Assembly: GCA_027315385.1 (NCBI GenBank)
Contig: DAHUYD010000061.1
Span: 1-64,000, forward strand
From: Acidobacterium sp.
GTDB taxonomy: Bacteria; Acidobacteriota; Terriglobia; Terriglobales; Acidobacteriaceae
Length of the DNA: 64,000 nucleotides
Reading direction: 5' to 3'
The position numbers and the translations under genes were made by a program. The notes beneath the pieces are model-generated. The model did not search any database. It was not told where the DNA came from and worked only from the letters and a program-made list of their open reading frames with translations. Shown piece after piece: positions 1 to 64,000 of the stretch; position 1 is the stretch's first letter, and each line of letters begins with the position of its first letter.

Positions 1-1089
1 AGCGGGATTGGCAGCGATCTCTCAAACCTGTTCGAATCCTTTTCATCCCTGGAGGCGAGCCCGTCTGACGACGCGGTGCGGCAGCAGGTGTTGAGCGTGG
101 CGCAGGCGCTGGCGTCGGATTTCAATGGTGCGGCTTCGCAACTCGGGAGCCAGCGCCAATCTCTGGACGAGCAGGCGGGAAGCGTGGTGAAGCAGGCAAA
201 TGCCCTGCTGGAGAACGTGGCGCAACTCAACGTGCAGATTGAAACCACCAGCCCGAATGCGGATGCGGGGACCTTGGAAGATCAGCGGCAGCAGGATTTG
301 ACACAGCTCTCCCAGTTGATCGGGATCAGGACGGCGACGACGGAGGGCAACGGTTTGACGGTTACGACGTCGGGTGGAGCGCTGCTGGTGTCGCAGGGAC
401 AGGTCTTTCAGATGACCACGGGGGAGAGCGGCGGGGTTACGCATTTCTACGATTCGCAGGGCAATGACATTACAGGGGACCTGACGGCGGGTGGCGGCCA
501 GACCGGGGGAATTCTGACCGCGCGGGATCAGGACATTCCCCAGGCGGAAAGCTCGCTGGATGCTCTGGCGTATGCCGTCGCCACGAAGATCAACACCCAG
601 AACGAGGCGGGTTCAGACCAGAACGGCAATCCGGGAGGACCGGTGTTCAGCCTGCCCGGCACAGCGACGGCCGCGGCTCCCGCGGGATCGGCGGCAGGAA
701 TTGCGGTGATCATGAGCGATCCATCGCAGATTGCGGCGGCGGCGGCAGGCAGTGGTTCGGCGGATAACGCGAATGCAGTCGCGATGGCCGATCTTGCGAA
801 TCAGGCGATGGTAGGCGGAATGACGGCGACCCAGGACTATTCGGACTTCGTGACGACGCTGGGGAATCATGTGACTGAGGTTTCAAGCGAGAACACGGCG
901 CAGCAGGCGGCGCTGACGCAGCTGCAGAACCAGATCGGGTCGCTTTCCGGCGTCAGTCTGAACGACGAGGCGGCGCAGCTTGAGACCCTGGAGCAGTCAT
1001 ATCAGGCTGCGTCGAAGGTGTTCACTGCGCTCGATCTGGTGATCGCCGCCGCCCTGAATCTGGGTGTCCAGACAACATACTCCACGTAA
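1..1089 (+). CDS. flgK: Flagellar hook-associated protein 1 (FlgK), 5' end missing
   Basis: This is the C-terminal part of HAP1, which joins the flagellar hook to the filament outside the cell. The reading frame is open from base 1 (SGIGSDLSNLFESFSSLE), so the start lies left of the window. The visible part has the FlgK core: the GSDLSNLFESF segment, the Q-rich helical stretch, a variable middle with low-complexity Ala/Gly runs, and the C-terminal helix AAQLETLEQSYQAASKVFTALD, which pairs with the N-terminal helix in the D0 domain. The TAA stop is part of the TAAGGAG ribosome-binding site of flgL 10 bases on, so the two genes are translationally coupled. The ending after the helix (ALNLGVQTTYST) is a few residues longer than usual. 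Confidence 0.95.
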   Translation, partial: SGIGSDLSNLFESFSSLEASPSDDAVRQQVLSVAQALASDFNGAASQLGSQRQSLDEQAGSVVKQANALLENVAQLNVQIETTSPNADAGTLEDQRQQDLTQLSQLIGIRTATTEGNGLTVTTSGGALLVSQGQVFQMTTGESGGVTHFYDSQGNDITGDLTAGGGQTGGILTARDQDIPQAESSLDALAYAVATKINTQNEAGSDQNGNPGGPVFSLPGTATAAAPAGSAAGIAVIMSDPSQIAAAAAGSGSADNANAVAMADLANQAMVGGMTATQDYSDFVTTLGNHVTEVSSENTAQQAALTQLQNQIGSLSGVSLNDEAAQLETLEQSYQAASKVFTALDLVIAAALNLGVQTTYST

Positions 1090-1099
1090 GGAGCGAGCT

Positions 1100-1996
1100 G
1101 TGCGTGTGAATCCGCTGTACATGAACAATCTGGTGAGCTCGCTCGATGCGACTTCGTCCACGGAGCAGACGCTGACCGAAGAGCTGGCCAGCGGATCGCG
1201 GGTGAACCAGTTGAGCGATGACCCGGCAGCGGTGGGCGAGAACGTTTTGCTGAGCGCGCAGATCGGGAACGACGACACCTTCTCGCAGACGGCATCGACG
1301 ACACAGAGCAGGTTGCAGGTGAGCGATTCCGTGCTGGGGTCGGTAGTGAGCCAGTTGACGGAAGCGGTGTCGCTGGCGACAGAGGCGAACAACGGCACGC
1401 TGAACCCCGGCGACGTGCAATCCATCGGGGATCAGCTGAGGGGGATTCGGGACGAGGTGCTGTCGCTGGCGAACACGACGTATCTGGGGCAGTATGTATT
1501 CTCCGGAAGCCACGGGGGCACAGCTCCGTACGCGCTGGACTCGACGACGACTCCAGCGACCGCAACCTATCAGGGCGACGGAGATGTGAACTTTCTGGAG
1601 ACGCCGAGCGGGCAGAAGATACAACTGAATGTTCCCGGGAACCAGATCTTCTCGGCGGCGGGGGCGGATGTGCTGGGTACGCTGAATGCGCTGGTGGCGG
1701 ATTTTTCCTCGGGGACGCCGACGGCGACGGCGCAGGCCGATGCGGCGGCGCTGAACGGCGCACTGAGCCACGTGAGCCAGCAGCGCGTGACGATCGATAA
1801 CTCGATGACGCGGCTGACGGCTGCGGAAACGTACACTCAGAGCGAGAAGACGCAGCTGACCTCGGTACAGACTACGCTGATGCAGGCAAATGTGGGGCAG
1901 ATCGCCACGCAACTGAGCACAGCGGAGACACAGCAGGCGGCGTTGAGCCAGGTGATTGCCAAGCTGGGGCAGCAGAGCCTGTTTAACGATCTCTAA
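1100..1996 (+). CDS. flgL: Flagellar hook-associated protein 3 (FlgL)
   Basis: HAP3 is the second hook-filament junction protein and acts with FlgK outside the cell. The protein has 298 residues from a GTG start at 1100. AAGGAG at 1088-1093 lies 6 bases upstream, and the product begins MRVNPLYMNNLVSSLD, as FlgL proteins do. An upstream ATG at 1064 lies inside flgK and has no such site. The N-terminal flagellin-like helix (EELASGSRVNQLSDDPAA) and the C-terminal helix (TQLSTAETQQAALSQVIAKL, then SLFNDL) match the flagellin/FlgL family. The middle (YVFSGSHGGTAPY) carries the typical FlgL F-x-G motif. It is the last gene of the flagellar run; the next gene is on the opposite strand. Confidence 0.96.
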   Translation: MRVNPLYMNNLVSSLDATSSTEQTLTEELASGSRVNQLSDDPAAVGENVLLSAQIGNDDTFSQTASTTQSRLQVSDSVLGSVVSQLTEAVSLATEANNGTLNPGDVQSIGDQLRGIRDEVLSLANTTYLGQYVFSGSHGGTAPYALDSTTTPATATYQGDGDVNFLETPSGQKIQLNVPGNQIFSAAGADVLGTLNALVADFSSGTPTATAQADAAALNGALSHVSQQRVTIDNSMTRLTAAETYTQSEKTQLTSVQTTLMQANVGQIATQLSTAETQQAALSQVIAKLGQQSLFNDL

Positions 1997-2103
1997 GGCA
2001 GAAATTACGGGATGCCGACAAAGACGGAGCAGGGCATAAACACTCCTGATCAGCAACCGGGATGGAAGGGATTGTACGCCGGAGCGCCGGCGGCGGGAAC
2101 CGC

Positions 2104-2946
2104 TTACTGTGCGGAGGGGTGCTGCGGCGCAGCGGCGGCAGCATGGGCGGGGCCGGCGGGATGGGCCAGATGCCAGGAACGGCTGCCGGTTTGGTACAAA
2201 AGCACTGCCGCAAAGACAAGAAAGACAAGACCGGCGTTCAAAACTCTGCCTTCGTGCAGGCGGCGCGCGATCCACCAGGCGCCCGCGATAAACGTCGAGC
2301 AGAGAATACCGCCGGCCATTACTACCCACGGCACTGTTCCCCAGGCGATCGAGTAAGTGAACAGCAGGACAAAGGCCGCGGTCGCCGTCCAGAGCGCGAC
2401 GGAGGTGGCCACGCGGGCGATGGCCCCGTGATGAACTTCGGGAATGCCGAGATCAACGAGTTGACGGCGGAAGAGATCGAGGCCGTCGAGCGAGGCGGGT
2501 ACGACGATGCCGCCGTGGCCGAAGCGTCCGCGAATCGCAATGCCGCCGTTGGGGCGATCTTCGAAATCTTCTATAAAGGCCGCGGGCAGGAAGTGGCTGT
2601 GCCGGCGTTTCCGCGGCAGGCTGTCGAGTTCGAGGAGATCTATCTCGCCGGTGGCCACTCCGCTATAGACCCGGATGCCCTCCGGCGTTATCTCGTACGC
2701 GTTGCGGTCGCGGCCGCGAGCATAGTCCGGATAGGTCCAGAGAGCGAACCCGCAGGCGGCAGCCGCCACGGCCGCTTCCACCGAGAGATAAAATAGGATG
2801 ATCTGCGAGAATGGTGAACCGCGCAGATCCCTCCAGGCGGCGACCGATGCGATGAGGACGATGACGGTGGCCAGGCCGAGCAGGAAATTGCGCCGCTTGC
2901 GGCGCATTTGCCGGGCGGCGAGCGGACGAAGGAAGTATAAAGCCAT
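2104..2946 (-). CDS. Five-helix membrane protein with a PH-like central domain
   Basis: Unnamed integral membrane protein of 280 residues. The start at 2946 (MALYFLRPLAARQ) places a short basic N-terminus (RRKRRN) just before the first membrane helix; the frame continues upstream without a convincing start. Predicted helices lie near residues 20-37 and 47-69, followed by a soluble block (about 80-170) that reads like a bacterial PH fold (YEITPEGIRVYSG, then alternating strands), then three more helices near 185-205, 210-230 and 243-260. The tail is rich in Ala, His and Pro. It lies 107 bases beyond flgL on the opposite strand and downstream of the S9 peptidase. No function can be given; the PH assignment rests on pattern only. 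Confidence 0.65.
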   Translation of the reverse strand: MALYFLRPLAARQMRRKRRNFLLGLATVIVLIASVAAWRDLRGSPFSQIILFYLSVEAAVAAAACGFALWTYPDYARGRDRNAYEITPEGIRVYSGVATGEIDLLELDSLPRKRRHSHFLPAAFIEDFEDRPNGGIAIRGRFGHGGIVVPASLDGLDLFRRQLVDLGIPEVHHGAIARVATSVALWTATAAFVLLFTYSIAWGTVPWVVMAGGILCSTFIAGAWWIARRLHEGRVLNAGLVFLVFAAVLLYQTGSRSWHLAHPAGPAHAAAAAPQHPSAQ

Positions 2947-3020
2947 GGGGGAATCCCCGAAGGTGACAAGCGCAGTGTAGCAGGGTTCGCAAAGCGCATC
3001 TCGGCCGGGCGGAGCATGGT

Positions 3021-3051
3021 GGCGAGCGGACGATGTTCCGCTCCGCTCGCC
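3021..3051 (-). terminator. Perfect 10-bp hairpin after the S9 peptidase gene
   Basis: GGCGAGCGGA (3021-3030) and TCCGCTCGCC (3042-3051) are perfect inverted repeats around an 11-base loop, just past the stop codon of the minus-strand peptidase gene. No T-run follows on either strand, so it may be an intrinsic terminator lacking a U-tract or an mRNA 3'-end stabiliser. Confidence 0.4.
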
Positions 3052-3058
3052 GGATGAA

Positions 3059-5185
3059 CTACATCTTTGCCGCCGGTTTCGCCGGAGGCTTCGGGGCCTC
3101 GGAGGCCGGTGTGGCGTCGCCTTTGCCCAGCACCCACTTGTCATACCAGGCGAACCAGCGCTCGTAGCGGTCGAGGATGAAGCTGGGACGCGTGAATCCG
3201 TGGAACTGGTTTGGGTAGACGATCAGTTCGGACGGAACGTTGAGCGTCTTCAGCGCCTCGTACATTTGCTTGCCGCCGACCAGAGGGACGTTCATATCGG
3301 ATGTTCCGCCCATGTAGAGAGTGGGTGTGTGGATGCGATTGGCGTGGTAGAACGGGTAGCCGAGGTCGATGTACTTCTGGGTGACGACCCAGGGATATCC
3401 GATTTCGTTGTTGTACTGCAGGATGTACTCGTCGACGCCATAGAGGCCGATAGGATCGCCGGTGCCGGCGCCGCTGCTGGCCGCCTTGAATCGGTTGGTG
3501 CTGGCGATGGTGTAGTCGGTGAGAATGCCGCCGTAGCTCCAGCCGCCCACACCCATCCGGTTCGGATCAACCAGCCCTTCCCTGATGACCTGATCGGCGC
3601 AGGCCATCAGATCCTGGATTTCGAGATGGCCCCAGTTGTCGGCAATGGCCTGCTGGAAGGCGGCCCCTCGGCCGGAGCTGCCACGGTAGTTGACGTTGAG
3701 CACTGCGTAGCCATGGCCGGCGAAGAGCTGGTTGAGGAGGTTAAGTTCATGGCCGTCCTGGCCGTTAGGTCCGCCGTGGATGAAGAGGATCATCGGGTAC
3801 TTCGTCCCCGCTTCCGCCCCGGGGGGCATGGTGATCAGTCCGTGGACCGCGGTGCCATCCTGACTGGTGGCGGAAACGTCGCGAACCTGGCCCAGTTGCA
3901 ATTGCGCAATCAGGGCATCGTTGTGGTGGGTGAGCCTGCGCAGCGTTCCGTGGTCGAGGGCGTAGATCTCGCCGGGAGCGGAGTTGGTGGTCCAGAGAAT
4001 CGCGGTGTGACCGGCCCGCTGGTTGAAGCTCCATGAAACTCCTGGAGACATGACCCCGCGATGGACCGCGCCGGTGGCGACTTCGACGGTGATGGGGTAT
4101 TGGTTCAGGTCATCCTCCTCGATGGCCTGGATTGACTTGCCATCGGGAGAGAAGACCGGGTTCGAAACGGAGCGGTCGAGCTTCGCGGTCAGCATGCGCG
4201 GACGCGCACTACCGTCGGCGGCCACGACGCCCAGCGTGTCCAGGCTGTACTGCCAAAGCTTGAGCTGCGCACCGCGCAGGAACGCGATCCATTTTCCATC
4301 GGGAGACCAGGCAATGCGGCCCTCGTCGATCCCAGGATAGTGAGTGAGCTGGCGGGGAGTGGAGCCCGGTTGCGCGGCAACGACCCAGATATCGGTGTTG
4401 ATACTGCGATCGGGATCGGGATCGTGGTTACTGACGAACGCGATCCGGGAGCCGTCCGGAGACCAGACCGGATCGGTCTCATCGAATTTCGCATTGCTGT
4501 TGGTAAGCTTCTGCAGCTTGTGCGTGGCGACGTCGAAGAGAAAGAGGTGGGTGTGCTCGTTGTCCCGGAGGTATCCGGTGACGTCCTGTTCAAACAGATA
4601 GCGGTCGATGACGATGGGTTTTGGCTTGGGCTTTTCCCCGGGTTTGGGCTGCGGGTTCTCATCGGGAACAATGGCGAGGACGAGCTTGGTGGAGTCGGGC
4701 GACCAGGCGTAGCCGCGGATGTGGCCTTTGACGTTGGTGAGCTGATGGGCTTCGCCGCCGCGGCGATCCATGATCCAGACCTGCTCGCCTTTCGCGGGAC
4801 CGGGACGGCCGGCGAGGAAGGAGAGGTACTTGCCATCGGGGCTCCACGCCGGATCGCCGGCGGAGCCGAGGCCGTTTGCATCCTGGAGGGATTGGTAGCC
4901 CCAGGTGAGGCGGATGTCCTGCGAGCCGTCCCAGGAGACCATCCAGAGGTCGGTGGCGCCCTTGTCGGCCTTGAGGTCGGTCTTGTGGACCGTGTAGGCG
5001 ATCCATTTGCCGTCCGGGGAGACCACCGGACTACCCACGTTCTGGAAGCGGTAGAGGTCGCTGAGTGTGATGGGGTGGGGCGCGGCGGCGGCGGATGCGT
5101 GTTGCGCTTGGATCGCGGAGGTGGCCGCAAAAAGAGCGCAAGCTCCCAAGGCGGAGAGTGCAAGGGAAAGACGTGCGGAAAGCAT
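3059..5185 (-). CDS. Secreted S9 (prolyl oligopeptidase-family) serine peptidase
   Basis: A dipeptidyl/acylaminoacyl-peptidase-like enzyme of 708 residues. Residues 1-27 are a Sec signal peptide (LGACALFAATSAIQAQ), so it acts in the periplasm or outside. Residues about 40-430 form a WD40-like/TolB beta-propeller with repeated VSPDGKWIAY-type blades. The C-terminal alpha/beta-hydrolase domain holds the triad: nucleophile Ser550 in GGWSYGG, Asp630 in GGTSDMNVP and His662 in NQFHGF. The family trims short peptides, in many soil bacteria for nutrition. A -10-like TATACT ends 5 bases before the ATG and no Shine-Dalgarno is present, suggesting a leaderless transcript. The Ala/Pro/Lys-rich tail after residue 695 is unusual but probably just a linker end. 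Confidence 0.92.
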   Translation of the reverse strand: MLSARLSLALSALGACALFAATSAIQAQHASAAAAPHPITLSDLYRFQNVGSPVVSPDGKWIAYTVHKTDLKADKGATDLWMVSWDGSQDIRLTWGYQSLQDANGLGSAGDPAWSPDGKYLSFLAGRPGPAKGEQVWIMDRRGGEAHQLTNVKGHIRGYAWSPDSTKLVLAIVPDENPQPKPGEKPKPKPIVIDRYLFEQDVTGYLRDNEHTHLFLFDVATHKLQKLTNSNAKFDETDPVWSPDGSRIAFVSNHDPDPDRSINTDIWVVAAQPGSTPRQLTHYPGIDEGRIAWSPDGKWIAFLRGAQLKLWQYSLDTLGVVAADGSARPRMLTAKLDRSVSNPVFSPDGKSIQAIEEDDLNQYPITVEVATGAVHRGVMSPGVSWSFNQRAGHTAILWTTNSAPGEIYALDHGTLRRLTHHNDALIAQLQLGQVRDVSATSQDGTAVHGLITMPPGAEAGTKYPMILFIHGGPNGQDGHELNLLNQLFAGHGYAVLNVNYRGSSGRGAAFQQAIADNWGHLEIQDLMACADQVIREGLVDPNRMGVGGWSYGGILTDYTIASTNRFKAASSGAGTGDPIGLYGVDEYILQYNNEIGYPWVVTQKYIDLGYPFYHANRIHTPTLYMGGTSDMNVPLVGGKQMYEALKTLNVPSELIVYPNQFHGFTRPSFILDRYERWFAWYDKWVLGKGDATPASEAPKPPAKPAAKM

Positions 5186-5190
5186 GGAGA

Positions 5191-5196
5191 AGTATA
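5191..5196 (-). promoter_or_regulatory. -10-like TATACT directly before the S9 peptidase start
   Basis: Read on the minus strand, TATACT is followed by TCTCC and then ATG. A -10 box at this distance puts the transcription start at or next to the start codon. No clear -35 hexamer was found. Confidence 0.4.
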
Positions 5197-5346
5197 AACA
5201 TCCGGACTAAGAAAAGGGCGAGTGGCAGGGGAGCACGCAAAGCAACACAGACACGGCGCCGCGGAACGAGCAAAAATTTCCGGAATTCTGCATCATTTCG
5301 CCCTTCGCATTGCGTATAGGGAGAACAGAACGCGCCGAGGACGCAC

Positions 5347-5862
5347 ATGGACGACTCGCCCAATACTTTCCGAGCCATCGTGGAGCGCAATCAGGCGCGG
5401 ATTTTCTCGATTGCTTACCGGATTGTGGGCGAGCGGGGAACGGCGGAGGAAGTGGCGCAGGATGTGTTTCTGGAACTGCACCGGGTGCTGCGCCGGCTGG
5501 AGAGCGAGGATCACGTGACGGCATGGCTGCGGCGCGTGGCCTGTCATCGGGCGACCGATGCGCTGCGCCGGCGGGCGGCGCGAGCGGATACGGCGGCAGC
5601 TGCATACGAGGATGGCATGGAGTTGCGGGCGGCGACGCCGGAGTTTCTGACGCTGATGAACCGTGTGGAGCAACTGCTGCTGACCCTGCCTCCGGCGCAG
5701 CGATCGGTGCTGCTGCTGCGGTACCAGGAGGATCTGGAGGCGGAGGACATTGCCATTGAGCTGGGCATGCCGCTGGCTACCGTGCGCAGCCATTTACACC
5801 GAGCGGTGAAGCTGCTGCGCGAGAAAGCACAGCGGAGCTTGAAGGAGTATTGCCGTGGTTGA
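5347..5862 (+). CDS. ECF-type RNA polymerase sigma factor
   Basis: A 171-residue sigma-70-family factor of the extracytoplasmic-function class that directs RNA polymerase to an alternative promoter set. Region 2 spans about residues 9-77 (FSIAYRIVGERGTAEEVAQDVF, the helix that reads the -10 element). Region 4 spans about 104-160, with the PPAQRSVLLLRYQEDLEAEDIA helix and a helix-turn-helix ending TVRSHLHRAVKLLREK. It is the first gene of a four-gene run: its end overlaps the membrane partner by 8 bases, and GAAGGAG inside its last codons serves as that gene's ribosome-binding site. The overlap implies that the next protein is its regulator. Confidence 0.95.
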   Translation: MDDSPNTFRAIVERNQARIFSIAYRIVGERGTAEEVAQDVFLELHRVLRRLESEDHVTAWLRRVACHRATDALRRRAARADTAAAAYEDGMELRAATPEFLTLMNRVEQLLLTLPPAQRSVLLLRYQEDLEAEDIAIELGMPLATVRSHLHRAVKLLREKAQRSLKEYCRG

Positions 5863-6226
5863 GCCAATCGATGATTTTGAGCGGGACCTGCGCGAAGAGC
5901 TGACGGCGCGCGACGCTCCGGAAGGGTTCGCGGACCGGCTGATGGCACGCGTTGCCCAGGAGCACGGGGCGCGCGAAAGGATGCGGTGGCTCACGCTGCC
6001 GGTGCGGCGGTGGGCCGCGGCAACGGCCCTGGTTGCGGTGGTGACGGCGGGTGTGGGCGCGCAGCATGAGCGGGAGCAGCGCCGCCAGGGGGAAGAGGCG
6101 CGGGCGCAGGTGATGCTGGCGCTGCGGATTGCCGGAACGACGCTGCGCGAAGTGGAGCGAACAATCAGCAACCAGCCTGGTCGCCAGGGCGGCGGCGCTG
6201 GAACACGGAACCAGAAAGAGGACTGA
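5855..6226 (+). CDS. Small membrane protein, probable anti-sigma factor
   Basis: A 123-residue protein with a GTG start at 5855, GAAGGAG 7 bases upstream, and 8 bases of overlap with the ECF sigma gene. The cytoplasmic N-terminal part (about 1-48) ends in a basic stretch, one membrane helix lies near 51-67 (WAAATALVAVVTAGVGA), and the remainder is a charged, probably coiled segment (HEREQRRQGEEARAQVMLAL). There is no HxxxCxxC zinc anti-sigma motif, so if it restrains the sigma factor it uses another fold. Function is inferred from position and topology only. Confidence 0.65.
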   Translation: MVEPIDDFERDLREELTARDAPEGFADRLMARVAQEHGARERMRWLTLPVRRWAAATALVAVVTAGVGAQHEREQRRQGEEARAQVMLALRIAGTTLREVERTISNQPGRQGGGAGTRNQKED

Positions 6227-6229
6227 GCC

Positions 6230-6835
6230 ATGAACCGACGGACGATTGTGAGCATTGGAATAGCCGCGCTGGCGGTGCTGGCCGGACTGGCGGCGCCGCT
6301 GCACGCGCAATTGAACACGATGCCGTTTCCGGACTCGCTGGCGAAGGAGTTGGCGGCGCGGTCCTCGAACTATACCGAGGTGACGCTCGACCGGAAGATG
6401 CTCGATTTCGCCAGCAATTTCATGAACGACAAGGATGACGCGGAAGGTAAGCAAATCATTGCGAAGCTCAAGGGGATCTACGTGCGCTCGTACGAGTTCA
6501 GCAAGCCGGGGCAGTACAGCCTGGCGGAACTTGCAGCTATCCGGCGCGTGTTTGCGGGGCCGGACTGGAGCCCAATCGTGAAGTCGCGCGGGAAGGATGA
6601 GGCGGACGACATTTACATGAAGATGGTCAACGGCCAGGTGATGGGCATGATCGTGCTGAACGCCGAGCCGACGGAGCTGGACTTCGTGTACATCGACGGG
6701 CCGATCCGGCCGCAGGATCTGGGCGCCATCAGCGGCCACTTCGGGGTCCCGTCGGGACTGCCGGCCGCTGGAGCCGTTGCGCCGGCATCTCCCAACCCGC
6801 TGTACCAGAAGCAGAAGAAGGGCGGCCAGCAGTGA
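6230..6835 (+). CDS. DUF4252-family exported protein
   Basis: A 201-residue protein with a Sec signal peptide (cleavage after ALHAQ, near residue 25) followed by a DUF4252-type domain: a helical part with the FASNFMNDKDDAEGKQIIAKLKGIYVR segment, then strands around IYMKMVNGQVMGMIVLNAEP and LDFVYIDGPI. DUF4252 proteins commonly sit behind ECF sigma/anti-sigma pairs, as here, 3 bases after the anti-sigma gene. The biochemical role of the domain is unknown to me. The C-terminal Pro/Lys/Gln tail (residues about 170-201) looks disordered. It shares its ending with the start of the next gene. Confidence 0.8.
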   Translation: MNRRTIVSIGIAALAVLAGLAAPLHAQLNTMPFPDSLAKELAARSSNYTEVTLDRKMLDFASNFMNDKDDAEGKQIIAKLKGIYVRSYEFSKPGQYSLAELAAIRRVFAGPDWSPIVKSRGKDEADDIYMKMVNGQVMGMIVLNAEPTELDFVYIDGPIRPQDLGAISGHFGVPSGLPAAGAVAPASPNPLYQKQKKGGQQ

Positions 6836-7335
6836 GGGCCGCTGCCCGGTTGTTGGCCGCCTTGCTGGCGTTGGCCCCGGTGGCGGGATGCGCGTCCTCC
6901 GGGCATGATTTTGACGCGGTGGTGAGCGCTGTGCAGGCCCGGTATCCGGCGCACGTGCAGCGCGTGCCGCTCATGGGGCTGGTGAGCTTCTGCGCCCGGG
7001 TGGTGACCGGCGACGGAGTAAAGGGAATGCGGATTGCGGAATTCGAAAATTTCCGCAAGGCGCCCGACCCTGAGCAACTGGAGCACCTGGTGAGCGAAAC
7101 GCTGGGTTCCGGATGGCAGCGATTTGTGACGGAGCGCCAGCACAACGGAGAAGCTTCGCTGATCTTCACGCAGCCCGACGGCCGCGCGATGCGCCTGATG
7201 ATCGCAGACTACGACAACGGCGAACTGGATCTGGTACGCATCGAGGTGGATGGGAAACGGATGCAGCGGTGGTTGCAGAATCCGCAGGGCAGCGCGCGGG
7301 ATCGTGATTACGGAAAACACGCTGTGGCGGACTAA
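6832..7335 (+). CDS. Lipoprotein, distant DUF4252-like paralogue
   Basis: A 167-residue protein starting with GTG inside the preceding TGA (4-base GTGA overlap, so coupled translation). The signal ends in a lipobox (VAGC, Cys20), so it is a membrane-anchored lipoprotein. The block WQRFVTERQHNGEASLIF, then GRAMRLMIADYDNGELDLVRIEV, follows the same strand pattern as the second half of the preceding DUF4252 protein, so I read it as a diverged tandem paralogue. No catalytic motif is visible. Its place in the ECF operon suggests a role in the envelope response that the sigma factor controls. Confidence 0.7.
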   Translation: MRAAARLLAALLALAPVAGCASSGHDFDAVVSAVQARYPAHVQRVPLMGLVSFCARVVTGDGVKGMRIAEFENFRKAPDPEQLEHLVSETLGSGWQRFVTERQHNGEASLIFTQPDGRAMRLMIADYDNGELDLVRIEVDGKRMQRWLQNPQGSARDRDYGKHAVAD

Positions 7336-7373
7336 AGGGTGAGCGGCGAGCCGGCTGCGCGTCGAAGATTCTC

Positions 7374-8318
7374 ATGATGGATTCAACCTGTTGCCGAGTG
7401 TGGTCCTCCGGCGCCGTGAGGCGGATGGCGCTCTTTGCGGAACTGTGTGTTTGCCTGGCCCTGCCGCTCGCGGACGTCGGTATCTCCGCTCAGACTCTGA
7501 CGCCGGAGCAGATCATGGCGAGGGTAGCGAAACTACAGGACCAGGCGCAGGCGGAACGCGCTCACTATGTCTACACCCAGATCGTGAAGGCGATCTCCCG
7601 TCACGGACGGAGGATTCGCTGCGAGGAGGTTGCCGATTACGGTGTCGTGCCTTCCGCGAACGGTTCGCAGAGACATTTGTTCCAGCTTCGCGGGCGTTAT
7701 TGGAGCCATCACGGCTACGTGGACTACTCGGCCCAGCCACCCACGCAGGGCAAACTGGAGGGTGTGCAGCATGCCTCGCCCGTACCCGTCACGGGCGACG
7801 AAATCGACGTGAACATGGTCGACGACATGCGATCGGAGATCCTCGGAGACAAAACCAAAGACGGGATTGACTCGGAGCTTTTTCCGCTGACCTCGAAAGA
7901 ACAGGCGAATTACCGCTTCCGGCTGGTGGGACAAGAACACCTCAACAACCGCCGCATCTTTCATATCGAATTCCGTCCCGGCGGTCCGCACGATTTCACA
8001 TGGAAGGGCGACGCCTGGATCGATACGGCCACATTTCAACCCGTCGCGGTCAGCAGCGAGATGTCCCGCCGGATTCCCCTCGCGATTCGAACCCTCCTCG
8101 GTACGAACGTACCGGGCCTGGGCTTCACCGTGGTCTACGCACCTCAGCCGGACGGTGTCTGGTTTCCGGTCTCATTCTCGACGGAATTCGGGATTCACGT
8201 GCTGTTCTTCTTTCGCCGGACAGTCATAATCGATGGGGAGAACCGCGACTTAGAGCGGACCCATGTAACCACGGGGATTGTGGGGCCAGCGACCCCGCTT
8301 ACGCAGGCGCGGCACTGA
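7374..8318 (+). CDS. Exported protein of unknown function (LolA/RseB-like pattern)
   Basis: Not recognised with certainty. The 314-residue product has a signal peptide ending near ISAQ (residue about 40), then a mixed strand region with alternating antiparallel segments (YRFRLVGQEHLNNRRIFHIEF, DAWIDTATFQPVAVSSE, FTVVYAPQPDGVWFPVSFS) typical of the half-barrel fold of lipoprotein carriers such as LolA and RseB. Two ATG codons stand side by side (7374 and 7377); either may be used. It lies 38 bases after the DUF4252-like lipoprotein and could be the last gene of the ECF operon. An RseB-like fold next to a sigma/anti-sigma pair would make sense, but this is inference. Confidence 0.6.
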   Translation: MMDSTCCRVWSSGAVRRMALFAELCVCLALPLADVGISAQTLTPEQIMARVAKLQDQAQAERAHYVYTQIVKAISRHGRRIRCEEVADYGVVPSANGSQRHLFQLRGRYWSHHGYVDYSAQPPTQGKLEGVQHASPVPVTGDEIDVNMVDDMRSEILGDKTKDGIDSELFPLTSKEQANYRFRLVGQEHLNNRRIFHIEFRPGGPHDFTWKGDAWIDTATFQPVAVSSEMSRRIPLAIRTLLGTNVPGLGFTVVYAPQPDGVWFPVSFSTEFGIHVLFFFRRTVIIDGENRDLERTHVTTGIVGPATPLTQARH

Positions 8319-8367
8319 TCGAATTCCCGGGGGCAGAAAGCCTCCAGGAATGCCCCGGTCTCCATGC

Positions 8368-8373
8368 GATACT
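8368..8373 (+). promoter_or_regulatory. -10-like GATACT directly before pyrH
   Basis: GATACT ends 8 bases before the ATG at 8382. No Shine-Dalgarno sequence is present between them. This fits a promoter giving a leaderless pyrH mRNA. Confidence 0.4.
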
Positions 8374-8381
8374 GTGCTTGC

Positions 8382-9086
8382 ATGTACAAGCGAGTGGTTC
8401 TGAAACTTTCCGGCGAGGCTCTGGCAGCAGGTCGTGGTTTTGGCGTAGATCCGTTGCGGATTCACGAAATTGCGGGTGAACTGGCCGACGTCCACCGCAT
8501 GGGCGTGGAAGTGGCTATCGTGGTTGGCGGAGGTAACTTTTTCCGCGGCGTTGCCGAGCAGGCGAAGGAGATGGACCGCGTTTCCGCCGACAACATGGGA
8601 ATGCTGGGCACGGTGATCAACGCTCTGGCTTTGCAGGACTCGCTGGAGAAGCTCGATGTGCATTGCAGGGTGATGTCCGCCATCGGCATGAACCAGATAT
8701 GCGAACCCTACATCCGGCGCAGGGCCATGCGGCACCTGGAGAAAGGCCGCATTGTCATCTTCGCGGCGGGAACCGGAAATCCATATTTCTCAACCGACAC
8801 AGCGGCATCGCTGCGCGCCATGGAGATCAAAGCGGATGTCCTGCTGAAGGCCACCAAAGTCGAAGGCATCTATGACGCCGATCCGGTCATCCGACAGGAC
8901 GCCGTCAAATTCGAGCAGATTACCTACATGGAAATCCTGCGGCTCGGGTTGAAGGTCATGGATACCACTGCGGTGAGTCTGTGCAAGGACAATAATCTGC
9001 CAATGATCATTTTCAAACTCAATCAGCCGGGCAATATCCGCCGCGTCATTTCGGGGGAAAAGGTCGGCTCACTGGTGACTGCCTGA
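8382..9086 (+). CDS. pyrH: UMP kinase
   Basis: Uridylate kinase phosphorylates UMP to UDP with ATP in the cytoplasm, an essential step of pyrimidine nucleotide synthesis. The protein has 234 residues from the chosen start [14 protein letters not shown], where the family begins; an in-frame ATG 18 bases earlier (8364) falls on a likely -10 box and would add six residues. Family motifs: KLSGEAL near the start, [54 protein letters not shown] and [14 protein letters not shown]. It stands alone here, without the usual tsf or frr neighbours. Confidence 0.97.
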
Positions 9087-9112
9087 GCGCTCAGGGCCAA
9101 ACCGTTTCACCG

Positions 9113-10288
9113 ATGATCGGGCCCTATGACGATGGAGCCGCGCGCGAGGCTGCGGGAGGCGTGGCGGCCTCTCAGACGGCAGTCATCCGGAAAGGGAGGG
9201 ACCATCTGCCGGCGCTGAGCGGCCTGCGGGCGTTCTCGGCGATGAACATCGTCTTCTTCCATTTCTTCAATCCGGAGTGGTTTGGGCCGTTTGCCCCCAT
9301 CGTCAAAAGCGGCTACACCTCGGTGAGCTTTTTCCTGCTGCTCTCCGGGTTTGTCCTGGCCTACAACTACTCCGACCGGGCGCAGAAGGGCCAGCTGAAG
9401 AAGAAGAATTTCTGGATTGCCCGGGTGTCGCGCCTGTATCCGATTTATCTGGTGGCGCTGCTGGTGTCCACCGGCATGCTGATGGCAGAGTGGCACGCGC
9501 GCTCGCACGCGCAATTTGTCTGGGGCGTGATTCTGACGCCGCTCATGATGCAGGGATGGAGCCCCTCGCTTTCCACCTTCTGGAACACGCCGGCGTGGAC
9601 GATGTCCACCGAGGCCTTTTTTTACCTGATCTTCCCGCTGGTCATCCTGTGGAAGCGGCCGAGGCATCTGGGCAAACTGGTGGCGCTGCTGCTGGGGCTG
9701 TGGTGCCTGGGGATGGTGCTGCCGGGCCTTTACCTGTGGATCCACCCGGATGGCGTGGCGCATATCACCCGGAATACGAACGGGTTCTGGATTCGGGCAC
9801 TGAAATTTACCCCGCCACCGCACATTCCATCCTTTCTGTTCGGCATTGTGCTGGCCGATGTGGATGGATTGATTCCCCGCGCTGGGGTGACGCGGCTGCT
9901 GCTGGCCGGGCTGGGACTCACGGGCGTTGTGGCCATGCTGTACTTCGGGAATTATTTCCCGTTCCCGATGATGCACGACGGGCTTCTGATGCCGTTTTTC
10001 GGGATGACGGTGCTCGGCCTGGCGGGGCGGAATCTGATAGCGCGGTTCTTTGGCCTGACTCCTCTGGTGTCTGTTGGGCAGGCGAGCTATTGTTTGTATA
10101 TTCTGCACTTTAACCTATGGGACCTCATCCATCGCCATCACATTATGGCGCGCCTGGGGCTCTCGAGATTCGAGCCATGGGTGAGCTACGCGGCGCTTGT
10201 GACGCTGGCGATCCTGGCAATGAAGTTCATTGAGAAGCCGGCGCAGAAGGCCATCAAGAGTCATTTCGGATTGAGCAACGGCATCTGA
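9113..10288 (+). CDS. Membrane acyltransferase (acyltransferase-3/OafA family)
   Basis: A 391-residue polytopic membrane protein of the family that moves acetyl or other acyl groups onto surface glycans, lipopolysaccharide or other envelope molecules. Early motifs fit: LPALSGLRAFSAMNIVFFHFF with the conserved Arg and His of the first helix, then FFLLLSGFVLAYNY and RVSRLYPIYLVAL with the R-x-x-R-x-x-P pattern. About ten hydrophobic helices follow, ending with VSYAALVTLAILAMKFIEKPAQKAI, the family signature. The first 30 residues before the conserved start are poorly supported and translation may begin later. It follows pyrH by 26 bases but need not share its promoter. The acyl acceptor cannot be told. 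Confidence 0.9.
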   Translation: MIGPYDDGAAREAAGGVAASQTAVIRKGRDHLPALSGLRAFSAMNIVFFHFFNPEWFGPFAPIVKSGYTSVSFFLLLSGFVLAYNYSDRAQKGQLKKKNFWIARVSRLYPIYLVALLVSTGMLMAEWHARSHAQFVWGVILTPLMMQGWSPSLSTFWNTPAWTMSTEAFFYLIFPLVILWKRPRHLGKLVALLLGLWCLGMVLPGLYLWIHPDGVAHITRNTNGFWIRALKFTPPPHIPSFLFGIVLADVDGLIPRAGVTRLLLAGLGLTGVVAMLYFGNYFPFPMMHDGLLMPFFGMTVLGLAGRNLIARFFGLTPLVSVGQASYCLYILHFNLWDLIHRHHIMARLGLSRFEPWVSYAALVTLAILAMKFIEKPAQKAIKSHFGLSNGI

Positions 10289-10328
10289 TCACGCCCGACG
10301 CAACCGGGGGCGGCAGCCGGATCGAGGG

Positions 10329-11303
10329 TTACGTCGAAGGCGAATCGGAATGGCTGGTCCTAATGGCGGCGCGGTTGCGGCCGGCGGATTTAGCCTCGTA
10401 CAGTGCCGCATCGGCGATGCTGAGGATCTCCATTTCCGACTCACCGCAGATGGGAGCAACCGTGGCTCCCAGGCTGACCGTGAGGGGGATGAGGGTTTCG
10501 GCGGCAGCGAACGGCTGAGCGGCGATGGCGGCGCGAATGCGCTCGGCGCCCGACTGGGTCTGGGCGAAGTCGCAGGTGGGCAGAAGGATGAGGAATTCCT
10601 CGCCGCCGTAGCGGCCGAGAACATCATAGGTGCGCGTGGCGCCTGCGATGCGTTGGGCGACTTCCTTCAACACCGCGTCGCCCGCGAGATGACCGTGCGT
10701 GTCGTTGATGACCTTGAAGTGATCGATATCCAGCATGAGGACGCCCAGCGAGGAGCGGGTGCGGAGGGTGCGCTCAATCTCGGTCCGGAGCATGTCGAGA
10801 ACGGCGCCGCGGTTCCACATCCCCGTGAGAGCGTCGTGCGTAGCCTGGAAGCGGAGTTTTTCCTGGGCGCTGAGCAGGTCGCGCTGCAGGGCGAGCATGC
10901 GCGTCCCAACGCGAAGCCGGGCATGGAGTTCACTCTTGTCAAAGGGCTTGGTGAGGTAGTCGTCGGCGCCGGCATCGAGGCCGCGCACGACATCCGGCGT
11001 ACGATCGCGGGCCGTAACCAGCAGGATGTATTGGTAAGGGCCGCAGCGGGAGGAGCGCGTGCGGCGGCAGAGCTCCAGGCCGTCCATGCCGGGCATCACC
11101 CAGTCCAGGATCATCATGCTCGGTGGATTCTCGCCGCGAAGGATCTCCCAGGCCTGCCTGCCGTCCTCGGCGATCGAAACGGAATATCCCCAGCTCTCGA
11201 GCCAGTGTTGCAGGATGCGCCGGAACATGGGATCGTCTTCGGCGATCAGAATCGCATCGTGGTCTCGCTCAGAGAGCTGGGGCGCGGAGGCAAGCTCTGT
11301 CAT
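10329..11303 (-). CDS. Response regulator with diguanylate cyclase output (REC-GGDEF)
   Basis: A 324-residue cytoplasmic protein. REC domain at about 15-135, with phospho-acceptor Asp67 ([10 protein letters not shown]) and the acidic pocket AEDD. GGDEF domain at about 150-318, with the active-site GGEEF at 233-237 and an RxxD product-inhibition site, Arg224-Asp227, five residues before it. It should therefore make c-di-GMP from GTP and be feedback-inhibited. Its ATG overlaps the stop of the hybrid kinase gene by 4 bases (ATGA), so the two are co-translated, and it is the natural end of that phosphorelay. Flagellar genes lie 8 kb away, a likely but unproven target. Confidence 0.95.
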
Positions 11304-14300
11304 GCGGGTTCTCCGGCAGATGCAAAGACCCGCATTGCCTGGGTCAGGCCATCGATCTGTGCGGCGAACGAGCGAAATTCCTCGGAGGCGGCGGTCAGAT
11401 CTCCGGCGCGCGCCAGGTCTTCGAGACGGCGGGCGGAAGCGGAAATCCCGGCAACGCCGAAATAGCCAAGCTGTCCCTTAAGGCTGTGCGCGGTCTCGGC
11501 AGCGGCGGCTGCGTCGGCTGCTTCGAGGGCACGCCGGAGCGCATCGAGCTGCCGAGGCGCCTCCTCGACGAATATTCCAACCACTTCGTCGAGCAGGGCC
11601 TCATCGCCTCCAAGGTGTTCGAGGGTGAGGGCCTGGTCCCAGGACGCCGGGGCATGAGCCTCGGTAGCAGTGGCAAGGGCGGGCGCTTCGACACATTCAT
11701 CGGGGAAGAAGCCGCGGATCGCATCCGCCAATCCCTGGGAGGTAATTGGCTTGGTGAGGTAACCGTCCATGCCGGCGGCGAGACAGCGCTCGCGATCGCC
11801 CTGGAGCGCATGTGCGGTGACGGCGAGGATGAGCACATGGCTGCCGGTGTAGCGCTCAGCTTCGCGGATCTCCCTGGTTGCCGTAAAGCCGTCCATCTCG
11901 GGCATCTGAACATCCATCAAAACGAGGTCGAACGGCTGAGCGGCACTGCGAGCAAGTGCTTCGCGGCCATTGGCGGCAACGACGGCGGTGTGTCCAAGAT
12001 GCTCGACGATGCGTGTGGCCACGATCTGATTGACGTGATTGTCTTCGGCGACCAGGATGCGAAGACTGCGGCAAGGGCGGCCCGCGGGCGCTGGGGAAGT
12101 GGCTTCGGTTGCCGGCATATCTTCGGCGCCCATGGCGCGAAGAATGGCGAGCAGGAGTTCATGGCGGCGCACCGGCTTGTAGAGACACAGCGAGACGCCG
12201 AGCCGGCGGATGCGTGCGAAATCCATGCCACGCGCTGTGGAGGTAATCATCAGTATGGTCGGTGCGGGGATGCCCGGCATCTGGCGGATGCGCGCGATGA
12301 GCTCGAGACCGTCCATGGCGGGCATGTGCAGGTCGGTTAGAACAAGCTGGACGGGCTCCCCCGCCTGTTGCGCCTGGGCCAGATGACCCAGAGCTTCAAC
12401 CCCGTCGGAAGCGCCGGTGGGGCGGAGTCCGCAGCGCGTAAGCATGTGCTCCAGAATGCGGCGGCTGGTAGCGCTGTCGTCGACGACCAGGGCGCGCAGC
12501 CCGCGCAGCGAATCGGCGCGGGCGACCTGTTCGTCCCGCGCTGAGCCTTCAGCCGGCCGGAGGCGCGCCGTGAAGTGGAAGCGCGAACCATGGCCGAGCT
12601 GGCTTTCCACCCAGATGCGCCCCTGCATCGACTGTACCAGGCGAGTGGAGATGCTGAGGCCGAGGCCGGTGCCGCCGAATTCGCGGGTGGTGGAGGAATC
12701 CGCCTGCGCAAAGGGCTCGAAGATGGTCTGCCGCTTGTCTTGGGGAATGCCGATGCCGGTGTCGGAGACGATGAAATGCAGGAGGCATTCCTGCTCAGGC
12801 CCGGAGTCGAGCGCGACGGTGACGAAAACCTCTCCTCGGGCGGTGAACTTGATGGCATTGCCGGCGAGGTTGAGAAGAATCTGGCGCAGCCGGGCCGGGT
12901 CGCCGTGAACGGTCTCAGGAACATCGTCGGCAATCTCGCACAGCAGTTCCAGGGATTTTTCCTGAGCACGGGCGGCGAGAATTTTAAGGGTCTCCTCGAC
13001 CGTCTGGCGCAGCGAAAAATCGACGGAATCCAGATCCATGCGCCCGGCCTCGATCCGCGAAAAATCGAGGACATCGTTGATGACTGCGAGAAGCCCGTCT
13101 GCGGAGAGCCGGGCGGTTTCCAGACATTCGCGCTGTTCGGTGGTGAGGGGTGTGTCGAGGGCGAGCGAAGTCATCCCGATGACACCGTTGAGTGGCGTGC
13201 GGATTTCATGGCTCATGTTGGCCAGGAATTCGCTCTTGGCGCGGTTGGCGGCCTCGGCGGCGGCACGCAGGGATTCGGCTTCCTGCAATTGACGGCGGAT
13301 GGTGTGTGTCTGCGACCGGACCCGGCGGCGAAGCACGACGTTCCAGAAGACGATTCCCAGAGCCAGCGCGAGGAGTATGCCAAGCAGAACCAGGGCGTGG
13401 CGCGCCGTCCACCACGAAGGACGGACGAGCACCACGACATCCGCGGGTGAAGCCAGCAGGATCCTGACCGCCTGAGGCGTTTTGTTGGCTGCGGCCTGAA
13501 TGTAACAGATTCCGGTGACCTGAACACGGCTGCCCGGCTGCAGGTCGGCGGAGAAGACGTCTTTATTACGAGCCGGAAGGGCAGCGATGAATGGGATTCC
13601 CCGGTCCTTCAGAACGAGTGTTTTCTCGCCGGGACTGAGAGATTCGTAGAGCACCAGTCCCTGGAGCTGGATGGGTTCGGCATCATGGGCTCCACGCAGC
13701 GCCTCGGCAACCGTAAGCCGCACCGGAGGCGGAGGCGCGGCCGAGCCCGCGGCACGGTAAACGGCATCGTCCAGGACGGAGGTGTAATCGCCGATGGAAG
13801 GAAAGCCAACCACGTCGAGAATCTCGCCCACGGCAACATGAGCCGGAGAATCGCTGTGGATGAAGATGCCGTGATGCTCGCCCATCAGCGAGAACTGGCG
13901 GTCCCCCCAGGTGGAGGTGACAATGCCACGAATGTGCACGCGGTGACCGCCGCCGGCCTTGATGATCCGGGACGTGTCGGTGAGGGGCAGGGCAAAGGGA
14001 TCGCGAGGGCCGGGATCCAGCACCTGAACGTACGAGAGTCCAGGCATGTACAGGTGGACCCCATTGACCTGCCCGCGCTGGTTGAAGCGCGTGCCGCCGG
14101 CGGCGCTCACCCGGACTTTGGCGTCGATGAGCGAATCGGCGTCGATGCCATTGGCGTCCTCCGTAATGATATCGAGCAGATCCGCGCCGGAGGCAAGCGT
14201 CACGATGAGATTGGATTGGCCCGAAGCGGCATGGCCCGCATAGGCCGTAACGGCGCGTGGACGGCGGACGGAGCGGACGATGCCTTCGACCGAGATCCAC

Positions 14301-14791
14301 TGCGCGTCGTGCTGGTCAATCGAGATCTGATCGAAGCTGTAGAGCGGCGCGACGGGGAGTGGGGCATGACCGAGAAGGTGGAAGCGGGCGTGCAGCAGGA
14401 CAGAATCCACATTGCCGGGGCCGCTGATGGCGTCGACGCTGACCAGATCGCCTGCGGTCAGCGGAACCGGGGCCTGGCCGCGAAGATCGACAAAAATGCC
14501 GCCGGTTGCATCCATGAGGAACATGGAGCCCAGGATGGGATCGTAGAACGTGACCTGGGCGCGGCGCAGATGCACCGGCCAGCCGCGGAGTGCCAACCCC
14601 CGGGTAAGGTGGTGAGCAGCGCGCACCGAGTTGAGGATGGGGACGAAAGGTTCAGCTGCGCGCACTCCGCAACAGGCGGTGAGGAACAGAACAAACACGC
14701 CAGCGGCGGCCCGCGAGCGCAAGCGCAATGGAACGCCGGCCGCGCGCGCAGAGTACCGGCAGGACAGGGTGCCGCTGGGTCCAGCCTTCAT
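11300..14791 (-). CDS. Hybrid sensor histidine kinase with OB-like periplasmic repeats, two REC and an Hpt domain
   Basis: A 1163-residue BarA/ArcB-like phosphorelay protein. Order: signal sequence (about 25-46); a periplasmic region (about 50-450) built from four beta-rich repeats that look like OB folds (near 72-150, 164-245, 281-350 and 370-450); membrane helix 463-488; HisKA with His528 ([15 protein letters not shown]); HATPase at about 620-745 ([25 protein letters not shown]); REC1 with Asp820; REC2 with Asp960 ([13 protein letters not shown]); Hpt with His1102 (AHSLKGQ). The Hpt His can pass phosphate to Asp67 of the overlapping REC-GGDEF protein. REC1 is shorter in motifs but keeps VVDDS and its Asp. 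The ligand is unknown. Confidence 0.95.
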
Positions 14792-15056
14792 GCGGATCGC
14801 CTCACAACAACCCGCAACGTTCCTCTCGCGGGCTCAAAGGTCTCTGCGCGCTGTTCCAGGGTTGTGTGCCTGCAACGGCCCTGGCCGCGGCGTAGTCCTG
14901 CAACCTCTATCGGCAGCTTTAGGAAAAAGTATATGGGCCGCGGAGGCGGCTGCCCATGCCGAAAGGGTGTGAAAACGTGCCTCAACGCCCGCGAATCTGC
15001 ACAAAGGTAATGGTTCACTGCCAGCGTGGCTGGTGGCGGGATGAGCGAGGATGAAT
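14792..15056. other. Intergenic region upstream of the hybrid kinase gene
   Basis: With the hairpin and the stop region of the beta-barrel gene that follow, about 320 bases without a gene. On the minus strand TATACT at 14928-14933 is a possible -10 box for the kinase operon, which would give a leader of about 130 bases. I see no tRNA, repeat or small ORF with a credible start. Confidence 0.35.
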
Positions 15057-15085
15057 AAAAAAAAGGCAGCCCCGAAGAGGCTGCC
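15057..15085 (-). terminator. Rho-independent terminator of the beta-barrel protein gene
   Basis: GGCAGCC (15065-15071) and GGCTGCC (15079-15085) form a 7-bp stem with a 7-base loop. On the minus strand the stem is followed by eight T residues (A-run at 15057-15064). It lies 30 bases past the stop of the minus-strand gene. Confidence 0.85.
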
Positions 15086-15115
15086 GTCAAGGATGGTGCG
15101 AGAACCAGGGTCAGT

Positions 15116-15724
15116 TCAGAAACGAATGCTTGGCCCGAAGGTCACGCGCATGTTGTTGTGCGTGCCATTGGCGAGATACAGTTCGTCGCCAACGTCCGCG
15201 CGGATGCCGACGGGGCCGAGAAAAAATTCAAGACCGCCCCCGGGATAAGCCGCGAAATGCGTTCCTCCTCCGCCGATCCCGTTGATGGCGTTGGTGACGC
15301 CGGTGGAGGAAACGTTATTGGGATTGCTGGTGCTGAAATCGACGAATCCCACCTGGCCTGTGACAAAAGCAGTCACTGCATGGCCCGCGCCGATCTCGAA
15401 TTTCGGTCCGAAAAGGCCGGTGAGAGGACGGAGCCTGGTATTGGCGAAGCTGGTGTTGATCCCTCCGCCGGACCCGTTGCTGGAAGTGCTGGTGTAGTTG
15501 CGGGCGAAGTCGTAGTCCATCTGAGCTTCCAGCGCCACCCAGCGATTGGTGTTGACGTCGAGGCGTCCGCCGAGACCGACGAAGTTAATGGGGCTGCTGC
15601 CCTGGTTGAAGCGCAGATAGCTGCCGTACACGCCGACCTCGACGTGATCGTAGCTCTGAGCGTTCACCCACGTCGGGGTGGCCAGAACAAGCGCCAGCCC
15701 AGCCAGCAGGGCAAATTGTTTCAT
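15116..15724 (-). CDS. Outer-membrane beta-barrel protein
   Basis: A 202-residue protein with a Sec signal (cleavage after WVNAQ, residue about 23), then alternating hydrophobic/polar strands (VEVGVYGSYLRF, FVGLGGRLDVNTN, WVALEAQMDYDF, AAYPGGGLEFF, MRVTFGPSIRF). It ends in Phe, the recognition residue for the BAM insertion complex. Size and strand count suggest an eight-stranded OmpW/OmpX-like barrel. A Gly/Ser/Asn-rich stretch in the middle is likely a surface loop. GGGAG lies 7 or more bases before the ATG and a strong terminator follows, so it is a single-gene unit. Substrate or function cannot be given. Confidence 0.85.
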   Translation of the reverse strand: MKQFALLAGLALVLATPTWVNAQSYDHVEVGVYGSYLRFNQGSSPINFVGLGGRLDVNTNRWVALEAQMDYDFARNYTSTSSNGSGGGINTSFANTRLRPLTGLFGPKFEIGAGHAVTAFVTGQVGFVDFSTSNPNNVSSTGVTNAINGIGGGGTHFAAYPGGGLEFFLGPVGIRADVGDELYLANGTHNNMRVTFGPSIRF

Positions 15725-15966
15725 GGGAATGACTCCCTCGCAGAAGATTGTCTTCCGGCAAACTCAGTAGGAACCGCTCTCTTCTTTGTGGCGAGAAGCA
15801 GGTTCCGCACTCCCAGATTTGGATGCCAGGGTTGCGGGCCCCGTTGGCGCGTCGGCGCGGAGCGGAGTTCAGATCACGCGTTCAAATGGCGATCCAGTCA
15901 CTGCGAAGAGCACCGGGGAGGCAACCTTTTGCTCTCGAGAACACTGTGACGAGAGATGTTAGTTGT

Positions 15967-17421
15967 TTAACTGCGGGCCCGGGCGACGCGCTCGTAGATA
16001 CCGACGTACTCGGCGGCCGAATGCGGCCAGGAGTAGTCCTGGGCCATGCCGTTGCGCATCAGCTGTTGCCACGCTTCCTTGTCGCGGAAGACCGCGAGCG
16101 CGCGCTGGATGGCCGCCAGGAAATCTTCAGGGCGGTAGCCCTGGAATTTGAAACCAGTGCCCGTTTGAGCCGCATCGTCCCACTCCTCGACAGTGTCCTC
16201 GAGGCCCCCGGTGGCGCGCACCACCGGGACGGTTCCATAACGCATGCTGTGGAACTGGCTCAGGCCGCAGGGCTCGTACCGCGACGGCATGAGGAAGATG
16301 TCCGACCCGGCCTCCACCTTGTGGGCCAGCGCCTCATCGTACATGATCTTGACCAGCGCTCTTCCGGGGAATCGCGCGGCCATGGAGCCGAGGAGGTTTT
16401 CGTAATACAGTTCGCCGGTGCCCAGCGCGCACAGGACGACGTCTTCCTGCATGAGCGATTCGGCGATCTGCTCGAGGATGTCGATCCCCTTTTGCGTGGT
16501 CAGGCGGCTCACGATCCCCAGAACGGCGGTGGAATCCGGTACCGTCCCTCCGCCGAAGGCGTGCAGCAGATCGCGGCGGCACTGGACTTTGCCGGCAAGG
16601 TTGGCGGGCGTGTAGTGCGCGGCGATGTTGCCGTCGGTGGCGGGATTCCAGTGCGAGTAGTCGACCCCGTTGAGAATTCCTGTTAGGTCTGCCGCGCGCT
16701 TTTGCAGAACGCCTTCAAGGCCTTCGCCGAATTCGGCGGTCTGGATTTCCTGGGCGTAACGCGGGCTGACCGTGGTCAGCCGGTCGGAGTAGACGATGCC
16801 GCCCTTCAGGAAATTGAACTGGTCGTAATACTCGGCGCGATCCATCGTGAAAATGTCCCAGGGCAGAAGCAGACGCTCGACAGTTTGCGCCGGGAAGAGT
16901 CCGTGATATCCGGCGTTGTGAATCGTGAGGATGGAACCGGCGTTGCGCAGGATGGGATCGAAGTAATAGAGCACCCGCAGGTAGACAGGCAGGAGCGCAG
17001 CCTGCCAGTCGTGCACGTGGAAGATGTCGGGAACACCGAGTTGCTTGGAGCCTTCCAGCACTGCGCGGCAGAACAGGCCAAAGCGCTCCCAGTTGTCGCG
17101 ATACTCGCCGCCGCTGGCGCCGTAGAGAAATTCCCGGTCGAAAAGCTCGGGGCACTCGACGAACCACGTCTGCACTCCGCCATCCCTGCCCCCGTCGAGG
17201 ATGCCGGCAAAGCGCGAATAGTAGGGGAAGGGAATCGTGAGACTGCGGATAGCGTATTTCTTCTCGGCGACGCGTTCGCGGACCTGGCGGTAATACGGCA
17301 GGTAAACGGAAACCTCGTGACCCAGCGCGGCGATCTCGCGGGAGAGGGAACCGACAACTTCTCCGAGGCCGCCGGTTCTGACCCAGGGCGCGCACTCCGA
17401 GGCGACAAAAGCGATCTTCAT
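15967..17421 (-). CDS. glgA: Glycogen synthase (ADP-glucose type)
   Basis: Transfers glucose from ADP-glucose to the growing alpha-1,4-glucan in the cytoplasm (GT5 family). The protein has 484 residues, usual for GlgA. It starts MKIAFVASECAPWVRTGGLGEVVG, containing the K-x-G-G-L nucleotide-binding variant as R-T-G-G-L; GGAG lies 6 bases upstream of the ATG at 17421. Other signatures: HVHDWQAALLP, TIHNAGYHGLF, ILNGVDYSHWNP, GIVSRLTTQKGIDI and the C-terminal MPSRYEPCGLSQFHSMRYGTVPVVRATGGL loop. The open frame running upstream is antisense to rsmA and is not part of the gene. It is divergent from rsmA. Confidence 0.97.
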   Translation of the reverse strand: MKIAFVASECAPWVRTGGLGEVVGSLSREIAALGHEVSVYLPYYRQVRERVAEKKYAIRSLTIPFPYYSRFAGILDGGRDGGVQTWFVECPELFDREFLYGASGGEYRDNWERFGLFCRAVLEGSKQLGVPDIFHVHDWQAALLPVYLRVLYYFDPILRNAGSILTIHNAGYHGLFPAQTVERLLLPWDIFTMDRAEYYDQFNFLKGGIVYSDRLTTVSPRYAQEIQTAEFGEGLEGVLQKRAADLTGILNGVDYSHWNPATDGNIAAHYTPANLAGKVQCRRDLLHAFGGGTVPDSTAVLGIVSRLTTQKGIDILEQIAESLMQEDVVLCALGTGELYYENLLGSMAARFPGRALVKIMYDEALAHKVEAGSDIFLMPSRYEPCGLSQFHSMRYGTVPVVRATGGLEDTVEEWDDAAQTGTGFKFQGYRPEDFLAAIQRALAVFRDKEAWQQLMRNGMAQDYSWPHSAAEYVGIYERVARARS

Positions 17422-17553
17422 TTGAGGCTCCGTACCGAATGGGATGCCGAAAGCTGAGGATAATGCATTTCGCAGAGGACGGTACCCGGGCTCGGCGATC
17501 GAAAGTCGGTCATCGTGTGCGTCGCAAGGCTCGGAAGTGAGAAGCTGAGAGAC

Positions 17554-18369
17554 GTGCGCAAGAGAAAGCCGAAACTGGGGCAGAATTTCCTGGTAAGCGC
17601 GACGGCTCAGGCGGCCATTGTGGACGCGCTCGGAGACCTGTCTGCGAGAACGGTGGCCGAGATCGGGCCGGGGCGCGGCGCTCTCACTGGAATGCTGGCA
17701 TCGCGGGCCAGGCGCCTCGTGGCGATTGAGCTTGACCCGCAGCTGGCGGCGCAGTTGCGGCTGGAATTTGCGGGGAGGCAGAACGTCGAGGTCCAGCAGG
17801 AGGATGTGCTGGCCACAGATTTTGCCGCGCTGCGGCAGGGCGGCGAGCGGCTGATGGTGGTGGGGAACCTTCCCTACTACATCACGTCGGAGATATTGCT
17901 GCGCCTCTTCCGGTATGCGGACCAGATTGAGCGCTCGGTATTGACAATGCAGCGGGAGGTGGGGGAGCGCGTCGCCGCGCCGCCGGGCGGCCGCGAGTAC
18001 GGAGTGCTGTCGGCTACCGCGCAATTGTATGCACGCGTGGAGAGATTGATGACCCTCCCCCCGGACGCGTTTTTCCCTCCTCCCGAGGTGCATTCCACGG
18101 TGCTGAGGCTGACCATGGCACCGCGTTTCGAGGAACTCGGCGTCGAGACGGACGCTTTTGTGGCGTTTCTCCGCGCCTGCTTTGCGCAAAAGAGGAAGAT
18201 GCTCGGAAAGAACCTGCGAAATGCCGGCCATGCCGCCGGCGCGGTAGCGGCGGCTTTGGAAGCAAGCGGGGTTGCGGCGACGGCTCGGGCGGAAGAAGTG
18301 GACCTGCCGGCCATGGCCGCGGTGTGGCGGCGCCTTCGATCCTGTAGCGTCGCCGGCGATGAAAAATGA
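17554..18369 (+). CDS. rsmA: 16S rRNA dimethyladenosine transferase (RsmA/KsgA)
   Basis: Dimethylates two adjacent adenines in the 3'-end loop of 16S rRNA during 30S assembly, using S-adenosylmethionine. The chosen GTG at 17554 gives MRKRKPKLGQNFL, as in the family; an alternative GTG at 17515 would add 13 residues, and neither has a strong ribosome-binding site. Motifs: GQNFL; the SAM-binding AEIGPGRGALT; LVAIELDPQLA; and the catalytic VVGNLPYYITSEIL. The C-terminal domain keeps PPDAFFPPPEVHSTVLRL and FAQKRKMLGKNLR. It is divergently arranged with glgA, and its neighbour DUF5996 gene begins 110 bases after its stop. Confidence 0.96.
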   Translation: MRKRKPKLGQNFLVSATAQAAIVDALGDLSARTVAEIGPGRGALTGMLASRARRLVAIELDPQLAAQLRLEFAGRQNVEVQQEDVLATDFAALRQGGERLMVVGNLPYYITSEILLRLFRYADQIERSVLTMQREVGERVAAPPGGREYGVLSATAQLYARVERLMTLPPDAFFPPPEVHSTVLRLTMAPRFEELGVETDAFVAFLRACFAQKRKMLGKNLRNAGHAAGAVAAALEASGVAATARAEEVDLPAMAAVWRRLRSCSVAGDEK

Positions 18370-18479
18370 TGGCGCTCGAGCAGCCGGGCGCGGGATTTTC
18401 CATCTCCCCCCGAGAGCAAGAGCGCGGAAACCGCCGAGGCGGGATAATCTGTGGCAGCGACAGGCGCGGAGGTCCCATC

Positions 18480-19388
18480 ATGCCACCTGGAATGGCCGAC
18501 CGGCCGGAATGCTGGCCCGAATTGCCCCTGGAGAAGTGGCGCGATACCTATGCCACGCTGCACCTGTGGGCGCAGGTTGTGGGAAAGATTCGGCTGCGGC
18601 TCACCCCTCTCGTGAATCACTGGTGGAATGTTCCGCTGTACTTGACAGCGCGGGGTTTGACGACATCGCAGATGCCGTATGGGGAACGCGCATTCGAGCT
18701 GCGTTTCGATTTTCTGGCGCATGATCTGGTGCTGGAGGCGAACGACGGGACGGTGAAGCGGCTGGCGCTGCGGCCGATGACGGTGGCGGACTTCCACCGG
18801 GATTGCCTGGAGATGGTGCGATCGGCGGGATTCGACGTCCGCATCTGGCGGATGCCGGTCGAGATCCCCGATCCAATTGCGTTTGACGAGGACCGGGTGC
18901 ACGGCGCGTATGACGCGGCGTGGGCAGAGCGGTTCTGGCGGATTCTGCTGTCCGTCGATGCGGTGCTGCAGGAGTTCCGCTCCCGATTCATAGGGAAGTC
19001 GAGCCCCGTACATTTCTTCTGGGGCAGCTTCGATCTGGCGGTGACGCGCTTCTCCGGGCGCCGCGCGCCGGAGCGGCCGAATGCCGATGCGATTACGCGA
19101 GAGGCGTATTCGCACGAGGTGAGCAGCATCGGCTTCTGGCCCGGCGGAAGCGGCGTGAATGGGCCGGCGTTTTATGCCTATGCGGCTCCGGAGCCGGTGG
19201 GCTTTAAAGCGGCAAGAGTGCGGCCCGAGGCCGCAAAGTATGACGCGCGGCTGGGCGAGTTCTTGCTGATGTACGACGAGGTTCGCGCGGCCGAGTCGCC
19301 GACCGCTGCCCTGATGGCATTCTGCCAGACGACCTATGAAGCGGCCGCGAATCCGGGAAAGTGGGACCGGGCCGCCCTGGAGCGGTAG
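18480..19388 (+). CDS. DUF5996-family protein
   Basis: A 302-residue soluble protein matching the DUF5996 family: WPELPLEKWRDTYATLHLWAQVVGKIRL, then TPLVNHWWNVPLYLTARGLTTS and ERAFELRFDF, and near the end the conserved EVSSIGFWPGG and PAFYAYAAPEP. The function of the family is not known to me. The start at 18480 is chosen because GGAGGT lies 6 bases upstream and the conserved WP motif follows 12 residues on; the frame is open to 18366, but that region overlaps rsmA. GATAAT at 18443-18448 may be its -10 box. It converges with the MFS exporter gene 8 bases beyond its stop. Confidence 0.88.
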   Translation: MPPGMADRPECWPELPLEKWRDTYATLHLWAQVVGKIRLRLTPLVNHWWNVPLYLTARGLTTSQMPYGERAFELRFDFLAHDLVLEANDGTVKRLALRPMTVADFHRDCLEMVRSAGFDVRIWRMPVEIPDPIAFDEDRVHGAYDAAWAERFWRILLSVDAVLQEFRSRFIGKSSPVHFFWGSFDLAVTRFSGRRAPERPNADAITREAYSHEVSSIGFWPGGSGVNGPAFYAYAAPEPVGFKAARVRPEAAKYDARLGEFLLMYDEVRAAESPTAALMAFCQTTYEAAANPGKWDRAALER

Positions 19389-19396
19389 CCCCCGGA

Positions 19397-21028
19397 TCAG
19401 CGTACGGATACGCTGCCGTCCTCTTCGTGCCTGACGCGCTGAAACAGCCAGACCATGCCGGTAGCGGCGAATGCGATCAGGGCTGTCCAGCGAAAGACGT
19501 CGACGAAGGCCCAGAGCATGGCCTGGCGCTGGAGCTGTTCATACAGGATGGACAAGGCGGCTGGCGACCCGGCGGCGTGGCCGAGCTGGCGGCTGAGGTA
19601 GGCAGCCGCGTCGGAAGAATGCTGCTGGAACCAGGCGCCGGATTGCGGAACGGCTGCGGCCAGACGACTCTGATGGAAGCTTTGCCGGCGAACGAGCGCA
19701 GTTTCCGCCATGGAGATCCCAATGGACCCGCCGATGTTCCGCACCAGATTGAAAATGCCGGTGGCGTTGCCGATCTGCTCGTTGCGCAACGTGGCCACGG
19801 CCATGCTGGCGATGGGTACAAAGACGAAGCTGAGGGCGAATCCGGTGACCACGATGGGAATGAGCAGGGTCGTGGGGCTGATCCCGAGATTCACGTCGGC
19901 AAAAAGAATGGAGCAGACGCCGAAGACAGCGAATCCGGCGCAGAGGAGCCAGCGGTTGTCGACTCGATGGCTGATAAAGCTCATGACCGGCAGGCCGAGC
20001 ATCGAGCCGAGCCCGCGCGGCGCGACCACAATACCGGCGGTGAGCGCGGTGTACCCCAGAACCTCCTGATAGAAGAGCGGTAGGATGGCGACCGTAACGT
20101 AAATCGCTATGCCGAGCATGAAGACGAGCAGGCATCCGACCGCGAAGTTCCGGTTGCGCGCCAGAATGTGCAGGTTGACCAGCGGCTGCCGTTTGTGCCA
20201 CGAATGCCACAGAAACCAGGCGAAGGAGACCGCAAGGACGAAGACCATCCAGCGGATCCACATCGCGCCGAACCAGTCGGCTTCCTGACCTTTATCCAGA
20301 GTCACCTGAAGGCACCCGGTCCACAGGCAGAGCAGGCCGAAGCCAAGGTTGTCGAAGGGGCCCGCCCTGGCATGCCTGATGTAAGGCGGATCATGGACGA
20401 AACGGCTGATCATGAAGACGGCGAGGATGCCGACGGGGATATTGATGTAGAAGGCATAACGCCAACTGAAGGAGTCGGTGAGCCAGCCGCCGAGGGTGGG
20501 GCCGAGGACAGGGGCCACGACAACGCCGAATCCGAACAGGGCCATCGCCTGACCACGCTTTTTCGGCGGAAAGGATTCGAGCAGGATGGCCTGGGAGAGC
20601 GGTTGGAGCGCGCCGCCGCCCGCGCCCTGCACCACCCGCGCGAGCAGCAACATGCCGAGTGACGGCGCGGCTCCGCACCAGAACGACGCCACGGTGAAGA
20701 TAGCGACGCAGGCGATGAGGAAGCGCTTGCGCCCGAAGCGCAGCCCGAACCAGTTGCTGGCCGGAAGGATCACTGCGTTGGCGATGAGGTAGCTGGTCAG
20801 AACCCAGGTGGCTTCCGATGTGGATGCGGCCAGCGAGCCCGCGATGTAGGGGAGCGCCACGGAAGCGATAGCGGTGTCGAGGACTTCCATGAAGGTGGCC
20901 AGCATCACGGAAATCGCGACGATCCAGGGATTCTGAGACGGTGTTGCGAGCGCGGTACCCTGGGCATGCACGGGCGGGCATGCCGCGCCTGCGGCGAGCG
21001 TTTGCGGGGCTTCGACGACCGTCGCCAA
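19397..21028 (-). CDS. DHA2-family multidrug exporter (EmrB/QacA type)
   Basis: A 543-residue inner-membrane drug/proton antiporter with about 14 helices. Early motif ATFMEVLDTAIASVALPYIAG with the Asp in helix 1, WVLTSYLIANAVILP, the motif A loop GLRFGRKRFL, and antiporter motif C around GFGVVVAPVLGPTLGG with WRYAFYINIPVG after it. The start is TTG at 21028, chosen because AGGAGG lies 6 bases before it; no ATG fits. No membrane-fusion or outer-membrane partner gene is next to it, unlike classic emrAB. Substrates cannot be predicted. Confidence 0.93.
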   Translation of the reverse strand: MATVVEAPQTLAAGAACPPVHAQGTALATPSQNPWIVAISVMLATFMEVLDTAIASVALPYIAGSLAASTSEATWVLTSYLIANAVILPASNWFGLRFGRKRFLIACVAIFTVASFWCGAAPSLGMLLLARVVQGAGGGALQPLSQAILLESFPPKKRGQAMALFGFGVVVAPVLGPTLGGWLTDSFSWRYAFYINIPVGILAVFMISRFVHDPPYIRHARAGPFDNLGFGLLCLWTGCLQVTLDKGQEADWFGAMWIRWMVFVLAVSFAWFLWHSWHKRQPLVNLHILARNRNFAVGCLLVFMLGIAIYVTVAILPLFYQEVLGYTALTAGIVVAPRGLGSMLGLPVMSFISHRVDNRWLLCAGFAVFGVCSILFADVNLGISPTTLLIPIVVTGFALSFVFVPIASMAVATLRNEQIGNATGIFNLVRNIGGSIGISMAETALVRRQSFHQSRLAAAVPQSGAWFQQHSSDAAAYLSRQLGHAAGSPAALSILYEQLQRQAMLWAFVDVFRWTALIAFAATGMVWLFQRVRHEEDGSVSVR

Positions 21029-21533
21029 AGCGGGCCTCCTGATGAGGGGCGACGGTTCAGAGTAGTGCGTCGGCTCGGCGCGCGGCTGTGGTGGGGGTCA
21101 CAGGAGCCACCGTGGAGCCGTCCGCTGCCGCAGCACGCCGCGAGCATGGCCAACCAGCATAAACAGCACATTTGGACCCGGAAAACGCTGAATGTGGGGG
21201 ATTGCTGTCCCCGGGCGAAGGCGCCGGCCAAAGCTGGAGTTACCAAGGTGCGTGCAAGGGTAACTCATGAGTAATGATCACAAGCCCTCCGACTGAGTAG
21301 TCTTAAACACAGTGCGTTGATTCGGCTTGCGTATCGCCACAGCACAGCAGAGCTTCGCGGCGATGGCTTCCGCGGCATCCGGCGCGCAAAAATGTCTTTG
21401 AGGTGGACTCGAAGGAATACAATGCCTGACGTGTAGTGCTGATGATCGCGTCGCAGTCTGGCGCGGCTTTCCAGAGTGCGGGCCTAGAACTCCTGCGGTG
21501 TCAGGATGAAATGCGAATGGGGAGAAGAAGAGT
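21029..21533. other. 505-bp intergenic region with a palindrome and possible promoter
   Basis: Lies between the divergent MFS exporter and OmpA-like lipoprotein genes. It holds a perfect palindrome ACTCATGAGT (21263-21272); the six bases TGAGTA overlapping it recur 26 bases on (21268-21273 and 21294-21299), the second copy inside GACTGAGTAGTC (21291-21302). That could be an operator for a dimeric regulator. TACAAT at 21418-21423 is a possible -10 box for the OmpA-like gene. No tRNA, known riboswitch core or credible ORF was seen. Confidence 0.4.
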
Positions 21534-22688
21534 ATGAACCTTGGAAAGATGAAATTATCCTGTCTGGTGCTTTCTGCAACTTGTGCGGCCTTTCTGCCGA
21601 TGGGCTGCCTGAAGGTTGCGCCGGTGAAATTGGCGTGCAATGCAAGTGCCCCGTCGATTTACCCTGGCCAGCCGTTGACCGTTACGGCCACTCCAAGCGA
21701 CGTGACGACGAAGAAGAACTGGAACACCGTCTATAACTGGACCGGCACAGGAGTCAGCGGGAATGGGGCGACCGCGACCGTTGATACCTCCTCCCTTGCG
21801 CCCGGCGACTACACGGTCAGTGGGCAGATCAAAGAAGGGAAGAAAGGCCAGGAAGGAACGACGGGTCGGAAGAAGCTCCATCCGAATGAGGTGGCATCTT
21901 GCCAGGCACCCTTTACGGTGAAGCCGTTCGAGCCGCCTACAGTAAGCTGCTCGGCCGATCCCAGCACTGTCAAGCCGGGCGAAAGCGCGACCATCACGAC
22001 CACTGCCAGCAGCCCGCAGAACCTGCCGCTGACCTACAGCTACTCGGCTTCGAGCGGTTCCATCAACGGCACTGAGAGCACGGCGACGCTGACCACCACC
22101 GGAGCCCCGTCGGGGACGATTACCGTGACCTGCAGCGTGGCCGATAACAAGGGCCATAACGTTTCGGGAACAACGACAGTGGATGTGCAGGCGCCACCCC
22201 CGCCGCCGGCGCCGAAGACGCAGACGCTTTGCTCGATCACCTTCAATAAGGACAAGCACCGGCCAACGCGTGTGGACAACGAGGCGAAGGCATGTCTGGA
22301 TGACGTTGCGCTGAACGCGCAGCAGAAGCCGGATGCGACGATTGTGCTGGTCGGCGATTCGGCGCCGACGAAGACGCCGAAGACCCGCTGGGAGCGGAAG
22401 CACTGGCCCACCGCGGAGAAGCTGGCAGCGCAGCGCGCGGTGAACACGAAGGACTATCTGGTGAGCGAGAAGGGAATCGACGCCAGCCGCATCCAGGTAC
22501 GCACGGGTACCGCGGGCCAGAACGAGGTGGACGATTACCTGGTTCCGGCGGGCGCTACATTCGACAACGACGTTCCGGGCACAACCGCGGTGGACGAGAG
22601 CCAGTACACCGCTCAGCCGCGGAATCCGCCGCACCATCGTCATCACCATCGCAAGGCGGCAAAGTCGTCGCCGGCGGGAACCCAGTAA
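21534..22688 (+). CDS. Lipoprotein with Ig-like and OmpA-like domains
   Basis: A 384-residue outer-membrane or periplasmic-facing lipoprotein. Signal with lipobox ending at Cys25 (LPMGC). Residues about 30-215 form two beta-sandwich (Ig/PKD-like) modules, each with Cys and T/S-rich strands (PSIYPGQPLTVTATP, PSTVKPGESATITTTA). After a Pro-rich hinge (APPPPPAP, about 222) comes an OmpA-like domain (about 230-345) with LAAQRAVNTKDYLVSEKGIDASRIQVRTG, the peptidoglycan-binding fold that usually grips meso-diaminopimelate. The C-terminus is His-rich (PHHRHHHRK), which is unusual. It likely tethers the outer membrane to the wall. GGAG lies upstream of the ATG, and a strong terminator follows. Confidence 0.85.
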   Translation: MNLGKMKLSCLVLSATCAAFLPMGCLKVAPVKLACNASAPSIYPGQPLTVTATPSDVTTKKNWNTVYNWTGTGVSGNGATATVDTSSLAPGDYTVSGQIKEGKKGQEGTTGRKKLHPNEVASCQAPFTVKPFEPPTVSCSADPSTVKPGESATITTTASSPQNLPLTYSYSASSGSINGTESTATLTTTGAPSGTITVTCSVADNKGHNVSGTTTVDVQAPPPPPAPKTQTLCSITFNKDKHRPTRVDNEAKACLDDVALNAQQKPDATIVLVGDSAPTKTPKTRWERKHWPTAEKLAAQRAVNTKDYLVSEKGIDASRIQVRTGTAGQNEVDDYLVPAGATFDNDVPGTTAVDESQYTAQPRNPPHHRHHHRKAAKSSPAGTQ

Positions 22689-22709
22689 AGCGGTTCCCAA
22701 TTGACAGAA

Positions 22710-22749
22710 AGAGGGGCTGGCCGGGGTATCGGCCAGCCCCTCTGTTTTT
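22710..22749 (+). terminator. Strong Rho-independent terminator after the OmpA-like gene
   Basis: AGAGGGGCTGGCC (22710-22722) pairs perfectly with GGCCAGCCCCTCT (22731-22743) around an 8-base loop, followed by GTTTTT. It separates the lipoprotein gene from recA. Confidence 0.92.
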
Positions 22750-22962
22750 GCGGGAGTGCCACGTGGAGCTGAGGAAAAACGGCACTTTGGAAACGCTGTA
22801 GACTGCAGAAGAACTCCCGGGCGTTACCAGTGGGTGCTTTTCGCGTGACCCGAGGCAGTCGGGCGCTGACCCGGTGGTAGACTCGTGGCAAATTGACCGA
22901 ATTCAGCAGGTGGCGCGGCGCGGGAGGCTCGTCCTGTGCGCGCCCGAAATGGAGCAGCAAAC

Positions 22963-24042
22963 GTGTCAGACGATCGTCAGCGCGCCGTGGAACTGGCGCT
23001 TTCGCAGATAGAGAAACAGTTCGGCAAGGGATCGATCATGCGGCTGGGCAACCGCGAGGCGGTGGTGCCGATCGCAACCATTTCGACGGGGTCGATTTCG
23101 TTCGATGCTGCGCTGGGCGTGGGCGGCGTGCCGCGCGGCCGGGTGATTGAGATCTTCGGACCGGAATCTTCGGGCAAGACGACCATCACGCTCCAGATCA
23201 TCGCCGAGGCGCAAAAAGCTGGCGGGATGGCCGCGTTTGTCGACGCCGAGCATGCGCTGGATCCGGGCTACGCCAAAAAACTGGGTGTGGACATCGATAA
23301 TTTGCTGATTTCTCAGCCGGATTACGGCGAGCAGGCGCTGGAAATCACTGAGGCCCTGGTGCGGTCCGGCGCAATTGATGTGCTGGTAGTGGACTCAGTC
23401 GCGGCGCTGGTTCCCAAAGCGGAACTTGAGGGCGAGATGGGCGATTCGCACATGGGTCTGCAGGCGCGCCTGATGAGCCAGGCCCTTCGGAAGCTGACCG
23501 GGACCGTCTCCAAATCAAGAACATGCCTGATCTTCATTAATCAAATTCGTGAAAAAATCGGCGTGATGTTCGGGAACCCCGAGACGACCACCGGCGGGCG
23601 CGCCTTGAAGTTCTATTCCTCGGTACGCATCGACATCCGGCGCATCGCGGCGGTGAAGGAAGGCGACACGGTTGTCGGCTCCCGGACCAAAGTGAAGATC
23701 GTGAAGAACAAGGTCGCGGCGCCATTCCGCGACGCGGAGTTCGACATCCTGTACGGCGAGGGCATCTCCCGCGAGGGCGATGTGCTGGATCTGGCAGTGG
23801 CGAATAACATCGTCGAGAAGAGCGGCGCGTGGTTCAGCTACAGCGGCGAGCGCATCGGCCAGGGACGGGAGAACGTGCGCACGTTCCTGAAGGACAATCG
23901 CGAAGTTTTTGGCAGAATCGACAGGCAATTGCGGGAGAAGTTAGGGATCGGAGTAAAACCAGCCACGCCGGAACCTGCACCGGTGCCGCCCAACGGCGCG
24001 GCGCACGCACAGGAGGCAGTCAGGCCGAGAGGGAGGGCTTAG
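22963..24042 (+). CDS. recA: Recombinase A
   Basis: ATP-dependent DNA strand-exchange protein and SOS co-protease, cytoplasmic. From the GTG at 22963 the product starts [29 protein letters not shown], as RecA proteins do, with GGAG 9 bases before it; a GTG at 22936 behind GGGAGG would add nine residues and remains possible. Walker [10 protein letters not shown], Walker [13 protein letters not shown], the L1 loop [42 protein letters not shown], and a Pro/Ala-rich C-terminal tail instead of the usual acidic one. I saw no clear SOS box upstream. It is monocistronic: a terminator precedes it and about 200 bases follow. Confidence 0.98.
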
Positions 24043-24239
24043 GGGTCGCTTTTACCGGCCGGGAATTACGGGCGCAGGGTGCGAATGCTCTCTGCGCCCC
24101 TCATGTCTTCAGGCTGCGATTCGGCCTGGCTCGATCCGGTGAGGGCATCCCCGTGCAGCGCCGCGGGCATCGAACCAGCAGCTTTCCTGCGACAGATTCA
24201 GGACCTCGCTAATCCCTTTCCAGCGAAGACCACGGGCCT

Positions 24240-26444
24240 ATGAAATCGAAGGCACAATCAAATTCAGGCAGAAGTCTGTTGCTCAATGGCAATCTGCGGC
24301 AGCGCGGCGCGGAGCATTCAAGCCACAGCGCGCATTTCTATTCCAGTGACTCGCTGCTGATCAACGAGATCGGGCGGCGAATGGCTGTGGCCCTGCTTGA
24401 AGGCGGAGCCGCCATTGCTTTGGCGACACCGCCGCACCGGCGGCAGTTGGAGCGAGAAATGGAGCTCCGCGGGCTGGATGTTGCCGGGTTGGAACGGCAG
24501 GGACGCTGGATAGCGCGAGACGCTGCGGAGATCCTGGCCGCTTTTATGAGAGAGAGCTGGCCGGATGAGCTTCGATTCGAAAAGACCCTGGGCGCACTTG
24601 TAGATGCCGCGGTGGGTGCCGTCGCTCGTGAAAAGGATTCCCCACATCCGCATATTGCAGCTTATGGAGAAATGGTGGCGGTTCTGTGGGAACAAGGCAA
24701 CACATGCGCGGCGGTCCGGGTGGAGGAGCTGTGGAACCAGCTGGCGGAGACACGCCCATTCCATCTGTCCTGCGGATTGCCGCTGCGGTTCTTTTCGCAC
24801 GGCACGGAGGACGTGATTCTTCGGCGAATCTGCTCGGAGCACAGCCATCTGGTGCCGGACCAAAGTTGCCAAAACATGAGCGAGGAGGAACGGCGCCGCC
24901 AAAGGGCATTGTGGCAGCTGCAGGCGCAGCCTCTGGAGGAAGAGAGCCGGGAAGGGAGCAACGTTCGGCAGATACTGCGGGCACCGGACGGTGATCTGCG
25001 GAGTTTCCTGGAAACCGCGGTGATCGGGATGCCGTGGCTTGCGCCGGATGGGACGATTCTGTGGGCGAACCGAACCGAACTGGAGATTCCTGGCTACTCC
25101 GCAGAGGAGTACGTCGGGCGCGGCACGGCGGATTTTGTGCCCGACGCCAGCGCGATGGCTGAGATGCGGCGCATGGTGCTCTCCGGCGAGACCATCCGCG
25201 GATACGAATTGCCTGTGCGGAGCGGAGACGGGGCGATCGGCTGGATTCGACTGGATGCCACACCCTCGATCCGAAACGGGAAAATCCTGCAAGCGCGCTC
25301 TTTCACCGTGGAGGGCACGGCGTCGCAGCGTGCCGACGAAGCGCAGATGCTCCTGGCCGCCATCGTCGAATCCTCGGACGATGCCATCGTCAGCAAGAAC
25401 CTGGACGGAATCGTAACCAGCTGGAACGCTGCGGCGGAGCGCATTCTGGGCTATAGGGCCGCAGAGATGATCGGAAAACCGATCCTGACCATTATTCCGC
25501 CGGAACTGCATGGCGACGAGCGGGAGATCCTCCGCAGGGTCCGCGCGGGCGAGCGTATCGAGCATTTTGAGACGGTGCGCATGACGAAGAGCGGAGAACG
25601 CCTGAATGTTTCGCTGACGATATCGCCGGTGCGCAACGCGCAGGGCGGGATCATCGGAGCGGCGAAGGTCCTGCGGGATGTGACCGCCGGGAAGAAAATG
25701 GAGGCGGCACTGCGGACCACGGAGCGACTGGCCTCCGTGGGCAGGCTGGCGGCCACGGTTGCTCACGAGATCAATAACCCGCTGGAAGCGGTGACGAACC
25801 TGATTTATCTGGCGCGGTTGGATGCCGCGCTGCCGGAGGGCGCGCGGGCCTGCCTCACAGCCGCGGATGAAGAACTACAGCGCGTATCTCATATTGCGAG
25901 GCAGACGCTGGGCTTCTACCGCGACACATCTCAACCCGTCACGATCGATGTGGCCGAGGCGATCGGAGAAGTAATGGCCATCTACGAACGGCGACTGCGG
26001 TACAAGGAAGTCGCGGTTCAGCAGGATGTGCAACCGAGGTTGACAGTGTGCGCCCTGCTGGGCGAACTCAAGCAGGTGCTCTCCAACCTGGTCGTGAATG
26101 CCATCGATGCATCGCCGAAGGGAACGGAGATCAGAATCCGGGCGTGGTCCGCGCAGCATCCGGTGACGGGTGTGCCGGGTATCCGGCTGACCGTGGCCGA
26201 CGAGGGCGCTGGGATTCCTCCTGCGAACCGGCAGAGGGTTTTCATGCCTTTCTTCACAACGAAAAAGGATTTTGGGACTGGCCTTGGCTTGTGGATCACG
26301 CGCGATCTGCTGGAGAAGAAAGGCGGCGTCATTCGCTGCCGCAGCCATGTGGCTGGCGAGGGCATGCGCGGTTCGGGAACGGTGATGATGCTGTTTCTGC
26401 CGACGGCGAACCCTGAAACGTGCGTCCACGCGGTGGCCGCGTAA
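24240..26444 (+). CDS. MEDS-PAS-PAS sensor histidine kinase
   Basis: A 734-residue soluble histidine kinase with no membrane helix. Order: an N-terminal MEDS/DcmR-like sensing domain (about 30-215; HFYSSDSLLINEIGRRMAVALLEGGAAIALATP, later AVLWEQGNTCAAVRVEELWNQL), PAS1 (about 250-360), PAS2 (about 365-485; SSDDAIVSKNLDGIVTSWNAAAERILGY), HisKA with His509 (LAATVAHEINNPLEAV) and HATPase (about 600-720; NLVVNAIDASP, DEGAGIPP, GTGLGLWI). MEDS domains are associated with methanogen or hydrocarbon sensing; the ligand here is unknown. No response regulator is adjacent, so it is an orphan kinase. Its gene converges with the glutaredoxin gene, 7 bases away. Confidence 0.92.
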   Translation: MKSKAQSNSGRSLLLNGNLRQRGAEHSSHSAHFYSSDSLLINEIGRRMAVALLEGGAAIALATPPHRRQLEREMELRGLDVAGLERQGRWIARDAAEILAAFMRESWPDELRFEKTLGALVDAAVGAVAREKDSPHPHIAAYGEMVAVLWEQGNTCAAVRVEELWNQLAETRPFHLSCGLPLRFFSHGTEDVILRRICSEHSHLVPDQSCQNMSEEERRRQRALWQLQAQPLEEESREGSNVRQILRAPDGDLRSFLETAVIGMPWLAPDGTILWANRTELEIPGYSAEEYVGRGTADFVPDASAMAEMRRMVLSGETIRGYELPVRSGDGAIGWIRLDATPSIRNGKILQARSFTVEGTASQRADEAQMLLAAIVESSDDAIVSKNLDGIVTSWNAAAERILGYRAAEMIGKPILTIIPPELHGDEREILRRVRAGERIEHFETVRMTKSGERLNVSLTISPVRNAQGGIIGAAKVLRDVTAGKKMEAALRTTERLASVGRLAATVAHEINNPLEAVTNLIYLARLDAALPEGARACLTAADEELQRVSHIARQTLGFYRDTSQPVTIDVAEAIGEVMAIYERRLRYKEVAVQQDVQPRLTVCALLGELKQVLSNLVVNAIDASPKGTEIRIRAWSAQHPVTGVPGIRLTVADEGAGIPPANRQRVFMPFFTTKKDFGTGLGLWITRDLLEKKGGVIRCRSHVAGEGMRGSGTVMMLFLPTANPETCVHAVAA

Positions 26445-26451
26445 AGACGCT

Positions 26452-26745
26452 CTATTTCCGGTGCAGCAACGACAGGACGGAACGGGGCTTTTCCCTGGGC
26501 AGGCCCAGGCGTTCGCGCATCTCGGCGTGGAGGAAGCCGCGGCCCGGCTCATACGGTTGCACCCACTCGCCATCGATGACAAACTGCGGGATGGCGCGCT
26601 TACCCACGTGCGCAACGACCTCTTCGATCGCGCCGGGAGTTTCCTCCACGTCGATCTCGCTATAGGGGATGTGGTTGGCATCGAGGAAGCGCTTGGCTTC
26701 TCGGCAGTCCCGGCACCAGGAAGCGGAGTAAACAAGAATATGCAC
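26452..26745 (-). CDS. Glutaredoxin-family thiol-disulfide protein
   Basis: A small thioredoxin-fold reductase of 97 residues from the chosen GTG at 26745 (MHILVYSASWCRDCREAKRFLD). Active site CRDC; the cis-Pro loop AIPQFVIDG is present (cis-Pro in IPQF). It probably reduces protein disulfides or glutathione/bacillithiol mixed disulfides. An in-frame ATG at 26820 would add 25 residues that do not match the family and has no ribosome-binding site. On the minus strand TATACC ends 8 bases before the GTG, so the mRNA may be leaderless. It ends in a Lys/Arg tail. It is divergent from the ABC exporter. Confidence 0.85.
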   Translation of the reverse strand: MHILVYSASWCRDCREAKRFLDANHIPYSEIDVEETPGAIEEVVAHVGKRAIPQFVIDGEWVQPYEPGRGFLHAEMRERLGLPREKPRSVLSLLHRK

Positions 26746-26915
26746 CGGATCAGGGTATATGGTCCGCGAGCCACGCGATAGGGAGCGGGGCACGGAGAGC
26801 AACTCCATGACAAACGTCATGCTGCTTTGCTGACAATCTCCACTGGAAGCTGGCGCCGAGACGCGCGATGCTGACTCTGCCGCTGAAGCAAATCTTGCGC
26901 GGCAGGAGAGACGCC

Positions 26916-27875
26916 ATGACAGCCACAGCAGTTATCCCCGGGGTGGGTCAGACCGGCGGAGCGGCCTGGCCGGTGCCGGTACCGCAGATGCGGACGGTAG
27001 CCCACCTGAACGAGGTAACCAAACGTTATGGCACGGTGACGGCGCTGGACCGCTTTTCGCTGGAGTTGCGCGCCGGCGAAGTGGTCGCGCTGCTGGGGCC
27101 GAACGGCGCAGGAAAGACGACGGCAGTGCGCCTCCTGCTCGGCCTGATTGCGCCGGCCTCGGGCACTGCTCGGGTTCTGGGCCGCGATCCGCGCGACTCC
27201 GATGCGCGCACGCGCATCGGCGCCATGCTCCAGATCAGCCGCGTGCCGGAGATGCTGCGGGTGCGCGAGCACATCGACCTCTTCCGCAGTTACTACCCGC
27301 AGCCGTTATCGGCGGCGGAGGTCGTGCGGCTCGCGCGCCTCGAAGGCATCGAAGACAAATTGTTTGGCAAGCTCTCCGGTGGGCAAAAGCAGCGCACGCT
27401 CTTCGCGCTGGCGCTGTGCGGAAACCCCGACTTGCTTTTCCTCGATGAGCCGACGGTGGGGCTGGATATTGAATCGCGACGCGCGATGTGGGAGCAGATT
27501 CGCGCCCTTTCTGCGGCCGGCAAAACAATCCTCCTGACCACGCACTATCTGGAAGAGGCCGATCTGCTGGCCAGTCGTGTAATGGTCATCAATAAGGGAC
27601 GCATGGTGTGCGAGGGTACCCCTGCGAAGATTCGTCAGCGCGTCTCGGGAAAGCGTATCCGCTGCATCACGCGGCTGGATCCTGCATGGCTTCGCACCCT
27701 GCCATCCGTGTCGCAGGTGGAGAAGGACCGGGAGGCCGTGGTGATCCAGGCTGAGCAGGCGGAGCCGGTGGTGCGTGAGTTGCTCAACCGCGACCCGGAA
27801 CTGACGGGGCTGGAGATTGCGTCCGCGGGACTCGAAGAGGCCTTTCTGGCGTTGACAGGCGAAGACAAAAAGTAG
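26916..27875 (+). CDS. ABC exporter ATP-binding protein
   Basis: A 319-residue ATPase from the ATG at 26916, behind CAGGAGA; an ATG at 26868 lies upstream without a good site. Walker A GPNGAGKTT, Q-loop near MLQISRVPEML, signature LSGGQKQR, Walker B LLFLDEPTVGLD, and H-loop LLTTHYLEEAD. After residue about 235 a C-terminal extension of the DUF4162/drug-exporter type follows. It powers the ABC-2 permease encoded 36 bases on. Gene order (ATPase, permease, histidine kinase, regulator) matches the Bacillus yvfRSTU arrangement. The substrate may be a lipid-active drug or antibiotic, which is inference from that family. Confidence 0.93.
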   Translation: MTATAVIPGVGQTGGAAWPVPVPQMRTVAHLNEVTKRYGTVTALDRFSLELRAGEVVALLGPNGAGKTTAVRLLLGLIAPASGTARVLGRDPRDSDARTRIGAMLQISRVPEMLRVREHIDLFRSYYPQPLSAAEVVRLARLEGIEDKLFGKLSGGQKQRTLFALALCGNPDLLFLDEPTVGLDIESRRAMWEQIRALSAAGKTILLTTHYLEEADLLASRVMVINKGRMVCEGTPAKIRQRVSGKRIRCITRLDPAWLRTLPSVSQVEKDREAVVIQAEQAEPVVRELLNRDPELTGLEIASAGLEEAFLALTGEDKK

Positions 27876-27911
27876 TGATCGGGGAACAGAGATCGGAGAG
27901 GAGCGGAAATC

Positions 27912-28700
27912 ATGGCCAGCAATGCAATCGCAATCCAGCCGCGGGTGCTCGGGATGGGGTATTATGCGCGCATCTTCGCCAAAGAAGCGCGCTACGAATT
28001 CATTCGCATGCTGCGCACAAAGGCGTTTTCGCTGTCGGTGATCGGCATGCCGGTCATGTTCTTTCTGCTGTTCGGCGTCTCGAACCGAAGCAACGGTTTC
28101 GGCGAATATCTGGTGCCGAGTTACAGCTGTATGGGAGTGGTATCGGCATGCCTCTTTGGCATCGGCATGGCGATCGCACTGGAGCGGGCGCAGGGCTGGC
28201 TGGAGGTGAAGCAGGCCAGTCCGATGCCGCGGATTCTGTACCTCGGCGCTAAAGTGATGGGCTGCGCGGCATTCTCGATCATCATCGTAGGGCTGCTGGT
28301 GCTGCTGGGAGTAACGCTGGGCGGCGTCACCGTTACGCCCCTGCAGGTGCTGGAACTCTCCGGCGTTATCGTCGCGGGATCAGTGCCGTTCACCGCGATG
28401 GCCCTGCTCGTGGCGCTCCTGGTGCCGGCGAATTCCGGGCCAGGCATCATTAACCTCATCTACCTGCCCATGTCGTTCGCGTCCGGTTTCTGGATGCCCG
28501 TGAAATATCTGCCTCACTGGTTGCTGGTGATCGCGCCGGCTCTGCCCACCTATCATCTTGCCCAACTGGCCCTGGGCACCTTTGGCCTTGCGCAGCCGGG
28601 CGGCAGCATGGTGCGGCACTGGGAGATCCTGTTTGGATTTACCCTGTTGATGCTGGGCGCGGCGTGGATCATCTTCACGCGCATGGAGGCGGAGGCGTGA
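27912..28700 (+). CDS. ABC-2-type exporter permease
   Basis: A 262-residue inner-membrane protein with about six helices, preceded by GGAGCGGAAATC before the ATG at 27912. The segment AKEARYEFIRMLRTKAFSLSVIGMPVMFFLLFGV is the family's first helix and loop; LIYLPMSFASGFWMPVKYLP and WILFGF-type helices follow. It forms the channel energised by the preceding ATPase. Its stop TGA overlaps the GTG of the kinase gene (GTGA). Confidence 0.92.
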   Translation: MASNAIAIQPRVLGMGYYARIFAKEARYEFIRMLRTKAFSLSVIGMPVMFFLLFGVSNRSNGFGEYLVPSYSCMGVVSACLFGIGMAIALERAQGWLEVKQASPMPRILYLGAKVMGCAAFSIIIVGLLVLLGVTLGGVTVTPLQVLELSGVIVAGSVPFTAMALLVALLVPANSGPGIINLIYLPMSFASGFWMPVKYLPHWLLVIAPALPTYHLAQLALGTFGLAQPGGSMVRHWEILFGFTLLMLGAAWIIFTRMEAEA

Positions 28701-29869
28701 GCGGAACAGGGACTGAGTCGCACCCCCATCTGGATTCCGATCGCGAAAGAACCGAGCCGCCTCGGGACCGAGGAAAGTCCCCGACCCTGTTCGGCGACCG
28801 TAAGGAGCGCGGCGGGTCGTTCTTCGACTACATCTGGCTCATCTATTCGCTGTTTTTTCTTGTCGATCCAGTTCAGCGAAACACCCGAATCGGGTGGGTG
28901 GAATTTGCCCTGGCCTACGCAGCTTTTCTCGTCTGCTACTTCGGCATGGTCTTCAGCCGGACCCAGCGCGGCAAAATCGGATTTCTGGTCGGCATGTTCC
29001 TGCTGGGTGTCGTCTACTTCCGCTTCAACCAGGGCGCTGGAGGCATGTTCATCTACACCGCTGCGATTGCTCCGTTCATCGTGGAGTCCATCAGCTTCGG
29101 GGTCGTGGCGGTTCTCGTGTCCGCAGCCCTCAGCGTCGCGGAAGGCGTCTATCTGCATCGCTCGCCCTGGAACTGGGGCATCTTCGCGGCGTTCTGCGTG
29201 ACCGTCGGAGCTGCCAATATCGCAGCCGCGCAGCGCATGCGGGCCGGTCGCAAGCTGGGCCTTGCTTACGAGGAGATCGCGCACCTAGCGAAGGTGGCGG
29301 AGCGGGAACGCATCGCGCGCGATCTGCATGACGTGCTGGGGCACACGCTGTCGGTGGTGGTCCTGAAGTCGGAACTGGCCGGCAAGGTGATCGATCGCGA
29401 CCCGGAGCGCGCGCGGCGGGAGATCGGAGAGGTGGAGCAGATTGCTCGCAACGCTCTGAGCGAAGTGCGCGAGGCAATTACCGGATACAGGTCGGAAGGC
29501 CTGGTCGCCGAGATTGCCCGTGCGCGGAAAGCCCTGGATGCTGCCGGAGTGAAGCTCGAAGTCACTGACGGATCTGGGCAAATCGCGATCACGGAGGAGA
29601 CGGTTTTGTCGCTGATCGTGCGGGAGGCGGTTACGAATATCGTGCGCCACGCACACGCCAGCCACTGCTGGCTCACCGTGGAGAGCCGCGACGAAGGCAC
29701 CTCGCTGATGGTCAGAGACGATGGGCGCGGCGGCATCCGCGAGGAGGGGAACGGGCTGCGCGGCATGCGGGAGCGCGCGGAGTCTCTGGGCGGCCGCCTG
29801 CAGATTGAATCAGACAAAGGGACGCGGCTGCTGGTGGAGATTCCTGCGCCCGCCGCGGCTGGCCGATGA
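28697..29869 (+). CDS. DesK/NarX-type sensor histidine kinase
   Basis: A 390-residue membrane kinase of the HisKA_3 class. The GTG at 28697 overlaps the permease stop by 4 bases with GGAGG in front; an ATG further up lies within the permease. Predicted membrane helices lie between about 45 and 185, five or so. The dimerisation/phosphorylation motif ERERIARDLHDVLGHTL holds the His; the HATPase domain (LIVREAVTNIVRHAHAS, VRDDGRGG) completes it. It signals to the overlapping LuxR-type regulator. The linkage to the ABC exporter suggests sensing of the exported compound or membrane state. Confidence 0.94.
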   Translation: MSGTGTESHPHLDSDRERTEPPRDRGKSPTLFGDRKERGGSFFDYIWLIYSLFFLVDPVQRNTRIGWVEFALAYAAFLVCYFGMVFSRTQRGKIGFLVGMFLLGVVYFRFNQGAGGMFIYTAAIAPFIVESISFGVVAVLVSAALSVAEGVYLHRSPWNWGIFAAFCVTVGAANIAAAQRMRAGRKLGLAYEEIAHLAKVAERERIARDLHDVLGHTLSVVVLKSELAGKVIDRDPERARREIGEVEQIARNALSEVREAITGYRSEGLVAEIARARKALDAAGVKLEVTDGSGQIAITEETVLSLIVREAVTNIVRHAHASHCWLTVESRDEGTSLMVRDDGRGGIREEGNGLRGMRERAESLGGRLQIESDKGTRLLVEIPAPAAAGR

Positions 29870-30477
29870 AGAAGATCCAGGTGGTCGTGGCCGAAGATCA
29901 GGCGATGGTGCTGGGCGCGCTGGCCGCGCTGCTGGAGACGGAGCCGGACATCGCCGTGTGTGCGCGGGCCAGCAACGGACGCGAGGCGCTGACCGCCATC
30001 TCCAAACTGAAGCCGGACGTGCTGGTGACCGACATCGAGATGCCGGAGATGACCGGGCTCACACTGGCCGCCGAGGTGCGCGACCGCTATCCGCAGACCC
30101 GCGTGGTGATCTTGACTACCTTTGCCCGGCCCGGCTATTTGCGCCGCGCGCTGGACGCCGGAGCGAAGGGATACCTGCTGAAAGACCGGCCCTCGGCCGA
30201 GTTGGCCGACGCGGTCCGCCGTGCGCATCGCGGGCTGCGCGTCGTGGATCCTCAACTGGCCGCCGAAGCATGGGAGACCGGCCCCGATCCGCTCACCGAG
30301 CGCGAACGGCAAATCCTCTGGCGCGCCGGGGAAGGGAAGTCCAGCGGGGAAATTTCCGAGGAACTCCATCTCTCCGAAGGAACGGTGAGAAATTACCTCT
30401 CCGAGGCGATCAGCAAGCTGGGCGCCTCGAACCGCGTGGAAGCCGCGCGACTGGCGCGTTCCCGCGGTTGGCTGTGA
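29866..30477 (+). CDS. NarL/LuxR-family response regulator
   Basis: A 203-residue DNA-binding regulator: REC domain (about 3-120; AEDQAMVLGALAALLE, phospho-Asp in LVTDIEMPEMTG) and a C-terminal LuxR helix-turn-helix (about 143-200; LTERERQILWRAGEGKSSGEISEELHLSEGTVRNYLSEAISKLG). It overlaps the kinase gene by 4 bases (ATGA), so it is the cognate regulator. Its likely first target is the promoter of the ABC exporter operon it belongs to. Confidence 0.95.
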   Translation: MKKIQVVVAEDQAMVLGALAALLETEPDIAVCARASNGREALTAISKLKPDVLVTDIEMPEMTGLTLAAEVRDRYPQTRVVILTTFARPGYLRRALDAGAKGYLLKDRPSAELADAVRRAHRGLRVVDPQLAAEAWETGPDPLTERERQILWRAGEGKSSGEISEELHLSEGTVRNYLSEAISKLGASNRVEAARLARSRGWL

Positions 30478-30668
30478 GAGATCTCCCGCCCATCCTTTTC
30501 TCCCGCGAAATCGCTCTTTCTGAGCGTCTGAAGGCGGATACCGAGCATCTGCCGGCATGCCCGGCTGGCCTCGGTTCGGGCTAATCTCTCTCCGGCGCTC
30601 CCCGGAAGATCGCGGCGTGCGGTACGATGAAGAGTTTGCATCCGACCAGAACGACGCGAGAGAGAACG

Positions 30669-31784
30669 ATGATCATCGGTGTTCCGAAGGAAGTCAAAGA
30701 CCATGAGAGCCGCGTGGGCGTTACGCCCGCGGGGGTGAAGGCACTGGCCGAAGCCGGCCACAAGGTGCTGGTGGAAACGCGAGCCGGCGAGTTGTCGGCG
30801 TTTACCGACGATGAGTATCAGTCTGCCGGAGCGGAAATTGCCGGCTCCGCGCATCACGTGTGGGGCAATGCCGATCTTGTCGTCAAGGTGAAGGAACCGA
30901 TCGAGAAGGAATACGGGTTCTTCCGCGAAGGGCTCGCGCTGTTCACATACCTGCATCTGGCGCCACTGCCGGAATTGACCGCGAAGCTCCTGGAAAAGAA
31001 GGTCGTTTCCATCGCCTACGAGACGATTCGCGACCGCGCTGGCACGTTGCCGCTGCTGACGCCCATGTCAGAAGTTGCCGGGAGAATGGCCGTGCAGGTC
31101 GGCGCGTCCTATCTTGAAAAGGAGCGCGGAGGCCGTGGCGTACTGCTGGGCGGCGTGCCCGGCGTGCCGCCAGCAAACGTGTGCGTCATCGGCGGCGGGA
31201 TTGTGGGCACCAACGCCGCGAAGATTGCGCTGGGCATGGGCGCCAGGGTGACACTGGTCGACGTCAACCTGAACCGTCTGCGCGAGCTGGACGATATCTT
31301 CAACGGGCGGTTGTTTACCCTCGCTTCGAATTCCTGGAATGTTGCGCGCGCGGCCCAGGAGGCAGATCTGGTGATCGGCGGCGTGCTCATCCCGGGCGCG
31401 GCGGCGCCGAAGATTGTCACCCGCGAGATGGTGAGCAGGATGAAAAAGGGTGCCGTGATCGTGGATGTCGCCATCGACCAGGGCGGTTGCGTGGAAACGG
31501 CGCATCCCACGACCCACAGCGACCCCGCTTTCGAGGTGAACGGCGTGGTCCACTACTGCGTGACGAACATGCCCGCAGCCGTCCCGAACACTTCCACCCT
31601 GGCCCTGACGAACGCAACCTTCCCATACGTGATGCGGCTGGCGCGCCAAGGCGCGAAACAGGCCATTCTGGACGACGACGGGATCCGCGACGGCGTGAAC
31701 ACCTGCGCTGGGACACTGACCTGCGAACCGGTGGCGGCTTCCCAGAAGAAGCCCTGGACACCGGTGCGGCAACTCCTGGGCTGA
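30669..31784 (+). CDS. ald: Alanine dehydrogenase
   Basis: Cytoplasmic NAD-dependent enzyme that interconverts L-alanine and pyruvate plus ammonia. The protein has 371 residues, the family's usual length. The start ATG at 30669 gives [23 protein letters not shown]; the upstream ATG at 30627 adds an unrelated 14 residues. Lys75 and His96, the substrate-binding and catalytic residues, are present (VVKVKEP; LFTYLHL). Other motifs: [21 protein letters not shown] (NAD fold) and [28 protein letters not shown] near 30621 may be a -10 box. A hairpin follows its stop. Confidence 0.97.
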
Positions 31785-31792
31785 AAACGCTG

Positions 31793-31814
31793 CGGGCCGG
31801 TCAGAACCGGCCCG
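31793..31814. terminator. Bidirectional hairpin between ald and the convergent lipoprotein gene
   Basis: CGGGCCGGT (31793-31801) and ACCGGCCCG (31806-31814) pair perfectly with a 4-base loop. The minus-strand side continues GCGTTTTC; the plus side has only a weak T-rich TGTTATTA further on. It can end both transcripts. Confidence 0.7.
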
Positions 31815-31823
31815 TCGCTGTTA

Positions 31824-32624
31824 TTACTGCCCTTCGGTCACCGTGACGGAGCGTTCCAGGCGGAACGTGATGAGGGTTTCCGCCGGCAGGAAGATCTGGT
31901 GGTTGCCCGTCATGGCAGTGCCTGCGGTGCCGGCCCCCGCTCCCGCGAGCGCGCCGATCAGCGCCCCTTTTCCACCCCCCGCGAGTCCCCCGATGAGGGC
32001 GCCGAATGCTCCGCCGCCTCCTGCGAAGAGCGCTGTGCGCCTGCCCTTGCCTTTTTCCACGCGCTCCATGGTGCTGGTCCGGACTGCGTAACTGCCCCAC
32101 TGGGTCCTGATGCGCTCCAGGCGCAGCTCCAAAAGTGCGCCGCCCTTGAACCGCCCGAGCGGTCTGGCGTCGATCACCGTGCCTTCAGCGCGGGCATCGC
32201 GGGGTATGACGGTTTGGCCGTCGATGACGATCGGATCGGCCACTGCGGCGGTGAACGTGTCGCCCGCCTGATTGATTTTCGATCCGAGATCCTGGTTGAT
32301 GCGCACGCGCACCCGCGTGTTCGCCGGAATGACAACAGCCGCTGGAGGCGGCGGCGCCTGCGGCTGCTGCGCGGCGGCGGACTGCGGGCTACCGGCCTGC
32401 GGACCCGAACCGTACTGGGGACTGCCCGCCTGGGGCGCGGAACCTGACTGGTCCGGCGGTGGCGGCGGGGGATTGCCTCCCCCTGCCTGTTGCGCCGCTG
32501 ACTGCGTCGAGGCCGGGGCCTCATTGCTGGCCTGCGGATTCTTGCTCTTGTTGCAGCCGCTCGTGACAAGCATTGCCACCAGTGCCGCGCCTGCTGCGAG
32601 TGCGTAAAGACGCTGGTATCTCAT
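31824..32624 (-). CDS. Proline-rich glycine-zipper lipoprotein
   Basis: A 266-residue lipoprotein: signal with lipobox at Cys24 (VTSGC), then a Ser/Ala/Gln/Pro-rich linker (about 25-115) with a GSGPQAGSPQ-type repeat, a beta domain (about 118-205; VVIPANTRVRVRINQDLGS, TFTAAVADPIVIDGQTVIP) and a glycine-zipper segment (about 213-245; GGAFGALIGGLAGGGKGALIGALAGAG), followed by LPAETLITFRL. The start is the ATG at 32624; longer frames upstream do not carry a signal. Its beta-zipper-beta plan matches the protein at 37433-38554 and the two appear related. The glycine zipper suggests insertion into or assembly at a membrane. Confidence 0.8.
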   Translation of the reverse strand: MRYQRLYALAAGAALVAMLVTSGCNKSKNPQASNEAPASTQSAAQQAGGGNPPPPPPDQSGSAPQAGSPQYGSGPQAGSPQSAAAQQPQAPPPPAAVVIPANTRVRVRINQDLGSKINQAGDTFTAAVADPIVIDGQTVIPRDARAEGTVIDARPLGRFKGGALLELRLERIRTQWGSYAVRTSTMERVEKGKGRRTALFAGGGGAFGALIGGLAGGGKGALIGALAGAGAGTAGTAMTGNHQIFLPAETLITFRLERSVTVTEGQ

Positions 32625-32732
32625 ATGGGAACCATTATGATGCATTTCGAGCCAAGATTGTTGCCCAGTCACCCGGGCTGGGCAGATATCGGCGCACTCG
32701 CCCCCTGGCTCTGCGTGCCCCGGCCGTCGGCC

Positions 32733-32738
32733 TATAAT
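32733..32738 (+). promoter_or_regulatory. -10 box TATAAT of the NtrYX-like operon
   Basis: A consensus TATAAT stands 14 bases before a GGGAGG ribosome-binding site (32752-32757). The -35 region is not clear. Confidence 0.55.
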
Positions 32739-32764
32739 CATCGGATATTCAGGGAGGACTGTTC

Positions 32765-35029
32765 CTGGGCGACCCGAAACATCGCCGCGCGACTCTCATT
32801 TTGCTGGCGGCAGCGGGCTTTTTGCTGCTGCTGTTGCTGCTGGCGCTCAACGCATTCAATGTGCGATCCCTGAACCCGCGGACGACGGCGCAGATTTTTC
32901 TCATGACATCGCTTTCCGTAGTGGTGTTTCTGCTGTTCGTTACGGTGCTGGTGCTGCTCCTTCGAAATCTGATTAAGCTGCTGGCCGAGCAGCGGAGCCA
33001 GGTGCTTGGAGCGCGGCTGCGGACCCGGATGTTTGTCGGCGCGCTGATGCTTTCGTTTGCGCCCGCGCTTTTCATGTTTCTCTTTAGCTTTCTTCTCATG
33101 AACCGTTCCATTGACAGGTGGTTTTCGCAGCCCGCCCTTGAAGTACGCGAGGACTCGGCGCAGATCGCCATGGAACTCTCGCACTACGCCTCGCTGAACG
33201 CACGGGCTGAGGCGGAGAGCATGGCACGCGCCCCGGCGCTGGCATCCGCGCTGGAACGCGGGAACATACCCGCCATGGTGGATGTAATGCGAGACCACCA
33301 GACCAGTCTGGAGGGCGGGTTTGCCGTTATGTACCACGACGCGGTGCCCGTAGCCACCTACGAGCTTCCACAGACATCAGGACCCGCGGAGGTCCATTCG
33401 TGGCTCAATCGCAAGGATATCCAGCGGATTGGCGCGGGGCAGCCGCTCACCGCGCCGATTCTCCGCGCCGCCGAGCGTTCGGACGAGCCGATGCTGGATA
33501 TCGCGGGTTCCGATTATGCGCTGGGCTCGGCCAGCCTGGACGGCGGGGGGGTGATCGTGGCGGCTCTCCCGATGCCGGCCGGGATGCGCGGCATCATGGC
33601 CGATCTAAGCAGCGACGCCAGCGAGTATTGGGCCTTGTACCGGCAGCGCCGGATTATCCGCGCCACTTATTTTTTGCTGCTCCTTATGCTGACGGCGCTG
33701 GTGTTCTTTGCGAGCAGCTGGCTGGCGCTGTTTGTTTCGCGGCGGATTACCAGCCCCCTGGAGGCTCTGGCCGACGCGATGGACGCCATCGGCAAAGGCG
33801 ACTACAGCCATCGCGTGACCGCGGAAACCAGCGGCGAAATGGGCGAGCTGGTGAGGAGCTTCAATCACATGGCGGCGGACCTCGAGCAGAGCCGGCGAAT
33901 CGCGGAGACCTCGTCGCTGGAAGTGTCGGCAGCCAACCTGGCCCTCGAAACCCGCCGCAGGGAACTGGAGACAATACTGGAGACCATTCCCTCCGGAGTG
34001 GTCACCCTCGATGCCCGCCGCCACGTGCTGATCGGCAATCGTGCCTTCGCTGACCTGATGGGCGTTCGGAGCTTTCCCGACCTGTCCGGCGCGCCTCTCG
34101 AGGCATTGCTTCCCGAAGAGCTTTCCAGCGAGGTGATCCGCCTTGAACGCCGCGCTCACCGGATGGGTGTCGCCTCCGCGGAGGTTGAGTTGCGTTCCAC
34201 GCGCGGCATAATGCATGTGGCCGTTACCATTGCGGCGGTGGGAACCGGAGCTGGTCAGGGTTCGATTCTGGTGATGGAAGACGTGACGGATTTCCTGCAT
34301 GCGCAGCGGCAGGCGGCATGGAAGGAGGTGGCGCAGCGAATTGCCCACGAGATTCGCAACCCGCTAACGCCAATTGCGCTGTCGGCGGAGCGCATCCGGC
34401 GCCACGTGGATCGCACCGCGCCGGAATCGCCGGGCGTAATTCGTAAATGCTGCGATGCGATTCTGGGGTCCGTGGAGACCCTGCGAACTCTGGTTGGCCA
34501 GTTTGCGGCGCTGGCGGAGTTCCCTGTGGCCCATCCGCGCTCTGCCAGTCTGAACGAGATTGTTGAGAGCGCCCTGCTGCTTTTCGAGGGACGCATTCAC
34601 AATATGCGCGTGGAAAAACGCCTCGACGCCACGTTGCCGCCCGTCATGGCCGATCCCGAGGCGCTGCGCCGCGCTCTGGCCAACCTCATCGATAATGCGG
34701 CGGAGGCGATGCGCGAGAGCCTGCTTCGCGTCCTCTCGATTGAGACCTGCCCCGGCGAACGCCAGGGGATGGCGGAAATCATGATTGCAGACACCGGTCC
34801 CGGAATCACCGAGGACATGCGGGAGCGGCTGTTTCTGCCCTGGTTCTCCACGCGCCAGCGCGGAACGGGCTTGGGCCTTTCCATCGTCGCCAAAATCGTG
34901 CAGGATCACGGCGGGTCGATTCGCGCCGAAAACAACGTGCCCGCCGGCGCGCGCTTTATCATCGAACTGCCGCTCGCCGAAAGCGGAGTGGCGGAAAGTG
35001 CGACGGCCACGGCGCTGAGCAGGGCCTGA
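32765..35029 (+). CDS. NtrY-like membrane sensor histidine kinase
   Basis: A kinase of 754 residues if translation starts at the CTG at 32765, 742 from the TTG at 32801. The CTG is favoured because GGGAGG ends 7 bases before it and it adds a basic MGDPKHRR in front of the first helix; TTG has no site. Topology: two membrane helices near the N-terminus, an extracytoplasmic sensing region, a third helix near 297-317, HAMP (RRITSPLEALADAMDAIGKGDY), PAS (about 400-505), then HisKA with His528 (RIAHEIRNPLTPIAL) and HATPase (IADTGPGI, GTGLGLS). NtrY family membership follows the NPLTPI motif and the regulator partner. It lies 13 bases before that partner gene. Confidence 0.9.
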   Translation: MGDPKHRRATLILLAAAGFLLLLLLLALNAFNVRSLNPRTTAQIFLMTSLSVVVFLLFVTVLVLLLRNLIKLLAEQRSQVLGARLRTRMFVGALMLSFAPALFMFLFSFLLMNRSIDRWFSQPALEVREDSAQIAMELSHYASLNARAEAESMARAPALASALERGNIPAMVDVMRDHQTSLEGGFAVMYHDAVPVATYELPQTSGPAEVHSWLNRKDIQRIGAGQPLTAPILRAAERSDEPMLDIAGSDYALGSASLDGGGVIVAALPMPAGMRGIMADLSSDASEYWALYRQRRIIRATYFLLLLMLTALVFFASSWLALFVSRRITSPLEALADAMDAIGKGDYSHRVTAETSGEMGELVRSFNHMAADLEQSRRIAETSSLEVSAANLALETRRRELETILETIPSGVVTLDARRHVLIGNRAFADLMGVRSFPDLSGAPLEALLPEELSSEVIRLERRAHRMGVASAEVELRSTRGIMHVAVTIAAVGTGAGQGSILVMEDVTDFLHAQRQAAWKEVAQRIAHEIRNPLTPIALSAERIRRHVDRTAPESPGVIRKCCDAILGSVETLRTLVGQFAALAEFPVAHPRSASLNEIVESALLLFEGRIHNMRVEKRLDATLPPVMADPEALRRALANLIDNAAEAMRESLLRVLSIETCPGERQGMAEIMIADTGPGITEDMRERLFLPWFSTRQRGTGLGLSIVAKIVQDHGGSIRAENNVPAGARFIIELPLAESGVAESATATALSRA

Positions 35030-35042
35030 GATTCCGTTCCCT

Positions 35043-36407
35043 ATGCATCACGTTCTCATCGTTGATGACGAGGCGGAGATTCGCGAGTCTCTGGAAGAGA
35101 TTCTGCGCGAAGAGGGCTATGCCGCCGCCAGTGTCGGTACGGCGGCCGAAGCCATAGCCCAGGCACGCGAGCCCATTTACGATCTGCTGCTGCTGGATGT
35201 CTGGCTACCCGATCGGGACGGGCTGGAAGTGCTGCGCGAGATTCACGCCCTGGACGCGGAAGCGCGCCCCGAGGTCATCGTGATCTCGGGGCACGCCACG
35301 ATCGAGACTGCGGTGAAGGCCACCAAGTTGGGAGCCTTCGACTTCCTGGAAAAGCCTTTGACCCTGGATCGCACGCTGATTGTGGTGAAGAACGCGATAG
35401 AGGCGCGGAGGCTGCGCACGGAGAACCTGGAATTCCGGCGGCAGTTGGCGCTGGAACGGCAGATTACCGGAGAAAGCGTCCAGGCCCGCGCTCTGCGGCA
35501 GCAGATCAGGCTGATGGCGCCGACCAACGGGCGCGTGCTGATCTATGGCGAATCCGGTTCCGGCAAGGAACTGATCGCGCGCGCGATCCATACGGAAAGC
35601 CTGCGCTGTGATCGTGTTTTTGTGGAATTGAATTGCGCGGCTATTCCCGAGGACTATATCGAGAGCGAGCTGTTCGGCTATCGCCACGGCGCGGTTCCGG
35701 GCGGACCGCCGGAGAAACGCGGAACCTTCGAGCGAGCCAACGGAGGAACCCTCTTTCTCGACGAAGTGGGCGACATGAGCCTGAAGACGCAGTCGAAAGT
35801 GCTGCGCGCCCTTGACGAGCAGCGATTTGTCCCGGTGGGCGCAACCCAGCCGATCAGCGTGGATGTGCGCGTAATCGCGGCGACGAACAAGAACCTGGAA
35901 GACGAGATTGCGAAGGGGAATTTTCGCGAGGACTTCTTTTATCGCCTCAATGTCATTCCTTTTTACGTGCCCCCCTTGCGCGACCGGCGCGAGGATATCG
36001 CGCTGCTGGTACGCGAGTTTTTGCTCGGCTTCGGCCGCGAATACGGGCGCCCGCGGGTGGAGATCGACGACGCGGCTCTGGAACTGCTGCGCCACTACCA
36101 CTGGCCTGGGAACGTGCGCGAACTCAGGAATGTCGTCGAGCGAGTGCTGATCCTCAATCCGCAGGCTAGGAGGATCGAGCGGCGGCACCTTCCCATGCTG
36201 GTGCATCGCAGCGCGGTCCGCACCGGGGAATTCGATACCCTGCAGCAGGCTCGCGACGCCTACGAGCGCGAATATATTCTGCGCAAGATCGACGACTGCA
36301 ACGGGAACATGAGCCGCGCCGCGGAAACGCTGGGACTGGAGCGCAGCCATCTGTACCGCAAGATGAAGGCTCTGGGCATCGCGCTGCGAGAGCCGGCCGA
36401 GCGGTGA
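35043..36407 (+). CDS. NtrX-like response regulator, AAA+ domain with degenerate GAFTGA loop
   Basis: A 454-residue regulator: REC (about 3-115; phospho-Asp52), AAA+ domain (about 140-375; Walker A GESGSGKE at 169-176, Walker B GTLFLDEVGDM near 235-245, RDFFYRLNV-like sensor region EDFFYRLNVIPF) and a Fis-type helix-turn-helix (NMSRAAETLGLERSHLYRKMKALGI). The sigma-54 contact loop, normally GAFTGA, reads GAVPGG at 216-221, with the key Thr replaced by Pro. It may therefore act without sigma-54, as some NtrX homologues do. Cognate kinase lies upstream. Its gene converges with the phosphoesterase gene, 9 bases away. Confidence 0.93.
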   Translation: MHHVLIVDDEAEIRESLEEILREEGYAAASVGTAAEAIAQAREPIYDLLLLDVWLPDRDGLEVLREIHALDAEARPEVIVISGHATIETAVKATKLGAFDFLEKPLTLDRTLIVVKNAIEARRLRTENLEFRRQLALERQITGESVQARALRQQIRLMAPTNGRVLIYGESGSGKELIARAIHTESLRCDRVFVELNCAAIPEDYIESELFGYRHGAVPGGPPEKRGTFERANGGTLFLDEVGDMSLKTQSKVLRALDEQRFVPVGATQPISVDVRVIAATNKNLEDEIAKGNFREDFFYRLNVIPFYVPPLRDRREDIALLVREFLLGFGREYGRPRVEIDDAALELLRHYHWPGNVRELRNVVERVLILNPQARRIERRHLPMLVHRSAVRTGEFDTLQQARDAYEREYILRKIDDCNGNMSRAAETLGLERSHLYRKMKALGIALREPAER

Positions 36408-36416
36408 AGCGTTGTT

Positions 36417-37283
36417 TCAGGCCAGCGTGATCACCGTGATCTCCGGAGGGCAATTCAGGCGGAACGGCACGCCAACCGCGCCGATGCCCCGATTTACATA
36501 GAGTTGTGTCGGCCCGTGACGAAAGAGTCCTTCGACATAATGATGGCCGTAGGGCGGAAGCGCCAGCGGCGGCAGAAACGGAAGTCGCACCTGTCCTCCA
36601 TGCGTGTGGCCGGAGAGCATCAGGTCCGCATTGTAGCGGGCGACCTCGGGCAGGATATCGGGTTCGTGCGCCAGCACGATCACCGGCTCCGTGCCGGTCG
36701 TGGCCGCGGCGGGAATTGCGGCGGCGGGGTTCGCATCCTGCGCGCAGGCGCTGCCCAGCCCCGCGAGCCACAGGCGCTCATCGTCGCGTTCCAGGGCTAC
36801 CGCCTGGTTGACCAGCACCGGAATGCCATGTTCGCGCAGCGGTCCGGTCACATAGTCCGAGCCGATCGTCATGTCATGGTTGCCCAGGCTGGCGTATCGC
36901 AGCGGGCACTCGACCCCGCTCAGGATGGCGGCGCACTCCGGCATGTGACGCCGTGGATATGAATACGGATACGGACCGTAACTGATGAAGTCTCCGGTCA
37001 TCACCACCAGATCGGGCTTCAGCCGGTTCACATGGCGCACCACATCGCCCAAAAACCAGCCTTCCGTGTAGTCCGCGTAATGAAAATCGGAGATCTGTAC
37101 GATGCGCATCCCTCGAAACGCGTCGGGCAGGCGCGCGAGGCGCAGCGTGTGCTGCTCGATGCTTAATTCGTGGCGCGAGATTTCGCCGGAGTAGAGGACT
37201 GCGCCACCCAGCAACGCGGCGGACAGACCAAGAAATGATCGCCGGGTGAGGCGGAGTCCCTGATCTGTACTGGGTGTTTCCAC
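36417..37283 (-). CDS. TAT-exported metallophosphoesterase
   Basis: A 288-residue calcineurin-like phosphoesterase from the GTG at 37283. The N-terminus has a twin-arginine motif (TRRSFLGLSAALLGG), so it is exported folded to the periplasm or membrane face. Metal ligands: ISDFHYADY (D-x-H), MTGDFISYG (GD), LGNHDMTIG (GNHD) and LSGHTHGGQVRLP (GHTHGG). The family resembles YkuE/LpxG, which act on phospho-anhydrides such as UDP-diacylglucosamine, but the substrate here is not known. The long frame upstream is non-coding. TATGAT lies 6 bases before the GTG, without a ribosome-binding site. Confidence 0.88.
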   Translation of the reverse strand: METPSTDQGLRLTRRSFLGLSAALLGGAVLYSGEISRHELSIEQHTLRLARLPDAFRGMRIVQISDFHYADYTEGWFLGDVVRHVNRLKPDLVVMTGDFISYGPYPYSYPRRHMPECAAILSGVECPLRYASLGNHDMTIGSDYVTGPLREHGIPVLVNQAVALERDDERLWLAGLGSACAQDANPAAAIPAAATTGTEPVIVLAHEPDILPEVARYNADLMLSGHTHGGQVRLPFLPPLALPPYGHHYVEGLFRHGPTQLYVNRGIGAVGVPFRLNCPPEITVITLA

Positions 37284-37289
37284 TTCTTC

Positions 37290-37295
37290 ATCATA
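37290..37295 (-). promoter_or_regulatory. -10-like TATGAT before the phosphoesterase start
   Basis: TATGAT on the minus strand is followed by six bases and the GTG at 37283. It fits a leaderless transcript. No clear -35 was found. Confidence 0.4.
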
Positions 37296-37432
37296 CGGGC
37301 GGGCCCCGCACGCGTCGGCTTCAAAGGATACAGAAGGAGCCACTCCTGTTTTGGACGCGAACAAACGCGATCGGGAAACCAGCGCGGCAATGAGGCCGGG
37401 AGCTGACCCGGCCTCGCCTGGCAGAGGTGCGC

Positions 37433-38554
37433 CTAGTACGGGTAGCCGTAGTAGTAGGGATAGGGCGGTGGCGGAGGCGCGTAATACGGATACGGCGGCG
37501 GATACATGGGCCTGCGCTGCAAACGCGGAACGCTGGCGGCAAGCCGCCGCGCTTCCTGCCAGGAGACCGGCTGCACAGTAACCGCCTCGGCCAGATGGAA
37601 ATTCAGCATCGCCTCGGGGGGCAGGAGCACGCGCGGTCCGTTCGTCGCGCCTGAGGCCAGCAGGCCCGCGCCGCCGCCAGCCAGCGCGCCAAATGCCGCG
37701 CCGGGGCCGCGACCGATAAGGCCGCCGATAAGAGCACCCACCAAAGCTCCTCCTACCGTGTTCGTGGCCGTGTAGCCGGCTTTGTTCGGGCTCTTGCTGG
37801 ACCACACATCGGTTTCAAGCGGATACGTGTTGCCGCCCAGTTGTAGTTGCGTGAGGCGAAGATCCAGCTGTCCGTCACCACCGAAGCGCCCCGGCTGCTT
37901 CACGTCCGCCACGACGCCCTGAAGGACCGCGCCGCGCGGAATTGCGAGCACGTTGCCCTCATAGATGTCGCTGGCGACCGTGACCTGGAAGGGAACCCCA
38001 GGCTGCAGTTTCGTCACGTCCAGCGTCTCGCTGGTGCGAATCTGTAGCAGCGTGCCCGCGGGAATTGTCACCGGACCGCTGGGCGGCTGCGCATCGGATG
38101 TGCTGCCATAACCCTGGTAAGGCGTACGCGCGGCGGGCTGCGTGGTGGTCTGATCCGGCGGTGGAGGCGGAGGGATTTGCGATGACCCCTCCGGAGCGGC
38201 CGCCGCCGGCGGATTCGCAGGCGCAGCCGGAGTGGGTGCCGGCGCTGGCTGGCTCTCCCCCGGCAGCCGAATGTTGTCCGCGATTCCAATCACTCCAGGC
38301 ACGTTCGCCACCGCGGTTTCAGCCTCCTGCCGCTGCTGATCCGTCTGCACAACGCCGCTCAGGACAACTTCGCCGTTTTGCACCGTGGCGGTGACGTGCT
38401 GGCCCTGCAGCGCCGCATCTTTAGCCAACGCGCTGTTCACGGCACTCTGCAGGTCGCCGCTTTGCGCTATTGCGGTGGGGATGCCGAGGCACGCGGCGAG
38501 CGCCAGCACCGCACCGGCCGCGAAGTATGATCTCGAATAAAAGTGCGCCTTCAT
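37433..38554 (-). CDS. Envelope protein with BON and glycine-zipper domains
   Basis: A 373-residue exported protein: signal sequence (about 1-31; AACLGIPTAIAQ), a BON domain (about 36-95; LQSAVNSALAKDAALQGQHVTATVQNGEVVLSG, VANVPGV) which in other proteins binds phospholipid, a Pro/Ala linker, a beta domain (about 165-265; IPAGTLLQIRTSETLDVTKL, GNVLAIPRGAVLQGVV), a glycine zipper (about 284-318; GGALVGALIGGLIGRGPGAAFGALAGGGAGLL) and a Tyr/Pro-rich tail (YPYYYGYPY). It repeats the beta-zipper-beta plan of the lipoprotein at 31824-32624. The start is ATG 38554. Confidence 0.82.
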   Translation of the reverse strand: MKAHFYSRSYFAAGAVLALAACLGIPTAIAQSGDLQSAVNSALAKDAALQGQHVTATVQNGEVVLSGVVQTDQQRQEAETAVANVPGVIGIADNIRLPGESQPAPAPTPAAPANPPAAAAPEGSSQIPPPPPPDQTTTQPAARTPYQGYGSTSDAQPPSGPVTIPAGTLLQIRTSETLDVTKLQPGVPFQVTVASDIYEGNVLAIPRGAVLQGVVADVKQPGRFGGDGQLDLRLTQLQLGGNTYPLETDVWSSKSPNKAGYTATNTVGGALVGALIGGLIGRGPGAAFGALAGGGAGLLASGATNGPRVLLPPEAMLNFHLAEAVTVQPVSWQEARRLAASVPRLQRRPMYPPPYPYYAPPPPPYPYYYGYPY

Positions 38555-38721
38555 AATCCCGTGTCCCTCGCGCCTCGGCTGTTGCCGTTCGCGTCCCCGT
38601 TCCTGCAACCCCGGGGTGGTCGGTATTCGGACGCGGCTTTGCCCGAAGCGTCACCCTTTCCAACACTTTATTGGATGAAATGTTCCGCGAAAAGCGCCGA
38701 AAAATGAGACGCTCGGATGGA

Positions 38722-40368
<1,647 letters not shown>

Positions 40369-40434
40369 CGTCTCCTCCATCGTACGCCGCACAGGGCACG
40401 GAAGCGCAAGCCCGCACGCTTGCCGCAGCCCCTG

Positions 40435-41871
40435 TCAGGCCGGGTTTGACTGCATGGCGAAATCGCGGGCAGCGGCCAGCAGTTTCTGTACGGAGTCCCG
40501 GGAGCACGACTCCGAGTAGATGCGCAGCAGCGGCTCTGTGCCCGAGGCGCGCAGCAGCAGCCAGGTCCTGCCGGCATTTGGTTTCGACTTCGCGTCGGGA
40601 TTATCGAGCCATAACTTGATGCCGTCGAGGGTCTCCACCTTCTCCACCTTCATGCCGGCCATCTCCGTCAGCCCCGACCTCGCCCGGGCAATGGCCGCAT
40701 TCTTCAGGGTGTCGGAAATGTGCAGGTCGATCCGGCCGTACTGATGCTCGCCATATTCCAGCTGAACCCGCGCCACCAGTTGTCCCAGCGTTTTCTTCTC
40801 CTCAGCCATGATGTTGGCCAGCAGCAGGGAATTGAGCAGCCCGTCGCGTTCCGGCAGGTGGCGCTTCAGGCCGATGCCGCCTGACTCCTCGCCGCCGATC
40901 AGTATGTCCTCAGTGAGCATGAGGTCGCAGACGAACTTGAATCCGATGCCATGCTCGTGCAGACGCCGGCCGTACCGCGCCGCGATGCGGTCGAGCATCG
41001 ACGTGGTGTTGAAGGCGCGGGTCACGTCTCCGGGCCACTGTTTGCGCTCCAGCAGCCACTGCAGAAGGACCGCGTATATCTTGTGCGGATCGACAAACTT
41101 GCCGTCCTCGTCGACTGCTCCGATGCGGTCGGCATCTCCGTCGGTGATGAAACCTGCATCGCATTTTCGCTCGACGACAACGTCCTGGCAGGCACGGATA
41201 TGCGGCTCGATGGGCTCGGGATTGATCCCCGGAAAGAGCGGATCGTGATTGGCCCGAATCTGCACGTAGTCGACGCCGATCTTCGAGAATATCCCCGCCA
41301 GGATGCCTGCGCCCGCTCCGTACATGCAGTCAATCGCAATGCGGAAACCCGATCTCGCAATCAAATCGAGATCGACAAAGCGCTCGATGGCTTCGACATA
41401 AGGCGGAACAAAATTCACGCGCTCCATCTTTGCGGGCTGAGCCGCGGGCAGCGGTTTGCCCAGCATCGACTCAATCTCCGCCATGATGGAGGGGCTGCCC
41501 GACCCACCGTAGGAAGCCTTGTATTTCACGCCGTTCCACTGTGCGGGATTATGACTGGAGGTGATCATCACACCCCCGGCCGCGCCGCGATGCTTTACGG
41601 CATAGGACAGCGCGGGAGTGGGTGTGATGCGGTCGGCCAACTGCACCGGAATGCCGGCGCCGGCGAGTACTTCGGCAGCGGCAGCCGCGAAGGCTGGTGA
41701 GCCGAAGCGCGTGTCGAAGCCCACGCAGACGCCTTTGCGTGGATCTTCCTTCGCAAGAATATAGCTGGCGATGGCTGCGGCCGCAGCGCGAACGTTGGTA
41801 AACGTGAAGTCATCCGCGATAATGCCGCGCCATCCGTCCGTGCCAAACTTTACGGGAGATTTTTCAGTCAT
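40435..41871 (-). CDS. Phosphohexomutase (phosphomannomutase/phosphoglucomutase)
   Basis: A 478-residue alpha-D-phosphohexomutase. Phosphoserine Ser106 in TSSHNP, Mg-binding DGDADRIGAVDE, sugar loop GGEESGGIGLK, and phosphate loop RASGTEPLLRIY. The family includes enzymes for glucose and mannose phosphates; placement between manC and pgi with manA in the same operon argues for mannose-6-P to mannose-1-P, perhaps with phosphoglucomutase activity as well. The substrate-specificity loop alone does not settle this. Confidence 0.94.
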   Translation of the reverse strand: MTEKSPVKFGTDGWRGIIADDFTFTNVRAAAAAIASYILAKEDPRKGVCVGFDTRFGSPAFAAAAAEVLAGAGIPVQLADRITPTPALSYAVKHRGAAGGVMITSSHNPAQWNGVKYKASYGGSGSPSIMAEIESMLGKPLPAAQPAKMERVNFVPPYVEAIERFVDLDLIARSGFRIAIDCMYGAGAGILAGIFSKIGVDYVQIRANHDPLFPGINPEPIEPHIRACQDVVVERKCDAGFITDGDADRIGAVDEDGKFVDPHKIYAVLLQWLLERKQWPGDVTRAFNTTSMLDRIAARYGRRLHEHGIGFKFVCDLMLTEDILIGGEESGGIGLKRHLPERDGLLNSLLLANIMAEEKKTLGQLVARVQLEYGEHQYGRIDLHISDTLKNAAIARARSGLTEMAGMKVEKVETLDGIKLWLDNPDAKSKPNAGRTWLLLRASGTEPLLRIYSESCSRDSVQKLLAAARDFAMQSNPA

Positions 41872-41917
41872 GGGCTGGAGTGCTTCCCGTTCTTTCGTCC
41901 TGGTATTGAACGCTCTC

Positions 41918-43030
41918 TCAGGTTAGATTTTCCTGGCCGCGCCCGGCCAGTTCCTTCACCACCTTGCCCACATCCTGGGAGTCATGGCGGGTTGTGATCA
42001 GCAGGGCGTCGGCAGTTTCCACCACCACGAGATCCTGCACGCCCACCAGCGCCACCAGTTTACCCGGGCTGTAGACGTAATTGCCGGAGGCATTCAGCGC
42101 GACCGACCCGTTCGCATCCAGAACGTTCCCGCTCGCGTCGGCCGCGCCCCGCTCTACGCGGTATTCGTGCAGCGCCGTCCAGGAGCCGAGATCGTTCCAC
42201 CCGAAGCGCACGGGCAGGCAGTACAAGTTGGAATGATGCTCGCCCATCGCCGAGCGTGGCTCGAGAATCGCATAATCCACGCTGATGTTTTCGCATTGGG
42301 GATACAGTTCCGCGAACACACGGTTGAATTCCGGCGTTCCCCATGCCGCCGCAATCTCTTCCAGCAGGGGCGACGTCTCCGGCAGGTGCTGGCGTACGGC
42401 ATTCGCCAGGGTGCGCGTTCCCCAGACGAACATGCCGCTGTTCCAGAAATAATTGCCTGCCTCCACAAACTCTTCCGCGCGCTGGCGGTTGGGCTTCTCG
42501 GTAAACCGGCGGACGCGCAGGATGTCCTCCGCGCACGACTCCCCGGTTTCGATGTAGCCGTAACCGATTTCCGGGCGCGTCGGATGGATTCCCAGGACGA
42601 CCATATTGTCGCCGGCCGCGGCCAGCTCGACAGCTCGGCGAATGGTCGCGACAAACTCGGCCTCGCCGGCGATGACGTGATCGGAAGGAAAGATGCCGAG
42701 GACTCCCTGGGGGTGTAAACGCTCCAGGAGAAAGGCTGCCAGCCCGGCCGCCGGGGCGGTGTTGCGCGCGGCCGGCTCGCAGATGACCTGTTCGGCGGGG
42801 ACGCACTCAAGCTGGGTGCAGATGGTCTCAGAGAGAAGACGGTTGGTAATCACCCAGACACGCTCCGCGGCGGCCAGCGGCGCCAGCCGGTCCAGAGTGC
42901 GCTGGATCATGGTGCGCTCGCCGTCGAGGGCCAGCACCTGCTTGGCGTGGGCTCGGCGGCTGCGCGGCCAGAAGCGTGTGCCGCTGCCGCCGGCGAGAAT
43001 TACCGGGCAAAAATCGATCGGGTCGGCCAT
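41918..43030 (-). CDS. manC: Mannose-1-phosphate guanylyltransferase
   Basis: Makes GDP-mannose from mannose-1-P and GTP. The product has 370 residues from the ATG at 43030 (MADPIDFCPVILAGGSGTRFW); GGAG lies 6 bases upstream. Motifs: GGSGTRFWPRSRRAHAKQ, where the usual P-K-Q is A-K-Q; EPAARNTAP; GIFPSDH; RFTEKPNRQRA (F-x-E-K-P); WNSGMFVW; FGWNDLGSW. It ends without the isomerase domain of bifunctional enzymes, and a separate manA lies 43 bases upstream. GDP-mannose feeds O-antigen, exopolysaccharide and glycan synthesis. Confidence 0.95.
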   Translation of the reverse strand: MADPIDFCPVILAGGSGTRFWPRSRRAHAKQVLALDGERTMIQRTLDRLAPLAAAERVWVITNRLLSETICTQLECVPAEQVICEPAARNTAPAAGLAAFLLERLHPQGVLGIFPSDHVIAGEAEFVATIRRAVELAAAGDNMVVLGIHPTRPEIGYGYIETGESCAEDILRVRRFTEKPNRQRAEEFVEAGNYFWNSGMFVWGTRTLANAVRQHLPETSPLLEEIAAAWGTPEFNRVFAELYPQCENISVDYAILEPRSAMGEHHSNLYCLPVRFGWNDLGSWTALHEYRVERGAADASGNVLDANGSVALNASGNYVYSPGKLVALVGVQDLVVVETADALLITTRHDSQDVGKVVKELAGRGQENLT

Positions 43031-43073
43031 CCAGGTCTCCAGCGCGAATGGTACAGCGGTTGCTGCCGTCTTT

Positions 43074-44021
43074 TCAGCCCTCGGCAGGAAGGATACGAAT
43101 GATTTCCGTCGGGCCGTCTGTGGAAAGCGACCATTGTTCCGAAGCCGCCGGAATGACCATGAGCTGGTTGCGGTCCACAGTAAACGGCTCAAAGGTCTGC
43201 CCCGCCACGCGAATGCGGCCCTCCCGTACAAAGAGCATCTGCACCTTCAGAACAGGGGCCAGCAGCCCGGGAACCGATCCGGATCGGGGGATCGGCCACC
43301 GCTCCATGCGGAAGTAGCGCTCGTCGATCAGCACGCTGTAACCGTCCGCGCGCCGCGGCGCGACTTTGCCGGCCCGGGTCTGGAGCTGCAGGGCGGCGAA
43401 TCCCTTTTCCAGGTGTAGTTCGCGCGGGCTGCCGTAGTCGTACAGGCGGTAGGTCAGGTCGCTGGTTTGCTGGGTTTCCAGAATCACCACCCCAGGGCCC
43501 ATGGCGTGGACGGTCCCGGCCTCCACGAAGATCATGTCGTCCCTGTTCACCGGGACCATGCTCAGCAGCGATTCCAGCGAATGGTCCTCCACCGCGCCCG
43601 CCACCTGTTCCCGGGTAACTCCGGCGCGCAGGCCCAACGCCACTGAAGCTCCCGGTTGCGCGTCCAGCGCATACCAGCATTCGGTCTTGCCCCGCGGTTC
43701 GCCATAGCGCTGTGCCAGAGTGTCGTCGGGATGAACCTGCACGCTCAGCTTGGCTTTGGGAAAAAGCAGCTTGATCAGCAAAGGAAAGCCCCGGCCTGCC
43801 GGCCCTGGACCCAATAGAAAGGTGCGGTGCAGACGCGTGATGTCGGCCAGGCTCATGGCTTTTAGCGGCCCGGTATCCGCCGCGCACATCTCCCCGGTCA
43901 GCCACACCTCGCCAATGGGTTCGCTGTCGCTTGTGTAGTTGTACCAGGGATGAAGATCCTGAAATCCCCAGGGCCGTGTCCGAAAAAATGGGGCCAGTCG
44001 AAACGGTGCCAGAGTTTCCAT
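43074..44021 (-). CDS. manA: Mannose-6-phosphate isomerase (class I)
   Basis: Zinc-dependent cupin enzyme turning fructose-6-P into mannose-6-P. The protein has 315 residues, the short form. Zinc ligand motifs: KLSVQVHPDD and GKTECWY early, then FVEAGTVHAMGPGV. It is the first gene of the minus-strand sugar operon. CATACT ends 8 bases before the ATG (44030-44035), so transcription may start at the start codon. Confidence 0.95.
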   Translation of the reverse strand: METLAPFRLAPFFRTRPWGFQDLHPWYNYTSDSEPIGEVWLTGEMCAADTGPLKAMSLADITRLHRTFLLGPGPAGRGFPLLIKLLFPKAKLSVQVHPDDTLAQRYGEPRGKTECWYALDAQPGASVALGLRAGVTREQVAGAVEDHSLESLLSMVPVNRDDMIFVEAGTVHAMGPGVVILETQQTSDLTYRLYDYGSPRELHLEKGFAALQLQTRAGKVAPRRADGYSVLIDERYFRMERWPIPRSGSVPGLLAPVLKVQMLFVREGRIRVAGQTFEPFTVDRNQLMVIPAASEQWSLSTDGPTEIIRILPAEG

Positions 44022-44029
44022 GCCTTCTC

Positions 44030-44035
44030 AGTATG
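44030..44035 (-). promoter_or_regulatory. -10-like CATACT before manA
   Basis: On the minus strand CATACT is followed by GAGAAGGC and the manA ATG. A weak AGAAGG lies too close to the ATG to be a normal ribosome-binding site. Confidence 0.3.
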
Positions 44036-44288
44036 CATGAGCGGCGGATGCCATCCCTGAAGGCAGGCATCTGGTCCGCCACCCCTGCGGAATTCGAGCG
44101 CAATCGTTTGCGTCGCGCTGTAAGAAGACGAGTGCCGGGGAAATGTTGCTCCGCCGCCTCGCCGCAAGACCGCCCCGCTTCCCGCCAGGGCCGCTGGGGA
44201 ACCACGCGGGGGATTTCTGCGTACACTGAAACGGAACCCCTGCGATTCATCCACATCCGGAAACGCCGGGCTTCAGGAACCTGCGCCC

Positions 44289-45515
44289 ATGGAATTATCC
44301 GAAGCTTTCAAGGTAGCCCTGCAGTCGCTGTGGGCGAACAAGATGCGGACCGTGCTGACCATCGTCGGCGTGGTCATTGGGATTGCCGCGGTCATCGCCG
44401 TGGTCACCCTGGTGCAGGGCGCCAACATGTGGGTGATTACGAAGATCGCGCACAAGGGCTCGAACACGTTGACCGTGACGCGTACGCCGCAGGTGATCCT
44501 GACCCCGGATGAATATCTGAAGGCCAACAAACGCAAGAACCTTACTTACAGCGATTTCGAATATCTGCAGCGCACCTGCACGCTGTGCAAGACCATTGGG
44601 GCGCAGTTATCCTCCACCGGTACCGTTATCAGCGGCAAGCAGTACAGCAACAACACCGATATCAACGGCTGGACCGCCAGCATGGAGCAGATTAGCGACC
44701 TGAAGGTGGTGCAGGGGCGCCCGCTCACGCAAATGGACGATGAGCTTGGAACGCACGACATCGTCGTTGGTTACGACATCGTAGAAAATCTGCTGCCCAA
44801 CATGGATCCTATCGGCCAGGAACTGCGGGTGGACGGCGAAGTCTACACCGTGGTGGGCGTGGGCAAGAAGGAAGGGGCGATCTTCGGGCAGAGCCAGGAC
44901 AATTATGTCGATATGCCGCTGAGTACCTATCTCCACACCCATGGCGAACATCAGAGCGTAACCATCTCCGCGACGGCCAGCACAGCCGGCGGCGCGCTGG
45001 AAAATGCCATCGATCAGGTGCGGGCCCTGCTGCGCGCCCGCCGCCACGACATGCCCGGCGTGGAGGACGATTTCACCATCTCCACGAACGACACCTTCAT
45101 CAGCATCTTCCACGAGATCACTTCCACCTTCGCCACCGTAATCATCGGCATCGCGTCGATCTCCCTCGTGGTCGGCGGAGTGGTCATCATGAACATCATG
45201 CTGGTCTCGGTCACCGAACGCACGCGGGAGATCGGAATCCGCAAGGCTCTGGGCGCGAGACAGAACGACGTGATGGTCCAGTTCCTCTTTGAGTCGGGCG
45301 TGATGGCCCTGATCGGCGGGATCATCGGCGTGGCCCTCGGCATTACCATCGGCAAAACTGTTACGCTGCTCATCGGTTTTCCCAGTGCGATAGCTTTCTG
45401 GGCTGTGGCGCTGGCTCTGTTTGTCTCGGCCAGCGTAGGCATTTTCTTCGGCGTTTACCCGGCGCGCAAGGCGGCGATGCTCGACCCCATCGTGGCGCTG
45501 CGCGCGGAGCTCTGA
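44289..45515 (+). CDS. MacB/FtsX-type ABC permease (first of a tandem pair)
   Basis: A 408-residue permease: helix 1 near 20-42, a periplasmic MacB_PCD-like domain (about 50-270) and the FtsX-type three-helix domain at the C-terminus (IISLVVGGVVIMNIMLVSVTERTREIGIRKALGA). The FtsX signature (RTREIGIRKALGA) is intact. There is no ATP-binding domain in the protein and no ATPase gene next to it. TACACT at 44222-44227 may be its -10 box, with a leader of about 55 bases. The periplasmic part contains Cys-x-Leu-Cys (TCTLCKT) early, which is unusual. It is followed 3 bases on by a related permease. Confidence 0.9.
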   Translation: MELSEAFKVALQSLWANKMRTVLTIVGVVIGIAAVIAVVTLVQGANMWVITKIAHKGSNTLTVTRTPQVILTPDEYLKANKRKNLTYSDFEYLQRTCTLCKTIGAQLSSTGTVISGKQYSNNTDINGWTASMEQISDLKVVQGRPLTQMDDELGTHDIVVGYDIVENLLPNMDPIGQELRVDGEVYTVVGVGKKEGAIFGQSQDNYVDMPLSTYLHTHGEHQSVTISATASTAGGALENAIDQVRALLRARRHDMPGVEDDFTISTNDTFISIFHEITSTFATVIIGIASISLVVGGVVIMNIMLVSVTERTREIGIRKALGARQNDVMVQFLFESGVMALIGGIIGVALGITIGKTVTLLIGFPSAIAFWAVALALFVSASVGIFFGVYPARKAAMLDPIVALRAEL

Positions 45516-45518
45516 CCT

Positions 45519-46772
45519 ATGGCACTCAGCGACTCCCGCGAATCCGTGCGCATGGCGATGTCCACCCTCCGCGCGAACAAGCTTCGTTCCGGGCTGACCA
45601 TCTTCGGCGTGGTCATCGGGGTGGCTACCGTCATCACGATTTCCTCCCTCATCAACGGCGTCAATAATCGCGTTGCGGATATGGCCCATTCCTTCGGAAC
45701 CAACGTCCTGTGGATCTTCCGCTGGAATCCCATCGGCACCCAGCCCACCGCGGAAATGCTGGCGCGACCCTACCTGACGCTGGACGACGCCGATTCTCTG
45801 GGGACGCTGCCGCACGTGGTCGCCGTGGATGCCGCGCGCCAGTTCGCCAACTGGCAGCTCAACGTAGGCCAGGTTGCGGTCCAGTACAAGAACAGAATCG
45901 TCCAGAACACGATTCTCGAAGGCGCTCAGCCCACCTTCGCCAGCGTTTCCAACCTTCAATTTCAGGAAGGCCGGCCCTTTTCACCCGATGAGGCTTTTCG
46001 TGCCGCAAATGTGGTGGACCTCGGGCACGATACCGCGTCCAGGCTCTTTCCGGACGAGGATCCGATCGGCAAAGACGTCATCATCGACGGAGATGTCTTC
46101 ACGGTTATCGGCGTGATGGACAAGTTCAAGCAGGCATTCGGCAGCGGCCCGGATCCGCAGGATAACCGCGCCGACTTTCCCCTCAACACCTTCAGGAAGA
46201 TCCATCCCGAGGTGCTCGACACTGTCATCGCGGTGAAGTACGACAACGAGAAAAACAAAAACCTGGTGACGGAAGAGGTGCGGGAGATGCTGCGGGCGCG
46301 CCGGCGCGTGCGCGTAGAAAAGGACGACAATTTCGCTATCTTCGGACCGGATTCCATCCTGACCTTCTGGTCGGAAATCACAACCGGCCTGGTGATCTTC
46401 ATGTTCGCCATCTCCTCCGTCGGCCTGCTGGTGGGCGGCATCGGGGTGATGAACATCATGCTGGTGTCGGTCACCGAGCGAACCCGCGAAATCGGAGTGC
46501 GCAAGGCCATCGGCGCCACCCGCCGCAACGTGCTGGTGCAGTTCACTGTCGAGGCCATCACCCTGTGTGCCCTCGGCGGCATCCTCGGCGTGGTTCTCGG
46601 CGGAATCATTACCGCCATCGTGCGCTTCGGCATTACCTTCCCGGCCAGCATGTCGACCTTCTGGACGGTCACCGGCTTTGTTGTTTCCTGCGTGATCGGG
46701 CTGGTATTCGGAATCTATCCGGCCTGGAAGGCGGCCAACCTTGACCCCATCGAAGCTCTCAGGTACGAGTAG
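45519..46772 (+). CDS. MacB/FtsX-type ABC permease (second of a tandem pair)
   Basis: A 417-residue paralogue of the preceding permease with the same plan: helix 1 near 25-47, a periplasmic MacB_PCD-like domain and a C-terminal FtsX domain (LLVGGIGVMNIMLVSVTERTREIGVRKAIGATRRNVLVQF). Only three bases separate the two, so they are likely co-translated and may form a heterodimer. The missing ATPase must be encoded elsewhere, or the partner is shared. The S41-like gene follows after 90 bases. Confidence 0.9.
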   Translation: MALSDSRESVRMAMSTLRANKLRSGLTIFGVVIGVATVITISSLINGVNNRVADMAHSFGTNVLWIFRWNPIGTQPTAEMLARPYLTLDDADSLGTLPHVVAVDAARQFANWQLNVGQVAVQYKNRIVQNTILEGAQPTFASVSNLQFQEGRPFSPDEAFRAANVVDLGHDTASRLFPDEDPIGKDVIIDGDVFTVIGVMDKFKQAFGSGPDPQDNRADFPLNTFRKIHPEVLDTVIAVKYDNEKNKNLVTEEVREMLRARRRVRVEKDDNFAIFGPDSILTFWSEITTGLVIFMFAISSVGLLVGGIGVMNIMLVSVTERTREIGVRKAIGATRRNVLVQFTVEAITLCALGGILGVVLGGIITAIVRFGITFPASMSTFWTVTGFVVSCVIGLVFGIYPAWKAANLDPIEALRYE

Positions 46773-46862
46773 TAGCCGCGATTTGCGAAAGCCCGGCTGC
46801 CGGCCTCGTGATCCGGCTGCGGTATCATGAAAGACACGCGGTCTCCACGCCGCTTTTTGCCT

Positions 46863-48059
46863 ATGTCCAGAAGTTTTCAACGCGCCATTCTCGCTATCTC
46901 CGTTGCCGTCATCCTCGTGGTCTTCCTCGGAGCCTTCGGCCCCTCCGGAGTCAGCGCCAGCCAGAACGACGGCGCTTATCTCCAGATGAGCGTCTATGAG
47001 GATGTCCTCCACAAGATCCAGACCGACTACGTCACCACCCCCAATATCGATGAGGTGACGAACGGTGCGCTCCATGGCCTGCTGGAGTCGCTCGATCCGG
47101 AGTCCAGCTATCTGACAAAGGACGAATACGCCACTTACCTCGCTCATCAGCACGAAGGCCAGGCAGAGGTGGGGCTGGAAGTCTCAAAGCGGTTTGGCTA
47201 TGGCAGTGTGGTCACGGTGATTCCCGGCAGTCCTGCCGCGAAAGCGAATATCCAGGATGGCGATCTGATCGAGGCCATCGGCGGCAAGACCACGCGCGTG
47301 ATGTCGTTGGCAATGATTCGTCTCCTGCTGGAGGGCAAACCCGGCACCACGGCCAGTTTCGACCTGGTGCGCCCTGGAAACCCCAAGCCGGACACAATCA
47401 CGCTGACCAGGACTATGGCGCCCCCGCCGCCGCTCGTCGTGCAGCAGTACAAGGACTCGGGCATTCTCTATCTCAAGCCCACCGTGCTGACCGCCGATCG
47501 CGTGAATGAGATCGTCTCCCACCTGCGCGCGATGCCCAAAGAGGGCGACAGAAAAGTGATCCTGGATCTGCGCGACACCGCGGCCGGCAGCGAAGACCAG
47601 GGGATTCGCCTGGCCAATGCATTCCTTAAAACAGGGACCATCGCGATGCTGACCGGTCAGACGGTCCCCACGCAGACCTTTAGCGCCGACGCCCCGCGCT
47701 TCGTCACCGCGGCCCCCCTCGTGGTTCTCGTCAACAGTGGAACCGCAGGGGCGGCGGAGATCGCAGCCGCAGCTATTCTCGACAATAAGCGCGGCGACGT
47801 GGTCGGTGAGCGCACCTTCGGGGAAGGTGGCGAGCTGAAGACGTTTCCGCTGCCCGATGGAGCTGCGCTGCTGCTGACCGTGGCCAAGTACGAAACGCCG
47901 AACGGCCAGAAGATCGAAGACAAAGCGGTTACTCCGAACATCGCGGTGGCGGCAAGCCAGGAAGAGGTCCTGCCCGGGACCAAACCGGCCCTGCAGCAGC
48001 AGCACACCGACGATCAGTTGAACAAGGCTCTCGAGATTCTGAAGCAAAAGAATGCTTAA
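46863..48059 (+). CDS. S41 (CtpA-like) protease homologue lacking the catalytic dyad
   Basis: A 398-residue exported protein with an N-terminal membrane anchor (about 8-24), a CTP helical domain (VYEDVLHKIQTDYV, ESLDPESSYL), a PDZ domain (about 100-185; VIPGSPAAKANIQDGDLIEAIGG) and an S41 fold. The canonical catalytic Ser of SASASEI is Gly296 (NSGTAGAAEI), and the canonical Lys of the F-G-K-G motif is Glu321 (TFGEGG). I expect no CTP activity by the usual mechanism. The start at 46863 is preferred over 46827, which overlaps a possible -10 (TATCAT). The PBP1A gene follows 17 bases on. Confidence 0.92.
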   Translation: MSRSFQRAILAISVAVILVVFLGAFGPSGVSASQNDGAYLQMSVYEDVLHKIQTDYVTTPNIDEVTNGALHGLLESLDPESSYLTKDEYATYLAHQHEGQAEVGLEVSKRFGYGSVVTVIPGSPAAKANIQDGDLIEAIGGKTTRVMSLAMIRLLLEGKPGTTASFDLVRPGNPKPDTITLTRTMAPPPPLVVQQYKDSGILYLKPTVLTADRVNEIVSHLRAMPKEGDRKVILDLRDTAAGSEDQGIRLANAFLKTGTIAMLTGQTVPTQTFSADAPRFVTAAPLVVLVNSGTAGAAEIAAAAILDNKRGDVVGERTFGEGGELKTFPLPDGAALLLTVAKYETPNGQKIEDKAVTPNIAVAASQEEVLPGTKPALQQQHTDDQLNKALEILKQKNA

Positions 48060-48063
48060 GAGC

Positions 48064-48069
48064 TAAACT
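48064..48069 (+). promoter_or_regulatory. -10-like TAAACT before the PBP1A start
   Basis: TAAACT ends 7 bases before the TTG at 48077 and lies within the 17-base gap after the S41-like gene. It fits a leaderless transcript starting near the TTG. Confidence 0.35.
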
Positions 48070-48076
48070 CGGGTAG

Positions 48077-50314
48077 TTGAACTTCATTACCCCATCGCCG
48101 CGCGACGAACAGCCGGAGTCGCAAGGCCCCGGTTTTCGGCCAGGGGGCGGCCGACGGAAGATTGCCGGCAGCGTCGCCCTGGTTTTCCTCGTCCTGTTGG
48201 CGGCGGCGGCCGGCTCGCTCGCCGGGCTCATGCTGGTCTATTCCGTCGACCTGCCCCAGATCGATCAGCTCGAACATTACCAGCCCATCGCCACCACGCA
48301 GCTTTACGATATCCACGGGCGCATCATCGGCTCTTTCGCGCTGGAGCGCCGTACGCCGGTTGGCTACCACGATTTTTCTCCGGTTCTGCGCCAGGCCGTC
48401 ATCTCGACAGAGGACCGCGACTTCGAGAGCCACTGGGGCGTGAATCTGTTTCGCGTCGCGGCAGCCGCCTGGCACGACGTCTTCTCCAAAGGCCGGGCAC
48501 AGGGGGCGTCCACGCTCACCATGCAGTTGGCGCGGAATCTCTACCTGACCAATGAGCGCACCCTCTCGCGCAAGCTCCAGGAGGTGTTCCTCTCGCTTCA
48601 GATCGAGCACCGCTTCACGAAGCGGCAGATCTTTGCCCTCTACGGCAATCAGATCTACCTGGGCGCCGGAGTGTACGGGTTTGAAGCGGGCGCGGAATAT
48701 TACTTCTCGAAACACGCCAGCGATCTGACGCTGCCGGAGGCCGCCATGCTGGCCGGACTGCCCAAAGGTCCCGTCGAGTTTTCACCCATCCTGAACCCGG
48801 AACGGGCGCTCCGGCGGCGCAATCTGGTGATCGACGCGATGCTGGAGGACGGCAGGATCACGGTGGCCCAGGCGCAGGCTGGGCGCTCGGCCCCCCTCGG
48901 CCTGCACATCGAACCCCCGCCGAACTCCGTCGCTCCGTGGTTCGTGGAAGAGGTGCGGCAGGAACTGGATCGCCGCTTCGGTTCGGAGGAGGTTCACGCC
49001 GGTGGCCTGCGCGTCTATACGACGATGGATCTGGACTTTCAGCAGGCCGCCAATCGGGCTGTGCTGGGTGGCCTCGCGGCTTACGAGCGCAGTCAGGGCT
49101 GGCGCGGGCATCTGCTCAACGTAATTGCCGGCGGCTATTCGGTTGAGGATTTTAGACACCCCGACTGGGCCCAGCCGCCGACGCCCGGCGCGTACACCCA
49201 TGCAGTCATTACCGGAGTGCTTCCCTGGCAGGTGACCGCGCGCATCGCAGATCGCACGCTGATCCTGACCCCGGCGGACTGGGCATGGACCGGCTTCCAA
49301 ACTGCGGACAAATTCCTGCGCGTGGGCGACATCGTCTACGTCCAGATCGCGGGTGCCGGCAACTCCTCCGGCGGAACCCTCCGCGGCACCCTCGAAGAAG
49401 ACACGGGCGCGGAGGGCGCACTGCTCGCCATGGACAACAACAGCGGCAACGTCCTTGCCCTGGTGGGCGGGCGCGACTTCAATCTTTCCCAATTCGACCG
49501 CGCCACTCAGGCCGAGCGGCAAACCGGCTCCTCATTCAAACCGTACGTCTACACGGCTGCCGTCGAGGATGGACTAACGCCGCGTGACACCATCATGGAC
49601 CGCCCGGTCTCCTTCGGCTCCTATGTGCCGCACAACTACGACGGCCGATTCTTGGGCCGCATTTCTCTGCTGAAAGCCTTTGCCGACTCCCGCAACATTC
49701 CCGCTCTGGAACTGGCCCGGCACGTCGGCATGGAGAACGTGATCCGAACCGCGCGCCGCTTCGGCATCACCACGGACATCCCGCCTTATCTGCCCATCGC
49801 CCTTGGCTCCGCCGACGTGACGCTGGAGCAGCAGGTGGCCGCGTATTCCGTCTTTCCCAACGATGGTCTGCGCGTGGCGCCGCATCTCATCCGGCGCGTG
49901 GTGGCCGCCGACGGCACCCCGCTCTTCGAGGACACGCCCGATGTGACCGAGGCTATCAGCCAGAAAACCGCCCGCACCATGATGATCTTCCTGCGCAGCG
50001 TGGCCACCGAAGGAACAGCAGGATCGCTGGCGGCGCTGCATTATCCGCTTGGCGGCAAGACCGGCACAACGAACAACTTCACCGACGCCTGGTTCGTCGG
50101 GTTCTCACCCTCGGTTACCTGCGGAGTGTGGGTGGGCTACGACAACCGCGAATCGCTCGGTGACCGCGAAACCGGCGCGCGCGCCGCACTGCCGATCTGG
50201 ACCGGTTTCATGAAGACGGTCATCGCGGCCTCCCCCAACGAGTCGTTTCCGGGCACGCCCCCGGTCCCCCTGCCTGCGGCCAGGCAGACCGCGGCGTTGA
50301 TGCGGTTTCGATAA
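48077..50314 (+). CDS. Class A penicillin-binding protein (PBP1A type)
   Basis: A bifunctional peptidoglycan synthase of 745 residues: N-terminal membrane anchor (about 27-52), GT51 glycosyltransferase domain (about 80-260; catalytic Glu in ISTEDRDFESHWGVN, ASTLTMQLARNLYL, LYGNQIYLGAGVYGFEAGAEYYFSK) and transpeptidase domain (about 430-720; nucleophile Ser in TGSSFKPY, SRN motif, KTGTTNNFTDAWFVGF). The TTG start lacks a ribosome-binding site but lies 7 bases after TAAACT. It polymerises and cross-links glycan strands at the outer face of the inner membrane. It sits with a pseudo-CTP and two FtsX-type permeases upstream and a GH18 gene downstream. Confidence 0.96.
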   Translation: MNFITPSPRDEQPESQGPGFRPGGGRRKIAGSVALVFLVLLAAAAGSLAGLMLVYSVDLPQIDQLEHYQPIATTQLYDIHGRIIGSFALERRTPVGYHDFSPVLRQAVISTEDRDFESHWGVNLFRVAAAAWHDVFSKGRAQGASTLTMQLARNLYLTNERTLSRKLQEVFLSLQIEHRFTKRQIFALYGNQIYLGAGVYGFEAGAEYYFSKHASDLTLPEAAMLAGLPKGPVEFSPILNPERALRRRNLVIDAMLEDGRITVAQAQAGRSAPLGLHIEPPPNSVAPWFVEEVRQELDRRFGSEEVHAGGLRVYTTMDLDFQQAANRAVLGGLAAYERSQGWRGHLLNVIAGGYSVEDFRHPDWAQPPTPGAYTHAVITGVLPWQVTARIADRTLILTPADWAWTGFQTADKFLRVGDIVYVQIAGAGNSSGGTLRGTLEEDTGAEGALLAMDNNSGNVLALVGGRDFNLSQFDRATQAERQTGSSFKPYVYTAAVEDGLTPRDTIMDRPVSFGSYVPHNYDGRFLGRISLLKAFADSRNIPALELARHVGMENVIRTARRFGITTDIPPYLPIALGSADVTLEQQVAAYSVFPNDGLRVAPHLIRRVVAADGTPLFEDTPDVTEAISQKTARTMMIFLRSVATEGTAGSLAALHYPLGGKTGTTNNFTDAWFVGFSPSVTCGVWVGYDNRESLGDRETGARAALPIWTGFMKTVIAASPNESFPGTPPVPLPAARQTAALMRFR

Positions 50315-50366
50315 GCCGCGGTGATCGCGAAGTCCCCTCAGGTACGCCCGTGCCTTCCGGCGGTGA

Positions 50367-50372
50367 TATCTT
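50367..50372 (+). promoter_or_regulatory. -10-like TATCTT before the GH18 gene
   Basis: TATCTT ends 7 bases before the ATG at 50380, again without a ribosome-binding site between. Confidence 0.3.
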
Positions 50373-50379
50373 TTCCAGC

Positions 50380-51462
50380 ATGCCGATATTCCGGTTCATC
50401 CGTCGCGCTGTTGTGGTGTGCTGCGTCTCTTCTGCGCTGCCGTGCCTTGCGCAGCCGCCGCGGGCTCTCTTCTACATGACCGAAACTCCCAACTCTGTCC
50501 GGGACTTTCTGGCCCATGCGAAGCAGGTGGATCTGCTGGTGCCCACCTGGTACAGCGTCGACCGGAACGGCTTGGTTTCCGGCGAACCTGATCCGCTGGT
50601 GATGGAAACTGCGCAGGCCGCCCATGTGCCGGTAGAGCCGATCCTCGCGAGCCAGTTCGCCAGGCCGGAATCCTTTCACCTGCTGCTGCGGAATCCCGAA
50701 GCGCAGCGGCAGATGATCGCCGCCCTTCTCCGAGAGGCACATCTGCACGGTTACAAAGGCTTCCAGTTCGATTTCGAGAACGTTGCGTGGACCGACCGCG
50801 ATGCGCTGAGTACGTTGGTGGCTCACGCCGCTGCCGCGCTGCATGCGGCTGGCCTGCAGCTAACCATCGCTGTCGTGCCGGCCGCGCCTGGACATCCCGG
50901 CGCCACAGCCTTTTCCACCTGGAACTACGCCCGCTGGCAAGGCGCCTACGATCTAGCTGCGCTGGCCAAATCCACTGATCTCATTTGTCTGATGACCTAC
51001 GACGAGCACGAAGCTTATACACCGCCCGGCCCCGTCGCGGGCTGGCGGTGGGTCGTCGAGAACCTTGATGAGGCCCTCCAGTCGGTGCCTGAAGCAAAGC
51101 TCTCTCTGGGCATCCCGCTCTACGGCCGGCATTGGTACGCCGGTGCGCCGAAGCCAGGTCTCCCGACTCCCGCGGGCGTGGCGAATGACCTGCCCAATCC
51201 TGCAGCGGACTACATCGACGGTGAGGATGCGCTCCTTCTTTCCAGGACCTGGAACACGCCGGTGCAGTGGGATCCGGTCGACCGCGCTTCGTGGTTCTGG
51301 TTCTATCGCGACAACGTGCGTGAGTGGGTATTCTTCACAACCGGGCGAAGCTTTGCCGCCCGTTACGATCTGGTGAAGCAGCGCGGCCTTCAGGGCTTCT
51401 GCTCCTGGGTGCTGGGCACCGAGGATCCATCTATCTGGAAGGTGCTGCCCACCCATCCATAA
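50380..51462 (+). CDS. Secreted GH18-family glycoside hydrolase
   Basis: A 360-residue protein with a Sec signal (about 1-25; VVVCCVSSALPCLAQ). The catalytic motif of GH18 appears as GFQFDFENV, with Glu133 as the acid/base (family D-x-D-x-E); YYDEHE-like MTYDEHEA and YGRHWY belong to the substrate groove, and SFAARYDLVKQRGLQGFCSWVLGTED is the family's end. It is closest to bacterial spore/cortex-type or peptidoglycan-active GH18 (YaaH-like) enzymes, which cleave beta-1,4 N-acetylhexosamine bonds. Its location after PBP1A suggests wall turnover. The upstream ATG at 50350 gives no signal. Confidence 0.85.
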   Translation: MPIFRFIRRAVVVCCVSSALPCLAQPPRALFYMTETPNSVRDFLAHAKQVDLLVPTWYSVDRNGLVSGEPDPLVMETAQAAHVPVEPILASQFARPESFHLLLRNPEAQRQMIAALLREAHLHGYKGFQFDFENVAWTDRDALSTLVAHAAAALHAAGLQLTIAVVPAAPGHPGATAFSTWNYARWQGAYDLAALAKSTDLICLMTYDEHEAYTPPGPVAGWRWVVENLDEALQSVPEAKLSLGIPLYGRHWYAGAPKPGLPTPAGVANDLPNPAADYIDGEDALLLSRTWNTPVQWDPVDRASWFWFYRDNVREWVFFTTGRSFAARYDLVKQRGLQGFCSWVLGTEDPSIWKVLPTHP

Positions 51463-51503
51463 TGTTCTGCAGCCTGCCTTCGAGGCCGGGCATCGAATTT
51501 ACC

Positions 51504-52484
51504 ATGACGACCTCAACTTCCGCTCCGTTTGCTACCCGCGCGCTCGGGAATTCCAGCCTCCATCTCACGCCGATCGGCTTCGGCGCCTGGGCCATCGGAG
51601 GCGGAAATTGGGAGTTTGCCTGGGGCGGGGCGGACGACGACGAGTCCATCCGCGCCATCCATCGCGCCCTCGATTCCGGCCTCAACTGGATCGACACCGC
51701 TGCCATCTACGGTCTCGGCCATTCTGAGGAAGTCGTTGGCAAAGCGCTCAGGGGCCGCTCCCAAAAACCGTACGTCTTCACCAAGTGCTCCATGCGCTGG
51801 TTCCCTGACCGGAAAATCTATCGCAGCCTCAGGGCCGGCTCGCTTCAGGAAGAAATCGAAGCCTCGCTGACCCGGCTCGGCGTCGATACTATCGATCTCT
51901 ATCAGATCCACTGGCCCAATCCGGAGGATGAGATCGAAGAGGGCTGGGAAACACTGGCGCGCTTTCAGGAGCAGGGAAAGGTGCGTTACATTGGCGTCTC
52001 GAACTTCACCGTCGAGCAGATGCGGCGCGTGCAGGCAATTGCCCCCATTACCTCGCTGCAACCGCCGTATTCGCTGCTGCGGCGCGATATCGAGAACGAG
52101 ATTTTGCCCTTCTGCCGCCAGCACAACGTCGGTGTCATCAACTATTCGCCCATGGTTTCCGGCTTGCTCACCGGCAGCATGACTGCCGAGCGCATCCGGG
52201 ATTTGCCGCAGGACGACTGGCGCAGGCGCAGTCCCAATTTCAACGAACCGAAGCTCTCCCGTAACCTGGCTCTCGCCGAACTGCTCTCGGAGATCGGGCG
52301 CGAACACGGTGTGCGTGCCGGCGTGGTCGCGATCGCGTGGACGCTGCGCAACCCGGCCATTACCGCCGCCATCGTCGGCGCGCGCCGGCCCGATCAGGTG
52401 GACGGCATTCTGCCTGCCGCTGCGTTCCGCCTGTCCGATGCGGAGGCGCATCGCATCGAACATTGGCTGGCCGAGCATCCGTGA
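51504..52484 (+). CDS. Aldo/keto reductase
   Basis: A 326-residue NADPH-dependent TIM-barrel oxidoreductase. It starts at 51504 (MTTSTSAPFATRALGNSSLHLTPIGFGAW). Family motifs: IDTAAIYGLGHSEEVVGKAL with the catalytic Tyr, VFTKCSMRW with the Lys, IDLYQIHWPNP with the His, and GVSNFTVEQM. It belongs to the AKR clade of general-stress and YajO-like proteins; the substrate is unknown. It follows the GH18 gene by 41 bases. Confidence 0.93.
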   Translation: MTTSTSAPFATRALGNSSLHLTPIGFGAWAIGGGNWEFAWGGADDDESIRAIHRALDSGLNWIDTAAIYGLGHSEEVVGKALRGRSQKPYVFTKCSMRWFPDRKIYRSLRAGSLQEEIEASLTRLGVDTIDLYQIHWPNPEDEIEEGWETLARFQEQGKVRYIGVSNFTVEQMRRVQAIAPITSLQPPYSLLRRDIENEILPFCRQHNVGVINYSPMVSGLLTGSMTAERIRDLPQDDWRRRSPNFNEPKLSRNLALAELLSEIGREHGVRAGVVAIAWTLRNPAITAAIVGARRPDQVDGILPAAAFRLSDAEAHRIEHWLAEHP

Positions 52485-52539
52485 CGAGCTGCGCCGGGCC
52501 GCGATGTCGCCGCTCTGACACTGCTGCCCGGTCCGTTGC

Positions 52540-52545
52540 TACACT
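52540..52545 (+). promoter_or_regulatory. -10-like TACACT before gatB
   Basis: TACACT ends 6 bases before the gatB ATG; CTGACA at 52515-52520 could be a -35 with a 19-base spacer. No ribosome-binding site lies between. Confidence 0.4.
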
Positions 52546-52551
52546 GTCTCC

Positions 52552-54027
<1,476 letters not shown>

Positions 54028-54338
54028 CCCTGCTCAGGCCGCCGCGCCTTCTTCCGCCTCTGCGCGCGGGATCGTCCCCGCAGGTCGCAAATTCTTTCGA
54101 AACTTCCCCGATGAGGCCGGGTTCATGTCCACGAGCGGCGTTCCACGCACGGCGCCGTCACTGAACAAGCAAGTGGCCCATGGGCACGCTGCGCTCCGGT
54201 GTGGCGGCCGTTTTCCGAGAAGGACAATCTGACTGTCAGGCTCACGCCAGTGTTCTGCGCGAACGCTGCCCGTGTGCCGGTCGGCGGTCTGACCCTTCCG
54301 GCAACGTTGCGCCCATGGCCACGGAAAGCGATTGCACC
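54028..54338. other. 311-bp region between gatB and a lipoprotein gene
   Basis: No gene is supported. The lipoprotein frame is open from 54180, but the first half of that stretch (54180-54314) has no signal or family match. A minus-strand frame here (54034-54396) has no credible start or composition. No clear promoter or terminator was identified. Confidence 0.3.
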
Positions 54339-55754
54339 ATGTTTGCCGACGCATCCACGTTCTCGCGCAACCCGGTTCTGCGCTCCTGCGCCGCACCGAT
54401 TGCGCTGTGTGCTCTGCTCATCGCAGGTTGCAGCAGCACGATGACGACCTCCGGCTCGCCGGGCACGCCGGCCACCGGCGAGGCCTTCGTAATCGGAACC
54501 GACGCGCCCCTCGCCAGCGTCGTTTCTTTCAACGCAACCATCAGCTCCATCGACGCAATCGACGCCAATGGCAGTTCGACCGAGCTGCTGAGCAGCCCGC
54601 AAACGATCGACTTCGCCCGTTTTAACGGCCTGCAGACGATGCTGGATATGAACGATGTCCCGCCGGACAGCTACACGCAGATTGCAGTCACATTCAGCGG
54701 AGCGAACATCGGATATCTTCAAACATCGGGGGGCGCGCCGCCCGCGATCCAGACCATGAGCGCGTCCTTCAGCACCCCCACGGTGACGGTGACTTTGGCT
54801 AAACCGCTGATCGTGACCCAGACCGGGCCGGTCGGCGTCCGGATCGATTTCCAGCTGGATAAATCCATCGTCGTTTCCGGTGGCAACATTACCGGTCAGG
54901 TCAATCCCACGCTCGATATCTCAGCCGTGGGACCAAATGACCCCGGCGGATACGTCGACGAGTTTATCGCCGGCGTAGTCAGCGTGGATCAGACGGCGCA
55001 GTCGTTTGTGATCCAGGGACCGCACGGCCACAACTTCACCGTGGACGTGAACGGACAGACCCAGTGGGATGACGGAAGCAGCCTCGGCGGGCTGACCAGC
55101 ACGAGCATCGTCCAGATCTCAGGTACCGTCGACAAGGCCGATTCCACCATCGATGCCGACGAGGTCGAGGTTCTCTCGCAGAACAGCTTCTATGCCTCCG
55201 GGCTGGCGACCTGGGTCGACTCCGCCAATGCGCCGCCGGACAACTTCCAGCTTTACGTCAGAGGAACCCTGCCGGCCAGCGGCGACGGAGTCACGTTGGG
55301 CCAGATTGCCCAGGTGAATCTCTCCGGCAGCGAAAAATACTACGTCTACTGGATGCATAACAGATTCACGCAGTTCCTCTTCAACCGCTCCACGCTGCTG
55401 GCCGGCCAGCATCTGAGCGTCGGCGGCCCTCCCAGCGGCGCGGCGAATTCTCAGGCCCTCAGCGTGCATCGCATTGTGCTGCGCAACTGGGGCTTCGACG
55501 GAACCGTCGTTCCAGGCACCGTGAACACCGGCAACGGAACTTTCCAGATGCGGATTACGGGGTTTGCCGGCCTCCTGGTTCCGCAGACGGTCACGGTCTA
55601 CACGGCCGGCGGCACGTCATACCGCGACGGCCTCACCGACCTCAGCGAAGTGACCGCCGGCGCCAACATTCGCGTCGTCGGCCTGCTGCTGCTGGATCCA
55701 ACTTCAGGTGAGACGATCCTGCTGGCGCGCTACGTGGACGATATGGGTAACTGA
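54339..55754 (+). CDS. Lipoprotein with DUF4382-like and DUF5666-like domains
   Basis: A 471-residue lipoprotein from ATG 54339; an ATG at 54315 is also possible. Lipobox at Cys31 (LIAGC). After a Thr/Ser stretch, residues about 50-190 look like DUF4382 (ASVVSFNATISSIDAID, LQTMLDMNDVPPDSYTQIAV), and residues about 205-285, with possible related repeats later, like DUF5666 (GVVSVDQTAQSFVIQGPHG, ISGTVDKADSTIDADEVEVL). Both domains are common in acidobacterial surface lipoproteins and have no known activity. A Rho-independent terminator follows. Confidence 0.75.
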   Translation: MFADASTFSRNPVLRSCAAPIALCALLIAGCSSTMTTSGSPGTPATGEAFVIGTDAPLASVVSFNATISSIDAIDANGSSTELLSSPQTIDFARFNGLQTMLDMNDVPPDSYTQIAVTFSGANIGYLQTSGGAPPAIQTMSASFSTPTVTVTLAKPLIVTQTGPVGVRIDFQLDKSIVVSGGNITGQVNPTLDISAVGPNDPGGYVDEFIAGVVSVDQTAQSFVIQGPHGHNFTVDVNGQTQWDDGSSLGGLTSTSIVQISGTVDKADSTIDADEVEVLSQNSFYASGLATWVDSANAPPDNFQLYVRGTLPASGDGVTLGQIAQVNLSGSEKYYVYWMHNRFTQFLFNRSTLLAGQHLSVGGPPSGAANSQALSVHRIVLRNWGFDGTVVPGTVNTGNGTFQMRITGFAGLLVPQTVTVYTAGGTSYRDGLTDLSEVTAGANIRVVGLLLLDPTSGETILLARYVDDMGN

Positions 55755-55777
55755 CAGGACTCCAATGCTGGATCATC

Positions 55778-55816
55778 CGGGCGGTGCGCTCCCATGAGCA
55801 TGCCGCCCGTCTTTTT
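55778..55816 (+). terminator. Rho-independent terminator after the DUF4382 lipoprotein
   Basis: CGGGCGG (55778-55784) pairs with CCGCCCG (55803-55809), with GC pairs continuing inside; TCTTTTT follows. A second hairpin, CCGCCGG (55846-55852) with CCGGCGG (55858-55864), lies past the stop of the convergent TPR gene but has no T-run. Confidence 0.8.
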
Positions 55817-55870
55817 CCCGTCATCGAGTCGAATGAGCCGCTCTTCCGCCGGTGAACCCGGCGGTCTCTA

Positions 55871-57100
55871 TCAGTGGCCGGCATACGCCGAGCGGATGTA
55901 CTTCTGTGCCTGCTCGCCTTGAACCGTGTCGGCGCCAGTGCTCATCACGGCCTGATATTCTTTCACTGCCGCGGCGCGATCATGCATCAGGTCCAGCGTT
56001 TCGCCAGCCCTGAGCAGGCAGCGGCGACGCAGTTCCAGGCTCGTCGAGGCTTCATTGGCTCCATCCCGGTACGCAGTCACGGCTTCGCCGTAGCGCGCCT
56101 GGCCGCGAAGGGCTTCGCCCAGACCGTAATAGGCAAGCTCCAGATGCCCCGAGTCGAAGTAGCCTGGGCGCTTCGCCAGCTGGATCAGGCGTTCGTACGT
56201 GTATACGGCGGTCATGCCCTCGCCGCCATCCTTCTGCAGATTCGCTTCCTCCAGCTGAAAAAGGAAACCATGCGTGTATTCCTGCGCGAGGCCGTGCGCG
56301 ATGGCCCCAGCCTGCGCGTATTTCCCCTCGCGGCGCAGGAAGAGCATCATCGCGGTTCGGGCTTCCACATTGGTCACTGTCCCGCGAGCCGCGGCGTCCT
56401 CAAGCATGGCCATACCCTGCTGCTTCGAACCGCGAATCCCGACAAACCCAATCAATAGCTTGAACGCGAAAGGCAGCGCGCCCACTACGTAGTCGTAGAC
56501 GCCGACCACCAGCTTGGCATCGACATAGTTCGCATCGAGCTGAAGCACGCGGCTGCAATCGCTGCGCGCCTCCCATGCCTCGTGCAGTCCGGCGGCGAAG
56601 GCGCGTTCAGCCATGCCGGAGTACGTTGCCTCCAGACTGCGCGCCCAACCTCGCGCAAAGAGCGCGTTCACGTCATCCGGGTTCTTCTTCAGTTCCGCGT
56701 CGGCCTCATTCACGGCCTCAGCGCCCAGCGTCCGAATGCGGTCGCGCGCCTGTGGGTCCTCCGTAACGGTGTGCTTGCCGCTCAGGAACCCGTCATTCGT
56801 GTAGAAAGTCGTGTCCAGCAGATCCAGGCGGTTCAGCTCCTGAAACGTCACCGCATCGAGCACATAATCCGTGGCCATGGGATCGCCCGGGTGCTGTCGC
56901 TGAATCTCCTCGAAGCGCCGGATGGCGCCCTCGTAGTCCATGCTGTAGACCAGATGAAACGCCGTGCGAACCTCCGGGAGGTCATTCAGCGGGTTGGTAT
57001 CGGCTCGCTGGGCGCGGCCCCGCGCAGCCGCCAGAAGCAGCAGCAGACACAGCACCCCCGCGAGTCGCCCGGGGCGATCAAGAGTCAGATATCGCAGCAT
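55871..57100 (-). CDS. Exported TPR-like protein
   Basis: A 409-residue protein with a signal sequence (about 10-30; LAGVLCLLLLLAAARGRAQ) and a helical repeat region (about 40-400) with TPR-like pairs: YEGAIRRFEEIQRQHPGDP, ELKKNPDDVNALFARGWA, YAQAGAIAHGLAQEY and YGEAVTAYRDGANE. No enzymatic motif is visible; it is likely a scaffold. The start is at 57100; the frame continues to 57577, but that portion has no homology-like pattern. TACAAT (57111-57116) ends 10 bases before the ATG. Confidence 0.75.
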   Translation of the reverse strand: MLRYLTLDRPGRLAGVLCLLLLLAAARGRAQRADTNPLNDLPEVRTAFHLVYSMDYEGAIRRFEEIQRQHPGDPMATDYVLDAVTFQELNRLDLLDTTFYTNDGFLSGKHTVTEDPQARDRIRTLGAEAVNEADAELKKNPDDVNALFARGWARSLEATYSGMAERAFAAGLHEAWEARSDCSRVLQLDANYVDAKLVVGVYDYVVGALPFAFKLLIGFVGIRGSKQQGMAMLEDAAARGTVTNVEARTAMMLFLRREGKYAQAGAIAHGLAQEYTHGFLFQLEEANLQKDGGEGMTAVYTYERLIQLAKRPGYFDSGHLELAYYGLGEALRGQARYGEAVTAYRDGANEASTSLELRRRCLLRAGETLDLMHDRAAAVKEYQAVMSTGADTVQGEQAQKYIRSAYAGH

Positions 57101-57110
57101 CCCTTCACGG

Positions 57111-57438
57111 ATTGTAGATGGTTGGATGAGGGGTCGGTGAAATGGGCCTGCGAGAGCTGTGCCTTTCGTACCAGGGTATTCTTGAAACCCGTCGCCGTAT
57201 ACAGCACCTGAAGCCGGAACCCTCAGTTGCATCTCGTGTAAGCGGTTCTCCCATCCACCTCTGCTGCCTATCGCAGCGTTGCGGCACACCTGTCTCGGAG
57301 TTGCGATAAAGGCACGCGAAACGCGGGACCAGCCGGCTGCAGAACCTAACCTAAGGTCGGACATGAAGTACCATGTGCGATCCGGCCTGTGGCGAAATAA
57401 CGGCGGGCAGGATGTGCTCGATGGCGCCGGCAGCGGGA
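57111..57438. other. Intergenic region between the TPR gene and msrQ
   Basis: About 330 bases. TACAAT at 57111-57116 (minus strand) is a possible -10 box of the TPR gene. The rest carries open frames only by virtue of high GC. I see no tRNA, riboswitch core or repeat. Confidence 0.35.
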
Positions 57439-58086
57439 TCAGGTTTTTACTGTTCGCTGAACCCCGATCGCCGATCGGCGTTTCTTCATCGCCACCAGCG
57501 GCCTGGCGGCGAGCACGATTCCCAGAACGATGGTGATGGTCAGCGGTGTCCTCACGCCCGTTTTCACGCCCCACCAATAGTGAATGACCCCTGCAATCGC
57601 CGCCGCATAGGCCAGCTTGTGCAGCCGGTTCCAGTTCTTTCCCCCCATTTTACGGATCGACCACGAGGTCGACGTGAGCGCCAGCGGCAGCAGCATCAGC
57701 CAGGCCGCCAGGCCCGCTGTGATGAATCGCCGCTGGCTGATGTCGTCCACCATGGCCGCCCAGCTGAAGCCGGCATACAGCCAGACGTAAGTCATCAGGT
57801 GCAGGCAGGCGTAGAAAAATGCATACAGCCCCAGCATGCGGCGGAAGCGCGCCAGCCACCCCAGCTTCGGAATCAGCTTCCGCACCGGCGTGATCGCCAG
57901 CGTGATCACGAGCAGGCGCAGCGTGCCTCGGCCCGTGAAGAAGGTTACGGTATGCGTGGGGTCTGGCCCGAGCGCGATCGGATCCGTTGTCGCGGAGAGA
58001 TAGAGCCGCCAGAGCAGCCAGGCCACAGGCGCCAGGCACGCGGCGTGCGCGAACACTTTCAGCCCGACAATCCCGCGCTGCCTCAC
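57439..58086 (-). CDS. msrQ: Protein-methionine-sulfoxide reductase heme-binding subunit (MsrQ)
   Basis: A 215-residue inner-membrane cytochrome-b-type protein with about six helices that feeds electrons to MsrP. Motifs: the histidine-bearing helix RMLGLYAFFYACLHLMTYVW, NWNRLHKLAYAAAIAGVIHYWWGVK (heme His residues), and an N-terminal TGRGTLRLLVITLAITPVR. The start is GTG 58086. It lies downstream of a CADD-like gene (80-base gap) that separates it from msrP, unusual for the msrPQ pair. Confidence 0.93.
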   Translation of the reverse strand: MRQRGIVGLKVFAHAACLAPVAWLLWRLYLSATTDPIALGPDPTHTVTFFTGRGTLRLLVITLAITPVRKLIPKLGWLARFRRMLGLYAFFYACLHLMTYVWLYAGFSWAAMVDDISQRRFITAGLAAWLMLLPLALTSTSWSIRKMGGKNWNRLHKLAYAAAIAGVIHYWWGVKTGVRTPLTITIVLGIVLAARPLVAMKKRRSAIGVQRTVKT

Positions 58087-58166
58087 CGCTTCACTTCTCC
58101 ATTACCCCGGTGAGATACTCGCCGGTGCCTGATTGTGTCCGGATCGTGCCGGTTCGAGACTTCCGA

Positions 58167-58892
58167 TCAGCCGCAAACCGGTTGCGTTTCAGTCGTTGCG
58201 GCTCGCGCGCGCAGCCGTGCGGCTTCAATGCCGTCCAGGGCACGCCACAGCGATTGCGCTCCCAGACGGATGCCGTCGAGTGCCTCTCCGGCGGCCGCCT
58301 CGCCTCGCTCCTCGATGATGTGGTCGATGAGGCCGCGCCAGACCTTCGCATGACGCACGTCTGCGGTCATGTGCAGTGTGAAATAGGCGCATGTCGTGTC
58401 GTCGGCGCCATAGAACTTCTTCAGGCCGGACCGCTTCTCTCCGGCAATGCGGGGAACCTGCGATTCGTAGGCATAGAACGCGCCCAGGGCGGTTGCCGGT
58501 GGTGCGCCGCTGCCCATGCGGCGATAAGTGTCCACCAGGTCCCTCACTGCAGGCACGATCTCCTCAGGTCGGGCTGGTCCCTGCGAGTCCATCCCCATTA
58601 CGAACTGGCGCCAAAGATCGGCGTGCGGGGTTCCCGTTAATTCTTCCTCTGCCGCATTGCGCAGAACCGCGCTGCGCGTGCGGCCTTCCGGCAACCGGCT
58701 GTGCAGGGCCGTCAGGTAGGCAGGGAACTCGGCCACATGCTCGAGATACTGGCGTCCGTAGAAGCCCAGTTCCGCGAGCGTGAGATCTCCGGCGGACCAA
58801 GCCTGGTAAAAGGGGTGTTTCAGCAGATCGTACGGGCGGAGTTCCTCCGCCACGCGTGTCCAGAATTCGCCGGCTGCCACCTTTGCCTCCAT
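58167..58892 (-). CDS. CADD-like heme-oxygenase-fold protein (putative pABA-forming)
   Basis: A 241-residue protein of the TenA/PqqC-like diiron fold. It resembles the Chlamydia CADD protein throughout: KHPFYQAWSAGDLT (CADD EHTFYVKWSKGELT), HVAEFPAYLTALHSR, YESQVPRIAGEK and ADVRHA. Residues matching the sacrificial Tyr27 and Lys152 of CADD are Tyr29 and Lys153; iron ligands E83, H90, E143, H174, D178 and H181 align with E81, H88, E142, H174, D178 and H181. CADD makes para-aminobenzoate for folate by consuming its own Tyr. The gene sits between msrP (40 bases before) and msrQ. TAACAC ends 6 bases before the ATG. Activity is inferred from residues. Confidence 0.85.
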   Translation of the reverse strand: MEAKVAAGEFWTRVAEELRPYDLLKHPFYQAWSAGDLTLAELGFYGRQYLEHVAEFPAYLTALHSRLPEGRTRSAVLRNAAEEELTGTPHADLWRQFVMGMDSQGPARPEEIVPAVRDLVDTYRRMGSGAPPATALGAFYAYESQVPRIAGEKRSGLKKFYGADDTTCAYFTLHMTADVRHAKVWRGLIDHIIEERGEAAAGEALDGIRLGAQSLWRALDGIEAARLRARAATTETQPVCG

Positions 58893-58932
58893 AATTTCGT
58901 GTTACCGCGAGGGCCTTGACAGAACGCCGCCC

Positions 58933-59898
58933 TCAATAATCCCTGATCAGGTTCATTCCTTTATACAGGGACGCGACCTGATCGCCGTACCCGTTGAACA
59001 TCAGGGTCGGCTGCAGCTGCTTCCAGATGGGTGCGCCGATCACGCGCTCGGTCTTCTGGCTCCAGCGTGGATGATCGCGGTTGGGATTCACATTCGAGTA
59101 GAAACCATATTCGCCGGGCGCCATATCGTTCCACGTGGTCTCCGGCTGGTGTTTGACGAATCTGATCTTCACGATCGACTTCGCGGATTTGAAGCCGTAT
59201 TTCCATGGCACCACGATGCGCACCGGAGCGCCGTCCTGGTTCGGCAGGGGCTGTCCGTAGAGTCCGAACGCCAGCAGCGTGAGAGGGTGCATCGCTTCGT
59301 CCATCCGCAGCCCTTCCTTATACGGCCAGCTGATCCCGGCATTCCACGGCAACAGCTCGTCTTTCGAGTCGGCCAGCGAAATGAACTGCACATACTTCGC
59401 CGACGGCTTCGGCTGACATTCGTTGATCAGTTCCGAGAGCGAATACCCTGCCCACGGGATCACCATGCTCCAGGCTTCCACGCAGCGAAACCGGTAAACG
59501 CGCTGCTCCATGGGCCGCAGTTTCAGCAAAGTATCGATGTCGAAGGTCTGCTCCTTCTTCACCTCGCCTTCGATCTTCACCGACCAGGGTCGCGTCTTCA
59601 GCCGCCACGCGTTCGCGGCCGGATCGCCTTTCTGCACGCCGAACTCGTAGAAATTGTTGTAGTGGGTGATGTCGTAGAACGGCGTGAGCTTCAGCCCCGG
59701 AGTCGAGTACCTGCTTGGCACGGTGGCAAGGGTTTCGGCGGCGTCCACGGGCGACGGGTGCATCAGCCGGCCGCCCTCGCCTGCCATCGCTGCCGCTCCC
59801 ACGGCTGCCGCTCCGGCTATGAACCGCCGCCGATTCATGTAGATTTCTTTTGGAGTGATCTCCGGCTGGGGAACTTCTATGGGTCTTCGCATCGGCAT
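58933..59898 (-). CDS. msrP: Protein-methionine-sulfoxide reductase catalytic subunit (MsrP)
   Basis: Periplasmic molybdopterin enzyme of 321 residues that reduces oxidised methionine in envelope proteins. A twin-arginine signal NRRRFIAGAAAVGAAAMAG follows a 20-residue leader typical of the YedY family (EITPKEIYMNRRRF). The Mo-ligating Cys lies in YRFRCVEAWSMVIPWAGYSL; other signatures are TPFYDITHYNNFYEFG, WPYKEGLRMDEAM and PVRIVVPWKYGFKSAKSIVKI. It needs the membrane partner MsrQ, encoded two genes downstream. Confidence 0.96.
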   Translation of the reverse strand: MPMRRPIEVPQPEITPKEIYMNRRRFIAGAAAVGAAAMAGEGGRLMHPSPVDAAETLATVPSRYSTPGLKLTPFYDITHYNNFYEFGVQKGDPAANAWRLKTRPWSVKIEGEVKKEQTFDIDTLLKLRPMEQRVYRFRCVEAWSMVIPWAGYSLSELINECQPKPSAKYVQFISLADSKDELLPWNAGISWPYKEGLRMDEAMHPLTLLAFGLYGQPLPNQDGAPVRIVVPWKYGFKSAKSIVKIRFVKHQPETTWNDMAPGEYGFYSNVNPNRDHPRWSQKTERVIGAPIWKQLQPTLMFNGYGDQVASLYKGMNLIRDY

Positions 59899-60076
59899 GG
59901 GGATGGACCTGCTCTGTCTTTCCTGAGGATTCGACGCGCCGCCGGCTCACGGGTTACATGTTTGTTCGAATTTTCCGGTTCTGGCCTGGGGCCCGGCCGA
60001 CCGACGGGGCACCCTGATTGTAGCCTCCGATCCACACTCCCGAAAACTCCCCGCTTCTCCGCTTTTGCGGCCCGTT

Positions 60077-60082
60077 TATACT
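60077..60082 (+). promoter_or_regulatory. -10-like TATACT upstream of the foldase gene
   Basis: TATACT lies 91 bases before the foldase ATG; a leader of about 85 bases would follow. It sits between divergent msrP and the foldase gene. No -35 was clear. Confidence 0.4.
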
Positions 60083-60173
60083 GGATTAAGGTTCCTCGAC
60101 ACGGGAAATCACAGATTCGCCCGGCATCTGCCGGTGCGAAACGCTGCACACTGAAAAGGCTGTCGACCATCTC

Positions 60174-62156
60174 ATGATTCGTTTCCTGCAAAAAGAGTCC
60201 AGATTCACCAAAGCCATCTTTTGGGTCATCATCCTTGGCACCTGCGCCATGATGGTCATCTTCCTGGTGCCTGGCCTGTACAACGGCCAGTTCGCCGCGA
60301 ATTCCACGACCTACGCCAGCATCCGCCGCGGCGGCATCTTCGGGCGTTTTCTTCCGGCCCAGAATCAGATTCCCGTGGCCGACGTGCAGGAAGTGGCGAA
60401 GCGCATCGCGCGCGGGCAGCAAATTCCCCCGGCCTTCATGCCCATGGTCATGCAGGAAGCCGGGCAGACGGTGATTCAGCAGGAGATCCTCCAGAACGAG
60501 GCGGAGCGGCTCGGCGTGACCGCCAGCAACAGCGATGTGCGGAAGTTCCTGCATAGCGGCGAGTGGGGCCAGTTGCTGTTTCCTGACGGCCGCTTCGTCG
60601 GCGAGGCGCAGTATGCCCAGTTCATCGCGCAAAACTTCGACATCACGCCGGAGCGATTCGAAACGGAGGTTCGCCAGGAAATCGCTCAGAATCGCCTGCG
60701 CGACCTGATCACTGCGGGCGTGACCGTTTCGCCGAAGGAGGTGCGGGATTCGTACCGCACCCAGGCGACGAAGATCAAGTTCCAGTACGCGGTGCTGAGC
60801 GCCGACACCCTGCGCAAGACCATCAACCCCACGGATACCGAGCTGGAGGCGTTCTTCAAACAGAATGCCGCCCGCTACCAGGACGCCGATCTGGAAACAC
60901 GCACCCTGCAGTACGTCGCGGTAACGGACAATAACCTGCCCGGCGGCAAGCCGCAGGTTACGCAGGCCGAAATCCAGCAGTACTACAACCAGAACATCGA
61001 GCAATACAAGGTGGATGCCGAGGTGAAGGTGCGCCACATCCTGATCTCGGTGGATCCCAACGCGGGCGCCGCCGCGGATGCGGCCGCGAAGGCCAAAGCA
61101 CAGAACATCCTGGATCAGATTCGTAAGGACGATGGAAAGAACTTTGCCGAAATGGCGAAGAAGTACTCCGACGATCCGGGCAGCAAAGATCAGGGCGGCG
61201 AACTGGGCTGGATCAAGCACGGCGCCACTGTGCCTCAGTTTGACGCGGTCGCCTTTGCGCAGAAGGCGGGCCAGATTTCGGGCCTGGTGCGTACGCAGTT
61301 CGGGTATCACATCATTCAGACGGAAGCGGTGCAGCCGGCCCACACGAAGCCGCTCGATGAGGTGAAGTCATCCATCGCCGACGCGCTGACGAAACAGAAG
61401 GAAGGTCAGGCGGTCCGGAACTTTGCGCAACAGCTTGCCACCGAAGCGCAGAAATCGGGCCTTGCCCAGGCCGCGGCCGCGCATCACCTTCAGGTCGTCA
61501 CGGCTGGACCGGTTCCCCGCAACGCTAACCTGCCGGCCATGACGGACAGCTCGCAGCTTCTGACCGCGGCGTTCGGCTCGAGTCCCGGAGGGGCGCCGCA
61601 GGCGGCCGCCACGGGCGATGGAGATTACGCTGTATTCCAGGTGACGGCCGTCGTTCCGGCCCACACGCCCACCTTCGCGGAATACAAATCGCATGTTCTG
61701 GAGGATTTCCGCGATCAGCAAGTGGTGAGCCTGCTGGCGCAGAAGACCAGCGAACTGGCCGATCGCGCTCACGCCGAGAACGACCTTGCCAAGGCGGCGA
61801 AGGAAGTGGGTGCAACCATGGAGACCAGCAATCTGGTAGGCCGCGATGAGCAGGTGCCCGACATCGGGGCGCTCTCTCAGGTTGCACCGTCGCTGTTCGA
61901 CCTGAGCGTCGGCCAGATCAGCTCCGCCATCAAGACCCAAACAGACGGAGTGGTGGCAAAGATCATCGACAAGCAGGAGCCTTCGGCGCAGGATATTGCC
62001 AGCCACTTCGACGCCACCCGCGAGCAGTTACTCTCTCAGCGCCGCGACCAGTATTTCGCGGTGTTCGCCAGCGATCTGACCGGCCGCTATATGAAATCCG
62101 GCCGTATCCTCATCAACCGCAAAATGCAGCAGCAGATGCCGTTGAATGGCACATAA
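60174..62156 (+). CDS. Membrane-anchored PpiD/SurA-like peptidyl-prolyl isomerase
   Basis: A 660-residue periplasmic chaperone: N-terminal membrane helix (about 13-34; AIFWVIILGTCAMMVIFLVPGL), SurA_N-like helical region (about 70-230; QEILQNEAERLGVTASNSDVRKFL, ERFETEVRQEIAQNRLRDLI), a parvulin domain (about 283-384; VKVRHILISVD, FAEMAKKYSDDPGSKDQGGELGWIKHGATVPQFDAVAFA, QFGYHIIQTE) and a second, degenerate parvulin-like part. It helps exported proteins fold. There is no ribosome-binding site worth noting at the ATG. Confidence 0.93.
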   Translation: MIRFLQKESRFTKAIFWVIILGTCAMMVIFLVPGLYNGQFAANSTTYASIRRGGIFGRFLPAQNQIPVADVQEVAKRIARGQQIPPAFMPMVMQEAGQTVIQQEILQNEAERLGVTASNSDVRKFLHSGEWGQLLFPDGRFVGEAQYAQFIAQNFDITPERFETEVRQEIAQNRLRDLITAGVTVSPKEVRDSYRTQATKIKFQYAVLSADTLRKTINPTDTELEAFFKQNAARYQDADLETRTLQYVAVTDNNLPGGKPQVTQAEIQQYYNQNIEQYKVDAEVKVRHILISVDPNAGAAADAAAKAKAQNILDQIRKDDGKNFAEMAKKYSDDPGSKDQGGELGWIKHGATVPQFDAVAFAQKAGQISGLVRTQFGYHIIQTEAVQPAHTKPLDEVKSSIADALTKQKEGQAVRNFAQQLATEAQKSGLAQAAAAHHLQVVTAGPVPRNANLPAMTDSSQLLTAAFGSSPGGAPQAAATGDGDYAVFQVTAVVPAHTPTFAEYKSHVLEDFRDQQVVSLLAQKTSELADRAHAENDLAKAAKEVGATMETSNLVGRDEQVPDIGALSQVAPSLFDLSVGQISSAIKTQTDGVVAKIIDKQEPSAQDIASHFDATREQLLSQRRDQYFAVFASDLTGRYMKSGRILINRKMQQQMPLNGT

Positions 62157-62264
62157 TCGCCGGCGCGCTGCCGGTGCACCGCTGGAGATGTAAGCAACCG
62201 GGCTCGCCCTCTCGGAATCTCTTCGAGAGCGCGAGCCTTTTCCTTCACCACATGGAACCTGCCG

Positions 62265-63782
62265 ATGCCTTTTGAGCGCTCCTCGGGTCTGCTCCTGCAT
62301 GTCTCGTCCCTCCCTTCGTACGGGGGCATCGGCGATCTGGGACCAGCCGCATTCGCCTTCGCCGATTTTCTCGCTGCCGGCAAGCAGCGTCTGTGGCAGG
62401 TCCTGCCACTGAGCCCCACCGGCTTTGGTAACTCGCCCTACGCGGCACAGTCGGCCTTCGCCGGCAATCCCCTGCTCGTTTCGCTCGAGTACCTGTCCGA
62501 CCGGGGTTGGATCGCGGGCGACCGCATCGCGCAGCTGCCCGGCCGCTCCGGTGCGGTGGACTACGACTCGGCCGCCGCAAAAAAGCTTCCCCTGGTCCAG
62601 GAGGCGGCGCGGAATTTCATCCACCGCCACGCGGGCGAGGAATGGTCGCGTTTTGAAGCTTACTGCCGCGAGAACGCCGCGTGGCTCGATGACTGGGTTC
62701 TCTACTCCGTCCTTCGGCGAAAATTCAACTCCGCCGCGTGGAATCAGTGGCCCGATGACGTGAAGTTCCGCCGCCCCGAGTCTCTTGGCCGCGTGCGCTC
62801 CGAACTTGCCGAGGATCTGAGCGTCGCTCGCGCCATCCAGTTCGCCTTCGACGAGCAGTGGCGCGCCCTGCGGGAGTACTGCGCCGCCCGCGGCATCCGC
62901 TTCATCGGCGACGTGGCGATCTTCGTCAATTTCGACAGCGCCGATGTCTGGACTCATCCTGAGCTCTTCGAACTCCACTCCGACCTCTCTCCCATGCGCG
63001 TCGCCGGCGTCCCGCCTGACTATTTCTCGGAGACCGGTCAGCGCTGGGGAAACCCGCTCTACCGGTGGGATCTGCTCCGCAGGGATGGGTTCGCCTGGTG
63101 GGTCGATCGCATCCGGCGCGCACAATCTCTTTATGACATCCTCCGCCTCGACCATTTCCGCGGATTCGAGGCCTACTGGTCGATCCCCGCCGAGGATGAA
63201 ACCGCGGTCAACGGCGAATGGGTGAAAGCGCCGGGAGCGGAATTATTCCAGCGCCTGCATAAGCAGCTCGGCGAGCTGCCCTTTATCGCAGAGGACCTGG
63301 GCCTGATCACCAAGGAAGTGGACGCGCTCCGCGAGCAGTTCGGCTTCCCGGGCATGCGCGTCCTGCAGTTCGGTTTCTCCTCGCGCGGCGCGCACCTGCA
63401 CCTGCCGCACCGGTACGCAACCAACACCGTCGCCTACACCGGCACACACGACAATGACACCACGCGCGGCTGGTGGGAAACCTCTGCCACGCCGGTGGAG
63501 AAAGCTGCAGTGGCAGCCTATATCCAGCCTGATGCCAACGACAGCGTGGTCTGGCCGCTCATCCGAACTGCCGCGCGCTCGGTTGCGGATATCTGCCTGT
63601 TCCCCGTACAGGACATTCTCGATCTCGGTTCGGATGCCCGCATGAATGTTCCCTCGCGGGCCCAGGGCAACTGGAGCTGGCGCTTGCCGGAGAATGCCCT
63701 CACACCCGGCTTGGCCGCCAAGCTCGCCGCACTCACCGAGGTGACCGATCGGGACAGGTCTGAACGCGACCCCAACCCCTGA
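62265..63782 (+). CDS. malQ: 4-alpha-glucanotransferase (amylomaltase)
   Basis: GH77 enzyme of 505 residues that moves alpha-1,4-glucan segments between maltodextrins. It starts MPFERSSGLLLHVSSLPSYGGIGDLGPAA. Motifs: QVLPLSPTGFGNSPYAAQSAFAGNPLLVSLE, the catalytic Asp in LRLDHFRGFEAYW, the Glu in FIAEDLGLI, and the Asp in YTGTHDNDTTRGWW. It converges with a treY-like gene, 19 bases beyond its stop. Together with glgA it indicates glycogen turnover. Confidence 0.97.
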   Translation: MPFERSSGLLLHVSSLPSYGGIGDLGPAAFAFADFLAAGKQRLWQVLPLSPTGFGNSPYAAQSAFAGNPLLVSLEYLSDRGWIAGDRIAQLPGRSGAVDYDSAAAKKLPLVQEAARNFIHRHAGEEWSRFEAYCRENAAWLDDWVLYSVLRRKFNSAAWNQWPDDVKFRRPESLGRVRSELAEDLSVARAIQFAFDEQWRALREYCAARGIRFIGDVAIFVNFDSADVWTHPELFELHSDLSPMRVAGVPPDYFSETGQRWGNPLYRWDLLRRDGFAWWVDRIRRAQSLYDILRLDHFRGFEAYWSIPAEDETAVNGEWVKAPGAELFQRLHKQLGELPFIAEDLGLITKEVDALREQFGFPGMRVLQFGFSSRGAHLHLPHRYATNTVAYTGTHDNDTTRGWWETSATPVEKAAVAAYIQPDANDSVVWPLIRTAARSVADICLFPVQDILDLGSDARMNVPSRAQGNWSWRLPENALTPGLAAKLAALTEVTDRDRSERDPNP

Positions 63783-63801
63783 ACCGTAATCCTCGCCGTG
63801 C

Positions 63802-64000
63802 TCAGTCGCGCGCCAGCAGCGCAACGGGAAACTCCGCAAATACCTCCTCCAGCGGCAGGGTTCCCCGCCGGCTGAACCGCACCCGTTCGCCCGTGAATAC
63901 GTTCTCCATCTCTGCGCCGGCCAGTTCCGGCAGCGCCATCTCCACTCCTCCCCACGCGTCGCCCATCGGAAAGCTGGCGCGCCCGCCCATCATGGTCCAC
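63802..64000 (-). CDS. treY: Malto-oligosyltrehalose synthase, C-terminal end
   Basis: The frame is open to the right edge, so the gene begins beyond the window; only about 65 residues are seen. The ending VEMALPELAGAEMENVFTGERVRF, then LPLEEVFAEFPVALLARD, follows the TreY C-terminal pattern (strands, F-T-G-x-x-V, then L-x-x-L-F-A-x-F-P-V-A-L-L). TreY converts the reducing end of maltodextrins into a trehalosyl unit, with TreZ releasing trehalose. The neighbour malQ supports this, but so short a fragment leaves doubt. Confidence 0.75.
   Translation of the reverse strand, partial: WTMMGGRASFPMGDAWGGVEMALPELAGAEMENVFTGERVRFSRRGTLPLEEVFAEFPVALLARD

Follow-up and report, generated by a model that had tools for sequence, protein, structure and literature searches.

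A gene in the window, the stretch of 64,000 nucleotides of Acidobacterium sp. DNA that was analysed, encodes a protein of the S41 protease family (pseudo-CTP, Table 1) that keeps the fold of a CTP without its defining catalytic residues and so belongs to a clade of pseudoenzymes within the CTP family. The catalytic loss is phylum-wide in the Acidobacteriota and is not a local accident. We consider it reasonably probable that this phylum-wide pseudoprotease, derived from CtpA/CTP (S41A), serves as a peptide-binding wall adaptor or a natural 'substrate trap'. In a search of the literature confined to open-access papers, no account of a bacterial S41 pseudoprotease clade came up.

Table 1 Features of pseudo-CTP and its neighbours, in coordinates of the window
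Feature	Position	Strand	Basis
MacB/FtsX-type permease 1, upstream	44289..45515	+	Pfam; synteny
MacB/FtsX-type permease 2, upstream	45519..46772	+	Pfam; synteny
Pseudo-CTP gene, S41 protease homologue without catalytic residues, 398 aa	46863..48059	+	ORF, Pfam, structure-linked alignment
N-terminal hydrophobic segment, residues about 8-26: signal peptide or membrane anchor	46884..46940	+	Sequence; helix 3-25 in AlphaFold2 model
Equivalent of CtpA N-terminal dimerisation region, residues 40-83	46980..47111	+	PaCtpA alignment; interface hydrophobics kept
Glu80, His84 equivalent	47100..47102	+	PaCtpA alignment
PDZ domain, residues about 99-183	47157..47411	+	Pfam PF17820, PF13180, PF00595
S41 core, residues 212-362	47496..47948	+	PF03572; confident part of model; best fold matches CtpA
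Ala240-Ala241, replacing CtpA Pro245-Gly246 (substrate P1 site)	47580..47585	+	PaCtpA alignment
Gly296 (codon GGG), replacing nucleophile Ser302	47748..47750	+	Alignment with CtpA; context NSGTAGAAEI
Glu321 (codon GAA), replacing general base Lys327	47823..47825	+	Alignment with CtpA; context TFGEGG
Leu325, replacing Gln331; Gln retained in most orthologues	47835..47837	+	PaCtpA alignment
PBP1A (glycosyltransferase-transpeptidase), 17 bp downstream	48077..50314	+	Pfam PF00912, PF00905; TIGR02074 over cut-off

The protein runs from an N-terminal hydrophobic segment through dimerisation helices and a PDZ domain to the S41 core, and the position of the PDZ domain before the core is that expected of S41A CTPs. 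Its match to the Pfam profile PF03572 (Peptidase_S41), at 110.3 bits against a gathering cut-off of 24, places it in the S41 family; with TIGR00225, the model of the C-terminal processing peptidase subfamily, it scored below the curated cut-off (186.7 vs. 218.6 bits). Sequence comparison gave CtpA of Helicobacter pylori and Pseudomonas aeruginosa as the closest solved relatives (E 1e-50 to 1e-46). The reading frame is intact from end to end. An alternative in-frame ATG lies at 46827, and the start at 46863 is supported by near relatives, which align from the first Met of that start. Between the second permease gene and the pseudo-CTP start, a weak terminator-like hairpin with a T run was observed at 46838-46858; such sites were not clearly commoner in the region than chance would give.

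The AlphaFold2 model of pseudo-CTP was of medium quality (mean pLDDT 69.6), with pLDDT mostly above 85 in the S41 core between residues 190 and 320 and poor values in the N-terminal region and the PDZ domain. Its best fold matches were CtpA structures, with TM-scores near 0.5, probably because the placement of the domains is uncertain. The hydrophobic residues that form the interface of the CtpA N-terminal dimer (PMC8764530) are retained in the alignment, which makes dimerisation plausible, and pseudo-CTP is probably dimeric.

Alignment to the solved CtpA structures, gap-free in this region, placed Gly296 under Ser302 and Glu321 under Lys327, with the same spacing of 25 residues as between Ser and Lys in P. 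aeruginosa CtpA. Pseudo-CTP thus has Gly instead of the catalytic Ser of the G-[ST]-A-S-A motif and Glu instead of the catalytic Lys 25 residues later, both of which mark an active S41A CTP. The original prediction, made from this DNA before the present analysis, had claimed that both catalytic residues are replaced, by unambiguous codons and without a frameshift, and this was borne out in full. Its statement that the rest of the fold is intact held for the fold, with PDZ and S41 domains both recognised. It did not hold for the active site: the residues equivalent to His84, Pro245, Gly246 and Gln331, four further positions that had been overlooked, are replaced as well. Either S302A or K327A by itself is enough to abolish the in vivo activity of P. 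aeruginosa CtpA; G246M removes nearly all of it, H84A lowers it and the effect of Q331A is minor (PMC11021448). From these replacements we strongly infer that pseudo-CTP has no peptidase activity.

A match was present in all 61 of the sampled relative genomes. Orthologues for the comparison were picked by overall similarity, independently of the motif. The class set comprised the best short-type match of nearly every sampled genome, the window included (L005-L059; 54 rows with the region present), and the phylum set comprised 51 short-type orthologues of other Acidobacteriota families (L140-L191 without L184). Results showed that the Ser-Lys dyad was missing in 102 of these 105 orthologues. 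The Ser position was occupied by Gly in 51/54 rows of the window's class and mostly by Gly in other families, where Asn, Gln, His, Lys or Ser occurred in a few cases. At the Lys position most of the class had Glu, and the other families had Arg, Ala, Leu, Thr and others; Val was seen as well. The equivalent of Gly246 at the P1 site was changed in many members of the clade too. Both Ser and Lys were kept only in L054 (family f9) and in L168 and L170 (family f33), and none of these three has the equivalent of His84 or of Pro245. An alignment with S41 homologues of Acidobacteriota had been proposed to separate a pseudo-enzyme clade from a local change; with Gly conserved and Glu usual in the class, it points to the clade. 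Gly was also found in 79 of 80 named loci, nearly all labelled Acidobacteriaceae or Acidobacteria, a count that was not used for the Gly frequency because the search pattern with which they were retrieved itself contains the Gly form. The one named locus with Ser is L064. In L064 and L014, entries for the same gene in the window's genus, the motif reads NHGTASAAELV with a TCA codon for Ser, and the dyad is still broken because the Lys position remains Glu.

Could pseudo-CTP still be an active peptidase with another nucleophile or base? The kept fold, the invariance of the neighbouring Arg237, Glu299 and Gly320 and the retention of Ser and Lys in three clade members would suit such an enzyme, but we hold it to be highly improbable, as no conserved substitute exists: Thr294 aligns with Thr or Ser of active CTPs, Ser292 varies even within the genus, and the Lys column is mixed. 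Displacement of the Ser or Lys to neighbouring positions, which had been named at the outset as an observation that would speak against a pseudoprotease, was checked in the orthologue alignments and rejected, since they contain no conserved candidate for a shifted nucleophile or base.

In a tree computed without the catalytic columns, 55 short-type rows formed a single clade, with 100/100 on the branch separating 12 active CTPs. L168 and L170 were sisters, and L054 was placed beside the window's class. The fewest changes that account for the three members with Ser and Lys are three; if regain is disallowed, more independent losses are required. Among near relatives of pseudo-CTP, dN/dS was 0.07-0.15, the slowest-evolving parts included the former active site (285-330) and residues 41-100, and the Gly codon was GGG, GGA, GGC or GGT by species, its third base being free to vary. 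These results indicate that the gene is maintained with the Gly preserved, and a catalytic loss that is conserved in orthologues under purifying selection is the mark of a pseudoenzyme. The earlier pseudoprotease reading is therefore supported, and a decaying gene is not. Loss of active-site residues by itself would be compatible with gene decay or a sequencing error, but this explanation was rejected and its probability is negligible, given the intact frame, the phylum-wide conservation and the low dN/dS; the variety of the Gly codons, together with conservation of the residue across the phylum, excludes chance or sequencing error.

CTP proteases control peptidoglycan hydrolases through degradation. 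Pseudo-CTP resembles CtpA of P. aeruginosa and H. pylori, its best sequence and fold matches, in the order of dimerisation helices, PDZ domain and S41 core and in its ties to cell-wall enzymes, be they functional or through gene order, but it lacks the catalytic Ser, the Lys and most supporting residues and has a shorter C-terminal region. It is also like the engineered Ser-dead CtpA-S302A, which binds MepM and, in pull-downs, other wall hydrolases but leaves them uncut (PMC6050968), and in whose structure a peptide was found in the tunnel (PMC11021448). The resemblance of the natural protein to this trap favours a binding role on wall enzymes. Unlike in the laboratory-made protein, the loss in pseudo-CTP is natural and ancient and extends to the Lys and often to the P1-site Gly. 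With the Gly246 equivalent replaced, the tunnel may not take up peptides in the manner of CtpA, and the PDZ domain would then be the likelier binding site. Conserved inactive protease relatives are likewise represented by the iRhoms, rhomboid pseudoproteases that are known regulators (PMC3149277); they are eukaryotic and differ from pseudo-CTP in fold and place.

We propose that pseudo-CTP would be exported to the envelope, where the putative dimer, with its PDZ domain and CTP-like core, would bind periplasmic wall proteins by their C-terminal tails or by unfolded segments and would not cleave them; these proteins may be hydrolases, activators or synthases. The bound proteins may be held or positioned at sites of peptidoglycan synthesis, and in Acidobacteriaceae pseudo-CTP would probably be co-expressed with PBP1A. 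From these comparisons we infer an adaptor or regulatory role in wall growth. Against the adaptor stand a neighbour gene that varies between families, adjacency being no proof of physical interaction, the three orthologues with the dyad, and the low model confidence of the PDZ domain and N-terminal region.

The main rival to the wall adaptor is regulation of an active CTP paralogue, in which pseudo-CTP would damp or target proteolysis by pairing through the N-terminal dimerisation helices or by competing for substrates or an adaptor. The same genome encodes a long CTP outside the window (L001, contig C168:78945) with the dyad intact (NRGTASAAEI, TFGKG), and long CTPs accompany the short form in most genomes searched. 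Retention of the dimerisation region in pseudo-CTP would also fit, as would the CtpA-LbcA complex, which activates just one subunit per CtpA pair (PMC11021448). We nevertheless judge such regulation unlikely, since the long CTP (about 540-570 aa) is only 30-35% identical to the pseudo form and encoded elsewhere, its dimer helices differ, and no shared operon of the two was seen. With an intact dyad in L001, the proteolytic job could be done elsewhere in the genome.

The S41 fold has been reused for binding in IRBP/RBP3, an S41-derived retinoid binder. IRBP is found in the vertebrate eye, contains several S41 modules and has neither a PDZ domain nor a wall context. This precedent, together with a faint sequence match to IRBP, would allow pseudo-CTP to be an envelope chaperone or ligand carrier unrelated to wall synthesis, comparable to IRBP in retinoid transport. 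Such a role seems quite improbable for a protein that keeps its PDZ domain and that wall genes adjoin in several families.

The wall adaptor reading draws on these neighbours. The original prediction had linked pseudo-CTP to PBP1A across a gap of 17 bp; the gap was confirmed provided that PBP1A starts at a TTG, a start codon that both of the closest relatives share, and the adjacency is conserved in the family Acidobacteriaceae. After six of the 80 named loci were set aside because their contigs end too early, PBP1A was found on the same strand ≤500 bp downstream in 64 of the 74 testable Acidobacteriaceae loci, farther down the same strand in 7, and not found in 3. Outside Acidobacteriaceae, other wall genes occupy its place. 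PBP1A is unlikely to be the original or only partner, because this link is confined to one family and pseudo-CTP is far older.

Neighbour genes in the orthologue loci were called by codon usage. An EnvC-like gene lies directly upstream on the same strand, within 118 bp, in 22 orthologue loci, and a divergent polysaccharide deacetylase gene (PF04748) is next downstream in 12 loci, three of which belong to the window's own class (L039, L048 and L050). The EnvC-like protein consists of a coiled coil and M23, with EnvC as its best NCBIfam model, below cut-off. EnvC is a murein hydrolase activator, and that of E. coli is an enzyme-dead LytM/M23 protein acting by binding; unlike pseudo-CTP, it has a different fold and regulates amidases. 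In Proteobacteria, genes for active CtpA are commonly arranged as envC-ctpA-deacetylase, so the pseudo form seems to occupy the place of ctpA. At the window itself this order was not found, the neighbours being MacB/FtsX permeases and PBP1A. The window's genome has no PF04748 gene, and its single M23 gene looks, by eye, like a MepM-type endopeptidase and not like EnvC.

A conserved CTP form without catalytic residues beside a PBP1A or EnvC-like gene suggests a non-proteolytic role in wall growth. Tentatively, and with more doubt than conviction, we suggest that the EnvC/PBP1A wall machinery of Acidobacteriota may have had its CtpA partner replaced by an enzyme-dead, binding-only regulator of wall growth. 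If true, a CTP substrate trap would have evolved naturally into a wall-synthesis adaptor across a phylum. Pseudo-CTP offers a natural case in which to see how much binding can achieve when no cleavage follows. L054, L168 and L170 are natural controls for comparisons of activity.

The two MacB/FtsX permease genes were rejected as part of the unit, since synteny links them to pseudo-CTP only in the window's genus, and they are probably outside the core unit. The ORFs listed around the tandem permeases include no ATPase gene on their strand. In L044, L045 and L046 (family f2, same order), a gene for a SpoIVB-like S55 peptidase homologue lies directly downstream on the same strand (PF05580, 29.7 bits in L046); SpoIVB and CtpB belong to the same pathway in Bacillus. 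In other families, MltG-like and RuvX-like genes, named by eye, often adjoin pseudo-CTP upstream on the opposite strand (L173, L050, L055 and others), and the genes ThrRS-IF3-L35-L20-PheS, also named by eye, often follow it.
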